DNA of 64,000 nt from Phaeodactylum tricornutum CCAP 1055/1 (lineage: Eukaryota; Bacillariophyta; Bacillariophyceae; Surirellales; Neidiaceae). A program made the translations under genes and the position numbers. The notes under the pieces are model-generated. The model was not told the origin of the DNA. It saw only the letters and a program-made list of their open reading frames with translations, and searched no databases. Location: positions 62,001-126,000 of the forward strand of contig NC_011672.1 of assembly GCF_000150955.2 (NCBI RefSeq), read 5' to 3'. Below, in pieces: positions 1-64,000 of the stretch; position 1 is the first letter of the stretch, and each line of letters starts with the position of its first letter.

Positions 1-52
1 CAACAACCAACCTCACCACCCTCTCCCGACTCTCATATCGTCTATCAACATC

Positions 53-1636
53 ATGACTCTGATCGAGAACGGAGGCAGCAGCGGAAGCAGCACGCCACCA
101 ACAAGCCATGTGACGGCGAGTCCCCACGCCGAGAACCGCAAGGGTACCGTTGGGGACACGGATCGTCCCAACGGTCACAATCTCCTCGTCCACACGGACA
201 ATAGCGGTACCATCCCTGCTCCTCCACCGCCCTCCATCGACCACGGCAAGCGCGTGATTCCGTTGGTACCTTCCGTCAAGGATTATGCCTGGGGTATCCG
301 AGGAATGGACTCTCGTGTCGCTCGTTACGCCCTCGAGTCTCACGCCATTGACGAGGTCGACCCCGACATGCCCTACGCCGAGCTCTGGATCGGGACACAC
401 GCCAATGGACCTTCGCATCTCGAAGACGGAAGGACCTTGGAAGAAGCCTGCGGACACGAACTCCCCTTTCTTTTCAAGGTTCTCTCGGCGGGGAAGGCGC
501 TCTCCATTCAAGCGCATCCCGACAAGGAAGGAGCGGAAAAGCTACACCTGGACAATCCGCAAGCCTACGGAGACTCCAACCACAAACCAGAAATGGCGAT
601 TGCACTCACGCCGTTTGAAGCCATGTGCGGCTTTCGCCGTCTCGAAGAAATTGCCATTCTACTCAAGAAGCACACCGAGTTTGCCGCCTGCATTTCTCAA
701 GAAGCCAAACTAGCGGTCTTTCTCGCCAAGGACGAGGAATCGCAGCAACGTGCCCTCCGGATGCTCTTCGAATCCTTCATGAGCTGTCCCCGGGAAATTT
801 CGGAAGAACAGCTACAGCTCCTCCTCTTGCGCGTGCAAGCCGAGCAGTCCAATATTCACCCTCATCCCCATGACGAACCGCCCTGGGAACGGAAGTGCGC
901 CCGCGCCATTCTGCGTCTGGCGCAGCAGTTCCCCAACGACGCCGGTGCCATGGCCCCGCTCTTTCTCAATTACCTCCTCATGGCACCCGGTGAAAGCTTC
1001 TTCATGGCCGCCAACGAACCCCATGCCTACGTGGCGGGAGAAATCATCGAATGCATGGCCTGTTCCGACAATGTCGTCCGCGCCGGTCTTACCCCCAAGT
1101 ACAAGGATGTGGACGCCCTCGTCTCCATGTTAACCTACAGTATGGGCGGGCCCTCCATTGACGCCGGGGCTCCCCTCGCGGAAGACCCCCGCATTCTACG
1201 TTACACTCCACCCGTTCCTGAATTTGAAGTCCTCCTCCTGACCTGCGAGCCCGGCGAATCCATTCATTTGAACGTACATTCCGTGCCCGCCGTCCTGGTG
1301 ATTCTTGAAGGTACCGGCACTCTGGACGACGATATTGTTTGTCGTCCGGGTAAGTGCTATTATCACCCCTGTGAGGCACCACCCGTCAGTTTCGCCGTGC
1401 CCGCCGACAAGCGCGGCCCCCTCAAAGTGGCCGTCGCCCACCGCAACCTCCATCTCCAACTGCCCACCACCTTTTCTCGATCATCGGCTCATCCGAGTCT
1501 CAACGGATCCCTCGGAGGGTCGCGGCACGCGACGCGACCTACCACACCCTACCGGACTTCGCCCAAACACACCATTGAAACGTATCACGTCGTCCACAAC
1601 CATGTTGAGTACTTGTCCGTACCGCCAATGGATTAA
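53..1636 (+). CDS. Mannose-6-phosphate isomerase, type I
   Basis: Zinc enzyme interconverting mannose-6-phosphate and fructose-6-phosphate, the entry to GDP-mannose and GDP-fucose and so to glycoprotein and cell-wall glycans. Predicted 527 aa. The family signatures are plain: SVKDYAWG near residue 74, the zinc ligands in SIQAHPDK (Gln and His near 153-155), the Glu in NHKPEMAIAL (near 180), and the His in ANEPHAYV (near 324) followed by the conserved RAGLTPKYKDV. The first 65 residues are Ser/Pro/Gly-rich, do not look like a signal peptide, and are extra relative to the usual ~400-440 aa enzyme; the last ~45 are also low complexity. Probably cytosolic. The ATG at 53 has only 52 bases upstream in the window, so the 5' region is missing. 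It converges on the next gene. Confidence 0.95.
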   Translation: MTLIENGGSSGSSTPPTSHVTASPHAENRKGTVGDTDRPNGHNLLVHTDNSGTIPAPPPPSIDHGKRVIPLVPSVKDYAWGIRGMDSRVARYALESHAIDEVDPDMPYAELWIGTHANGPSHLEDGRTLEEACGHELPFLFKVLSAGKALSIQAHPDKEGAEKLHLDNPQAYGDSNHKPEMAIALTPFEAMCGFRRLEEIAILLKKHTEFAACISQEAKLAVFLAKDEESQQRALRMLFESFMSCPREISEEQLQLLLLRVQAEQSNIHPHPHDEPPWERKCARAILRLAQQFPNDAGAMAPLFLNYLLMAPGESFFMAANEPHAYVAGEIIECMACSDNVVRAGLTPKYKDVDALVSMLTYSMGGPSIDAGAPLAEDPRILRYTPPVPEFEVLLLTCEPGESIHLNVHSVPAVLVILEGTGTLDDDIVCRPGKCYYHPCEAPPVSFAVPADKRGPLKVAVAHRNLHLQLPTTFSRSSAHPSLNGSLGGSRHATRPTTPYRTSPKHTIETYHVVHNHVEYLSVPPMD

Positions 1637-1988
1637 GCAGCACATTTTATAGATACACAACAGGTTTTTCCCCTTTCGGTTTTCTGTAGCTGCCTACCGG
1701 TTGCTCTTTGGATGCTCCGTCGAGAAACCTACGGCCGAGCTTGATGCATGCCTCACAATCAATGGAAAAATACGTTGCAGTGAATGACAGACAAGCCGCG
1801 ATCCGCTACATTCAGCACGTCGGCGTACAATTGTAGATGCACAGTGGACTAGACTCCTAAAATCTCACTATGAATGATGCTAAGAAGTGAAGAGCAAATG
1901 GATTGTCACATTATTTGATATACAAACGCTTGTCCAAAGGTCGAGGCAGCACCGCTGTAGACCGAAACGAACTATCCCGCAAAGCATT
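1637..1988. other. Convergent intergenic stretch
   Basis: This holds the two 3' ends of the isomerase gene and the leftward Ser/Arg-rich gene. No open frame, RNA gene or repeat was recognised. Confidence 0.6.
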
Positions 1989-4010
1989 CTACACGTCTTT
2001 GCTTGTTCGTTGCGGCCTGCGTCGACTGGATTGGTCGACTTTCCTCGTGTGTTTCGACGACAACGGTGCCGGTAGTCGTGGATCAGTGCGTCGGGTGCGA
2101 CTGATACTACGATGCCGCCCTCGTCGAGGCCGAGATTGACTCGCGCTCCGGCGAGGCTGGGAACGTGATCGCGGACGGCAAGTTCGTGAGGACGGCGTTT
2201 CGCGCGGCGATTGGATCGGGGGTGTGGGGCGCAACAAGTCCACCGGTGTCGACTGCTCTGTAGTTAAGCATTGTAAGTCCATGCACTTGCTGTTCAGTCT
2301 TTGGGTCTTTTCCTTGGTCTTTTTGGAAATAGATTTTTTATGCCTTTCCAGACTACTTAGTCCCATAGTCTCATCCGTAATCCTGATAGATTCCACGGGG
2401 CGCGAAAATGGTGGCCCCGTCAATTCCGAGGTCGACAAAATATGGATGGGAACAGCGCCTGTCGGAGCCATGTGGATATGGGGAACACCATTAAGAAGAG
2501 CACTTCGATGTTCTGTTAGGGTTTCCGACATGTCGGATATGCTAGTGGTCGGCAAGGTCGACGTGGTGCTGTCAGTGGTTGACACCATTTGCACAGAATG
2601 AACAGGGATTTCAACTCTGCTCGTTTTCGAAATTACAACACCACGACAAGGTCGGCCGTCACCATGACTGGATGATGGCGACAGCTTTCGAGACCGCTCC
2701 TGTCGCGCGGTATTCTCTGGTTGCCTGGAAACAGGGATAGCGGCTCCATCGTGGTCTGAAGTCCCCAGCAAGTGCTGAGAGAGACTGATTTGACTTCCCG
2801 ATCGATGGAGGGAACGCACTTTTTCTATGCCAGAAAATGCGCTCTGTTTGCTCTTTTCTTTTACTCGAGTTTGAAATTGTGCCACTATCGCGTCGTGTTC
2901 TAGTTTCCGGGAAAATGCGCGGATACTGTCGCGCTGCGAATTGGATTCTAGGGCTCCTTTGCGGGAAGCAGTCGGAGGCGCCCCCGCCTCATTGTCATCC
3001 GTGTTCCAGGATTCATCACCAATTTTCGATCGATACGAACACGAGGCACGGCGTTCGGGTCTCGCCCGTAACGATTTTGTGACGTTCTCGAAATCGGATG
3101 AGTCAACTCTCTCTTTCCAGCGAGAATCTTGCTGCAGACTGGCACGCCGGCTGCGGTGGTTTACTCCGCCGCCACGGCTGCTGTTTGGCTCAACCAAAGG
3201 GTTTGGGGAAATCTGGAAAACTGGGCTCGCGGAGTCGCCGCTTCGATTTAAAGAAGGCGCAACCATGGTCAAATTAGTGCTGCCCCGCTGGGAGATCGAC
3301 CGTGAGAGCTTGGGTGCTCGCGGTACCGGTGCCGGTGCCCCAGTATTTACTGGTACAGACGAAACAAAGGGATATTCGGGGAAGAGTTCCGAGTCATCCG
3401 CCCATTGCTCGGTGGCCCATTCCAAGTCTTCGTCTTCGTCCTGTGGTTCGTGATCTTTCCCGCAACGTCGTGTTTGCACTGCGCCAGTACCCCCTTCATT
3501 CGATGTGGACCGACCAACGCGCCGTGTGGGATTGCTACGCCGAGAACGGGAAGATGATCTTTGGGAACGAGAGCGCTCCAGGTCACTACTCCGATTACTA
3601 TAGCGTGCACTGGAATCCTTGGACCGTCCGCTGTGATTGCTACGGGAATGCTCCGCTTCCGGTTTAGAATGATGCGAGGATGATTTCTTGTGTAGCGAGG
3701 AAAGTTTCGGCTGTTGTCTTTGCTGCCGTACCGATTTCATTTCTACGTCTGCTGTGAGGGAATCGTGAGGACTCCATGGCGCCAAGGGCATGCCTTTGTA
3801 CTCGCGGTGAACGTTCGACAAAGCTTGTGGTGATGACTCGGACGGAAACACCCTCGTTTTCTCTCTGCGTGCGTCAATGGAGTCGACCGGACTGTTGCAG
3901 TATCGACTGCTGCCGTTGCGGCTATTACGGACATCATTGCTGCTTTTCCTCATTGCGGAGTGTTTGGTCCGGGGTACGGCGTCGTCGGTGGCGAGAATGC
4001 TTACCGTCAT
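1989..4010 (-). CDS. Ser/Arg-rich, largely disordered protein of unknown function
   Basis: Predicted 673 aa from the ATG at 4010; the open frame extends ten codons further upstream but only to a TTG. I recognise no folded domain. The sequence is dominated by Ser, Arg, Pro and Thr with many RS, SR and RSxS pairs. The densest blocks lie around residues 120-185 and in the last 80 residues (for example SRTCRPRSRSQPRRSASQS), which recalls SR-type splicing or RNA-binding proteins but lacks any visible RRM. An acidic patch (PQDEDEDLEW) sits near residue 200. There is no signal peptide or membrane segment, so nuclear or cytosolic localisation is the simplest guess. The long uninterrupted frame and non-random composition argue that it is real; the function is unknown. 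Confidence 0.6.
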   Translation of the reverse strand: MTVSILATDDAVPRTKHSAMRKSSNDVRNSRNGSSRYCNSPVDSIDARREKTRVFPSESSPQALSNVHREYKGMPLAPWSPHDSLTADVEMKSVRQQRQQPKLSSLHKKSSSHHSKPEAEHSRSNHSGRSKDSSARYSNRSSDLERSRSQRSSSRSRRSNPTRRVGRSTSNEGGTGAVQTRRCGKDHEPQDEDEDLEWATEQWADDSELFPEYPFVSSVPVNTGAPAPVPRAPKLSRSISQRGSTNLTMVAPSLNRSGDSASPVFQISPNPLVEPNSSRGGGVNHRSRRASLQQDSRWKERVDSSDFENVTKSLRARPERRASCSYRSKIGDESWNTDDNEAGAPPTASRKGALESNSQRDSIRAFSRKLEHDAIVAQFQTRVKEKSKQSAFSGIEKVRSLHRSGSQISLSQHLLGTSDHDGAAIPVSRQPENTARQERSRKLSPSSSHGDGRPCRGVVISKTSRVEIPVHSVQMVSTTDSTTSTLPTTSISDMSETLTEHRSALLNGVPHIHMAPTGAVPIHILSTSELTGPPFSRPVESIRITDETMGLSSLERHKKSISKKTKEKTQRLNSKCMDLQCLTTEQSTPVDLLRPTPPIQSPRETPSSRTCRPRSRSQPRRSASQSRPRRGRHRSISRTRRTDPRLPAPLSSKHTRKVDQSSRRRPQRTSKDV

Positions 4011-5689
4011 GGTCCCGAAACTGTGCAAAATGGGAAACAATAGAAACGATGGCGGTTTCTATACCGAGGAGGGCGCTCGGTAAGATTTATTGAAAGCTCA
4101 TAGTAACTCGTCTCGGCGGTAGCCTTGTTATGACTTTGTTTCATTTTTTGGATATAAGTAAGCTAGAATGATACTCTAGTAATGACTTGTGATTTTCATT
4201 AATATTGACATCGAGCTGTTTTACACAAAAATGACTGCTGGTTCCACTGCTTTGACAAAAAGAGGTTGATCCAGCGCGGCAGGAAGACGACGCCAACCTG
4301 AGTTACGCAATAATCGACCAACCGACAGCGGATCAATTGCATGTTTCGGGAGTCATTTCCGGATCGATTTATCATTCTAGGAAGTCGAATGTTATCCAAT
4401 TTCACGAGCTAGATAAGAAACCATAAAGATAGACTTATATGTAACTGTTCGTTTCGGCCTCCTTCACTGTCAACGAGTGACGGTGAGATCCTTCACTACC
4501 ACCAGTCTTTGGTGGGCCGATCGGATCCCCCTTTCCTAACCCGAGCATTTTGCCGGGGCCAAACCATTCGAAGCCGGCGGCGGCTTGGCCCGGCCTGGCC
4601 ATCGTCGGACTCGGTATTCCCTGTTGGAATGTAGAGGATCGGCTCTACTCTAGTAAAGCTAGGAATAGAAAACTTGATCCCAATCCAAACCTGAATTAGA
4701 GGTTACAGATTACTGATAGTTATTCCGTTACTGAAGTAAAAACCATTGTAGCATTGGATCATCGGGAGTAAGCCTAATTTGGTCCTTGCCACACACCAGA
4801 AAATGATAATGTACGGTCTCGACCAAGGAAACATATAAGGTAAGTACGTACACTTGCCGACACGATTCGCTCGCGATTGGCTGTCAGTCCCGTACACAAC
4901 GGGCCCAACGCGTTCCCGCGTTTCATTCACAGTCAGTATCCGCGCCACGGTTCCGACCACGACGCCGAGAACGATGGTGTCCCGTCCCGGAAGGAAGGAA
5001 GGACGATGACACCAATCGGAAGTTTTAGCGAATACGGTACCCGTTTTCCCATTCCCCCTGGTTGCGCGAGAGCAGGCTTGCACGCGAATACCGTAGGTAA
5101 TACTCTTTGTACCCGTACTTTACGGTTAGTTAGTCCCATCCCGATAGGCTTTTTCTGAAGAATTTTGCCAACGCGTTGGGACTCGAGCGAGATAACTTCT
5201 CGAATCCACGGGACCGGCACACACTTCCCCATAATCGAAAAGGATTGTTTCCCTTGAGGCTCTCGCATCACGGAGATTCCTTCCGATAGACACAGAGATA
5301 TCGACAGCTTCTGCTGCCCTTGGAATAATTATCTGCAGCACTTTACTCTACCTTTTTGTTCTTGTGATCCATCCTCGTTCGGCTGTATTGACTGCGTCGG
5401 ATTGGATTGGCACTCACAGTTAAGCATTCGAGTCAGTCGTTGGGCTTTTTGTTTTCTCACGGGTGAAAGTTCGTGAAGCAAGTGTGTGAGGCTGATTAAT
5501 TGTTGTCAAGGCCCCATCGACCATTTCCCTGACGTTCCACTGCCAATTGCTCGTTCAAGACCAGCGAAGATAGTGGGTAAAGGGATAACAGTGTGGCTTG
5601 CAATCACTCGAGTACGTTTGTCGCGAACAAGTCTACCACGTTCACATCACGAGAGCTGCTTACGCGATTGACTAACTGTACAAGGGTTC
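4011..5689. other. Divergent intergenic region, no gene recognised
   Basis: 1.7 kb between the start of the leftward Ser/Arg-rich gene and the rightward VTT gene. Several short open frames occur (for instance around 4877-5158 and 4933-5271) but overlap one another on opposite strands and show no recognisable motif. A GC-rich patch lies near 4530-4620. A copy of the recurrent ACTGT-type motif (taactgtac, 5672-5680) lies 10 bases before the VTT start codon. It probably holds both promoters. Confidence 0.5.
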
Positions 5690-7129
5690 ATGACACCTGC
5701 TGGGACGATATCCATTACTGCAAGTACTACGTCAAGTCCCCAAGCCCTCTCCCGTACTGTTTTCACTCCTACTCGTTACCTTGCCGTCGCGGGAGACACG
5801 CCCTCCTTCTGTGTTCACTCTTCCTTCCGGATCGGGCCTCGGGTGTTTCTACTCACGGCACTCGTCCTCGCCACCTCAACCCTACCGTTGGCGACAGCGA
5901 CTGTCGAACCGTCGCGCCGCTTCCCGACACCCACGCCACTGGCGCTCATGGCCCAGACATCCACGACTGTACCGCCAAGTCTCGATACGGAAAGCAGGCA
6001 CGGCCAGTATGAGCACACTCGGCAGTACGGCAACGCAAGCACTCCCAACGGCACATCCGGTCTACTCGTCCGTTGCAGCAAAGTACTGCCGAACGTTAGG
6101 AACCGTGCGTTTTCGTACGAAACCAGTATGGCTTCTACCGGTTCCCCGCTGACGATTCCTTCCGGTGGTGGGGGTGCCGCCGCCTTGCCCATGCAAACGC
6201 ACACCGGCACCACCAGCGCCATCCATACCGTCAAGGAAAACACCGTCTACACATTGTGGCGGAATCCCCATACCGTTCTCTACACGTGTGCAATTCTGGT
6301 TACATTGGTGCCACTGTATAGCACCCGCGCATCCTGGATTCCTTTCTTTCAAAAGGAACGCATTCAAGCCCAAACGATACAAATTCTTCGTCGCTTTCAA
6401 GATACGGAAAACGAAACACTCGCCCTTCTGCAGTACACGTTGGGTATGACGATATGGGAGTTCTTCGGCTTGTCGACAATCCCGGTAGAAACCGCGGCCG
6501 GTATGGTATTCGGTTGGAAGGCGGCGATCGCTTCGGGAATTGGAAAACTCGTGGGAGCCGTCCTGACTTTTGTCATTACCCAAGTCATTTTGCGCGACCG
6601 GGTGCAAGCCAGACTCGTCTCCAACCCACTATTTCAACTCCTTCTGGAACAATCCCCTAAACGCCATCACGATGATGACGATAGGAGCAAATGTGCCACT
6701 CCAGTATCCGCCAAGTCATCCTCGTCCTCAGTAGCCACGGTGGCCTCGCCGTGGCAGACCTCTGTTTGTCTGAAATTTTCCTGCGTCCCGGAACTCGTCA
6801 AGAATTGCGGGTCGGCCCTGTTGAACATACCGCTATGGATATTTATGGCCGTCACGGTGGGTCACGGCTGGACCTATACCGCCCTGTGGACGTGGACAGG
6901 CGTGGACGCGGCCGCACAATTGTTGCGAGAGGATGGCGCCGTGCCGGTTCACGGCAGTAATTTGCCGCTTCAAATTGCCCTCGCAATGGCCTTGCTCATT
7001 GGTGTGGTCGGATCCCCCCTTCTTATGGCCTGGTGGATTCGCGAATTACGGCGGACTTCGATCGCCAATAAGAGCGCGAAGCACCAGTCCCAGGTGGTCC
7101 GCAACGGCAACCTTTACGTACTGCCGTAA
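5690..7129 (+). CDS. VTT (SNARE-associated, TVP38/TMEM64-type) membrane protein
   Basis: Predicted 479 aa multi-pass membrane protein. The last ~270 residues carry the VTT signature: a membrane segment near 205-222, a re-entrant-like stretch with FGLSTIPVETAAGMVFGW then a small-residue helix (GIGKLVGAVLTFVITQVILRD), and after a His/Asp/Ser-rich loop the second conserved element CLKFSCVPELVKNC, two more hydrophobic helices and a cytosolic-looking tail. In yeast and animals such proteins (Tvp38, TMEM41, VMP1 kin) act in Golgi or ER membranes, some as lipid scramblases; here that role is inference. The first ~180 residues are Thr/Pro/Ser-rich with one hydrophobic stretch near 52-70, possibly a signal anchor. 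The ATG at 5690 is the first in frame; a start further in is possible. Confidence 0.8.
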   Translation: MTPAGTISITASTTSSPQALSRTVFTPTRYLAVAGDTPSFCVHSSFRIGPRVFLLTALVLATSTLPLATATVEPSRRFPTPTPLALMAQTSTTVPPSLDTESRHGQYEHTRQYGNASTPNGTSGLLVRCSKVLPNVRNRAFSYETSMASTGSPLTIPSGGGGAAALPMQTHTGTTSAIHTVKENTVYTLWRNPHTVLYTCAILVTLVPLYSTRASWIPFFQKERIQAQTIQILRRFQDTENETLALLQYTLGMTIWEFFGLSTIPVETAAGMVFGWKAAIASGIGKLVGAVLTFVITQVILRDRVQARLVSNPLFQLLLEQSPKRHHDDDDRSKCATPVSAKSSSSSVATVASPWQTSVCLKFSCVPELVKNCGSALLNIPLWIFMAVTVGHGWTYTALWTWTGVDAAAQLLREDGAVPVHGSNLPLQIALAMALLIGVVGSPLLMAWWIRELRRTSIANKSAKHQSQVVRNGNLYVLP

Positions 7130-7264
7130 AAGATTTGTTGCGGATTATGTGTGTACAGTATCGTTCCAGTGTATTCCTCGCCTTGCAATGGTCCAGGCTA
7201 ACATTCGAGACCATCCCTTGCTATACTTTATAAGTTGTGTTTAACAATCGCATTGATTTCAAGC
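7130..7264. other. Convergent 3' spacer
   Basis: 135 bases between the stop codons of the VTT gene and the leftward kinase gene; nothing recognised. Confidence 0.5.
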
Positions 7265-9883
7265 CTATTCGTTCGGAGTGCTAGCTATCGTGACGGGTTC
7301 AAAGCTTGTGTGCCACGAATCTGGTTCGGGGTCAACCACAATCCATCGCAGTCCATTCTCACTACTCGCTTCCACTTTCATAGTAAAGCCGTCCCCGTCA
7401 TCTTCCTGCGACTCATTGGATTTGATCGAACAATCGTCGACGGTTTCGTTAGCATCGTACGTGACGGTATCGGTGTAGCTGCCCCCCAACTCGTGGTCCT
7501 GGCACGGTCCTATCAATGCCAATGTTCGACCGCGCGCCAATCGCTTGGTCACCCGCAACGGCAACGTGCGGGGGTTACGATCCGTAAAGCCGAAAACGGG
7601 ATGTTTCGACATGCGGGATTGTTCAAGTTGTTCCCGTAGCCAGACAATTTGGTCAGAATCGGGCTGTACTTTATCGGGATTTGTGCATAGTGCAAGGCAC
7701 TGAACACCAAGTATCCAAAAGGAACAAAAGGCGGTGCCATCGTTGAGCAGGATAGGGATGGAATCACGAATCCGAGCCAAGACTTTGCGGCATTTGGCAT
7801 CGATCGTTCCGGTTACAATTACAAGTTTAGGCCGCTGTCGGTTGATGGTGGCCACGCATCGTTTCAATTGCTTCAAGAACAGTTTACGCTCATCGTCATC
7901 CATCGCGCCGTCCCGGATCTGGGATCCAAAGAGAGGATTGGAGATGTAAACAAGGCGAATCGGGTCGATAGGGACGGGTGTGGCGTGCGGGTCGGGGTTC
8001 TGCAACGCGTGCGGAGCTTTACCCTGGTCGTCGTTCATTTGCGTCCAGCCCGTCACGTCCCGGGTTGCCGGTCGAATCCGATTTAGCGGAGCCATCAAAG
8101 GATCCGCAAAGAACCTCGCGTATACGCGGGGATCCCGTAGCCGCTGCTGTCGATCCAAAACGTGCAGCACCATGTCACGATCTCGTGAACTCAAGCGCAG
8201 CATGTCGTGAGAAGATCCGTCGCCGGGAGGGTGTCGGTCACTAATGTCTAAATGGTGGGCATCTCGGTGCGCCAACTCAGCCACGGACCGTACACACAAA
8301 TCACGCAGGGTTGGTATCGGGGTTTGCGCCTTCACTGTGTCATCCGCGTGGTGGTACTCGGCAAAATATGCATGCTCGCGTATACAGTCATACCCGCCCG
8401 GTAACGATCGCATGGTAGGCTTGTCCATCCCGTCGGGTGTTTGGACGGTGTAGACATCAGCTCCCAACCGCGATTGTGGATCTAATCGCAGCCATGCTTG
8501 GATAAGATCCCAGGCGTCGTTGTCGACGATACCGACCGGCCGTGTGACGAGTCCCCGCGCAATCCGTAGAAAGGCCAAATACGGCGAAGTTGTCCAGAAG
8601 ACGGTCATGCCCGTATGCAAAATATACAGCAAACAGCCCAACGCCCACAAGTCAGCGGCTGGACCGGCACCAACAACGTCACCATGATCCTGGCGTGCGG
8701 CCTCCGTTTCTGCCATACTGGACGTGCCTTTGACGGCTTCGGGACTCATGAAATCTGGAGTCCCGACGAACTCGGGACCGTTCAAGTCGGTCTCGAGCAA
8801 ATCCTTGGCCGTTCCAAAATCAATCAGAATGACGTGTCCGCGCCCGTTCAAGAGAATGTTTTCGGGTTTGAGATCACGGTGGACAACGCCATGCTTATGA
8901 CAGTGTTCGACGGCCGCAAGGAGCTGGTACATCCAGATTTGTGCACAGGAACGGTGTGCGCCAACCATGCGGGATTTTGGAGACGGTGAGGACCATCCTT
9001 CGTTGCCGGGAAGATCACGTAACTCACTCCACAAGTCCGACCAGGCATCGTGCAATTCCATCAGATAGTACAACGTGGTGTAGTCTTGAAAGGCATGAAA
9101 CATTTTGACCACGTTGGGATGCCGGGGGAGGCGCTGGAGCAGTACGCGACGCTCCATATTAACTTCGTTGTAGACGTTGGGATGTTGTCGTTTGGCGAGT
9201 TCCTCGCAGCGCTTTTTTTCGATGCGTTTGAGAGCGAAGCGTTCGTTCGTTATCCGATGCGTGACCACCTGAATTTGCGAAAAGTTGCCGTAGCCAAGTT
9301 CTTGGTGCACGCGGAACTCGCGAATGGAAACTCCGCGGGTGACGTCTTCAATGGACGTTTCCGGGGTAGTATCTTTGGGCTCTTTGGAATCGCTGCTTTG
9401 CTCTAGGGCAGCCTGCAGTACTTGGGTCCACAGATCCTGGAGCGCCTGGTGCTGTTGCTGAAAGGTAACGTCATTGGGATCTTCGTCACCACCCGATGCT
9501 TCGGGCACCGGACTTTGTTGTTGCAAGGCTTTCAGTCCGGCTTGGATGATTGCTTTGGCGTCGGCGTATTGGTGCAATTGTCGGTACGTCTTGGCCAATC
9601 GGTAGGCAGCCTTAACGGAAGTGTGCTGGGACAAGTCCCACGCTTGTTTGGCATCTTCCAGTGCTGCCGGGTAGTTCTGCTGTTGTCCGTACGCGGCGGC
9701 ACGATTCAAATGATTGAGTACGAGTTCGGGCGTGTCCAGAGTGTCCGGAGACGTCGCGGCGACCCGCAAGGCCTCCGTGTAGAGCACGACGGCGTGCTCG
9801 TAATTGTGTTGTTGAAACTCGTGATTGCCGCGCTGTCTCAGATCCGCAGCAGACTCTGTCTCGGAAACAGCGTCGGTACGCAT
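7265..9883 (-). CDS. TPR - PDK1-like Ser/Thr kinase - metallophosphoesterase-like fusion protein
   Basis: Predicted 872 aa in one exon. Residues ~10-130 form about three TPR repeats (GNHEFQQHNYEHAVVLYTEA, NRAAAYGQQQNYPAALEDAK, YRLAKTYRQLHQYADAKAII). Residues ~190-505 are an AGC-type kinase closest by eye to PDK1: Lys in FALKRIEKK, HRDLKPENILL (~333), DFGTAK (~351), then GTPDFMSPEA and DLWALGCLLY. The glycine loop is reduced to GYGNFSQI and the APE is SPE. The last ~240 residues (from ~640) follow the plan of calcineurin-like phosphoesterases of the CPPED1 kind (KLVIVTGTIDAK, QIVWLREQLEQSRMSKHPVFGFTDRNP), but the positions normally GD and GH for metals read GT and GFT, so this part is probably inactive. 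PDK1 usually ends in a PH domain, which I do not see. No signal peptide; likely cytosolic. A taactgtgag motif lies at 9901-9910, 18 bases upstream. Confidence 0.85.
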   Translation of the reverse strand: MRTDAVSETESAADLRQRGNHEFQQHNYEHAVVLYTEALRVAATSPDTLDTPELVLNHLNRAAAYGQQQNYPAALEDAKQAWDLSQHTSVKAAYRLAKTYRQLHQYADAKAIIQAGLKALQQQSPVPEASGGDEDPNDVTFQQQHQALQDLWTQVLQAALEQSSDSKEPKDTTPETSIEDVTRGVSIREFRVHQELGYGNFSQIQVVTHRITNERFALKRIEKKRCEELAKRQHPNVYNEVNMERRVLLQRLPRHPNVVKMFHAFQDYTTLYYLMELHDAWSDLWSELRDLPGNEGWSSPSPKSRMVGAHRSCAQIWMYQLLAAVEHCHKHGVVHRDLKPENILLNGRGHVILIDFGTAKDLLETDLNGPEFVGTPDFMSPEAVKGTSSMAETEAARQDHGDVVGAGPAADLWALGCLLYILHTGMTVFWTTSPYLAFLRIARGLVTRPVGIVDNDAWDLIQAWLRLDPQSRLGADVYTVQTPDGMDKPTMRSLPGGYDCIREHAYFAEYHHADDTVKAQTPIPTLRDLCVRSVAELAHRDAHHLDISDRHPPGDGSSHDMLRLSSRDRDMVLHVLDRQQRLRDPRVYARFFADPLMAPLNRIRPATRDVTGWTQMNDDQGKAPHALQNPDPHATPVPIDPIRLVYISNPLFGSQIRDGAMDDDERKLFLKQLKRCVATINRQRPKLVIVTGTIDAKCRKVLARIRDSIPILLNDGTAFCSFWILGVQCLALCTNPDKVQPDSDQIVWLREQLEQSRMSKHPVFGFTDRNPRTLPLRVTKRLARGRTLALIGPCQDHELGGSYTDTVTYDANETVDDCSIKSNESQEDDGDGFTMKVEASSENGLRWIVVDPEPDSWHTSFEPVTIASTPNE

Positions 9884-10801
9884 GAGAGTGCTTTGCTGAC
9901 TAACTGTGAGACAACCCGAAGAAAGTTTCTATCGACCGCCAAGTTTTGTTTGCTGTTGGTTAGTTTGAACCAACGAGGCCAACAAAACCGGAAAATTCCT
10001 GCGTCTGTGTTGTGTGTGTCGGTCGTCAACGGTCCCCTTTGGTACAATGCCAGAGACTGGATGCGAGATACGGGAGACAATGGACGGTGAATGCGGTTGT
10101 TCCTATAGATATTAGGGTAGGGTTCGGAACACGGGACTGTGCGTCCGTCGTTTCTAAACTGTAAAAGTACCTGGGTACCCTTTACCTACCTAGTTCCACG
10201 AAATGCCTATGATTGGATTTCCCTACATTACCCAGGCCTCTTCTAAGATAGCCATGTTGATTTTCACTGTCAGTTCCATCATTGTATTGTTTACATTACA
10301 TGCTCGACTCGACTGTGAATGCTACCACTCTCAGTACTTCCAATAGGCATTTGGAATCAACATGTATTGTACGAACTTTTTACTACCGTCGAGCGGATGG
10401 CACCACGGATCGACATTGCACAAATTTCTAATTTCAACTTTTGTGTTTTTTGGAAAAAGTACCATCGTGACAGTGAGAACGCGAACACAATAGGAAACAT
10501 CTCTATGTGTACCCGTGCTAGCACCGAGAAACACACAGACAACGTAGGACACCACGATTCTACCCGACAGTCCGGGAACAGGGAAGAGGTGCATTGTGAC
10601 AGTTAGTTATACGTATAGCATGGACTCTCGGTGACCAAAAGAATACCGGAGTCGTTGCGGATTCTCGCTACCCATACCGTGCCCGTCCTACCAGAGAGGT
10701 CCGAGTTTCGGCCTGGTTCGTCCAAGATTCATTGTTGCCACAATCACAATTGTATCATTTTCTTCTTCCGTTCGCTGATTGGACCCTCGGTACTATTCAA
10801 C
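9884..10801. promoter_or_regulatory. Divergent intergenic region with several ACTGT-type motifs
   Basis: 918 bases between the leftward kinase gene and the rightward glycosyltransferase-like gene, so probably two promoters back to back. It contains five copies of an ACTGTNA or TNACAGT motif (9901-9910, 10264-10273, 10311-10320, 10468-10477, 10597-10606), the densest group in the window. The open frame of the right-hand gene extends back to 10631 without changing the preferred start. No RNA gene was seen. Confidence 0.4.
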
Positions 10802-13660
10802 ATGATCTCGGCACGCTGGAGGCGACAGATGATTGCTCCGGTTGTCTTGACCTTGTCGAGCGTTTTCTGCCTCTTCTTCATTTTGAACACAGGCTCTTTG
10901 GACGATGGTGATACCGGCCGTGTACGTGGGAGGCATGCCGGAGGGCAAGGCGCCGTTTACACCGGCATGAGGTTGCACAACCGTACCAACAATGTTGGAG
11001 TCCACGGTAGCCTTGTGTATGCAACGCCGCCTACTTCTACACACGCCAGCATACACCAAGGCGACACGGGGAGCGTGGGTCCAATTTGGCCGTCCACCGA
11101 GAAGTCGTCGGCCAAACAGGTACCCTCCACCGGTTCAGCTCACGGCTATGTTTCCAGCGGCAATCCGGCAATGCCCTTGTTGCGACCGGTACTGGAATGG
11201 CAGGCTTATCAGCGAGAGCACAATCACGATGTACTCGAACGCGAATATCTACACGACCAGCGTGCTGTACACAAACGTCGGTTCGCGGTTGTCCCCTACA
11301 CTTGCCCACATCGGATCGGAAACTTTTGGCACAATGCCGTACACACCATTACTTGGGCCATTGTTCACAATCGAACCATTCTACTACAACCGTACAAGCT
11401 ACAAGGTCAGGATAATAATTGTAAAGGTCGTGTGCTTATCCCGTCGTGGATCCCGCTCTATGAAACGTGGCGGATGAAATTAGAGTTGTCCGATCCGGAG
11501 CCTTGGCCTCTGCCAGCCAGTAGCGACCGTCACCGTAATGGAAGTACTTCAAGCCAAGCAGTGCCTACTCTCCGAGACCACAATTTAATTTTGGTGGCGC
11601 GTTTTCCCCAAATTCCGGATATCAATTCCAAAGATTCTGACATTACGAGATGCCAATGGGTGGAAGATCTTACCCATCCCAAGTTTCGCGATTACTTGAA
11701 GTATCATTACAAACGGTATAATCGCGATCCCAAGTTGACATCCTTTTTACCTTCTCGTGTGGTTGAGCTCTACCATGAGGGTGCTGAATTTTTGGATGGC
11801 ATGCTGCTCCAGACCGTGTTCCCGTTAGCGCCTTCAGCCGTAGTAGCGGACAGCGAGGAAGATGGAACCGCATTTTCGGTCGCATTACATTCGCGACACA
11901 TTTCCCCCGGCGACGATGGGTCGTTTGTGCCTAATGAAATCACTTGTCTTGAACAATTACTCCTAAATCGAACAAATGCAACAAGCTGTCGGGTGACACT
12001 TCTGTCGGATCGCGATTTGTCGATCAAAATCATGACCGACTGGATTTACAGTCACACAAATTGCGTGGTGGTGACGGTGTCTCACAACGAAAAAAAAAGA
12101 GACGCTGATGTTGACCCAGTCCTTTACGCGTTGACCGCAGAGCACGGTCCTCATGCTGGACTTGGCTTTTTGGACGAAATCGCCCTGGCGACGTCGTCTG
12201 TTTTGGACGCAGTGGTGGGGGACCCACGTCGTTCCAGCTTTGAAGTCTTACACAAGTTGGCTAATTATCAACGCGCGACGGTTTTGGGGCGGCGAGGATC
12301 TGCGAGTACCAATGTTGCTTTAGCTCCTCTGCAGTTTTGCGAATTGCCCTCGAAGCATCCCAAGGGCTACGACTACGGTCCCAATACACCAATGTTTCGA
12401 CATCCCAAGAATGTCGAGCCACTACCCCCACAGCAAATGCTAGACCTCTACATGGCTAGACACGGACAGGGCATCATGGAGCGCGAGTGGGAGGATCAGG
12501 GAGAGGGATTTTCCATGCGTCAGTTCTTGGTGGTACCCTTCGATTGCAACCATTTAGGCCATTTAGGCGTCGCTACGACTACAACAAACCAGAGTAGTAG
12601 CGGCATGGACGACTGGCTGAATGGCATGGCGTGGGCAATAGTAACAAACCGGACCGTGCTATGGTCGTGTACGTCAGGGCTAAGCAACAGTCACACTTTA
12701 ATACCAGGGGATCACGACAAAGACCACTCCTGGTGGACTCGAAGGATTGTTGTATCACATACCGACCAAGATGGAGAAAACAAGGAGTTACCAGCATTTT
12801 GGAAGCCACACTCATGGATAGCACAATGGGAAACGTGGGCGAATCGAGTGTATGCGAAGGAGGTGGAAGCTTTAGAAGCTTTTTCGCTCACAAGCAGTCT
12901 CCCACGCGTTGTTCACTATTCGTCTGCTTTGCCTCCACCGCCATCATCTCACACAACCCCCAAGGAGACTCCCAGTGGACGGAACTTGTCAATGATTGAT
13001 CAAAATATAGTCCGAGCTCTCTGGCAATCCCGGTGGGATATCCTGTACGAGCAAAATTTGGACTATCTGTACGGCATGCTGCAGAAGCATACGTTGCAGT
13101 GGGCCATGAAGCATCCACCGCCGGCTCTCTCGGAGCTTTCTTTGAATACGGAAGAAGCAGCGGGATTCACAGTGGGTCTGATTTTGAGCTGGCTTCCTAG
13201 TTCCACGAGCATAGCTTCTCGAAGAAAACGTATTGATAGTGAACTTGCCGGCTGTCTCGACCATATTCTACCCCTGCCAACATCAAATACAGCCATGAAC
13301 TTGACTCCATCAGCTGCGTTTTCACCCCCTTGTACAATTTTGGTTTTGGGAGAACCATTCGATACCACCGTGGAGGATTGGTTGCGTTCTTTTCGACCAA
13401 ATTGTCGACTTCGTTGGAGTCGCAACAGGGAAACCCGTACACAATCGGCATCATTTCCTAGAGGCGGTTTCGCGCGTGTGGATATCAACTTTGTTTCGCA
13501 GGCACGGGACGCTTGGATTGCATTCGAGGGCGACAATTTACTCGTAGCCGGCATCATCCGTCAACGAATTACCTACGAGCGAACGCAGGAAACTTGGGAG
13601 CTCGGTCGCGTACCGATGCTGTTGTCGCCGCTACGACGCTGCATTTCGTCGGCTGGCTAG
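10802..13660 (+). CDS. Type II membrane, two-domain glycosyltransferase-like protein (paralogue 1)
   Basis: Predicted 952 aa from the ATG at 10802, chosen because it puts a short basic N-terminus before a membrane anchor (MIAPVVLTLSSVFCLFFIL), the type II topology of Golgi transferases; an upstream in-frame ATG-less extension is less likely. Two related halves follow. The first (~130-520) has CPHRIGNFWHNAVH then WAIVHNRTILL (~168-190), ALHSRH...DDGS (~360), SCRVTLLSDRD, and GFLDEIALA...DAVVGDPRRSSF (~475), then GYDYGPNTPMFRH. The order of a His-x-Arg motif, a TSD-like strand and a late SSF motif resembles GT-B fucosyltransferases (NodZ/GT23, GT65, GT68); this is inference. The second half (~530-950) keeps the fold pattern but has lost the HxRH motif (GFTVGLILSWLP). 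Two paralogues lie at 13938-16792 and 35754-38738. Confidence 0.7.
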   Translation: MISARWRRQMIAPVVLTLSSVFCLFFILNTGSLDDGDTGRVRGRHAGGQGAVYTGMRLHNRTNNVGVHGSLVYATPPTSTHASIHQGDTGSVGPIWPSTEKSSAKQVPSTGSAHGYVSSGNPAMPLLRPVLEWQAYQREHNHDVLEREYLHDQRAVHKRRFAVVPYTCPHRIGNFWHNAVHTITWAIVHNRTILLQPYKLQGQDNNCKGRVLIPSWIPLYETWRMKLELSDPEPWPLPASSDRHRNGSTSSQAVPTLRDHNLILVARFPQIPDINSKDSDITRCQWVEDLTHPKFRDYLKYHYKRYNRDPKLTSFLPSRVVELYHEGAEFLDGMLLQTVFPLAPSAVVADSEEDGTAFSVALHSRHISPGDDGSFVPNEITCLEQLLLNRTNATSCRVTLLSDRDLSIKIMTDWIYSHTNCVVVTVSHNEKKRDADVDPVLYALTAEHGPHAGLGFLDEIALATSSVLDAVVGDPRRSSFEVLHKLANYQRATVLGRRGSASTNVALAPLQFCELPSKHPKGYDYGPNTPMFRHPKNVEPLPPQQMLDLYMARHGQGIMEREWEDQGEGFSMRQFLVVPFDCNHLGHLGVATTTTNQSSSGMDDWLNGMAWAIVTNRTVLWSCTSGLSNSHTLIPGDHDKDHSWWTRRIVVSHTDQDGENKELPAFWKPHSWIAQWETWANRVYAKEVEALEAFSLTSSLPRVVHYSSALPPPPSSHTTPKETPSGRNLSMIDQNIVRALWQSRWDILYEQNLDYLYGMLQKHTLQWAMKHPPPALSELSLNTEEAAGFTVGLILSWLPSSTSIASRRKRIDSELAGCLDHILPLPTSNTAMNLTPSAAFSPPCTILVLGEPFDTTVEDWLRSFRPNCRLRWSRNRETRTQSASFPRGGFARVDINFVSQARDAWIAFEGDNLLVAGIIRQRITYERTQETWELGRVPMLLSPLRRCISSAG

Positions 13661-13937
13661 AGCGAGAGCGAGAGCGATAGAAAGGTGTTCAGGATATAGC
13701 ATAGCAAGGCATTCCAGGCTAGACAAGAGTAGAATAGTTCGATTTGTGAGGACAACTTTTTTAGGGAGTGTAGGGAAAACATACAAGTACTTACAGATGC
13801 ATTAGCAACTTTACAGTTTCAGTGATACAGATCTTTTCTATCCTTTTGAGAACAGAAAGTCTACTGCGTTCTAATGTAAATATTTGCTAAAGTTCCTTCC
13901 AGAGAGTTCTTTAGAAGGAATTGCATTCATCGCATTA
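13661..13937. other. Convergent 3' spacer between two paralogues
   Basis: 277 bases between the stop codons of two tail-to-tail glycosyltransferase-like paralogues. It starts with a short GAGCGA repeat (about 13662-13678); nothing else recognised. Confidence 0.5.
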
Positions 13938-16792
13938 TTAGCTAGTAGCCACGATAGCGTTCAATGGCAATAACACGCAAGTCTCCAGACTGGGCAATAC
14001 CATTGGTACACGACCTAGTTTCCAAGCTTCATCACGGCGCTGCAGTTCCAAACGATTTCGTATCAAAGTACTGCTCACCACGGCCGCCTGCGCAGCGCTA
14101 GTGGCATTCTGACTCTCATTTCCTTCCACCACCACCTGAATCCACGCATTTCGAGCCTGAGACAACAAATCCGAATCTTTCGGAAAGGATTCCTGCCACG
14201 ATTCACGAGAATCCTCAGAGGAAAACGACGGCAAGGAATGACGCAAGCTGCAATCTGGGCGATTTACCCCGAGCCAATCTTGCAACGCCGTCAGAATACT
14301 TGGATGGTCCGCTGCTGCCAGGACCGTACACGCAAGTGGTGCTAGTGTCGTTGCTGATGTCGGCAGTACTGGTGATGGTGGCGGCGGCGGCAGTACACGT
14401 TTCAGGCAGTCGATTTCCCGAAGAATGTCCACTGTTTGCTGCTTTCCGTAACCGTTGCTGGTTCGGTGAAGTGCTTCCGAATATTCTTGGTGCGCAGCGA
14501 AAAGCCCCACGGTGAATCCAGCGAGTTCGGCCTTGGTCAAAGTATGGGTAAAGCTTTCCGAGAGCAGCGAATTCTCGAACAACATGCCGTACAGATACTC
14601 TCTACCCTCTGCAAGCAAAACTTGCTCCATGTTACTGCCGGAAGTCTGATTGGCACGCTTTCCATCCATAGTACTACTGGTGGGGTCTACCGCCCAACCT
14701 TGCGTGTCTGTACTGTTCAAAAGCGGACGATTCTTGTTTCTGATAGTTTTGTAGAATCGGAATCGATCTATCTTCAGCGCGGTTCCATCTACTGTTAAGG
14801 AATGGGCCAGCTCTAGGGGTACGGGTAGTCCTAGCCTCGGCGCCCAGGTTTCGTACAAAGCAAGTTCGGGATGGGGACGTAGCCGGGCCACATTTTCGGG
14901 TAGCTTGGTCGCACACGGCATTCCGCCGGACGTGGCATCTGATTGGACGGCTGCAGCGACAGGAGCAAAGTCTGATTACGGGAGAGCGCATTCCGAATGC
15001 TGTCCATCCAATGGAAGAGAGAGCTACCGTCCACCGAGCATACGGTGAAAGGAACTACAGCAAAGACACGGTTTTCCCACGCCGAGCTTCCTCTTCCTGA
15101 CTGCCATTCTCGTTCCAGTGCGTCCCCCGAGTGCTGCCGCAAGTATTCTTTCCAGGCTTGCTGCTGTGGCAACGGTTTAACGCGGCTCGTGTGGCGAAAG
15201 GTAGGTGTTCCGGGACCGTAGTCGTAGCCATACTCGCGCTTGAAGGGCAGTTCGCATACTTGCAATTTGTTGTGTATAGCTGTCGCGTCTCTACTCAATA
15301 CCGGGAAGTGACGGAATGAGTGTTGGTAGGCGGCGAGTTTGTGTAGGATGGCGAAACTGGAGCGAAGGGATTCGCCAATGACGGCGTCGAGTGGGTAGGA
15401 CAGGGCCAAAGCAAGCTCGTCCAGGAAGCCTTGTCCCGCGTTGGTTCCGTGTTCGTCCAAACTACCCACCTTCGCTGAAGGATTTCTTTCATTCAGCGAC
15501 GAGTTGCTGGGCTCAGGGTGAGCAGCTGTGACAATGACGCAGGAAGTGTGCGTACGTAACCAGCTTATTAGTTTCGCAACGGCAACGTCCCGATCTGCCA
15601 AAATTGTCACGCGACAGGAGGTGTAGTTGGAGCGAGCAAGAAGTGTTTGAAGGCAAGCTATCTCGCTGGGCACATAGGATCCATCGTCGGCGATTCCGAC
15701 GTGTCTAGAGTGCAAGGCGACCGAAAACAGGGAGGAAGCCTCGGGATCAAAAACCACCGCATGGTCGACGGAAATACTGGCATTATTAGTAGACGGCAGT
15801 AAAACTTTGCGATTGAATCGAGTCGGATTAAAGGGAAAGACCTCATTCAATAGCATGCCATCTAAAAAAGTGGAACCAAGCGCGTACAGTGCAGATACTC
15901 GGGATGGCAAAAAGCGGGTAGAGGTTGCTGTAAAAGTCGTGTCTTTGTTGCCGTTGTTGTCGCTGCTATGGTGGCTACTTTGCTCCAGATCCTTGTTATA
16001 GAGCTGTGACTGCGACTGGACGTACGCTTTGAATCGGTCACTGAGTAAATCACTCCCCCACGCCGCCATGGGTACCACTTTCCTATTCCGAGATATATAG
16101 GGTAGCTGGGGGACCCAGGCTACCAATGCGTTGTTGGTAGCACCTATCGCGATACTATTAGCCGTTTGGTTGGTAAGGTTCCAGGGTTGGGGCGACGGCA
16201 GTCCGAGTTGATGATTCCACACGTTATAGCGAGGAATCCAGGACGGTACACGCACAATATCTCGGCAGGCCGATTCCTCGACGTACATGCTGCGCAGCAA
16301 GATGGTCCTGTTGTGCGCTACCGCCCAGATAATGGCGTGCACGGCACTGTTCCAAAAATTGCCCACGCGATGAGGACAAGTGTACATAACGACAGCAAAG
16401 CGGCGGGAAGTGGAGGACGACGGGATTGTGGTGGAGTTTCTCTTTCTGCTGCCGTATTCTTGTTTCAGAGAGTCGACGCCGTGTTGGGCTTGGTATTCGC
16501 GCCAGACTTGCAGCGGCGGCAGAAGGTCCTCTGAAGCGGTGGGTGCCGTCGTTATTGTCGCCTTCGTCCTAGTCTCTGAGGCTTCCGCCATTGTCCTGGA
16601 CGATTCTTGAAGCCCCGTAATCGCAACCGCCTCTTTGTACCACCCTTGGTCAAAATGCACGAGATCCCAACTCCACCAAAGCAATGTGCACAGCGCCAGT
16701 ACGAGACATGGAAGAAAAGATCGAAATAGCCGTCGTCGGTTCCTGCGTGGATGTTCCTTTCGCTTCGCTGGCTGATTGTCCGATGCCGTCAT
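13938..16792 (-). CDS. Type II membrane, two-domain glycosyltransferase-like protein (paralogue 2, frame change)
   Basis: Two leftward open frames, 16792-14831 (653 codons) and 14921-13938 (327 codons), together match the other two paralogues from end to end. The N-terminus is basic, then a membrane anchor (FLPCLVLALCTLLWWSW, residues ~27-43). Half 1 has RFAVVMYTCPHRVGNFWNSAVH, ALHSRH...DDGS (~359), SCRVTILADRDVAV, GFLDELALA and ESLRSSFAILHKLA, as in paralogue 1. Half 2 begins at GYDYGPGTP; homology follows the first frame to about SNQMPRPAEC and resumes in the second at CATKLPENVARLRPHPE, near 14915, so one base appears to be missing there. No GT-AG intron of sensible size explains it. It may be an assembly error or a true break. 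Half 2 again lacks the HxRH motif (AGFTVGLFAAHQEYSEALHR). Confidence 0.65.
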
Positions 16793-17288
16793 GTTTACCT
16801 CGAAGGAGGAGGAGACGATGGATGTAAGGGATCGGATTGCGGATACACGATTTTGTTGTCAATCCTGTATTGTTGGAAAGCAGCGTACGAAAACGTGGGT
16901 CTGTGACTAGTTGTGACCATCTCCTGTATACGAGCGGGAATATCGGGTTCGTGAAGCGGGATCCATTATCCGTATCTATCGGATACAAGTGTACGCTCCT
17001 TAGTATGCCTCCGCTGGGGACCGTTCCGTTGCAATCCCGAACAGCTCCATGCTTTCTCATAGTTTGTGTCACGCATACACACAACATGTCTTAAGTGTAG
17101 GTGAAGGTTTCAATTCCGGTCATCCTATTTTAAGAATTTTTAACGCGACCTCGAAATTTACCTAGAGAGGAAAATGACTCTCTCTGTTGTGGAACATTCA
17201 ATGACGGGCTCGCTATGCAATAGAACATTTCTTCTTGTTATATGGAAGCGACCACTTCGATTGAATTTACATTGTCGCTATTTTTTTT
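16793..17288. other. Upstream flank of paralogue 2
   Basis: 496 bases, AT-richer than the genes; probably carries the promoter of the leftward glycosyltransferase-like gene. No gene or repeat recognised. Confidence 0.4.
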
Positions 17289-17938
17289 GCTCAATCAATA
17301 TGAATTTTAAGGAAGTTCCCTTTTCGGGTTTCGAACCCACACAATTACACTATTCGGGCCAAAACACCGATTGCCAAATATAAAACAATTTGAGCACATG
17401 CTCATAGTCAGTAACGAAAGCAACAAACAGTAAGAAGACAAGACCAACCTGTGGCACATGACGTCGTTAAATTTGTAGATGAGATGGGATCTAGTGGGTG
17501 TGGTAGAAAATTCGAGACTTCCGATCGAATCGTCTCCCAGTGCTGCAATGGCCACACATGTAAACAGCAACGGTGGAACCTTTACATTCACGCGGCCTTT
17601 ATATGCATGTACCAATCAGCTCCGTATTACTCTTCCTTGATGTTTGGCGCGGGAGGAGCAAAAAGAAGTCCCTCTTTGCGACAGCCAAATACTTGCTATC
17701 TTCAGGATCGCACGGGTGACAAATAGATCGGAAGTATCGACTTTTTTCTACCACACCTACTAGATCCCTTCCTATCTACAAATTTAACGTCATGTCCCAC
17801 ATGTAGAGTGAATCTTGTCCTCAGAAATTCGGGCTCAAAAGTGACTGATTGGATATCGTTCTTTTGGCCCACTTAGGGTAATTGCAGCCTTTTCGACCCA
17901 CCTAACAGTAAGGAACTTCCCTAAGATTCAAATTGAGC
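17289..17938. mobile_element. Foldback/MITE-like element with ~200-bp imperfect inverted arms
   Basis: The left arm (about 17289-17510) read in reverse complement matches the right arm (about 17740-17938). The best inner match is a ~55-bp stretch: cgttaaatttgtagat then gggatctagt and ggtgtggtagaaaa on the left, against ttttctaccacacc, actagatccc and atctacaaatttaacg on the right. Matching continues outwards with ttttggccc, gtaattg, gaacttcc and finally attgagc at both ends, with scattered differences and small gaps. The middle (~17510-17740) is unrelated. No target-site duplication and no transposase frame were seen, so it would be non-autonomous and old. A DNA-transposon-derived MITE is the simplest reading; a plain inverted duplication is the alternative. 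Confidence 0.6.
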
Positions 17939-19392
17939 TTTCATCATCAATGCATGTCCCTCATAAAAAAATGTTCAATCGGATGACGCACATTTCATTA
18001 AATGTTTCACTCACTACCAACGGAGACAGAATCAAATTCCCTGACGGGTAGTTTCTCCCTACCAATGGAAAATTGATTGTGACCATCCAATGCGGATGCG
18101 TGACACCAAATGGAAGGCATGGAGCTAAACAAAGATGTTCGGGATTGGAGTGGGAAGCCCCAGAGAGACAACATGCCAGGGATTACAGTGAGGTTGAATA
18201 GATACGGAAAGTAACTCCTGCTCAGCAGCCTCAATATTCCCGATCGTATACTCCATCCAGAGATTAGTCAGTCGGTGACCCCGCTTCTTTCGCCTATCAA
18301 ATTCTGAGGGCTTCACAATATCCTCCCTATCGTCCGTAAATCTGCTCCTTTCACTCATCGTCTTCTCCTTCTGGGAGAATACTAAAATAATATCTTGCAA
18401 TTAGCCAACGCAAGCATCGGGTCGCCGAGTACCCTGTTGGCGTTACACCACCGGCCCTAGGGAAAGCGCCCAGATCCCGTGTGGCATTCCCTGACATCAC
18501 TGATTTCCGAGAATATCGTTCTCTTAGCAAGTCTCCTCCCCGATCGATTGGAATTTGTTGTCTCGCCCTCGGAATGCGTAGATTGACGTGGTGGTGGAAG
18601 GAAACGGAACTTTAGAAAGCCAGTAGCGTCGCGTAGGACCCGGTTGTGAGGAATCATTTGGATCAAAAGCGGTCGGAACTGCAGCGCTTGGAATTTGATC
18701 GCGTACCTGTGGCTTTGCCCAATCTGGAGACTGGTGTGGTAATGCCGTCAAAGGCTACTGCGACCATCGGATAAAGCGGTGAAGGCTGTTGCTTCGACCG
18801 CTCACTTGCTAGGGAACAGCAGCACTGCCCGTTTTGACTGTGAATTAGGTCATCTCAGACCACGGGATTAACACAGAGCATGTGTGGAGCCCTGCGTGTG
18901 CGTGTCGCATAGTCGACTTTGCAGATAAAAAAATAAGAGGGGTGACGGATGAGTTAAGTACCGTGTCTAAGAAAGTTCTCTTGCACAGAGGTTTTTGTCC
19001 GTCGATTACGTAGCGTACGTGGTTGCTTTCTAAAACTACAGGATCACATAGATCGAACTATTGACAAGGACATATGGTATAGGGATAAAACTGTGCATCT
19101 AAATTCAAAACATGACACACTCAAATGAACTTGGAAAACTTCATTATCAGCTGATTCGCTGCCCAGCCTTCAATACCTGCTATGTTGTCTAGCGTAGAAA
19201 ATGTAAGCTTTCCAAGTTAGTCAAGGCGAACGTCCTCTGCCAGGCGCGCTTACGGTTAGACCCGGTTGACAGTGAGACAAGAGTGATAATAAGGCTATCA
19301 AAATCGTCATTCTATTTTGTTTGGACTGACTAACTGTAAACTACAAGATAAGTTTACAGCAGCTTGTGTCTATGGTGATACTATAAAAAAAT
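17939..19392. other. Gene-free stretch
   Basis: 1.45 kb before the 3' end of the leftward SET gene. Short open frames exist on the minus strand (about 18125-18400 and 18524-18751) but show no recognisable motif and no match to other genes here. An ACTGT-type motif (taactgtaaa) is at 19331-19340, 53 bases past the SET stop codon. Confidence 0.4.
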
Positions 19393-21279
19393 TTAGATTG
19401 CATTTTTCCATTGTAGAGGCAAGACGCTGTCCGGCAAACCGATTGAATGGCGAAACGTGTTCGACAAATGCATGTCGGACAAGTTAGGCCGAGTAAACTG
19501 GGCTACACCTCGTCGCGGAACTTGGTGTCGTTCCAGAACGAGATCATTTTTCGGAATTGAAAGGTCAGCCTTGTGCTCGTCCGAAAGTATCTCCAAATCC
19601 AACTCTACCGTGTAAGCGTATTCACTAGGATCCATCTCGGAAGCGTATCGCTGAAGCACATGGCACGGTAGTCCGTAGTTTACTAACAAAGGAGACTCGG
19701 GTGTTTCCAACCAATTGTATTGACTTTGTCGATATGTCGGCTGAAGCAAAGCTACATGGCAGCGTGTGTGGAGATGCTCCGGATAAGGATCAAACTCCTG
19801 TTCGGATCGTGTACGAAGGGGAATGTGAAGCTGATGATTGTAAACATAGTCGGGCTGGATGATTTTCCCATCAATCGGTTGGTATGTTCTTTTATGCTCT
19901 TGCCAGGCTGTCTCCCAGGCATCTCCGTAATCCAATAGAATTTCTTCGCCCTCAGAAATATTTCGTAGCGCAACGTAGTCAAATGCCAGCTTCAATTGGA
20001 AGTCGAACGAGTTTTCTACTGTTCGCTCGGCAACCGCTGTAGCGTTGTGCCATGGGTTGAGAGACCAGCGAATGCGGACATTGGGATTGCGATCATGATT
20101 GATGTAGTTAACTCCCGGACCATATGGACACAAGGTCATAGTGGTGTTGGGATGGCCGAAGCAATAGTTGAGCAGCAGTTGCTTGGTATGTACGTGATCG
20201 CTTTCGCGTTCCCATGTACCCTTGTCATTTTGTTTGAGTACGTACATGTTAAAGTAGTCCAAGTCCGGAAAAACGTGTAATGGAGACGTTGATACGATGG
20301 TTCCCTGTGGGAGATCGCGAGCTGCGACAGCTCCTTGCCCCGCTTCGGGATGTTTAGGGGACAACGGCACCGGTCTGACATGATCCACACACTGTCCGTA
20401 AGAAGTGAGATATTCCAAAGAATGCCGCGACATATCCTCGTGAAATCGAAGAAGACCAGATTCGTCATCACCCGCATCATGCGCATGTTGAGGCTCTCGT
20501 GGTAGCGTTTTAAGAATGCGCGACTGAAAAGTACCTGTTACTGCCTGCACTATGTCGAACAAGTCTGTAAAAAGTGGTGACACCGAGACTGTGGAGCTTA
20601 TCCGATCTACGAGGGGGGCCATTCTATTTAACAATGCTTGCCCACGTCTAAAGTCTTCTGGAAAAGCAAAGGAATCGCCCAAAGCCTTGGCGCGGCTCGG
20701 GAACCAAGTGGGTCCGTAGGACTTGAACAGCTCTCCACCAGGTGGAATGCGTCGGGATACCCGGGTGGTGGAGTTACGGTAGGGTGAAACAGCACCAGCG
20801 TTCGGGCTGGTGCGAAATATCCCTGCGGGAAGGTACTGCGCCACGTGACTTTTATTCGGCGAGCCCAAGTTCAGGACGAACTGGTGCGAATTGACCAAGG
20901 CGTCAATGCCGGGACAGAACGCTTCGAGATGGAGCGCCGGATAGGCTTCTAAAGTCATACCGACGTCAATATGGCTCCATGTGTAGTCCCCAAGGGGATG
21001 AAAGAATGGCTTGGAATAATTGCGATGCAAATGTGGGTTGACAATAGGGATGCAGATGTCACCGTAGCCAGCCTTGGTCCCTTCTTCCCAAGCCTGATGG
21101 CCAACAAACAGACCGAGCCCGGCGCCCGGGATTGTAGATGGGGCCAGATACAAACCACATTCCAATGGCTTAGATTCCTTGGTCAAGATTTGTTTCTCAA
21201 TCAACCCAGACTGTGATTCTCCATCCACTGAGCAGGACAAGAGAGAGATGAATAGGAGTGACGACCAAGTGTTTTTCAT
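19393..21279 (-). CDS. Secretory tandem-SET-domain protein A
   Basis: Predicted 628 aa, one exon. It opens with a clean signal peptide (MKNTWSSLLFISLLSCSVDG). Two SET-like modules follow. The first (~40-215) starts at STIPGAGLGLFVGHQ, has DALVNSHQFVLNLG at the usual NH...N place, and ends with GGELFKSYGPTWF. The second (~300-460) starts at GQGAVAARDLPQGTIVS, has VNYINHDRNPNVRIRW (~390) and EEILLDYGDAW (~445), keeping the NHxxxPN-like and DYG elements of active SET lysine methyltransferases; the first has NSH and SYG instead and is probably degenerate. Conserved Cys are in NYCFGH and TLCPYG. The C-terminal ~150 residues are shared with the divergent neighbour. A secreted, ER or plastid place is implied by the leader, unusual for SET proteins; there is no ASAFAP-type aromatic residue here. 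The substrate is unknown. Confidence 0.85.
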   Translation of the reverse strand: MKNTWSSLLFISLLSCSVDGESQSGLIEKQILTKESKPLECGLYLAPSTIPGAGLGLFVGHQAWEEGTKAGYGDICIPIVNPHLHRNYSKPFFHPLGDYTWSHIDVGMTLEAYPALHLEAFCPGIDALVNSHQFVLNLGSPNKSHVAQYLPAGIFRTSPNAGAVSPYRNSTTRVSRRIPPGGELFKSYGPTWFPSRAKALGDSFAFPEDFRRGQALLNRMAPLVDRISSTVSVSPLFTDLFDIVQAVTGTFQSRILKTLPREPQHAHDAGDDESGLLRFHEDMSRHSLEYLTSYGQCVDHVRPVPLSPKHPEAGQGAVAARDLPQGTIVSTSPLHVFPDLDYFNMYVLKQNDKGTWERESDHVHTKQLLLNYCFGHPNTTMTLCPYGPGVNYINHDRNPNVRIRWSLNPWHNATAVAERTVENSFDFQLKLAFDYVALRNISEGEEILLDYGDAWETAWQEHKRTYQPIDGKIIQPDYVYNHQLHIPLRTRSEQEFDPYPEHLHTRCHVALLQPTYRQSQYNWLETPESPLLVNYGLPCHVLQRYASEMDPSEYAYTVELDLEILSDEHKADLSIPKNDLVLERHQVPRRGVAQFTRPNLSDMHLSNTFRHSIGLPDSVLPLQWKNAI

Positions 21280-21605
21280 GGTGCATTGGAGGAGTCGGAC
21301 AAAAGAATAAGACGTTTGTTCGTGTAAGGAAAACTTCGCCGGTGTCTACTGTGTCGAATTTTAACAGTAAATAATATGATCGTTGTCAAAAGTCCCTATC
21401 TAACTGGATTCGTAGGAAGTGCAACTCCCAAACATTAAGCTTTCCGAATGTCCTACCGTTGTCGTTTCATAGGGTCTAGTTCCCGAACTTGCAACATTAA
21501 AAAGCGCGGTGAGCTGAACCAACACATTACATTAATCCTTTCCAAGACCTGCTCGGTTGACCAACCGTAAAAAGAACAATTGTATCTTTATTGCTGTGGC
21601 TCAGG
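21280..21605. promoter_or_regulatory. Short bidirectional promoter region between two SET genes
   Basis: 326 bases separate the start codons of two divergent paralogues, so they probably share regulatory sequence. It contains a ttgaccaaccgtaaaa variant of the recurrent motif near 21556-21571. No other element recognised. Confidence 0.5.
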
Positions 21606-23685
21606 ATGGGCAAAGTCTTATCACTCGCAAACCTTGCGATTGCTCGTTATATTTCTCTAACCCCTGCGGTCCGTACCTTGATGCTGCTACAAGTAGTGGC
21701 TCTGCTTTTGAACTTGTGCGGCGCTTTTGAGCCACCGAAGACTCTTCGCAATGTTCCTCTGGACCGCTCCGATGTCGGACGTACAGGGCTTTCCCCAGAA
21801 CCTACGTGCGGACAGTATTTGGCACCGTCTATCCTCCCTGGAGCCGGTTTGGGCATGTATTCGGGTGTGGAAATCGAAGAAGACGATCCTGTGAGCTACG
21901 GAGACATTTGTATTCCACTAATTGATTTGAAATTGGTACGTCCATTCCCAGGACAGAATTCTGTATCCACTTCCCGCAATGATTCGCACTTTTCGTAGCG
22001 GCTTGCAACGAAGCTTGTGAATACTTTTCGTCTCCACGAGATCTAACGGTGTTTTTTCTTCAATACTTTTGCATCAGCACGTCGGGAACGATGACAACGA
22101 CTTCTACAATCCCTTTGCCGCCTACGTGTGGCAAGCCAGCGCCTTGGGTATGATTGATCTCAACCTTTCGAAGGATGTCAGTGCCTTCTGTATGGGTATC
22201 AACAGTATTGCCAATTGCCACCTCCCCTTAAAGCATGCGTACCAGACTAAGCCGGAATACGATCCTCAAGTCCTGCGACACAGGCACGCCTCGGTTGGAT
22301 CTTTTACGCCCTATTTCAACCTCACATCTTTCGCGGCACGTCCCATTCCGTCGGGCAGTGAAATTTTTAAGTCGTACGGCAATTACTGGTTTGAAACCCG
22401 ATCCGACACGTTCGGTCAACAGTTTCCTTTGTCGACTTCATACAAGGAAGCTAGCAACCTTCTGGAAAAATTGTTTGTGTCAATGAAATTGACCAGCTCT
22501 CTAAGTGCGAGCTTGTACGATGAGGTGGTGTTGAGTATCAAAGAATTGCTACCTTCGCGTACCATGAACGCCTTTCCCAATACGGTACCCCATGCCATTT
22601 TAGGAGCTCACGAAAGCTTGGCTGCTGTTCATCAAACACTGGTCATCCGAGATTTGGAGTGGTTGCGATTGAATGGTCGGTGCCTGGATCATATCCGTCC
22701 GGGAACGTCAACTCTTGAAAACGTTGGGCACGGTGCATTCGCCACACGAGATTTATCATCCGGAACTATCGTGTCTGCCTCCCCTGTACACCACATTGAG
22801 CGCGCATTTACCCAAATGTATGAAGTCAGATACGATGAAGCTGCCAAAAAACATGTACCCGACAAATCAAAAATTGTTGCCTATCAGCTGCTATTAAATT
22901 ATTGCTTTGGCCACAATGAATCAACTGTGTTGGTCTGTCCCTATGGAAATGGTGTAAATTATATCAACCACGTCCGGGAACATGCCAACGTCAAGGTGCG
23001 CTGGGCTCAAGACTTCCCAGCTCACCAAGATGATGTCCTGCATCAGGCAACCCCCGAAGACCTCTTCAATTCCACTGCGGAACCTAAATTTGTTCTCGAA
23101 TATATTGCTTTACGCGACATTGTAGCAGGCGAGGAAATATTTTTGGACTATGGCGAATCCTGGGACGCTGCGTGGAATGCCCACTCCTTGTCCTACGAGC
23201 CGTTTGGTGGAGCTACCTCGGCTGAACGCTACCGAGATGCGTTTTGGGTCAACGAAAATCACGGTGACATGCCACTACGAACTCGGCAAGAGCAAATCGT
23301 GGATCCGTACCCAGATAATTGGGTTTTGCGCGTTCACCCCTGGGTCTTGCAGCACCACATAAAGTATGGCTACCTTTCTGGCAATTACGATTGGCAGGAG
23401 TCAGATCGTACTCCACTCCGCGATGATTTCGGCTTGCCTTGTCAAATTTTGGAGCGGCACGAAAACGGAACCATTCCACACAAGTACACAATCCTGGCTG
23501 ATACCACTAGCGTTGATTGGTTCGAGACAGACAGCGTGGCCATTTCTCAAGTGCCTCGATCGGCTTTGACCTGGTTGAACGCACCCGGAACAATGGATTT
23601 TCATCTCCCCAACGCCTTTCGACAACCCATAGGATTGTCGGACGAAATGATGCCAACCCAATGGCGGAATCTCCTGGCCAAGTAA
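21606..23685 (+). CDS. Secretory or plastid-targeted tandem-SET-domain protein B (two exons)
   Basis: Exons 21606-21935 and 22078-23685 give 645 aa. The ATG at 21606 is the first in frame (the open frame runs back to a TTG). The leader ends MLLQVVALLLNLCGAFEPP: a hydrophobic stretch then GA-F, which fits the diatom ASAFAP-type plastid presequence. Module 1 starts at SILPGAGLGMYSG and ends IPSGSEIFKSYGNYWF; NSIANCH replaces the canonical NH. Module 2 has GHGAFATRDLSSGTIVS, LLLNYCFGH, GVNYINHVREHANVKVRW (~403) and GEEIFLDYGESWDAAW (~462). It is clearly a paralogue of the leftward SET gene over its whole length, including the shared C-terminus ending LPNAFRQPIGLSDEMMPTQW. Relative to that gene it has gained, or the other has lost, one intron. 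Substrate unknown; SET activity is inferred for module 2 only. Confidence 0.85.
21936..22077 (+). other. Intron of SET gene B
   Basis: 142 nt, begins GTACGT and ends TTTTGCATCAG, phase 0. Placed by comparing the protein with the intronless paralogue: the join PLIDLKL/HVGNDDN aligns with PIVNPHLHRNYSK. Confidence 0.85.
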
Positions 23686-24084
23686 GGCGGTGGTTTCGCT
23701 TGTTCATTCGAGAGTGCAAAGCCGAAAATCACTAACAGTAAACTGATGTTGAACATACTACTTTGGTTGAATTCGTGTTTTAGTGTTAGAAGTCAAAGCA
23801 AGGCAGACCCTTTCACCATTTTGAGGTGCATATGTCGGAGTGTTTGTTTGAGCTATCAAAGGTACACAGCGAATAAAGGCGTGGTACGCATTTTCTGTAG
23901 CATCGCACACGAATAGTTAGTTGATTCTTCAAGGATATGTAGACATTTTGAATTTGATTCCCGAACACGAGTGTAGGGGGACTTTTTTGGACGCCGTCCG
24001 CCATAGACAGTAAGCTCCACTTTCGATCCGGACCATGGTGGTATCCGGTATCACCGGCGCGCACGCAAATGCCGCTTTGACACA
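23686..24084. other. Intergenic spacer before the sulfotransferase gene
   Basis: 399 bases between two rightward genes; contains a ctaacagtaaa motif at 23732-23742. Presumed 3' end of SET gene B and promoter of the sulfotransferase gene. Nothing else recognised. Confidence 0.4.
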
Positions 24085-25353
24085 ATGATGCTTCCCTCGA
24101 TTTCCCAAAATCAGCTCCATCAAAGAGGTAACAAACTGGTGGTCGACAAGGGTAGCCTAGCACGATCTCCTTCCCCCGAAGCCGGTGAAGGAAAGAACCA
24201 TCGTCGTGTAAGAAGAAAGTATGTTTCGTGTTGCCATAGTTGTCTATTACGATCAATCAATCAGCTATATTTCAAACGGAGGCGGATAGCGTGTACTGTT
24301 TTCTTCGTATCTACGCTGTGGTGGGTACTCTATACGTTCCGACCTGGATCTCTTTCTCAAGAAGTATTGGCTGAGACGAATCTACCTTTGGACTTTGTAG
24401 TTGCCGGTTTTCCCAAATGTGGCACCACAACGTTGATGTACGCCTTCCGGCAGCATTCACAAGTCAATATGAATACACACGAGTCTTGCTCTATTTCCAG
24501 TGCCAGAAAGACGACGACTCAAGTTTGGAACGGACTGCAGGCGGAATTGAGTGACATCATTTCGCTACCGGCTACTGGCCGCGTCAACGGAATAAAATGC
24601 CCAACTGCAATGTATAGTATGAAAGCTCTGCATCGATTACAAAACTGGCATCCTCGTACTAAATGGATTGTGGGACTTCGTCATCCCGTCTGGCAGGTAC
24701 AGTCATTTTATAATTACCGCGTTACGGAAGCCTACGATAAGCTGGAGGCTGCAGCGTCTCAATCGTATTCATGGCTGCCGCGTTTTATGTGGGACCCTCA
24801 ACCATCTTTTCGAAGTCTGGACGATATCTTCACGGCCCCATATCAGCCGTGGAATGAAGTCTCGAGATGGTCCCATCGCTACGAGCTTTTTTTGAACCAA
24901 TTTGGATTCACCAACATGACGGTGCCTGAAGTTGTCGAATGGCAAAACTTGACGGCAGCAAGAGATGCGATGACTCTTTATCCCCATCTCGGACTACTAT
25001 CTGATCATAACTTTGAAATTTTTGTCTATACGGTTGATCAAATGGAGGATGCAAATACTGAGCGGAGCGCTCAGTTTCGAAAGGGTTTACAATCATTTTT
25101 GGGTCTGACCGAGCCTCTGCCCAGCTTGGGACACGAGAACATCAATCACTTTCAAGGCAGTCGGGCCCATCCGGAAACAATTGATATTTGTGATTCGCAG
25201 TGGAGCGATCTGCGATCGCAAATCATTGCTGACGGCCGAGTTACAGCGACTTGGATTCAAGATCGATTGGTTGCGTCGCCGCATGTATCGGTCAGTGACG
25301 ATCCCTTTTTCCGCTCGACATTGGACATGTGGATGCACGATCCGTGTCCCTAG
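24085..25353 (+). CDS. Type II membrane sulfotransferase
   Basis: Predicted 422 aa; a second ATG follows at once at 24088. It transfers sulfate from PAPS, probably to a glycan in the Golgi. The N-terminal ~65 residues are basic and cytosolic-looking, followed by a membrane anchor (IACTVFFVSTLWWVLYTF, ~69-86). The PAPS 5'-phosphosulfate loop is VVAGFPKCGTTTLMYAF (~105-121), and the 3'-phosphate-binding strand and helix is WIVGLRHPVWQVQSFYNY (~194-211), with the conserved Arg and Ser. This is the layout of carbohydrate sulfotransferases and of the Sulfotransfer_3-type families. The C-terminal part (LQSFLGLTEPLP) is the usual tail. In diatoms sulfated mannan-type polysaccharides are known, so a glycan acceptor is reasonable, but the acceptor cannot be read from sequence. 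Confidence 0.88.
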   Translation: MMLPSISQNQLHQRGNKLVVDKGSLARSPSPEAGEGKNHRRVRRKYVSCCHSCLLRSINQLYFKRRRIACTVFFVSTLWWVLYTFRPGSLSQEVLAETNLPLDFVVAGFPKCGTTTLMYAFRQHSQVNMNTHESCSISSARKTTTQVWNGLQAELSDIISLPATGRVNGIKCPTAMYSMKALHRLQNWHPRTKWIVGLRHPVWQVQSFYNYRVTEAYDKLEAAASQSYSWLPRFMWDPQPSFRSLDDIFTAPYQPWNEVSRWSHRYELFLNQFGFTNMTVPEVVEWQNLTAARDAMTLYPHLGLLSDHNFEIFVYTVDQMEDANTERSAQFRKGLQSFLGLTEPLPSLGHENINHFQGSRAHPETIDICDSQWSDLRSQIIADGRVTATWIQDRLVASPHVSVSDDPFFRSTLDMWMHDPCP

Positions 25354-25475
25354 TTAACGAGAGGCCTAAACCAATGCTATGTATAAACAGCAATCGATGA
25401 GCAGTCGAAGTAGCATTGCTTAGCTTTGGTCTCCATAGATTCTACTTCTAAAATAGTCGAGCGGAGAAAGTTGTA

Positions 25476-26258
25476 TCACAATCGATTCGATCCGGTCTGA
25501 GCGTAGCCCATTTCGTCCCATCCCAGTATGTTTCGAATCTTTTGGAGTCGTTTAAGATTGGTATTGCCGTCCGAAACGGGCTGGGTAAGCGGATAGACAA
25601 AAATGGCCGTCCGCGAGGCTGACCGGTACAGGATAACCTTATCCTCGGGCCGCAAAACGAATTCCAAGTCGTCCAAGCCCGCTTCTCCAGACAATCCTGG
25701 CGGTTGCGCCGTCGGGACAGTCGCGTGTAGATACGTGTCGGTGACGTTAAGCACTTTTACGTTGGAATCGACCTGAAGTACGGCAGTCTGCAACGATTGC
25801 CATGCCTTGGCTCCGTCAGACGTTTCCGTAAGGTATGACCAGGGTGGCGAGAATCGGGAAGGATTCTTGACGGCTGACGTGGAAACACCATTCTGAGTAG
25901 CAGGGATACTGGACAATCTATTCTCCTTATTGTTGGCCAGCAGCTCGCCCGTGCAAGTCACTACCGTCTTGCCCGGATCCGATACGGTCGAACATCCACG
26001 GCGACCAGCTGAAGTAGGGAACTCTTGTTGTACTTGCTCCGCGGATGCGGTTGTGGTCGCCATTGGTATTGTGACGCCAAGACTGAAAAAAGCGGCAGAC
26101 GTTTGGTGGAATACGTCACGACGCGAGGACGTTTTGAGCGCTGGCCTTGACAACGGACAATACGTACTCGGAGTCTTCGACTGCAACGAACTCACACGGG
26201 CACTGCCATTGAAAAGACAAAAGGCTACCCTCAGCAGGGCTAAACGCGCTACTTTCAT
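25476..26258 (-). CDS. DUF1499 protein, predicted thylakoid lumen
   Basis: Predicted 260 aa from the ATG at 26258; the frame extends 12 codons upstream only to a TTG. The N-terminus is a signal peptide ([20 protein letters not shown]), then a Ser/Thr-rich transit-like stretch, then RRDVF followed by a hydrophobic run and ATTTASA, which reads as a twin-arginine thylakoid-transfer signal. No clear aromatic residue is seen at the first cleavage site. The mature part matches DUF1499: [18 protein letters not shown], then [22 protein letters not shown] and a final [12 protein letters not shown]. The biochemical role of DUF1499 is not established. It lies next to another lumenal protein gene on the same strand. 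A gtgacagtga motif is at 26386-26395, ~130 bases upstream of the start. Confidence 0.75.
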
Positions 26259-26875
26259 GTAACAATACAAAGGGTGCTGACAATGAGGCTTCAAGCCTAG
26301 AGATGACTAGTGAGTACCAGCTCGCTTTCTCAAAGGCACAGAAAGGGAAAGCTAGTGGCATGTAACGATACCAGGCTGTCCTGATTGTGACAGTGAATGG
26401 TGTATTGCTGGATCCCGGACACTGTGGAATGAAAGACGTTTCCCTTTGTTCCTGCTATCTATTTCTAGCTCGGGAAATGGCTAATTAACTGTAATATGAA
26501 ATCATTTTTGGGTTGTACCAAGCATACACTTCCTATACGATTAAGAGTAATATTCATTCTATTCTTTGATCGGGCAGAGAAAGTGTCGGATGCTGTAGAG
26601 AGCCATCACGACGACGATTCAATCCAGTTGTAACCAGATCCGGTAGTTTTAGGGGATGCACGCACACAGACGAGTACACATTCTATAGTAGAGGTGGGCA
26701 GGAAGGTAGGTAGATCTGTCCATTAAGATAGACAGTTCCATCTGTAAAGTTGGTAGGCTACCATACTTACTCCGTAAAAGTGACGCAAGCAATAGAGTGT
26801 CCATTTTTTGGTAATTAGCAATTCGTCGGCATCGACGTATCAAATCTTTTCTCTCTTCCCAACCGGCGGCAAGCT
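26259..26875. other. Spacer between two leftward lumen-protein genes
   Basis: 617 bases holding the promoter of the DUF1499 gene and the 3' end of the PsbP-like gene. It has two ACTGT-type motifs (26386-26395 and taactgtaat near 26486-26495). A short open frame at 26649-26843 shows no motif. Confidence 0.4.
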
Positions 26876-28017
26876 TTACCGTTCGACGCGAAAGGAATCC
26901 GCCATGGCTTCCGCGGTATCCCGTTCGGGCCCACCGGCCTGAAATTTGTTCGCGTTGGTGGAAGTCAGCAGCATGTAAACGTCATTGTCCACTTGATAGG
27001 CGTCGATCAAGCCTCGCCGTTCGACCCGTAAGCCATTTCCCGTGACGGTGGCGTATTTGACTCCCAGTCGACGACGCTCCTTGGTACAGGCTCCTCCAGT
27101 GGTACTGCTGGTGCATGATACTACCTGAGCCGCCATGGTGTTGCTGGAGGTTATTTTGTAATCCTCCACGACATTTCCCGCAGTTTTGACTACGGCCCCT
27201 TGCGGATCGAACAAGGCGGTACCGAACCACGCTTTCGGCACGGTAGCCAAGCTCGTGTCGGGAGGTAATGTCGCCTGCAAAATGTACAATTTATCGCCGT
27301 TGCGTTGGTCGACGTATTGTATGCCTCCCGCCAGTCGATCCAACTGTAGCCAATCGGCGGGCAAGGAATATCGAATGGGTACATCGTAGTACTTGTTACC
27401 ACTGCTACTACCACTACTGCTGACGGGAGCCAGGACGGTGTCCTGAATGGTTTGAAAGGGTCCGGTGACACCGAATTGTTTCGACACCCGTGGCGTCAGA
27501 CCAGGGGTCGACCGCAGGGCGTACCGGGCAACTTGCGGGTCGCCTACTTCTGTCGTACCAGTACTGCCCACCCGGGAAACGGTGTTGGCCTTCCCGCTAT
27601 TGGAGGATTCGTAGAACTTGAGTTGCGATTGTAACGAGGCTCCCGCGTCACCCGCAGCCTGTACGGGAAGCCCCGTTACATCCACACCGGCGGTTGCCGA
27701 TGTGGGGTGGAGACCCAAAGACGCGCCGAGAACAGCGGAAGCAATCGTACTCGTGATCCGGAAATAGCGCCGCCGTGAAACCTCGGCATCGTTGTCGAGC
27801 GCTGACCTAGCGAACGGAATTGTCAGAGAACGAGGATCTGATGAATATGGAACGGATTGTCCGGAGTGGAAGATGCGGTTCTGGGAGGCTGCCTTGACGA
27901 TTTTGATGGCTGGAAGGCTTCGCTACAGTCGAGAGCTCCAACAAAAGTGAGCCCCCAAAGAAGCATTTCCAGCAGCGAGTTATGTCTATACCTCGGCGAT
28001 GGGGTAGCATAGTTCAT
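26876..28017 (-). CDS. PsbP-domain protein, predicted thylakoid lumen (two exons)
   Basis: Proposed exons 28017-27899 and 27806-26876, giving 349 aa. Exon 1 encodes a signal peptide ending GALDCSEAFQPSK, an ASAFAP-type site with Phe. Exon 2 starts SALDNDAEV and then shows a twin-arginine lumen signal: SRRRYFRITSTIASAVLGAS followed by TSATA. The mature region resembles PsbP-family proteins: IRYSLPADWLQLD, DKLYILQATLPPD, VVEDYKITSSN, and a final AEAMADSFRVER. PsbP and PsbP-like proteins serve the oxygen-evolving complex or photosystem assembly on the lumenal side; which of these applies is not clear. If the second exon alone is read, the protein starts at a TTG and lacks targeting, so the two-exon model is preferred. 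Confidence 0.78.
27807..27898 (-). other. Predicted intron of the PsbP-like gene
   Basis: 92 nt, begins GTCAAG and ends TTCGCTAG, phase 2. It is inferred because exon 1 carries the signal peptide in one frame and exon 2 the thylakoid signal in another, and this pair of sites joins them in frame (PSKS/SALDND). The donor is not a strong consensus. Confidence 0.55.
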
Positions 28018-28503
28018 GTTACGGTGGATGCGACGCGTCGAGGCGTTTTTGGCGTATATAACTATTAAAGCCTCGCGACGAACTGAAATCCGATCCGTTC
28101 ATCGTTACGAAGTACGTTGTTCTTTGTTAGCTCTCTACCTAGCTAGCTTAGCTAGACAGACCAGACCAGACGGGCCCGGGACCCTATTGCGTCCGGTAGA
28201 AATGCCAAGTAGACCCGGAGCTCGGCGATGAACGGACCTTCAGAGTCTGTCCGTATACACGTTTCAGGTCACCTACAGGCGCACACACAGTTTCCTTTCT
28301 AATAACAGTAAGGTGGTAGTAGAGTTGGTTCCCTCTACATGCTGTTTCCGCGGACAGACGGTTCGATCGTATACCGACGGGGAAAAGCCATATCGTTCGT
28401 CAAAAAACTGTTGGCATGCTCCTTTCTCTTCCTCTCCTTGTTCATTCGCAATAGTCGGCAACAATAGCAACAGCAAAAGCCCTCAACCAAAAACACCTTC
28501 CTC
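28018..28503. promoter_or_regulatory. Divergent promoter region between PsbP-like and NTF2-like genes
   Basis: 486 bases between opposite start codons. A taacagtaagg motif is at 28304-28314, ~190 bases upstream of the right-hand start. A run of ctagctagcttagctag occurs near 28139-28155. No transcribed feature recognised. Confidence 0.4.
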
Positions 28504-29688
28504 ATGGATAGTCACTCATTTTCTCGTCCGCGCGTGGTAGCCAACGCGGCTCATCCTACTTGGCAGGTTGATGTGTTGCGTCAGGGTGTGCCGGAACCCG
28601 TGGGTGTGTTGACGATCGACGCGCACACGCTGCCCCCACGACGTCGGAAAAACAAAATTGTCTGGCAACTTCCCGACAGCGTCGTGGCAACCTCGTCGTT
28701 TGGAAAAGCACTGGCAGTAGAACCCACGTTTGGAACACACGAGCAGAAACGACTCTGGGAACTCTTCAAGGAACAAAAAAAAACACGACGGAAAAATCTC
28801 GTCAAGAAGAAGGACAGTGGTGACGTTACGGTGACGGCCGAAGCATCATTTGAGAATACTGCGAATTCGGTATCGACCACTACGACTAGTAATGCGGGGA
28901 CTGAAAGTTCGCGAACAGAGCCAGACGCGGATGACGAAGGGGAAGAAGCAACGAAATCGGCGGTGCTTCGGGTCTCTTCCGATATTCACGTAGATACGAC
29001 CGCACCTCCGGTACGATCGTCAATGGTGCCTTCCTTTGTTCCACCACCCCCACCTGGCTTTGGAGTGTCGGGGATGGCGCGCGGAGAACAGCAAGAGCCC
29101 TCCCCAAACTTATCCATTTCCTCGACGGCATCTCAAGCCCATCTTCCGGCTCCACCGGGCATCCCGGCACGTCCCAATCCGATACCCGATGCTCTACCTA
29201 CACCCAGTTACTTTGCTCCCCCTATACCGTCGGCCCCGGAAACTTTGGCCGCTTCGGTCGTCCAGACCATGCTAGCGTGCCTGCCTCGGGGAGACGTCAA
29301 TGGCTGGATGCGTTTCTACCACCCCTCCGTGCGCAAAGCTCTATTGGTGGGTAGCGCCCAAGCCGTTTGTCACGGCTGGACCGACGCCTACACCCAATGG
29401 CAAAGCTTGGCTCCGGCAGCGCCATCGTCACCCTCCAGTGCGTGGCAAGTGCACGGTTGTCATACCCAAATTGTATCCACCGGATACACTGGCCACGAAC
29501 CGCTTTCAACGGCTTCCCCGCCCTCTTATTTGCTCACCATTACGGGGCGTACAGTTCAGAAACAACAGGAAACCTTGAATTTTCATTTGTCGTTAATTTT
29601 AAGCTACAGCAGCCAAGACGGAAATCAAGGAGGTTACCAAATATGCAACGACGTTTTGAGTTTGGTACCGTTGGCGGCGAGACCCTAG
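28504..29688 (+). CDS. Proline-rich protein with a C-terminal NTF2-like domain
   Basis: Predicted 394 aa, no signal peptide or membrane segment. Residues 1-75 may form a small folded part (VDVLRQGVPEPVGVLTIDAH). Then comes a basic, Lys-rich helix (LWELFKEQKKTRRKNLVKKK, ~80-100), a Ser/Thr/Glu linker, and a proline-rich block with FVPPPPPGFG and LPAPPGIPARP (~180-245). The last ~135 residues read as an NTF2-like fold: SVVQTMLACLPRGDVNGWMRFYHPSV at the helix, GWTDAYTQW, then strands ending ETLNFHLSLILSY and GGYQICNDVLSLV, which parallels the end of G3BP/Mex67-type domains. Such modules bind nucleoporins or FG/FGDF-type ligands, and the proline runs suggest a protein-binding scaffold, possibly in RNA metabolism. 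That role is inference. Confidence 0.65.
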   Translation: MDSHSFSRPRVVANAAHPTWQVDVLRQGVPEPVGVLTIDAHTLPPRRRKNKIVWQLPDSVVATSSFGKALAVEPTFGTHEQKRLWELFKEQKKTRRKNLVKKKDSGDVTVTAEASFENTANSVSTTTTSNAGTESSRTEPDADDEGEEATKSAVLRVSSDIHVDTTAPPVRSSMVPSFVPPPPPGFGVSGMARGEQQEPSPNLSISSTASQAHLPAPPGIPARPNPIPDALPTPSYFAPPIPSAPETLAASVVQTMLACLPRGDVNGWMRFYHPSVRKALLVGSAQAVCHGWTDAYTQWQSLAPAAPSSPSSAWQVHGCHTQIVSTGYTGHEPLSTASPPSYLLTITGRTVQKQQETLNFHLSLILSYSSQDGNQGGYQICNDVLSLVPLAARP

Positions 29689-30040
29689 CTCATTTGGTCA
29701 GCCTCTCCTTGTGTCGACCGTTACTCTCTCACCTTACTGTCTCGTTCAACTTGGGGAGCTGCGTTGTGTTTTGGTTTGTGACAGGTACATGTTGGAAGGG
29801 GGCGCTTCAATTTTTGTACTATCCCGAACGGCAGGACGTCCGGTTGGTCGATTCGCAAAGTTCCAGAGTAGGTTGACTTTGGCAGCTTTCAGAGTACCTT
29901 ACGATTTAATATTTAATCGGCACCCTTTGCTGCGCGCACCATTGGCTTGGTACTCTACTCTTTCTGCACCATAGCTCCCACTATACAGCACTAGCAAGAA
30001 CTGCACGGGGCCTTTGTACGAGACATAGAGTCGAAGCCGT
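29689..30040. other. Convergent 3' spacer
   Basis: 352 bases between the stop codons of the NTF2-like and GH130-like genes; nothing recognised beyond one cttactgtct motif near 29737. Confidence 0.5.
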
Positions 30041-31825
30041 TTAAAATTTGGCCGTCAACGTCTCGGGCGCAAACAGCATTTTCTTTACGTCGTCTTTCGC
30101 AATGACTACTAGACGGGGGACGCAGTCGTTGATGCCGTACGACACAATAAGCTTGGTCGGATCATCGGCCTTTTCCACCATGCCACTCACAAAGTGAATG
30201 CGGGGACAGTTTTGTGCACTACCGATCCACAGATTTTCCCGATTCAAGTACGGGTAGGGATTTCCTCCCGCTTCGTCGGGAGCGGAGCGTCCGAAACAGA
30301 AATTTCCGGTTCGAGCCACCACCCGGTACGGAGCCCTGGCTTCCATGGCATAGAACGCCGAAAAGTACGAGTTGAACGGCACGTTCGCGTCCGGGAGACC
30401 TCGCTGTTTGTATCGGCTTTTGCTGTGCGAAATACCCAAAAGTAGAGGCGGGCCGTGGGGATCGGGGTTCTCCATTGCTACACAACACGCGCTGCCTCGC
30501 TGGAACGTGAGTGCGGGTGCATACACCCCGTGTTTTACGTAGTGCAATTCGTCCATCGTGGCAAAGGAGGGAAAAGGGAGTGTACTGGTATTCGCCGGGA
30601 GATAGTGTGGCAACGTCTGGTTGCGCCACTCCGCATCACAGTCCACATCCAGATCCAAAATCTCCTTGTCACCCATAGGCATGAGTTCAATTACGGTACG
30701 ATTGTCGGCGTCGACAAAATACACCAGATTTTTGCCCACCCGGCGGATGCGGTAGTCCCGGCTGCCGCATACACGATTGTGCACGTAAAGCGTCAGATTG
30801 GTGTGGTTGGATACGGTGGGTACGGGAACAAAGTCATGGTCGGCTCCTTCGGGGGGTGGTACAACATAGACTTGCCTCAAATGGGCGAAGGAACCAAGGT
30901 AAAGTTGGTCGTGCAAGACGAAGAGGCGGGGATCCTCGTACCGTGGCATCGTGGACCGTACCTCCAGCATGGTGTCTTGTAGAATCGTCAAACGAGCATC
31001 CAAAAAAGCGAGACCGAGATACTGCCGGGGTTTCTTCTTGGGCCAAGTCTTGGAGGCCATGAACTCTAGCAATTGTGGTTCGACGATGCAGGCGTGGAGA
31101 TTACTAACACGGTAGGCGGCCAGATACACGGGTTGTTCCGGGGCAGCCCTCCCGGGGAGTGTCAGCCAGGGCCGTTGGGATGTGGGGAGGGTCACAATCG
31201 TGGGATTGAATTCAAAAAGGAAGAGCCGTTCACCGTCGGGGAGTGTCGTAAAGTAGGCGGTGAGATTGGCGAGCTCGTTCGTGGGGATGCGGTTTTCGCG
31301 GGGGATTGAACGGAGGTGGTGCGTTTGCGCGTCGACGACGGGAGGAGCCACGTCGTCCGCCCGCCAGTAGCGTTTTTCGGATACGGAACACGAGTGGGGA
31401 TCGCAGCGTCCACAGTGGTCGTTGGTTTGCGCCAGTTCCTGACCAGCCTCGGTCTCACTCGCGTTGCTGTACGCCATCCGACTGGCGATCAATTTACCAC
31501 AGGCTTCTCGGCGGTTCCCCGAGTCGGTCAGGTAACATTGGGAACAGACGGTATGTTGGAGAAAGGAAGATGTCGACTCGTTGCGTTGGAATACGAGTGC
31601 CGGTGGTCGAATCGCCCTTTGGGCGGAGGTCCGGATCATGTATTCGAGAACGGCATGGTGAGTGTCGAGGAGCGCTGCGGGAGTTTCGGTCGCTATCCGC
31701 AAAGTGGCGTAGCGAATCGTCCCCACGGCAATCACCATTGCTGTACCAGACAATGCGTACAACCAACGATTCCGACCCCACCGCGACGGTCGGTCGGCCA
31801 GCGATGACGATCGCGGGAGCGCCAT
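30041..31825 (-). CDS. Type II membrane protein with a GH130/GH43-like beta-propeller
   Basis: Predicted 594 aa from the ATG at 31825 (the open frame runs back 12 codons only to a TTG). A basic N-terminus precedes a membrane anchor (WLYALSGTAMVIAVGTIRYA, ~21-40), so type II in the secretory pathway. The lumenal part from ~200 has propeller hallmarks: RYEDPRLFVLHDQLYLG, an active-site-like Glu-Asp-Pro-Arg blade typical of GH130 mannoside phosphorylases and related glycosidases; NPDPHGPPLLLGISHSKSRY; and VSGMVEKADDPTKLIVSYGIN, the pattern of the last blade. GH130 enzymes act on beta-mannosides, which would suit a mannan-containing wall, but the substrate here is unknown and a non-catalytic or transferase role is possible. 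A Cys-rich stretch near 108-158 (CSQCYL, CGRCDPHSCS) is unusual and may be disulfide-bonded. Confidence 0.6.
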   Translation of the reverse strand: MALPRSSSLADRPSRWGRNRWLYALSGTAMVIAVGTIRYATLRIATETPAALLDTHHAVLEYMIRTSAQRAIRPPALVFQRNESTSSFLQHTVCSQCYLTDSGNRREACGKLIASRMAYSNASETEAGQELAQTNDHCGRCDPHSCSVSEKRYWRADDVAPPVVDAQTHHLRSIPRENRIPTNELANLTAYFTTLPDGERLFLFEFNPTIVTLPTSQRPWLTLPGRAAPEQPVYLAAYRVSNLHACIVEPQLLEFMASKTWPKKKPRQYLGLAFLDARLTILQDTMLEVRSTMPRYEDPRLFVLHDQLYLGSFAHLRQVYVVPPPEGADHDFVPVPTVSNHTNLTLYVHNRVCGSRDYRIRRVGKNLVYFVDADNRTVIELMPMGDKEILDLDVDCDAEWRNQTLPHYLPANTSTLPFPSFATMDELHYVKHGVYAPALTFQRGSACCVAMENPDPHGPPLLLGISHSKSRYKQRGLPDANVPFNSYFSAFYAMEARAPYRVVARTGNFCFGRSAPDEAGGNPYPYLNRENLWIGSAQNCPRIHFVSGMVEKADDPTKLIVSYGINDCVPRLVVIAKDDVKKMLFAPETLTAKF

Positions 31826-41544: not shown

Positions 41545-42375
41545 ATGTCCATCATGTTTGACTCTCCCCTCTGCGTACGACTCGCCGTACTGCTTTCGGT
41601 GTGTTTGATCCATCCTCACGGAGCCTTCCAGCCTAGTCTACTCCCACGACGACTGCATCAATCCAGAACGCTTCCTCCAACGACACTTCCGCCAGCGGGG
41701 TTACGTATCCGTTCGCGAACACATCCATCTTGCTCCCTCAATGCTGCGGAAAAGTACGACAAGGCGTCACCTTCCGGGACGGCCGACTTTGAGTTCCAAG
41801 AAATGCGGGTCCAGTTGGACGCGCTCCAGAAACAGAATTTGGTATCACGGAATATGGATCCGCGCGCCCGCGCCGAACTCGAACATTACGTCCGTCAGGT
41901 AGCCCTGTACCGACCATCTCCCGTGGAAGTACGTGATATTGGCCGGGCACTACCCCAGACGCGGTGGAAACTGGTCTTCGCCACCGACACGGCTACCCTG
42001 GGGGATCTACCGGCCGATGCCACCGTACTCTTGAACTTTGTGGATCACGAACGCGTGGACTACATACTGCAGTTTAGTGAGAAAACGTTCGGACTGAACA
42101 ATCTCAAGGCCAAGAGTACCTACACGGTCAATCCCGGACCTGGTGGAGATGAAGGTGTCGTGACCTTGGTCTACGACAAGATTACCACGGATGCCTTTGG
42201 TATGAAAGACATGGGTGTCGGATTGTTTGGAATGCTCCAAGGCCGGGCCAACTACATCGTCTCGGCATACTTCGACGGGACCTTTTGGGTAGAACGGGGA
42301 CGGGGACGGGGACGTGTGGAAGGAACCGACTACTTGAGTGTCTATGTTCGACAACCGGACGAGGATCCGTGGTGA
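41545..42375 (+). CDS. Plastid fibrillin / PAP (plastid lipid-associated protein)
   Basis: Predicted 276 aa from the ATG at 41545; the frame is open upstream, but this start gives a proper leader. The leader is a signal peptide (VRLAVLLSVCLIHPHGAFQPS) with a GA-F cleavage site, the diatom plastid presequence. The mature part has the fibrillin/PAP pattern: a helical start, then LPQTRWKLVFATDTAT, a beta-rich middle (VDYILQFSEKTFGLNNLKAKSTYTV, broken here only for description) and a closing strand YFDGTFWVERGRGRGR before TDYLSVYVRQ. Fibrillins are lipocalin-like proteins of plastoglobules, thylakoids or stroma that bind lipids or quinones. A short RGRGRGRG repeat near the end comes from a GGGGAC tandem at 42295-42315 and may be a recent slippage. 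It converges with the next gene. Confidence 0.8.
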   Translation: MSIMFDSPLCVRLAVLLSVCLIHPHGAFQPSLLPRRLHQSRTLPPTTLPPAGLRIRSRTHPSCSLNAAEKYDKASPSGTADFEFQEMRVQLDALQKQNLVSRNMDPRARAELEHYVRQVALYRPSPVEVRDIGRALPQTRWKLVFATDTATLGDLPADATVLLNFVDHERVDYILQFSEKTFGLNNLKAKSTYTVNPGPGGDEGVVTLVYDKITTDAFGMKDMGVGLFGMLQGRANYIVSAYFDGTFWVERGRGRGRVEGTDYLSVYVRQPDEDPW

Positions 42376-42541
42376 AACAAGCCATCCCGCACAAGTCAAT
42401 CGAACACTGGACCAGTCCAGGTTGCGACCCCGCCCCAACATTGACCGCACAAAGCGAAATATTTAAACATACATATAAGAAAGCGTACATGCATAGGTGA
42501 TGATTTAATAAGGAATGTGGGTAAGGTAAAAAGGAAAGTGT
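42376..42541. other. Convergent 3' spacer
   Basis: 166 bases between stop codons; nothing recognised. Confidence 0.5.
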
Positions 42542-44563
42542 CTAAACCTTGACACTGGGTGGTTCTTGCGGGACGGCTCCCATACCGGACAGCACGGCAG
42601 CCATGTTGACTTTTTCGTCGCCCTCGGACGAAAACCCCGCCGCGCGTTTGGCCAGTGTATCCCCGTGCTCTTCTGGATCTGGATCTCGTACCGGTTCGGA
42701 CAACTCGTTTTTCTTTTCTTCGTCTTCTCGGTGTATTTGTCTTCGATACCGGATCTGTGTTGACGTGTGGTTGTCCAATTCGAAGGTCTTGGTCCGAGTA
42801 GGTGCGCCGGGTGTGTGCATACACGGTTGCATAAAGCCCGGAACGAGTCGACTCGTCTTGATGGTTGGGTTGGTCCGCGCCATTTTCAAAAGATAAAACT
42901 CGCGAGACTTGCGGTCTTCCGCAAAATTCGCCTTTACGGCGTCCGCGTCGGAAGCTCCCGAAGCCAGCGCTAAATCACGTGCCCAGGTGGTGTGCTTGAG
43001 GGCTACTGACCGTAGCTTTTCGCTATCCGGCTTCTTGTACAGAGTTTGCATATTCTGTTCCTCGAGCACCGCTCGAATGGCACTGCGTACGTTTTGCTGT
43101 CGCTCGCGTCCTTCGTCCATGGAAACGACGTGTTCCAGGCCTCGTCGGGAGTGACCAAACTTGTGCCACCACTTGTCACGCTGTTCTGAAATTGTATCTC
43201 CAGCGTCAGACGCTGGGTCTTGCTTTTTACGCTCCTCGTGCGACATTACAGAAGTCGAATGCGACGTAGCCTGTCCACGACCACTCGGATGAAATGTTGG
43301 TTTGACCTCGTCCGAGGTCAACCATATTTCGCTGCCGCCTTCGACCATGGCGCGTGTAATGATCCGACCGGTCTTTCGGAAGTCATCGTAATCGTGACGC
43401 TGCCACCACACGTCGGCCTTTTCTTGTGCACTCATGTCGTTTTTGGATTTGACCGTCACGACGCGCGCCATGGGCGCAAAGGCCACGTGGAGATTATGGC
43501 GCGGACCGCTGGGCTTTTCGTACGCCGTCGGAAAGAGCGACCGACGAGAAACGGTGCTGGCTACACTGGATGCACCAGGGTCTTCGCTGTTTTTCCCCGA
43601 CGACTGGCTGGTGCCGGGATGTTTCACGTTGGTGAGGGAAGTAATGTTCTTCAAAATCCCCTTGAGTGGATTCGTCGACCCATCTTCCATGCCGGAATTC
43701 AGCGGCGATTGATCGTAGGTTGATATCCCGTTCAACAAACCCTTACCGTTACGTGGGTTGATGGTAGTACCGGTGGGTCCGGTTCCCGGGGTATGGTTCG
43801 GACCGGTGGCGGATCCGTTGGGAGTATCGGGTTGCCCCAGTCTCAGTCTCGCCAGGACGGCCTGTCGTTCGCGTTGTGAGAGTTTCTCACCAAAAACGTC
43901 GCTGCCACTGGACATTTCGTCGTCGTCACCTGGTGGTCGGGCAGGGTCCGTAGTGGGACTATTGGCATTGGCGGCGTCCAAATGGTTGGCATTGGAAGAA
44001 TACTGGTGTTCGCCAAAGGCGGGTCCGTGCGCCACCGCGTGCTGGTGAAAGAAAAAGGGAAAGAGGCAACCCAACCAATTGGGTTTCTGACGAGCCTCCG
44101 CCAAGAACATGGTAGGCGCGTAGGGATCGTGGTAGACGGAATCGGATTGGTGCGAATATGAGGGATCGTCGTGGTAGACACGGTAGTCGGCATAATCCGC
44201 GGCAAAGCCCGAGTACTGCGCGGACGAGGCCGGCGGAAGAGCTACCGCGGACGTGCCGTTGGTTTCTTTCTCGTCCGCTTGTTGTGGATTGGCAATGGCC
44301 GTGGCAGGAGCGGTGGTAGTGCTGGTATTCGTTTCATCGCGTCCGACACTTGCATCGGACGCGTTGAGCGGCAACGAGGCGTGTTCGACGCTCGAGTGGG
44401 TGTTGGCGTCCGCTCCGGACTTTTGGAACAAGAGCCGCTCGTGCGTGGGAATTGTTCCGTCAATCACATCCTTCCCTGATTCCGTCGACGATCCAGTCTC
44501 CGGTTCCCGGGCCAAGGAAGCCAAATCTTGGATCGAGTCTTTGGCTAACAATCCCAACGGCAT
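42542..44563 (-). CDS. Unknown protein, member 1 of a three-gene local family
   Basis: Predicted 673 aa from the ATG at 44563; the upstream in-frame start is a GTG. No signal peptide. The N-terminal ~350 residues are Ser/Thr/Asn/Pro-rich and look disordered. A conserved part starts near 360: HVAFAPMARVVTVKSKNDMS, then SAQEKADVWWQRHDYDDFRK, and further on SRRGLEHVVSMDEGRERQQN, AIRAVLEEQNMQ, and WARDLALASGASDADAVKAN. The same order (a V-x-F strand, an E-E/Q-K helix with aromatic residue, then RGLE...R...A-hydrophobic...Q...A...G.AD) appears in the genes at 46424 and 49411. I know no function for this domain; proteins of this look are common in diatoms as hypotheticals. The C-terminus has an acidic Lys/Glu stretch (REDEEKKNELSEPV). 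Confidence 0.75.
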   Translation of the reverse strand: MPLGLLAKDSIQDLASLAREPETGSSTESGKDVIDGTIPTHERLLFQKSGADANTHSSVEHASLPLNASDASVGRDETNTSTTTAPATAIANPQQADEKETNGTSAVALPPASSAQYSGFAADYADYRVYHDDPSYSHQSDSVYHDPYAPTMFLAEARQKPNWLGCLFPFFFHQHAVAHGPAFGEHQYSSNANHLDAANANSPTTDPARPPGDDDEMSSGSDVFGEKLSQRERQAVLARLRLGQPDTPNGSATGPNHTPGTGPTGTTINPRNGKGLLNGISTYDQSPLNSGMEDGSTNPLKGILKNITSLTNVKHPGTSQSSGKNSEDPGASSVASTVSRRSLFPTAYEKPSGPRHNLHVAFAPMARVVTVKSKNDMSAQEKADVWWQRHDYDDFRKTGRIITRAMVEGGSEIWLTSDEVKPTFHPSGRGQATSHSTSVMSHEERKKQDPASDAGDTISEQRDKWWHKFGHSRRGLEHVVSMDEGRERQQNVRSAIRAVLEEQNMQTLYKKPDSEKLRSVALKHTTWARDLALASGASDADAVKANFAEDRKSREFYLLKMARTNPTIKTSRLVPGFMQPCMHTPGAPTRTKTFELDNHTSTQIRYRRQIHREDEEKKNELSEPVRDPDPEEHGDTLAKRAAGFSSEGDEKVNMAAVLSGMGAVPQEPPSVKV

Positions 44564-46423
44564 GATTTTATGGGTGGTGGTGTTGCTAATGGAAAGCAGT
44601 CGTCGGATGGGGTCAGTCAGTCGGTCGAGGGAGACTGCTATTGATAAGTCTCGTCTCGTCCACTCCACCTTTCCAAACTAACTCTTGTACTCGACACTCC
44701 CAAAACAACAGTGAGTCGCGAGCGACGTTCGATGGAAGGGGAATGTGGAGGAAACAGCGGCGGATTCGTTCCCGTCTCCCCAAAAGTCTGTGTGTTTGTG
44801 GTACCGAACACACACACACACACACCTTCAAGACAAGCACGCACGTTAGGGGTCGTACGCACCCCCAACTAAAGTCACTCTAGTAGGCAGTCGACGGGAC
44901 TACAGGGTGCCGCGTTGTTGTTGTTGTTGGCGTTGGACCCGTTGCGTTTGGAGGAACACAACCAGCACTGCAGGTTTCGTAGCGAGGGTGATACGTTCCG
45001 GATTCGCACGGGACGCGGGACGTACAAAGTCGAATTCGCGGACCTTCCACAACGAGAATCCGTGGCGGGATCTACAATCCTATTCCGGCACTGTCGAACA
45101 CACGTGCGATTGTTCAACCTTTGTTGCTACTTTGCAATACTGACTGGACTGTCTCGTTACGGCAGTTCGTTAAGTGAACGGGTACCTTTGGGTGTGAATT
45201 GTTGTTGCGGCTGCAACTGCCGGTTACTTCGGGACTTTCCGGAGTGAAAGGGGGGAACGTACCCGTCACACCCCTTCGCCGCGGTCTACGGGGACCGTGC
45301 CAGGGTAGGTAAGTTTGGGGGACGGACATTCCAGTCCCCCCGGTACACACAGCACACGCGCAGCGTTGGGCACTCTCTCCCCAACGCCACCAGCTAAGTA
45401 CTACTTTGCTACGTGCACGTGTAGCAAGCAACATTCTCGTACTTACAGTTACTCACGCACGTGTGTAAAGAGATACGGGTAAGTTCCGTGGTTAGAGTTT
45501 CGATTTTGCTCCGTACCAGGCAAGGACGCCCACGGTACCCAGCATTCTCGAAGCCTCCGTAGATACTCTGCGCGTTCTCGCGCGCGATTCGTACGTGGAG
45601 TCTGTTTGAATCAATAATTGTATGTCTGTCGATAGTCCCAAACTTCGCTTCCCTCTCGATACTCCAATACAGAACAATCCAGCATCTCACAAGCAATCAT
45701 GAACTCTAGTCTTTCCGTTAGAGATTTACCATACTGTTAGGAAAGGCAATCATTTTACAGTCATGTAACTGTAAATTGTTTGGGTGGATACCATCTCCGA
45801 CGCCGAATCCCAATCTTCTCCTAGACATGGTAGAATATTGGTCTCATAGTTCAACCGGAAATGCGCTTCGGACCGCCCAACCGCCCCCACTGGTTTCTTT
45901 CAAACTTGTGTTGGAAACGATGGACTTTTCTCTAGAGTACCCTGTGACTGTGAATTGGCGGAACGGGACGGGACTGTCCAAACTCGGTAGTTCCTCCGTC
46001 CGTCCCTCTACCTTCCCCGGTACCCGGAGCGGCAATCCTACTGCCCGCACTCTAGCTAGGTAGTTGGTGCTGTACGTGCCGTGTGCCGCCCACACCCACA
46101 CACGCACACACGCAGTCAACTATGGTCCTGTACGGTAGGAGCAAGGTATATCCCATTCAACCTTTGATGGGAACACCTTGTGATGACAGGACTTGCTCGC
46201 AATCACGTCCACACACTAATCACTGTCGAAGAATTGGCAACGTTTACTAGACGAAAAAAATGATCTCGAACAACCATCTATTGGTGGCAGTTTCCCTGCC
46301 GGAAAATGGATAAATACAGACGTACCTACATAGGTTACGCAAGCTAGTGAACTATATTTTACAAGAGAGACAACGGAACGAAAGGAAATTCCGGTCGGAA
46401 AACAGCCCAGCCTCTTGGGAAGT
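44564..46423. other. Intergenic region, no gene recognised
   Basis: 1.86 kb. It holds a CA microsatellite (44809-44825), a GTT run (~44915-44931), a small open frame at 44915-45247 without known motif, and a near-palindromic double ACTGT motif, ttacagt...actgtaa, at 45756-45775 plus single copies near 45442 and 45944. The double motif may mark an unannotated promoter. Confidence 0.4.
44809..44825. repeat. CA dinucleotide microsatellite
   Basis: About eight CA units. Confidence 0.85.
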
Positions 46424-47188
46424 CTAGGCGACTCGCGAAACGCGAGGCTCGGTGGCAGGAACTTTGGGCTCTCGTTGTTTTCGACCAAAACCAAAGCGCC
46501 TTAAACGGCTTCCAGAGCGTCGGTCACCGTGACAACTATCTTTCAATTCATCCCCACCAGTTATTGTCACATCCACCGACTGATCGTCCCACGAAAGACT
46601 TCGTTTCGAGACATTATCTTCTTCGCTTTGCATGGTCAGAAATGTGATCGCGGTGGCTAACGAGCCGTCGTCGGAACCCTTCAGTGTAGCAGCGACTGCA
46701 TACGAGTCCGCCTTACCCATCATCCGTGCGAAATGTCGCGACGTTTTCGTAGCTTTGTACGATACTTTCCGTAACGCCTCGCCGCTCACCTGCCCTTTGT
46801 TGCACAGCATGTCATCCTGCGCGCGCAATACCGCCATTACGGCGTTAAATTGTTCCCGCTGTCGAATTTCCCCGTGTTCCTTATTTGCCCACCGTTCCAG
46901 ACCTCTCCGGCTGTGACCGCTAGCCGCCCACAGGTTTAAAGAGTCCTGCGCTTCCTTGCTCTTTTCCTGAAACACTGCACGAAGTGTTTTGCTGTAGCCG
47001 AGTCGCTCACTCTCTTTACTAACGACCTTGGCGGCCGATCTACTCATGTGGTAGTCCCCTCTCGAAAAGTACAGGTTCTCTTGCTCCTCCTTGCTAAAAT
47101 CTTCCCGGTGTGGTACCGTGCAAAGCAGTATTGACAAGGGACCATGCTGATCATCGTCCGGGAAACGGACGCGCTTCGAAGCTTGCAT
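46424..47188 (-). CDS. Unknown protein, member 2 of the local family
   Basis: Predicted 254 aa, ATG at 47188. It starts almost directly with the conserved part: RVRFPDDDQHG, then FSKEEQENLYFSRGDYHMSR, SLNLWAASGHSRRGLERWAN, REQFNAVMAVLRAQDDM, and SRHFARMMGKADSYAVAATL. These align in order with the genes at 42542 (SRRGLEHVVS, AIRAVLEEQNMQ, GASDADAV) and 49411 (RGLEDRTVPH, AIRQVLQAQQA, GVADATAAM). The tail is basic (RSGSRLRRFGFGRKQREPK). No signal peptide or membrane segment. Function unknown; the helical, charged pattern suggests a protein-binding or regulatory module. Confidence 0.75.
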   Translation of the reverse strand: MQASKRVRFPDDDQHGPLSILLCTVPHREDFSKEEQENLYFSRGDYHMSRSAAKVVSKESERLGYSKTLRAVFQEKSKEAQDSLNLWAASGHSRRGLERWANKEHGEIRQREQFNAVMAVLRAQDDMLCNKGQVSGEALRKVSYKATKTSRHFARMMGKADSYAVAATLKGSDDGSLATAITFLTMQSEEDNVSKRSLSWDDQSVDVTITGGDELKDSCHGDRRSGSRLRRFGFGRKQREPKVPATEPRVSRVA

Positions 47189-49410
47189 CGCAAAGAGAAG
47201 CTAGTACATACGCAGATCAATGGTCCCGTCGAATCGTTTGGCGACGAGTACGGGAAGGGTGTGCTTTGTTCCTACTGTGTGGACAGCCGGTGGTGGACGT
47301 CTATGTTCGCCTTCCGTTAGGTAGCAGCTTGATCACACGGCGCTTGCGTTTGCGAAGGCTCGTAAAATGTCGTACGGCGTGGAGTAGACGGAATGCAGTT
47401 TCTGGTCAAAGTGTCCGATTGCCAATATCTTTCACCAATGGGTTTCTAATGACTATAGAATCCAATGAGACATACGCATTTTTAGATCCTCGTGGACTTC
47501 GAAGATTCACTCTACCAATGTCACAAAACTTGATTCAAACATATTGGGACCTATTTAGCAGATGGATGACCTTGACATTTTGAAATCGATGCCTGAGAAA
47601 ATCTATCTGTTTAAGTACCAAGACTTATTATATGTATTTGATGAGACTTCTCCGTAGCATTGTATCGTCATCAGAAGTAGTTGCAGGGCCGGTACAAGTT
47701 CCATTTCCAAATGACTGAGACATCTTAGAATCCTTTTTGAACTATATATACAGCATAATTAAATAGGACTGGTATTTCTCTCACCAGCTGTGTGCCAGCC
47801 ACTCGAGACATTTGTCATCATTGCAAACGCAGCCCAGATCATTTTTTCTCATGATGTTGGCATGATGCAGAAAAAATGTTGACATGGTATAGAAAGGAGA
47901 GCTCCACTCTAGTAGAACGAGACTTGATGGGATGCAAGTGATCAGCAATGATGAACCAATGAAGTATGAGAAGATATCTTGTAGTTTTGCTCGCTATGGT
48001 TGAACCGCATCTTTTTTAGATCTTGAGTAGCCTGGGAAACTGGCAACTTACTTTTCAGTTACGCAATTAACGCTGTACTTTGTATTTTAGCTAGCTCTCT
48101 ACTGCAGTAATCTATTGACTTGATGTCAAGAGTCATTGATTCCGTTGACTGTTCGGTTTTGTTGTTTCTCCTTTCTATGCATACGCGACGCATGATGGGA
48201 CTTCCTTGCTTGTGTGGCCCATATCCTATTCACATTGAAACCTTGTCTGCAGATCTCCTCGATAAGCCCTACCACCGCTGTGAAAAAGCAGATTGTGCGA
48301 ATCCGTAATCCCAAAACTTCTTTTATTCCTAGTCCTACCACACTACAGCCATATATTTCGTGCATGATCCTTTTGGAAATAAAACAAAGTCAACAAATAG
48401 TCACTGTATGCACTTTGGCATGACATTGCTTTCCCATGGTGTAGTTCCAAAAGCTAGCCTACAAAATGAACTAGAATGCGAGAAGCAAACTCTAAGTATG
48501 CCTGTAGAGGCAAAGAAAAGTCCACCTGGACAAAATGCCGCAAAAGATAAGCTGCAGCTTATGACTCTGTGGTATAACTTGTCAAAATAATAACCTTTTT
48601 ACAGTTAATGGGAGAACATGAAATAGCCTTTCGCTATCAAACAAATCCCAGACAATGTCGTATGGGACACTACTATTAGGAAAATTTGCGTGGAGGCAGC
48701 ACTCAGTTCTCGTGACGATTGCGTTGACAGCGAGCGCGGCCAAATACTTTTCACATATTGCTTGGGTAGAATTCCGTTGTGAGAGTCATTTTCTCGCTTG
48801 AAGTAAAATGAGTGGTTGCGGCATCACTAGCTTAGTAATAGTACGAAATAGGGCTCCGCTTCGAAAAGATTTCTGACTTTTCAGATGAGCTTGGAATGCT
48901 TCCAAGGCCCTCTTTATGCCACGCGTTTCTGTTCGTGCAGAATCGGACGTACTGAATCAGCAGCGCATTGGTTTCCTCAACCTTCTTGGAGGTTCGTTTC
49001 TTGAACATCAACATCCTCGAACTTGCGTCATTACCATGGCCCCCATCAGTCTCAATATGCACGTTTTAATATTTTTATCAAAATTAAGAAAACGACAAAG
49101 GAAACGGTTTTGAATCTTCAACTCTTCCTTCTGAGTTCCGCGCATTCGTCAGTATCGTTTCCCCGGCAGCTGTGGACGTCAATCTGCTATTGCTTTCCTG
49201 TGTCATTCACAGGTTTCCATTGGCGGATTCGCGTTTGCATGCCAGCCGACAGAAAAACATCAAGTCTTACTTTAGGCAGATCCCACTGGAGACATGAGAA
49301 GCAAAGCGAACAACACCAAACACAATACCCGGTGAAGGAAGTCGAGGAGAAATCTCTTTCTCATTTCTGTAACACAGTACTAGCAGCAACACCAATTTTA
49401 TTTCCTCCAT
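47189..49410. other. Longest gene-poor AT-rich stretch near family members 2 and 3
   Basis: 2.2 kb. The open frame at 47110-47583 (plus strand) overlaps member 2 and has no motif. The rest is AT-rich with many stops in all frames. An ACTGT-type motif (ttttacagttaa) is at 48597-48608. No RNA gene or repeat was recognised. Confidence 0.4.
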
Positions 49411-50178
49411 ATGTGTTTTCAAACCGTTGGACTCGTGGGTAACAAGGACCAAGTTCCTTCACATTCCGACGTCTTTGCGGGGCGGAAGAGGAAGCTCCGA
49501 TTCGATGACCATACTGCGGAAGGTTGGTGTGACCGGAACTCCAAAAGGAGAGCATTTGAAAGCTCACCTTTGTCGGTGAACTTGACTGAAGAAGAGAAGG
49601 AGTCGCGATGGATTACAGCCGGAGAGAAGGAATGCATTCGTCAAAACGCGAACGCGGAAGCTCAGGAATGTCGAATTCAAGACAACCGACTTCGTCTTGG
49701 TGGTCAAGTTCAGTTTGCCTCGTCCACTATCTACTCCAGCGTGTACAATATTGTTCAAAATGCGAACTTGAAAGATTCAGACGACGTCTTTTCGGTGCTG
49801 AATCCAGAACTCTTGACGTTTCTAGCCTTTAGCGAAACGCGTGGTCTAGAGGACAGAACAGTTCCACATTTGGCGCTGGAAAGGAGGTTGATCCGTAACG
49901 ACGCGATTCGGCAAGTGCTACAAGCGCAACAGGCATGTAAGGGCGATACAGATCTTATTGGGAAAGTTGCTGCTTTTTGCTCACGACCGGCAAGGAAGTT
50001 CGCAGAAGCCCTAGGAGTCGCCGACGCTACCGCAGCCATGATGGAATATCATAGTAATAACCGCATCCTCACCAAGCCTGTGAAGGAAAAGAGTTGCAAC
50101 ACCGAAGCCGACTGTACTTCATTCGGGCGAGTACCGAAAGAAATGCATACACTGCTCGAGGTGAATCAGTCAGGTTGA
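49411..50178 (+). CDS. Unknown protein, member 3 of the local family
   Basis: Predicted 255 aa. After ~28 residues it shows RKRKLRFDDHTAEGW (the V/L-x-F-D-D strand also seen in member 2), LTEEEKESRWITAGEKECIR (the EEK helix), later ETRGLEDRTVPHLALERRLI, DAIRQVLQAQQAC, and ARKFAEALGVADATAAMMEY. These match members 1 and 2 in order and spacing, but on the opposite strand and with the SRR before GLE reduced to TRG. There is no leader peptide. Function unknown. The spread of the copies over 8 kb with both orientations points to duplication followed by strong divergence. Confidence 0.72.
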   Translation: MCFQTVGLVGNKDQVPSHSDVFAGRKRKLRFDDHTAEGWCDRNSKRRAFESSPLSVNLTEEEKESRWITAGEKECIRQNANAEAQECRIQDNRLRLGGQVQFASSTIYSSVYNIVQNANLKDSDDVFSVLNPELLTFLAFSETRGLEDRTVPHLALERRLIRNDAIRQVLQAQQACKGDTDLIGKVAAFCSRPARKFAEALGVADATAAMMEYHSNNRILTKPVKEKSCNTEADCTSFGRVPKEMHTLLEVNQSG

Positions 50179-50782
50179 GACTTGTCGCGGAAACGAAGAC
50201 CACGCATTGTAAATCATTATTATAGCAAATTAGAGCGTATTTCAATTCGTTATGGCAATAATCTCACAGCCAGTTTTATTTTAAATGCAATCGATAGGCT
50301 GTGGCTAATCACAAGGCGTTTCTAGTATTCGGGTCTGTCCCGTCCCTTTTTGGATGTGTTTGCGGCTTTGCTTTATTGGGGACACAGATTGGTCTTTGTT
50401 CTTGCCGTAGGCGCCAACGTATTGACTTTGGATGACCGCCACTTGAAGCCAGATGACGGAGAAGCCCAAGGCCCTCCGTGTCAGACTGCGTCACGATTGG
50501 AACGGACGAAAGAAAACCAATGGAAGAAAATCTGAAATTTTCACAGTCAAAACAACGTGTTCGAGAGAGATATTTCTGTTCGTTTATGGGAAACCAAGAA
50601 GTATGTGGAAGTCATGCATCGACATCTCAGTTTTCTCTGCAGGAAAACAGCCCTTATAGTAGTTGGACCAAAATGGAAGCTTGGAGACGGGCCCAATGCT
50701 GTGCCGCATAGAACGTTCACAGTAAATCGGAATACAAAAAGAATAGAATCAGATCTCTTCTACAAAAATTAACAGTCACTAT
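50179..50782. other. Convergent intergenic stretch
   Basis: 604 bases between family member 3 and the PHYLLO-type gene. ACTGT-type motifs occur at about 50714-50723 and 50771-50780, the latter just past the PHYLLO stop codon. No gene recognised. Confidence 0.4.
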
Positions 50783-53700
50783 TTAGACTTTGTCGTCCCC
50801 ATTGACTCCAGGGGACGTGTTCAGTGTAGCCTCAATTGCACTAGCTTTGCCCTCCACAGCTCCAAAAAGAGCATCTCCAAGTTCTACGTCACCACGTTCC
50901 AGAGCCAAGTCCCCCTTAACAACATCCCTAAACATCTCGAGAGACCATTTCAACAACTTGTCGCGCAAAAAGTCTTCGATAAAGACGGAGGTTCCGCGGA
51001 AGAGAGGCTGTAAAATACGAGGGGGGACAATTGCCATTCTGACATTCATGAGGCAGGAGGTTTCAGAATCCGGAACAAATTCAACAATTCCTCTATTAGT
51101 CAAACCCGAAACAGACTCCCACGAAATCCCTGGCCAGGGATCCTCCACAACTTGACTTATAGCTTTCCAGGTGAGAGAAATTCCTCGAACATTCACTTTC
51201 CATTGGGATTCTGTGCCCTGATATTCAACACTTGTAATCCAAGGCGACCAGCGTGGCTGTTGGGGTAAATCTGTAAACCGGGAACACGCAATTTCGGCCG
51301 AGAACGGAAGTGGGAGGGTAACAACCACGCTGATTTCCTTACCACTGCTACTAGTGGATGTCGAAGCTTCATAGCTCTCTTCTTTTGTGTCTGCTACTGA
51401 GCGTGCCGGTACTATTTCCTGCTGAACATTGAGACTTTCTGAAATGTCATTCAAACTCAATCCATAAAATGCCCGCGCAAGTGATGCAATATTGAGCTGT
51501 CCTTGTTCGTTCACGTAGGAATCAAAAGGAGGGGAAAGCGTGTCGCGTCCGACCTGCTCAAAGGTCCCTACCCCGTGGGCCAATGGTGGAGAACGAGAAG
51601 GATGACTGTCCGATAGTGCGCCCAACATTGCCGTATATGTCAGACCAATTCCTGAGTCAAATGACGAGGAGAATATAACTCCTAGTCCGAGCTTTGAACG
51701 CACTAAACGAGCAATCTGAGCAGATCGTTCGACTCCGACCAATGCCGGTTTCAAAACGACAGCTCTGCAACCGCGATTCCCCTCTTTAAACGCTTCTTCT
51801 AGCTCCGGAAGGATTGAGTGTATTAATCCCTCATGGCTTTGCACCAAGTCGCTAACAGATTCGTCCAGAGCATACATAATTCCTGTATGGTGGAACCATC
51901 GCTCCAAACTTTCGACTTGGCCCTCGAGAGACCACTCGTCGGTGTCATCCATATGCTTTAACAGTGGCTCTTCAATAAACTCGATCTTGTTGATGGCATG
52001 TAACTCGATACCATCTAACGCCGATGCAAATTCCATCGCCTCGGTGTCGTTCCACGCTCGATTGGCGTCTACACGGATTTTGGTGCTCTTGCCACCTTTG
52101 TTGCTACCTAAGTATTGAAAGGCGTTGAACATGGCGTTTGAGTCGTCCATCAGATTCTGATATCCTACCTTGACTTTCAGAGATTCATAGCGCCTACCGC
52201 CTTCTCGAATCTTAGAAATTGACCCACGGCTCACAAACCCGCTAACCCTAACCATTTTTATGGAATCAGGCGACAAACTAGAATCCATATTTGCATATGT
52301 GAGCAAAGCTTGATGCAAAGGCAATCGGACAGCTTGAGCGGCTACATTCAGCATTGCGGTTTCAAGGCCAAAGCGAACAGATGCTAGCAACCTTTCCGCT
52401 CCTGCATCAAAGGCTAACTTGTCGAGGTAAGAAGACAATTCACCACGAAGGCTAAGCACGCTTTCAGCTGGTATAGAGGAAAATAAGTGACCACTATCAT
52501 CAGTCGCCACGAGGTAGCTTTGGAGCACTGAAAGCTGCTTTCTAGCATCCTCGAGCGATTCTGAATGGAGCCCTCGTAGAGGACTCACTTCTCCGATTGC
52601 AACTTCGTTGCTTTCTGATTTCATTTCCAAAATGAAGCCTTGTCGCTGTGCACAAATTCTTTTCGCATCGGCTTCTTTGTCCCACCCTACTCCAGCAATT
52701 CCTCTCGAATCGCTATTTTTGTCCACAAGATCTATACTGAACCCCTCGAAATTCAATTCAGCAATACCAACGTTTGGGGTTTCGCCCCGGGTGGTGCCGA
52801 GATCAGCACTTCTTCCTTTTTCGATAAGAAGAGGCTGTCGCCGGTCTATTGTTGGGGGTGCCTCAGCGGCTACAGCAAAGACTTTGTCCGACTCTTGTCG
52901 TTCCATTTCTTGGGAATCTCCATGTGCTAGCGATGCAGCATTAATCTCAGTAGTGAGAGCGTCAACGAAGATATTTGCAATTGTATTAGGAACCTCTGTT
53001 AGAAGAGCGTGGCCGGCATCGGATATCTCAATGTATTGCACTTCATCACGTTTGGCAAAGGACTTGCCGATGTCTGAGTATTTCTTGTCTAACTCGCCAG
53101 CAACGTATAAGGTAAATTTTGGGAAATTTCTTTCCGTTTCAGTTTCCTTGTTTCTCGGTGGAGAGCAGCATGCTAACACCTCCGCAATATCTCGTCCCCT
53201 GCGGCTGAGCGACGCGGCCCTCCTACTTTGCAGTAAATGATAGGGTTCCCCCTTTTGCGACAGTCGACCCCAAAGCGGCATGTCGTACCACCGGTTGAGT
53301 ACGTCTGTCCATTGAGAGTTGCTACATTTGGGTCTTTGAAGGCAAGTTCTAAGCCAAATCGAGGATAGTTTTCTTGCGAGGCGATCATCTCTCTCAATTC
53401 GCTCTCTATCATTCTCGTCCCATTCACCTTGTCCGACTTTGCTAGTTTCCCAAATTTTTCTTTTCGCTTCTGGGACCACCGATCCTCTTGATTCATTTAT
53501 GTATGCACCAGGAAATGTGCTAAGCAAAATTGTTCTGCTCTCACTGTGAATTATTGGATTTGAAGAAGCTTCGTTTGCCAAAGAGATTGCTTTCATAGCA
53601 AGGGCAACACGCCCTCCCAAAGAATAGCCTCCGATTGCATCAATACTCTCCAAGTTGTGATGTTCGCGCAACGAAGTGAGTACCGTCGCAGCGATTCCAT

Positions 53701-56700
53701 TAATACTGTAGTCAAACTCATTTGTGGGCGTATTATACCGCAGCATTGCCTTGACAGCCTGAATATCAGACGACATTCCAAAAGGAGACGAACCATGCCC
53801 GGGCAACTAGTCACATTAAATAAAGAGAAATATGAGGTCGGCACTCCAACGACGAACGCTATTAAGTGTAAGAGAGATAGTCCATGACTTACATCAACTG
53901 ATATTACTGTCCAATTTTGGCCCAGACGCTTCACCAGTTCATCAGCGACTTCATCCCAATCCGTCTTCTCCCCCATCCAACCATGCAGTAACACTAGCGT
54001 GCGGCGATTTTTCGGGGCTTTGCTTTCGCTATTTTGAACGGAGTATTGTTTAATGGAAAGCCTTTCACTGTCAGTAGTTTTTTGGGCTTTCTCCTTTAGA
54101 AGAGCTCCTATCAAGGTTTCTACGCGTTTGGTCACTCCCCGGTGGATTGCAACGTTTGCTGCTCTTCCCGCCACTCGGGCTTCAATGAGTCTATGCTTTG
54201 AGGTCTGCTGAGATGTAGTATAGACCTTCCGAAAAGAGGAATAATCTGTTGCTCGATCAAACGTTAAACCAAAGGCTTCTGCTCCCTTCTCGAAAGAAAA
54301 GCTGTTCGTTGGAGTGCCAAAAAATTCGTCGAAGGCGACATCATTTCCGTGCTGAGCTATCGGCAAAAACGAAAATATGCCACCGCCATCATTGTTGACA
54401 ACAATTGTGGTAAGCGGACTTCGCTTCTTTGCACGAGCTTGGTTATAAGATCTGGCCATGTCCGTAGCCAAAGAATGAAGCGAGGATACATCGTGCAGTG
54501 TCGCCAGGTCCCCGATTACCAAAGTTGTCGGTGACTGAATCGATTCTGAAAATCCAAATGCCGATGAAATTATGCCATCTATACCACTCGCTCCTCGATT
54601 GGTCCCAATTTGCTGCAGACTAGGGAGTCCAAGTCGTTGCTCTTCTTTTGTAAAGGGATAAAGAAAGCACTCTGCGTCGCGTATCGGCATGGAATTGGAA
54701 AGAAAGAGCGAGTGTTGGTCGACTCGCTGTTCAAAGTCCTCTGCGAGAGCTAGAATAATTTCAGGCTCCGTAAGCATCGGGTTGTCTTCGGACTTCATTA
54801 GTAGTCTCGGCAACGTCAAGGATAATGTGCTTCATCTCATCCCGAAGTCCTCTTCCGAGGAGCACTAGCGGTGCAAGTTCACTACTAGTTACCGAGCCAT
54901 CCCTTTCTATCAGGTCAGAGACGCTTTTCAAAAATGGAGAAATATTGGTCGATATGCGATGTGATACGGTAAATCCTGGGTCCATTCGTTCGTGTGGGGT
55001 ATGCGGATGGAGCAAAACATGCCGTGCCGAAGTCGCCGTGTTCTTCATCGCTCCTTCTATTACCCCCGTAATTTCGGTGGAGACGAGAGGTGCACCAATT
55101 TGAAGGATCAAGTCTGGTTGTACGTTTTCTTTCACGATGGCGCACTTCAGCAGATGTTCTGCAAAAGGCACGACCGCCGAGCTCATAAAGCGTAAGCGAG
55201 CGGCTTGGACACCCGCGAAGATAGGAAAGCCAATCAACTCGGCAAATTCCGAAATCGCTGCTAAAATTTGTTTTTGATCGTCCAAATCCCGTCCGTCAGA
55301 TCCACGCAAGTTCCCGACCACGATAAAGCCTCTCTTGGACTTTTGGATCAAGCTAGCAACAAGGCGAACAACCCCCGGGTCCATCATTTTGTTCACCGAC
55401 GATAGATACTTGGTAAAGACATCACCTCCCGTAGACCATCTACCAAAGCCTGGAACGTCCGTAAAACGAAAGCCGTTATACCTGGTTTCCGCGTCTCCCC
55501 GTCTGTCGTTGCGAATGGGACCGGCATCCGGTGCAAGATTTTCCCGGAATTGAATATTGACGTGCACTGGTCCCCGCATCCCCTTGGCAAGGCTCACCGC
55601 GTGTCCCGCATCCGACAGAGCCACGGATACGGGAACATCGTCACTGGGAGGCAGAATATCCCGGAACCAACGGATGTAGGTAGACGAAAAATGTTTGACT
55701 TGGTCAATGGCTTGATTGGCACCCGTATCTCGTGATTCGTAAGGGCGATCGGCTGTCAAAACAAGCACGGGGACACCGTCCATTCCAGCCTCGACAATGG
55801 CGGGGTACAAATTCGAGACGGCGGTTCCACTCGACGTGATAATCGCTGCGGGGCGGTTGGATCCTCGTCCGTACCCCACGGCCCGAAATCCTGCCGCACG
55901 TTCATCGTGAACGCTCACGGCGTGTACGACACCCACATAGGTGCGGACGGCCTTGGCAATGGCCACGACCAACGGCGTTGACCGCGAGCCGGGGCAGACG
56001 TAGAATTTGGTTACGCCGTGACGTATAAGTTCTTCAATAAAGGCCGTGGCCCACGCCGCATTCGGAGTGGGGGCACTCGACAAGGTAATGGGAGATTGTG
56101 GAAAAACGGATGAAATAACCCCAAATTTGTAATTGATTTCGGCCCATTCGTTTTGCAGCGAACTGCCGGCTACGATACCACCACCGGCGTAAAGCGCGAG
56201 CGATGACTTTGAACCGTGGTGGGAGACCAAACCGGACCGGATGGCCACCATAATTTCGGTGGATTCACGGCCGATGTAGCCAATGGGTCCGGCGTAAAAG
56301 CCTCGGTCGAAGCCAATCGCTTCGTGATCACGAATAAACTGGCGAGATTCCTCCAGAGGAACACCACAGACTGCCGGTGTCGGATGCATCGTTGTCAGGA
56401 GACGTTCGGCCACGTCCCGAAGGTTGGCCGGGTCGGTCAATTCGGCGGTATATCCTTGACAAATGTGTTGCAAATGCAGTAAACGTCGGACAAAGAATCG
56501 CTTCTCATCCGTTTCGGACGGCGACTCCCATCGGACTAATCGGGCATCGGCCAGGTTCTGGAATGCCTTTTCAATGTAGCGACCGGTCAGGCGATTTTCG
56601 TGTCGATCTTTGGGAGACGCGAATAAATCTCGCAAGAGTTCGGCGTCCAGATCGGGGGTCGATCCCCGCGGTCGGGTCCCGGCCAGTGCTTCGGATCGAA

Positions 56701-58204
56701 GCGTGGTACCCGACACGCTGAACAATCGTTCCGGTGTGCAGCCAAAGAATTCTGTACCGACGCCAGCAACACGGCCACCGCCACTCGCAGCCGTACTCGT
56801 CCCGCTACTCCGTCGTCCAGGCCGCAACCAGAACAAATGTCCACCTTCGTGACCCCCGTATTTCCATCGCCGTAGGACGTGTAGGGCACTCCAGTCGTCG
56901 ACGTTGACGTGCACGGTTTGTTTGCGTGCCAGGACGACTTTTTGGAGCGTGGCGTTGCCGGCCTCGGACGCCTGTTGCTGGCGCAACAAATCCAAGGCCT
57001 TGCCGACACTGCCTTCGTACAGTTCTTGTCCATCCATGGTACCGTAATTGGAATCCCGCGAAAGAACGGGTGGCAAGGTGGTGGGCGGTACCGGTGCGAG
57101 GCATCGATCGGTCAACCGGGACAGAACAGCCTGTCCGGTACGTGCGGATTCGGTCCAGGTACCATCGTTGGCGTGACGGAGTACGTGTACGGCCAAGGTG
57201 GTGACGGTCTGGTTCGTGTTGGGATCGGTGGTGGTCCGCAATTCGACGGCGGGCAGGAACCAAAAGGCTTGTCCGAAAGCGGACCATTCGTCGGCGACGG
57301 GGACGTGGGGGTCAAACCGGGCTCCTCCATATACGTGGGAGTCTTTCGGTAGTTGGGACCAGAGAGTATGATTCCACAAGTCGGCCGTGTCGTGAAAGGT
57401 GCGGACACTGCCCACACAGGAAGTTTCCAGGGTTTGTTCCTGATTGGCCAAGTAAAAGGCCACATCGTTGTCGCAATCGTGTTGGTGATCGTGGTCGTTC
57501 TCGCGTGTCCGGTGTTCCTGTTGGGCACTCAACCAACCCAGGGTATCGACGGGACTTTCCAGTGGCACTTGTATGCGCAGTAAGGTTTCGTCACGGTATC
57601 GTTCGAGGATGGCGTGGTCGACGTGCGTCGTGTTGCTATTGTACAATTTGTTGTTGTTGTTGTTGTTGTTGTTATTGTTGTTGTAGGCGGCGTGTTCGAG
57701 TTGGACCAGACGATCGAGCGCTTGTCGGAGGAGTCGCAATCCACGATGCAACGTGACGGTGGGACCGTTGTGGTGTTCATAGTCCTGGTGACTACTGCGG
57801 TAGACGATCCAGGGATGTAGAATGGCGTCTGGCGACACGGACGATGCCGCTCGATCGGGCGTCGCAACAACACCGTCGACGAGCGATTCCGAGTCCGTCC
57901 GCCATCCTTGTTGTCCCGTCGTTGCGGGTCGTACGAACAAACGACGGTTCTCCAGGAGTGTCTTCACTCGGGGGTAGATCGTCCGTCTCGATCCCGATGG
58001 CACCCAGGCTCCAACGCTGGGTATTGGGAACGACGCAAGGTATCCACAGATCCAACCCGCAATCCAGGCTTGGACGAGCCAACGGAGGAAGAGAGGAGTC
58101 TGGCGAGTCACTCCAGTGTGACTCTTACTACTCGTGTGGGTAGTGTCGACGTCAATATAGAGTCGTGCGTTCTGACGTGCGACCGACCGATGGGATGATT
58201 GCAT
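50783..58204 (-). CDS. PHYLLO: PHYLLO-type phylloquinone synthesis protein: MenF-MenD-MenH-MenC plus SRPBCC domain
   Basis: About 2,440 aa turning chorismate into o-succinylbenzoate for phylloquinone. The ATG at 58204 gives a plastid-type leader (WLVQAWIAGWICGYLASF...SVGAWVPS). MenF: LAGTRPRG (~505), YAGGGIVAGSSLQNEWAEIN (~670). MenD: YVCPGSRSTPLV (~735), DERAAGF, later NSMPIRDAECF, NRGASGIDG, VVNNDGGGIFSFLP. MenH: LVLLHGWMGEKTDWDEV, nucleophile in GGYSLGGRVAL, His in SDAGHALLTEVP. MenC: LKVKVGY, RVDANRAW, FIEEPL, YALDES, VLKPALVG. All key residues are present. The last ~170 residues resemble a polyketide-cyclase/START-like (SRPBCC) domain (RFTDLPQQPRWSPWITSVEY). One intron is clear (53807-53892). 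MenD changes frame near 54790: the frames ending at 54761 and starting at 54819 overlap by 59 nt, as if one base were extra there; this may be an assembly error. Confidence 0.9.
53807..53892 (-). other. Intron in the MenH part of the PHYLLO-type gene
   Basis: 86 nt, begins GTAAGT and ends GTGACTAG. Removal joins WTVISVD to LPGHGSSP, the conserved VDLPGHG of MenH. Confidence 0.92.
57644..57680. repeat. In-frame trinucleotide run coding poly-Asn
   Basis: A TTG/TTA run on the plus strand, read on the minus strand as about twelve Asn codons in the MenF region of the PHYLLO-type protein. It lies in a linker, not in a catalytic motif. Confidence 0.85.
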
Positions 58205-59557
58205 CGTGCCGACGCGTCGGTACCGTATCCCGGACACGGTTTCTTCCGGCGCACTCGGTCAATGTCACTCGTCCGTTGGTGACCGATGGTACATGTCGTG
58301 AGTGTATGGTGACGGCAACTGTAAGTAGATGGGATGATTTTGTATATAGTGCGAGTCAATAGTGGTGTAGTGAGAGAGACCTTGTGTGACTTGTGAGAGA
58401 ACCCGATTGGGTTGACGTGGACTATTATTGACCCCGATGGTCGACCTTTCTATTGCCATGGTGCGCGTATTGCCGAGCACAAACCCCCAGTTCACCCAAG
58501 TCCGTTCGGGCGGGTGCGGTCCATCCTTCCGTGGTAGGTAGCTAGCTAGCGTACACTACGCTCGTGGTTGAAGTTGGGCAGGGGTATCCCTGCCGTGGCA
58601 GAGAAATTTGGAACGTTAATGATGTGCAGTAGGAATAGGAATAGCATTCGCCCGCTAGCTAGGAACACCTAGAGGAATTCCCTTTCCGAAGAAGGACTGA
58701 CAGAAAGACAGACCGAAGGACTGACAGTGACCGCCCGAACGGACGAACGAAAGGGCCTTTTTCCTCCACCCTACCCAAGGCCCTTTCGTACGGTGCGGAC
58801 GCAGTCGCGCGCGTGGCACGGTAGGATCCGTCACGAACCCAACCCCAAACCAACCTTTTTCTCGCGAGAGAAAATTCGATCGAGTCTGCGATTCAACGGT
58901 TCTCGGCCGGTCGTTGTGGTCGTCGCGTGGCTGGCTTGGGCCATTTTCGGGGGGAGCGAGGTTCCCCGGAGAGACCGACAGACAATTAATTACTTGGTGA
59001 GCATATCCCGTAGTCGATAAGTGTAGTATGGCACACCGCAGCAACTGCGACGACGGTGAACACGGGCGACTGCCATCCATCCCTCCTTCCTACTACTGCT
59101 ACTACTACGACTACTGCTACTGCTAGTTGTGACTGTTAGTCAGTCCCATCCGTCACTCCCCCCTGTATCCGACGGGCATCCCCTACAACATACACACTCT
59201 CGTTTCGTCCCAACCCAAACTTCGTACAACCACCACCATCACAGCACATTCACCAATCGGTCTTCGGAAACAAGGTTCCAACCGACCTCTCTTTCTGTGA
59301 GTCTCTCTGCCTGTATCAACAGTCCTCTTTGTTGCGTTGCGGGATCCCGACGTCGTAATTGACACAACCATATCAATCAGAACAAACAGCCTTTTTTGGA
59401 GGAGCCTGCCGTCGGATTTCATCGACCCGGGCAAAATCTCGGATTCCACCGCGGTTCCTCGTGTTTTGCTGTCGCCGCCGTGTTTTGCTGTCGATTGACA
59501 AGGACTGAGATTTCTCCGTGCACTTATATATATACACACATACATACACACTCCCAA
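58205..59557. promoter_or_regulatory. Divergent region between phylloquinone and riboflavin genes
   Basis: 1.35 kb between opposite start codons, so it should carry both promoters. ACTGT-type motifs are at about 58314-58323 (110 bases upstream of the PHYLLO start), 58720-58729 and 59126-59136. A CTA/ACT trinucleotide-rich stretch lies near 59088-59125. Just before the right-hand start is a TATA-like ttatatatatac (59524-59535). Short open frames here show no motif. Confidence 0.4.
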
Positions 59558-61707
59558 ATGCCGTGTCCGTCCCGATCGCCCGCATCGACGCGTCGGTCGC
59601 GCACGTGTTCCTTCGGAACTTCGGCGTCGTGTGAATTCTCCCCCCGACCCGTCCGACATCTCTTGTTCCTCGCGCTCCTCGCCTTTACGTACTACCGCAG
59701 TGAAGCGTTGGCTAGTAGTCGCCACGGTGGCGTCGTGGGGCCGCACCGACTCGCCCGACGACTCGACACACCCACGAGTCGCGACCCGGACCGTGTTGCG
59801 TGTGGGACGAGTTTTACTAGTACTAGTAGGAGTACTACTACTACTACACCCGTTCGACCACTACCGCACTCCTCCGATTGCCCTTTGCTCTCCGTGGCGG
59901 GAGTCGAGCCTCTACCGCCCTCACCGCCGCCGGGGTGACACCCGACGAGCCCAATCCGTTCGATACAAACAGCAACAACAACAATAATAACAACAAGTTA
60001 CATCCGCAATCGGCGCGTGAAACCCTTCCTTTTCTAACCAAGAATGACAAGAACGGTCGGGTCCCCGCCAATGGCGCCACGGTCACCACCCTACCACTCG
60101 GAAGCGTCCACACGGTCAAGGCCTGCGACGACGACGTCGTGGCCGAGTACGTGGCCGAAACCAAACTACCCACCGATGTGGGACAATTCCAGTTGAGGGC
60201 CTACCGGGTACCTGGTGCTCCCCTCGGACAAGAACCCTGTGTTATTTACGCCAGAGATCAACCGCCCTTTGGCGACGCCGCCAACGGACTCGCCCAACAC
60301 GTGCCCGTACGCATTCACGATCAGTGTCTCACGTCCGAAGTCTTTCGATCCCAACGGTACGTGACTTGACGAACGCATCCTTTTGCATACAATCCACTCG
60401 TTCTTACTCACACTCGCAAATTATGTCCCACACTCTCTCGTACTAGCTGTGATTGCAAAGAGCAGTTGCACATGGCCTTGCTGTACATTCAAAAACACGG
60501 CGGATGTATTATTTATCTACAACAGGAAGGTCGAGGCATTGGATTGGCCAACAAGGTGGCGGCATACGCCTTGCAGGACAATGGGCTGGACACGGTGGAC
60601 GCCAATCTGCATTTGGGCTTCCCCGAAGACAGTCGCGAGTACGGTGTCGTCAAGGCCATTCTGCGAGACATGCAAATAGGTTCCATCCAACTCATGACTA
60701 ACAATCCGCGCAAGGTAGAACGCATGGCTCGACTCGGTATCGTCGTTGACCGGACCCTACCCATGGTGGTTCCACAAACGAATCCGTACAACCACAAGTA
60801 CATGGAAACCAAAAAAACGCGCATGAACCACGAAAATCTGGCTACTCTGCTCGCCCAGGACCCCAATTTACCACCGGCCGTGACCCAGGCCAACGCCATC
60901 ATGGCACCCCGCAAGCACCTGGCCGATCAATATATTAACAACGGCACGGAAATGACGGCCAACGCGGTACAAGTATCGCTCATGGTGGAAGACGAGGCCG
61001 ACGGAGCGACCGACGTGCAAACTCGGCCGCACGAACAAGGCGTCCGCGCGGCCGAGGACGGGTACTGCTTCGGGAAACAGTCCGTGATAGACGCCATTGC
61101 GTCTATGAAACGCGGTGAAATGGTCGTCGTCGTTGACGATATGGATCGGGAAAACGAGGGCGATTTCATCATGGCGGCGGATCAGTGCACGGAACTAGAC
61201 ATGGCACGGATTGTACGCTACTCCTCGGGCGTCGTGTGCATCGCCATGGAAGGCTCACGACTGGAAGAACTAAAGTTACCGCCCATGGTAACAAACAACC
61301 AAGATCCCAAAGGCACGGCCTTTTCCGTAACGGTGGATGCGACCAAAAAGCACGGTATCACCACCGGCATTAGTGCGTCGGATCGGGCCACGACCATCAA
61401 TCTATTGGCGAATCCCTCCACGGCGGCGATCGATTTTCATCGACCCGGACACATTTTTCCGTTGCGGGCGCAAGAAGGTGGCGTGTTGGCGCGGGACGGA
61501 CACACCGAGGCCGCGGTAGACCTATCGCGACTAGCGGGACGGAGTCCGGCGGGGGTTCTTTGTGAAATTGTCTCGGAAGACAATCCGACGGAAATGATGC
61601 GACTACCGGAAATTAGACGTTTTTGTAAGCGCCACGGGTTCGTGCTGACCAGTATTGTGGACATAGCACAGTACAGAAGAGAGACGGAGCAGCAAGCACA
61701 TCAATAA
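59558..61707 (+). CDS. RibA-RibB fusion: GTP cyclohydrolase II then DHBP synthase
   Basis: Bifunctional riboflavin enzyme. GTP cyclohydrolase II opens GTP; 3,4-dihydroxy-2-butanone-4-phosphate synthase makes the four-carbon unit. The cyclohydrolase part (about 60150-60840) has the zinc cysteines in QCLTSEVF and CDCKEQLHMAL, then LQQEGRGIGLANKVAAYALQ and MTNNPRKVE. The synthase part (about 61055-61680) has VVVVDDMDRENEGDF, GITTGISASDRATT, HRPGHIFPLRAQEGGVL and DGHTEAAVDL. The usual bacterial and plant RibBA order is the reverse. Exons: ...60356 and 60447-61707. The 5' end is not settled: the ATG at 59558 opens a frame with a hydrophobic signal-like segment (HLLFLALLAF), but the catalytic frame is open only from 59830, so another intron or a start after it is needed. 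An Asn run lies near 59970-59997. Plastid location is likely. Confidence 0.9.
60357..60446 (+). other. Intron in the RibA part
   Basis: 90 nt, begins GTACGTGACTTG and ends CTCGTACTAG, phase 2. Removal restores FRSQR/CDCKEQ, the conserved zinc site of GTP cyclohydrolase II. Confidence 0.93.
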
Positions 61708-63146
61708 AAGTGGATGTCAGTTCAAATCGCTGTTTCAATGGCACGTGGCTATTGTGCGGAATCGGGAAAATCGGGATTGTGGTCAATAATCTGGGTCCCG
61801 CCATTGCTTACTTAACTAACAGTACGAAAGCATGTTGATTATATAGCTTTGTTGCAATATGCGAAAATGGCATGGCGCACAAGTGCATTACAAGGATTGT
61901 GATGGTTGGTCTCGGAGTAAGAAGTTACCCTTCCATCTGTCCGGTACCCGAAACTAATATCAACGCTCGTATTTCGCGTATTTTGATGTTGTTGATAGGT
62001 AATACAATAAACAAGGCAAACAATACTAGTTTTTGAGCAACTCGGAGTGTACACGTCTAGGGAGCAAGTGGGTAGCGATTGCTAATAGTTAATACGGTAT
62101 TTATACCGACTTGCTTCACTGTAAAATGATGAACTGTACTTGGACAATTTATTATTGGAGACCATTTGAAGGCGGTCTTTCTCTTCAGTCAGTCAAATAG
62201 TCCTACCGCACGTTTAGAATTGCTTGTCCCCTGACCAAATTCCACGTTCGATCCAACCAATTGAAAAACACTGTGAGACATTGAGAAGCGTATTTCGCTC
62301 CCAGGCAACGCAAAATCCAGGCTTTACATAGATTGGAATTAGCTCAATTTCGGCGTTGCCGAACCGTGACGCATTCGGTCTTTTTAAACGTTTCTCTACA
62401 TAAACAGCACGCAAAGACCGCATGATTGATTTGCTTGAAAGGCGCTTTACCACTTGCCTCTTGCTCAGCATAGTGGATTGAAATATGAGCACTTTTTTCA
62501 ATATGTAAGGACGTCAACAGATAATTATCCGAACCATCATAACCAGCGAACCTGCTCCACTTATAATATCGGTTTCTTCCTCCGACGATCCGAAAGGAAA
62601 CTACTCCGGTCAGGACCAAATTTTGACGAGCCTTCATATAAACAGTATTCGTACTTTTATACATGATTTAATTACGTCAGCACCTATATATGTCGTTTTT
62701 CTTGATTTAGGAGGACGGGATTCATCGTGAGGACACGCCTCGACCTAGACAATGAATGGCATCATTTCTACAAGCTTCTTCCCAAGACCATAGTGGTATT
62801 AACATTGGAATAAGGGTCGCTAGTTTCGCGATAAACTCAAAACCCATAAGTCTAACACACTCGTTATCTATCGTTTCCGTAGATGAGTGCGTCAGTTGAA
62901 GGTTGGATCTGCGGCTATTCATTAAGCCAAAAGGATGTACTCGCCAACGCTGTAGGAAGATAAGGTGCACTGGCTGCTCCCACCAAAAACCACTACTTGA
63001 CGCAAAAAGTCGCTCTTCACCAGTGCAAACATCGAAACCTGAGAAGCAACATCATTTGCTTTTCCCGTTAGACTTTACGAGGCCCAACCCTAAACTGAAC
63101 AATTTGAGAAATAAAGAACGGGGTTTCCCTAGTTATCAGGTCCGAA
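61708..63146. other. Intergenic region, no gene recognised
   Basis: 1.44 kb, AT-rich. Small minus-strand open frames at 62214-62501 and 62722-62970 show no motif. ACTGT-type motifs are at about 61814-61823 and 62115-62124. Confidence 0.4.
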
Positions 63147-64000
63147 ATGTTACCGTCCAGTATGAGTCCGTCATCAAAAGAAGCTGTGGAATACATCACC
63201 ACCCATGATGTGGTGTTTGGGAGAGGGAGAGGATACGAAAAGCATCCAGGAAACGTGCGATTTCACGAAATCCTTGAAAGCTACATGGACCAATACATGG
63301 CTGCAAAAACACGAGCGCAGAAGGTTGCTATCTCTGTCTCAATAATTTCTAGCGTCAGTATGTCGGGACGCTTTCTAAGATATGATGGCACTCCCCAAGG
63401 ATGGGTTCCAGCCCATGGGGACTCTGTCTGCAATAAGGTAAGCCAAGCTCTTCGGCATCGTGCAAGAATAAAGAAGAAAGAAGCACAATATGAGAAAACG
63501 TATAGGGCTACTCTTAATTGCGACAAATCGCTAGCTGACCGACAGACAAATGTAATGCCGGATATATATGAATGCAGTCGACCGGGAATTGAGTTTCCAT
63601 CAAACAACAGAGCTAAGCTGGTCGAGCACCAGCACGGCCTTTCGCCCATTCCTTTTCACGATAGTGCAACAATCGACACAATTGGGCTAGACCAAGTAAC
63701 ATTTGATGACATTGACCTACTGAACAGAATCCTATTCAATAGCACTCCCTGCAGCACTAACTTCGAGTTTCAAGCTTCCCGCGACTTTCCCCCCAGCTGG
63801 TATCCAACAATCAAGTCAAAGCAACATTCCAATGTATGGCGACATGACAATTTCAGCTATTCTGTGGCCATCGATCCTTCTGAGATCAGAGCGCGGTATA
63901 TGTTTGGTTGCGATTTCAATTCATTTTGCCACAAGCCAATCACTCAGTTGTCGATAATGACCGAAGATATGAACAGTTGTAGTCATTTGCAGACCTTACA
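63147..64000 (+). CDS. DUF6824-type protein, partial (runs off the window)
   Basis: At least 284 codons, open to the last base. The frame is open from 63108 and the first ATG is 63147, with another at 63162. Soon after the start comes THDVVFGRGRGYEKHPGN, then VRFHEILESYMDQYM, QKVAISVSIISSVSMSGRFL, GWVPAHGDSVCNKVSQALRH and a basic RARIKKKEAQY. This is the signature of DUF6824 (a DVL-GRG...HPGN motif, a GRFL strand and a K-x-x-QALR helix), a family expanded in diatoms whose function is not known to me; the basic compact domain suggests nucleic-acid binding. The region after ~130 is Ser/Asp/Asn-rich with no recognised domain. No leader peptide. The 3' end lies outside the window. Confidence 0.85.
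   Translation, partial: MLPSSMSPSSKEAVEYITTHDVVFGRGRGYEKHPGNVRFHEILESYMDQYMAAKTRAQKVAISVSIISSVSMSGRFLRYDGTPQGWVPAHGDSVCNKVSQALRHRARIKKKEAQYEKTYRATLNCDKSLADRQTNVMPDIYECSRPGIEFPSNNRAKLVEHQHGLSPIPFHDSATIDTIGLDQVTFDDIDLLNRILFNSTPCSTNFEFQASRDFPPSWYPTIKSKQHSNVWRHDNFSYSVAIDPSEIRARYMFGCDFNSFCHKPITQLSIMTEDMNSCSHLQTL

Follow-up and report, generated by a model that had tools for sequence, protein, structure and literature searches.

The window, a 64,000 nt stretch of Phaeodactylum tricornutum DNA, contains a gene that very probably is the diatom PHYLLO, a four-step enzyme leading from chorismate to o-succinylbenzoate (OSB). The combination that defines PHYLLO, i.e., a single coding sequence that joins MenF, MenD, MenC and MenH modules, is predicted here, and the modules are followed by a fifth, SRPBCC/START-like domain (Table 1). 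The architecture MenF-MenD-MenH-MenC-SRPBCC is already in print for diatoms; an earlier note on this DNA had presented it as new, but the module order had already appeared in a 2008 paper, as had the fifth module (PMC2412073). By sequence comparison, the fifth domain appears closer to a cyanobacterial family usually encoded beside zeta-carotene desaturase (ZDS) than to other SRPBCC domains.

Table 1. Features of the predicted PHYLLO gene (positions in the window)
Feature	Position	Strand	Remarks
Whole PHYLLO gene, ATG to stop	50783..58204	-	~2,437 aa on 22-nt reading; domain order MenF-MenD-MenH-MenC-SRPBCC
Predicted N-terminal presequence, hydrophobic stretch ending ...PSVGA↓WVPSG	58007..58204	-	translation read by eye
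MenF (isochorismate synthase) module	56114..57583	-	PF00425, E 3.3e-48
MenD (SEPHCHC synthase) module, frame change inside	54130..56053	-	TIGR00173, PDB 2x7j
Frame change inside MenD: 22-nt GT..AG stretch or small insertion/deletion	54793..54814	-	
MenH (SHCHC synthase, alpha/beta hydrolase) module	52967..54006	-	TIGR03695
Intron, 86 nt, GTAAGT...GACTAG, splits MenH	53807..53892	-	splicing restores D-LPGHG motif
MenC (o-succinylbenzoate synthase, enolase superfamily) module	51542..52660	-	TIGR01927
SRPBCC/START-like domain	50915..51334	-	in the place of the 'duf COG5637' in Gross et al. (2008); putative kin to cyanobacterial ZDS-linked family

All five domains are on the minus strand between positions 58204 and 50783, with the order and placement read in the earlier note. 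The identities it had given to MenF, MenD, MenH and MenC were borne out by matches to PF00425, TIGR00173, TIGR03695 and TIGR01927, the last two below cut-off. MenF matches chloroplastic isochorismate synthase 1 (8w6v) over residues 226–715 with an E value of 6.9e-44. MenD scores 257.4 bits against TIGR00173 with exon 1 alone and 312.6 bits with the joined reading (cut-off 244.2), and its two halves match PDB 2x7j with E values of 1.8e-36 and 5.5e-29. The best family for MenH is TIGR03695, at 101.5 bits in the spliced reading (cut-off 208.55), and MenC reaches 111.5 bits against TIGR01927 (cut-off 130.55). The equivalog cut-offs missed by these two modules are bacterial. MenH displays a GYSLGG serine as well as Asp and His motifs, which are presumably the catalytic residues. 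In MenC the D, E, D and K positions are kept in an alignment to the solved OSBS chains 3gc2 and 1fhu, and a KVK motif is found at 52180–52160; these are taken to be catalytic residues of OSBS. Conserved motifs that may include the catalytic residues are present in MenF, MenD and MenH, and the domains align.

Position 58204 is the sole in-frame ATG between 58258 and 57900. The end of the predicted presequence has what we take to be a resemblance to the diatom plastid-targeting motif A-X-A↓F/W. At the other end of the gene, an open reading frame of 1,007 codons (53806–50783) spans most of MenH, then MenC and the SRPBCC domain, and the other five frames over this segment have 26–70 stops each. 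There is no in-frame ATG from 51628 to 51049 and the SRPBCC core begins at about 51334, thus this exon offers no separate start codon for an intact SRPBCC domain. An alternative to the fusion predicted from the DNA is that SRPBCC, with or without MenC, forms a separate 3' gene and that the fusion is an annotation artefact. This is highly improbable in view of the long open frame and the missing ATG, as well as the identical pentamodular fusion in print for diatoms (PMC2412073).

Two features of the gene structure are absent from the earlier note, the 86-nt intron in MenH and a frame change in MenD. Exon 1 and exon 2 are in different frames inside MenD, near 54814–54793. The change represents a tiny intron or else an indel, and it could reflect a damaged or mis-sequenced copy. 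The chances are about even that this is a broken or mis-assembled copy and not a tiny intron. Usual introns are far longer than 22 nt, but this stretch is bounded by GT and AG, contains a branch-like site (CTACTAAT) and restores the frame exactly, and the remainder of the gene is open. A 100-nt intron is disfavoured, which adds to the case for a broken copy: it scores 304.7 bits against TIGR00173 vs 312.6 for the 22-nt reading, and it puts 82 residues between a pair of MenD landmarks that are 87–128 residues apart in 80 bacterial MenD sequences. The 22-nt reading leaves 108 residues, which is inside the bacterial range. The scoring covered the 22-nt and 100-nt readings among the enumerated GT/GC..AG pairs.

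The SRPBCC call for the C-terminal domain is weak from the single sequence. The match to PF10604 has an E value of 2.4e-5 and 25.1 bits, below the cut-off of 27.4, that to PF03364 is 19.5 bits (cut-off 23.4), and an NCBIfam search gave no match for this domain. The call, which was made in the earlier note, becomes firm because cyanobacterial relatives match the domain (E values to 2.3e-15) and themselves match PF03364, with 73.6 and 73.3 bits for both of the two tested (cut-off 23.4). Structure modeling on 43 sequences gives further support, with a mean pLDDT of 84.9 and the elements E-H-H-E-E-E-E-E-E followed by helices. The best Foldseek PDB matches of this model include the START-superfamily protein MSMEG_0129 and abscisic acid receptors, and the domain is predicted to have the SRPBCC helix-grip fold. 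A model from the single sequence was poor (pLDDT 56) and its PDB matches were not used for the fold. Twelve alignment columns, which include W, P and F positions and the GL...G of the diatom GLTNRG, are invariant in 43 of 43 rows, diatom included. Many positions conserved across the cyanobacterial family are altered in the diatom domain.

A first contig scan with the SRPBCC domain revealed no confirmed relative; a MenD scan, with the best 80 of 564 loci kept, yielded a cyanobacterial locus that led to a phylum-wide search. The diatom domain matches a cyanobacterial family in 87 of 194 genomes, with a best E value of 2.3e-15. There are 88 matches, one per genome except for G120. By tblastn at 1e-3 the diatom domain is unmatched in 4 of the 88 loci. 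In 66 of the 88 loci the family gene lies downstream of ZDS at a distance of at most 700 bases; in the other 22 no same-strand ZDS was seen over that distance. For the comparison of ZDS and family occurrence, four of 91 matching genomes (G017, G042, G045 and G054; E values 1e-13 to 1e-16) were first excluded as other SRPBCC. All of the 86 ZDS-bearing genomes sampled carry a family gene, a count that ignores shared ancestry, and G175 has the family but not ZDS. In genome G001 (locus L014) the SRPBCC domain search gave no match, and ZDS is also absent at the threshold used. Neither ZDS nor the family is present in 107 genomes, many of which may be non-photosynthetic relatives. The family member in Synechocystis is presumably slr0941; the open-access literature gave no paper on slr0941, on cyanobacterial ZDS with SRPBCC, or on crtQ with polyketide cyclase.

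Outside the cyanobacteria there are four matches in 29 genomes (drawn from the best 80 of 564 MenD loci), the best of which, at E 8.4e-7, is weaker than the best cyanobacterial match. A men-gene neighbourhood of the family was rejected, in that a men gene is present in the flanks of only one of 88 loci (flanks of at most 2.5 kb each way, and of about 1.5 kb in 15 loci). This neighbour is menD, on the opposite strand and about 2 kb distant. The bacterial context therefore gives no tie of the family to quinone-head synthesis. The diatom domain is fused to MenC and not adjacent to ZDS, and a Pfam search of 18 further ORFs in the window gave no match to the ZDS-type domain.

The alignment (A1) consists of 43 rows, the window sequence and 42 of the 88 cyanobacterial loci. 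The tree contains 42 rows assigned to the ZDS-linked type on the basis of similarity, some of which do not adjoin ZDS, and 24 other SRPBCC rows, 20 of them cyanobacterial and four from the non-cyanobacterial matches, with two of the 24 identical. The diatom domain groups with the ZDS-linked family (branch 96/98), and the tool flagged a long branch. The second copy in G120 (L162), labelled ZDS-linked type, fell among the 24 other SRPBCC rows. The diatom branch is very long, 4.28 changes per column, and the placement and function of the diatom domain are uncertain as a result.

The gene would encode one nuclear-encoded, probably plastid-targeted protein that acts through MenF, MenD, MenH and MenC, with a product that would feed the phylloquinone of photosystem I. 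The order F-D-H-C is that of the four chemical steps, and there may be channelling between modules. The fifth domain may derive from the plastid ancestor. Tentatively, its ligand would be a hydrophobic prenyl lipid, with plastoquinone and phylloquinone as the likeliest candidates, and the domain would anchor the enzyme to a prenyl-lipid membrane or a plastoglobule, or sense the quinone level. ZDS hands electrons to plastoquinone, and COQ10 is a quinone-binding START protein. In plants, OSB is reported to exit the plastid for the peroxisome, where MenE and MenB act (PMC6189191). This exit, together with the relatives beside ZDS, makes a prenyl lipid a likelier ligand than OSB. In tomato, the reported plastoglobule proteins or candidates include ZDS, PDS, MenG and a 'Polyketide cyclase domain protein' (At1g02475), and plastoglobule-like patterns of tagged PHYLLO and MenG are described in work cited in the same paper (PMC9725166). 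It is possible, but doubtful, that the domain is a cyanobacterium-derived binder of a prenyl lipid, probably a quinone, whose free form serves ZDS, and that its fusion to PHYLLO couples the prenyl-lipid pool of the plastid with the first committed steps of phylloquinone synthesis, the domain being a membrane or plastoglobule tether or a quinone-level sensor. The useful part is a lead on an unexplained fifth module, which has a kin family in 86/86 ZDS-bearing genomes sampled. If it is true that the cyanobacterial protein delivers or senses quinone or carotene for ZDS, its function and the reason for the diatom fusion are testable together.

The fifth domain may also be a bystander, either a fusion remnant whose sole effect is to stabilise the protein or a degenerate SRPBCC fold that binds no ligand. 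Such a domain would fit the very long branch, the single-sequence Pfam score just short of cut-off and the many changed positions, but it is somewhat unlikely given the 12 invariant columns, the confident fold in the 43-sequence model and the reported presence of the fusion in two diatoms (PMC2412073). A role with the soluble intermediates SHCHC and OSB, as an aromatase/cyclase-like helper or a hand-off pocket to MenE/MenB, is suggested by the aromatase/cyclase ZhuI among the Foldseek matches and by the location of the domain directly after MenC. OSB formation requires only the four classical enzymes, however, and the closest relatives found adjoin ZDS (66/88) and not men genes (1/88). The peroxisomal action of plant MenE and MenB (PMC6189191) also argues against such a role, which is improbable. 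The suggestion of the earlier note, a pocket for a hydrophobic quinone intermediate or a hand-off to MenE/MenB, is speculative.

The gene is closest in description to the diatom PHYLLO of Gross, Meurer and Bhattacharya (2008; PMC2412073), who used P. tricornutum and T. pseudonana. In their account diatom menC follows menH and a 3' "duf, COG5637" is present, giving a "pentamodular fusion men FDHC duf", i.e., the four modules arranged as here, with an extra 3' module. The match is by description, and the identity of the fifth module with COG5637 rests on place and fold class. The earlier note had placed MenH before MenC, in contrast to plants; the order is seen in the domain searches and agrees with the published diatom order, and the contrast holds for the menFDCH order reported in plants and green algae (PMC2412073). 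Plant and green-algal PHYLLO (menFDCH in green algae and moss, menF5'DCH in higher plants) has the same activities in one nuclear gene, but MenC precedes MenH. The MenF module of higher plants is described as short and inactive, and a fifth module is not named in the passages on plants and green algae (PMC2412073). Gross et al. report PHYLLO genes to be monophyletic in Plantae and chromalveolates, which favours one fusion that was rearranged over an independent fusion; in the relevant part of Cenci et al. (2018) the origin of the fusion is left unresolved. A putative protein of Guillardia theta joins MenD, MenH and MenC, as here, but MenF and a further putative MenH are separate genes, and a fifth domain is not mentioned in the text on this protein (PMC9244630).

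The cyanobacterial ZDS-linked SRPBCC protein (~150 aa, usually downstream of ZDS/crtQ) is similar over the length of the domain, with 23–36% identity over the alignment. It is a stand-alone gene, mostly beside ZDS, whereas the diatom domain is fused to men enzymes. COQ10/START quinone-binding proteins presumably have the same broad fold class as the fifth domain. The duf module was given without function or origin in the account of Gross et al. (PMC2412073), to which a putative cyanobacterial kinship is added here.

The minus strand of the window at 58204–50783 codes for MenF, MenD, MenH, MenC and an SRPBCC-type domain, in that order, as determined with Pfam and NCBIfam (see table). The earlier note placed the five modules accurately; its module order is borne out by these matches, and its SRPBCC assignment by fold prediction. 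Among solved structures, the MenF module is related to chloroplastic isochorismate synthase 1 and the MenD module to bacterial MenD. The MenC module aligns to solved o-succinylbenzoate synthase with the conserved residues D, E, D and K in register. The G+C content is 57% in the MenF part (56100–58204) vs. approximately 47–48% in exons 2 and 3 (50783–54792). Upstream of the conserved MenF part are 11 asparagine codons (AAC/AAT) in a row (57650–57682, minus strand).

Modules of the PHYLLO gene, its intron, and other ORFs in the window
Feature	Position	Strand	Evidence
MenF module		minus	Chorismate_bind, E 3.3e-48
MenD module		minus	menD, 257.4 bits with exon 1 alone
MenH module	intron-split	minus	menH, 101.5 bits after splicing, best family; below bacterial cut-off of 208.55
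MenC module		minus	MenC_N, MR_MLE_C; menC, 111.5 bits, below cut-off of 130.55
Fifth domain	last 205 residues	minus	Polyketide_cyc2, E 2.4e-5; just below Pfam cut-off on its own
Intron, 86 nt	53892–53807	minus	GTAAGT...TAG
Neighbouring ORF, riboflavin-synthesis fusion	60370–61707	plus	GTP cyclohydrolase II (residues 21–129), DHBP synthase (241–435)
Single ORF	7265–9928	minus	TPR repeats and protein kinase domain
SET-domain ORF	19393–21345	minus	divergent pair with next, gap < 700 bases
SET-domain ORF	22021–23685	plus	

Between 58258 and 57900 the frame contains a single ATG, at 58204. The presequence that follows has a hydrophobic stretch ending in VGA|WVP, which we take to resemble the diatom plastid-targeting motif; by this resemblance it is a candidate targeting signal. 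Removal of the 86-nt intron restores the MenH motif DLPGHG. Exon 3 reads through 1,007 codons without a stop, against 26 to 70 stops in each of the remaining five frames of the same stretch. Between 51628 and 51049 it lacks an in-frame ATG, thus the fifth domain cannot start alone as an intact domain within exon 3.

The MenD reading frame shifts near 54814–54793 (minus strand). Skipping a 22-nt GT..AG stretch at these positions, with the site CTACTAAT, restores the frame exactly, but the stretch is far shorter than usual introns. An alternative 100-nt intron (54892–54793) would likewise restore the frame. The residues between two MenD landmarks number 108 with the 22-nt reading and 82 with the 100-nt reading, vs. 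87–128 in 80 bacterial MenD proteins, and the joined menD scores are 312.6 and 304.7 bits; the 100-nt intron is therefore disfavoured. A very short intron has roughly the same probability as a small insertion/deletion in the assembly.

A search of 194 genomes of the cyanobacterial phylum with the fifth domain gave 88 matches in 87 genomes (E ≤ 0.01), the best at 2.3e-15 with 38% identity. Four of 29 genomes reached via non-cyanobacterial loci also matched (best 8.4e-7). Two cyanobacterial relatives tested score 73 bits, over the Pfam Polyketide_cyc cut-off. The surroundings of all 88 loci were examined, 15 with flanks of about 1.5 kb and 73 with up to 2.5 kb, using a zeta-carotene desaturase (ZDS) query from one of the ZDS-adjoining loci, L090. 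In 66 loci a ZDS homologue on the same strand precedes the SRPBCC gene by no more than 700 bases; two of these neighbours have 911 and 901 bits for TIGR02732. None was found within that distance and orientation in the other 22, where for some it is elsewhere in the genome. A men gene is in the flanks of one locus (menD, opposite strand). The electron acceptor of ZDS is plastoquinone.

ZDS is over the cut-off in 86 of the 194 genomes. The SRPBCC profile finds 91 genomes at E ≤ 1e-10, or 87 with strong members after four weak ones are set aside, and every one of the 86 genomes with ZDS carries this SRPBCC gene, a raw count uncorrected for shared ancestry. Genome G175 (locus L122) is the sole one with a strong SRPBCC gene of this type and without ZDS over the cut-off. 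G001 (locus L014, reached via a Chamaesiphon contig) has neither gene at the thresholds used, which is unexpected in a cyanobacterium that photosynthesises; the genome may be incomplete or the contig misplaced. The family profile also finds Deinococcus DR_A0006 by sequence (E 5.2e-13).

Structure prediction of the fifth domain from 43 sequences (mean pLDDT 84.9) shows a strand, two helices, six strands and a long helix. This is the order of the SRPBCC fold, which the modeled domain has. Top PDB matches include Maqu_3174, START-superfamily MSMEG_0129, abscisic acid receptors and TTHA0849. In a tree of 67 rows (the diatom domain, 42 labelled as ZDS-linked type and 24 other SRPBCC), the diatom domain groups with 41 of the 42 (branch support 96/98). 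The 24 others are apart, together with L162, the second copy in G120 and the only row labelled as ZDS-linked type outside the group. Because the diatom branch is as long as 4.28 changes per column, and the program flags possible long-branch attraction, the exact sister, L136 of G086 (cyanobacterial SRPBCC, support 98/78), is not to be trusted.

In plants, plastid PHYLLO converts chorismate to o-succinylbenzoate (OSB), which then goes to the peroxisome, according to the available text of PMC6189191. The diatom F-D-H-C arrangement matches the reaction order and may ease channelling. In tomato, ZDS, PDS, MenG and a protein with a polyketide cyclase domain are among the plastoglobule proteins or candidates, and tagged PHYLLO is said to give plastoglobule-like patterns (PMC9725166, in part). 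The fold class, the bacterial neighbour ZDS with its plastoquinone acceptor, and this tomato report together suggest that the fifth module might bind a prenyl lipid. The module would then tether PHYLLO to a prenyl-lipid compartment, or sense quinone. The proposal is tentative, and a module that is simply a bystander is as likely. Direct action on the MenH product (SHCHC) or on OSB is less likely than either.

Gross, Meurer and Bhattacharya (2008) covered P. tricornutum and T. pseudonana in their study of PHYLLO, and by the available part of their account the module order and a fifth module are already in print (PMC2412073). The PHYLLO observation is real, correctly read and already described; the new lead is confined to the fifth module. 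According to their abstract, the PHYLLO genes of Plantae and chromalveolates are monophyletic; the accessible text of Cenci et al. 2018 treats the fusion's origin as less settled (PMC6189191). A 2022 paper, as far as its available text goes, describes in Guillardia theta a putative MenD-MenH-MenC protein with MenF separate (PMC9244630). The contrast drawn in the earlier note also holds: the order is menFDCH in green algae and moss and menF5'DCH in higher plants (PMC2412073, in part), while in the P. tricornutum gene MenH precedes MenC.
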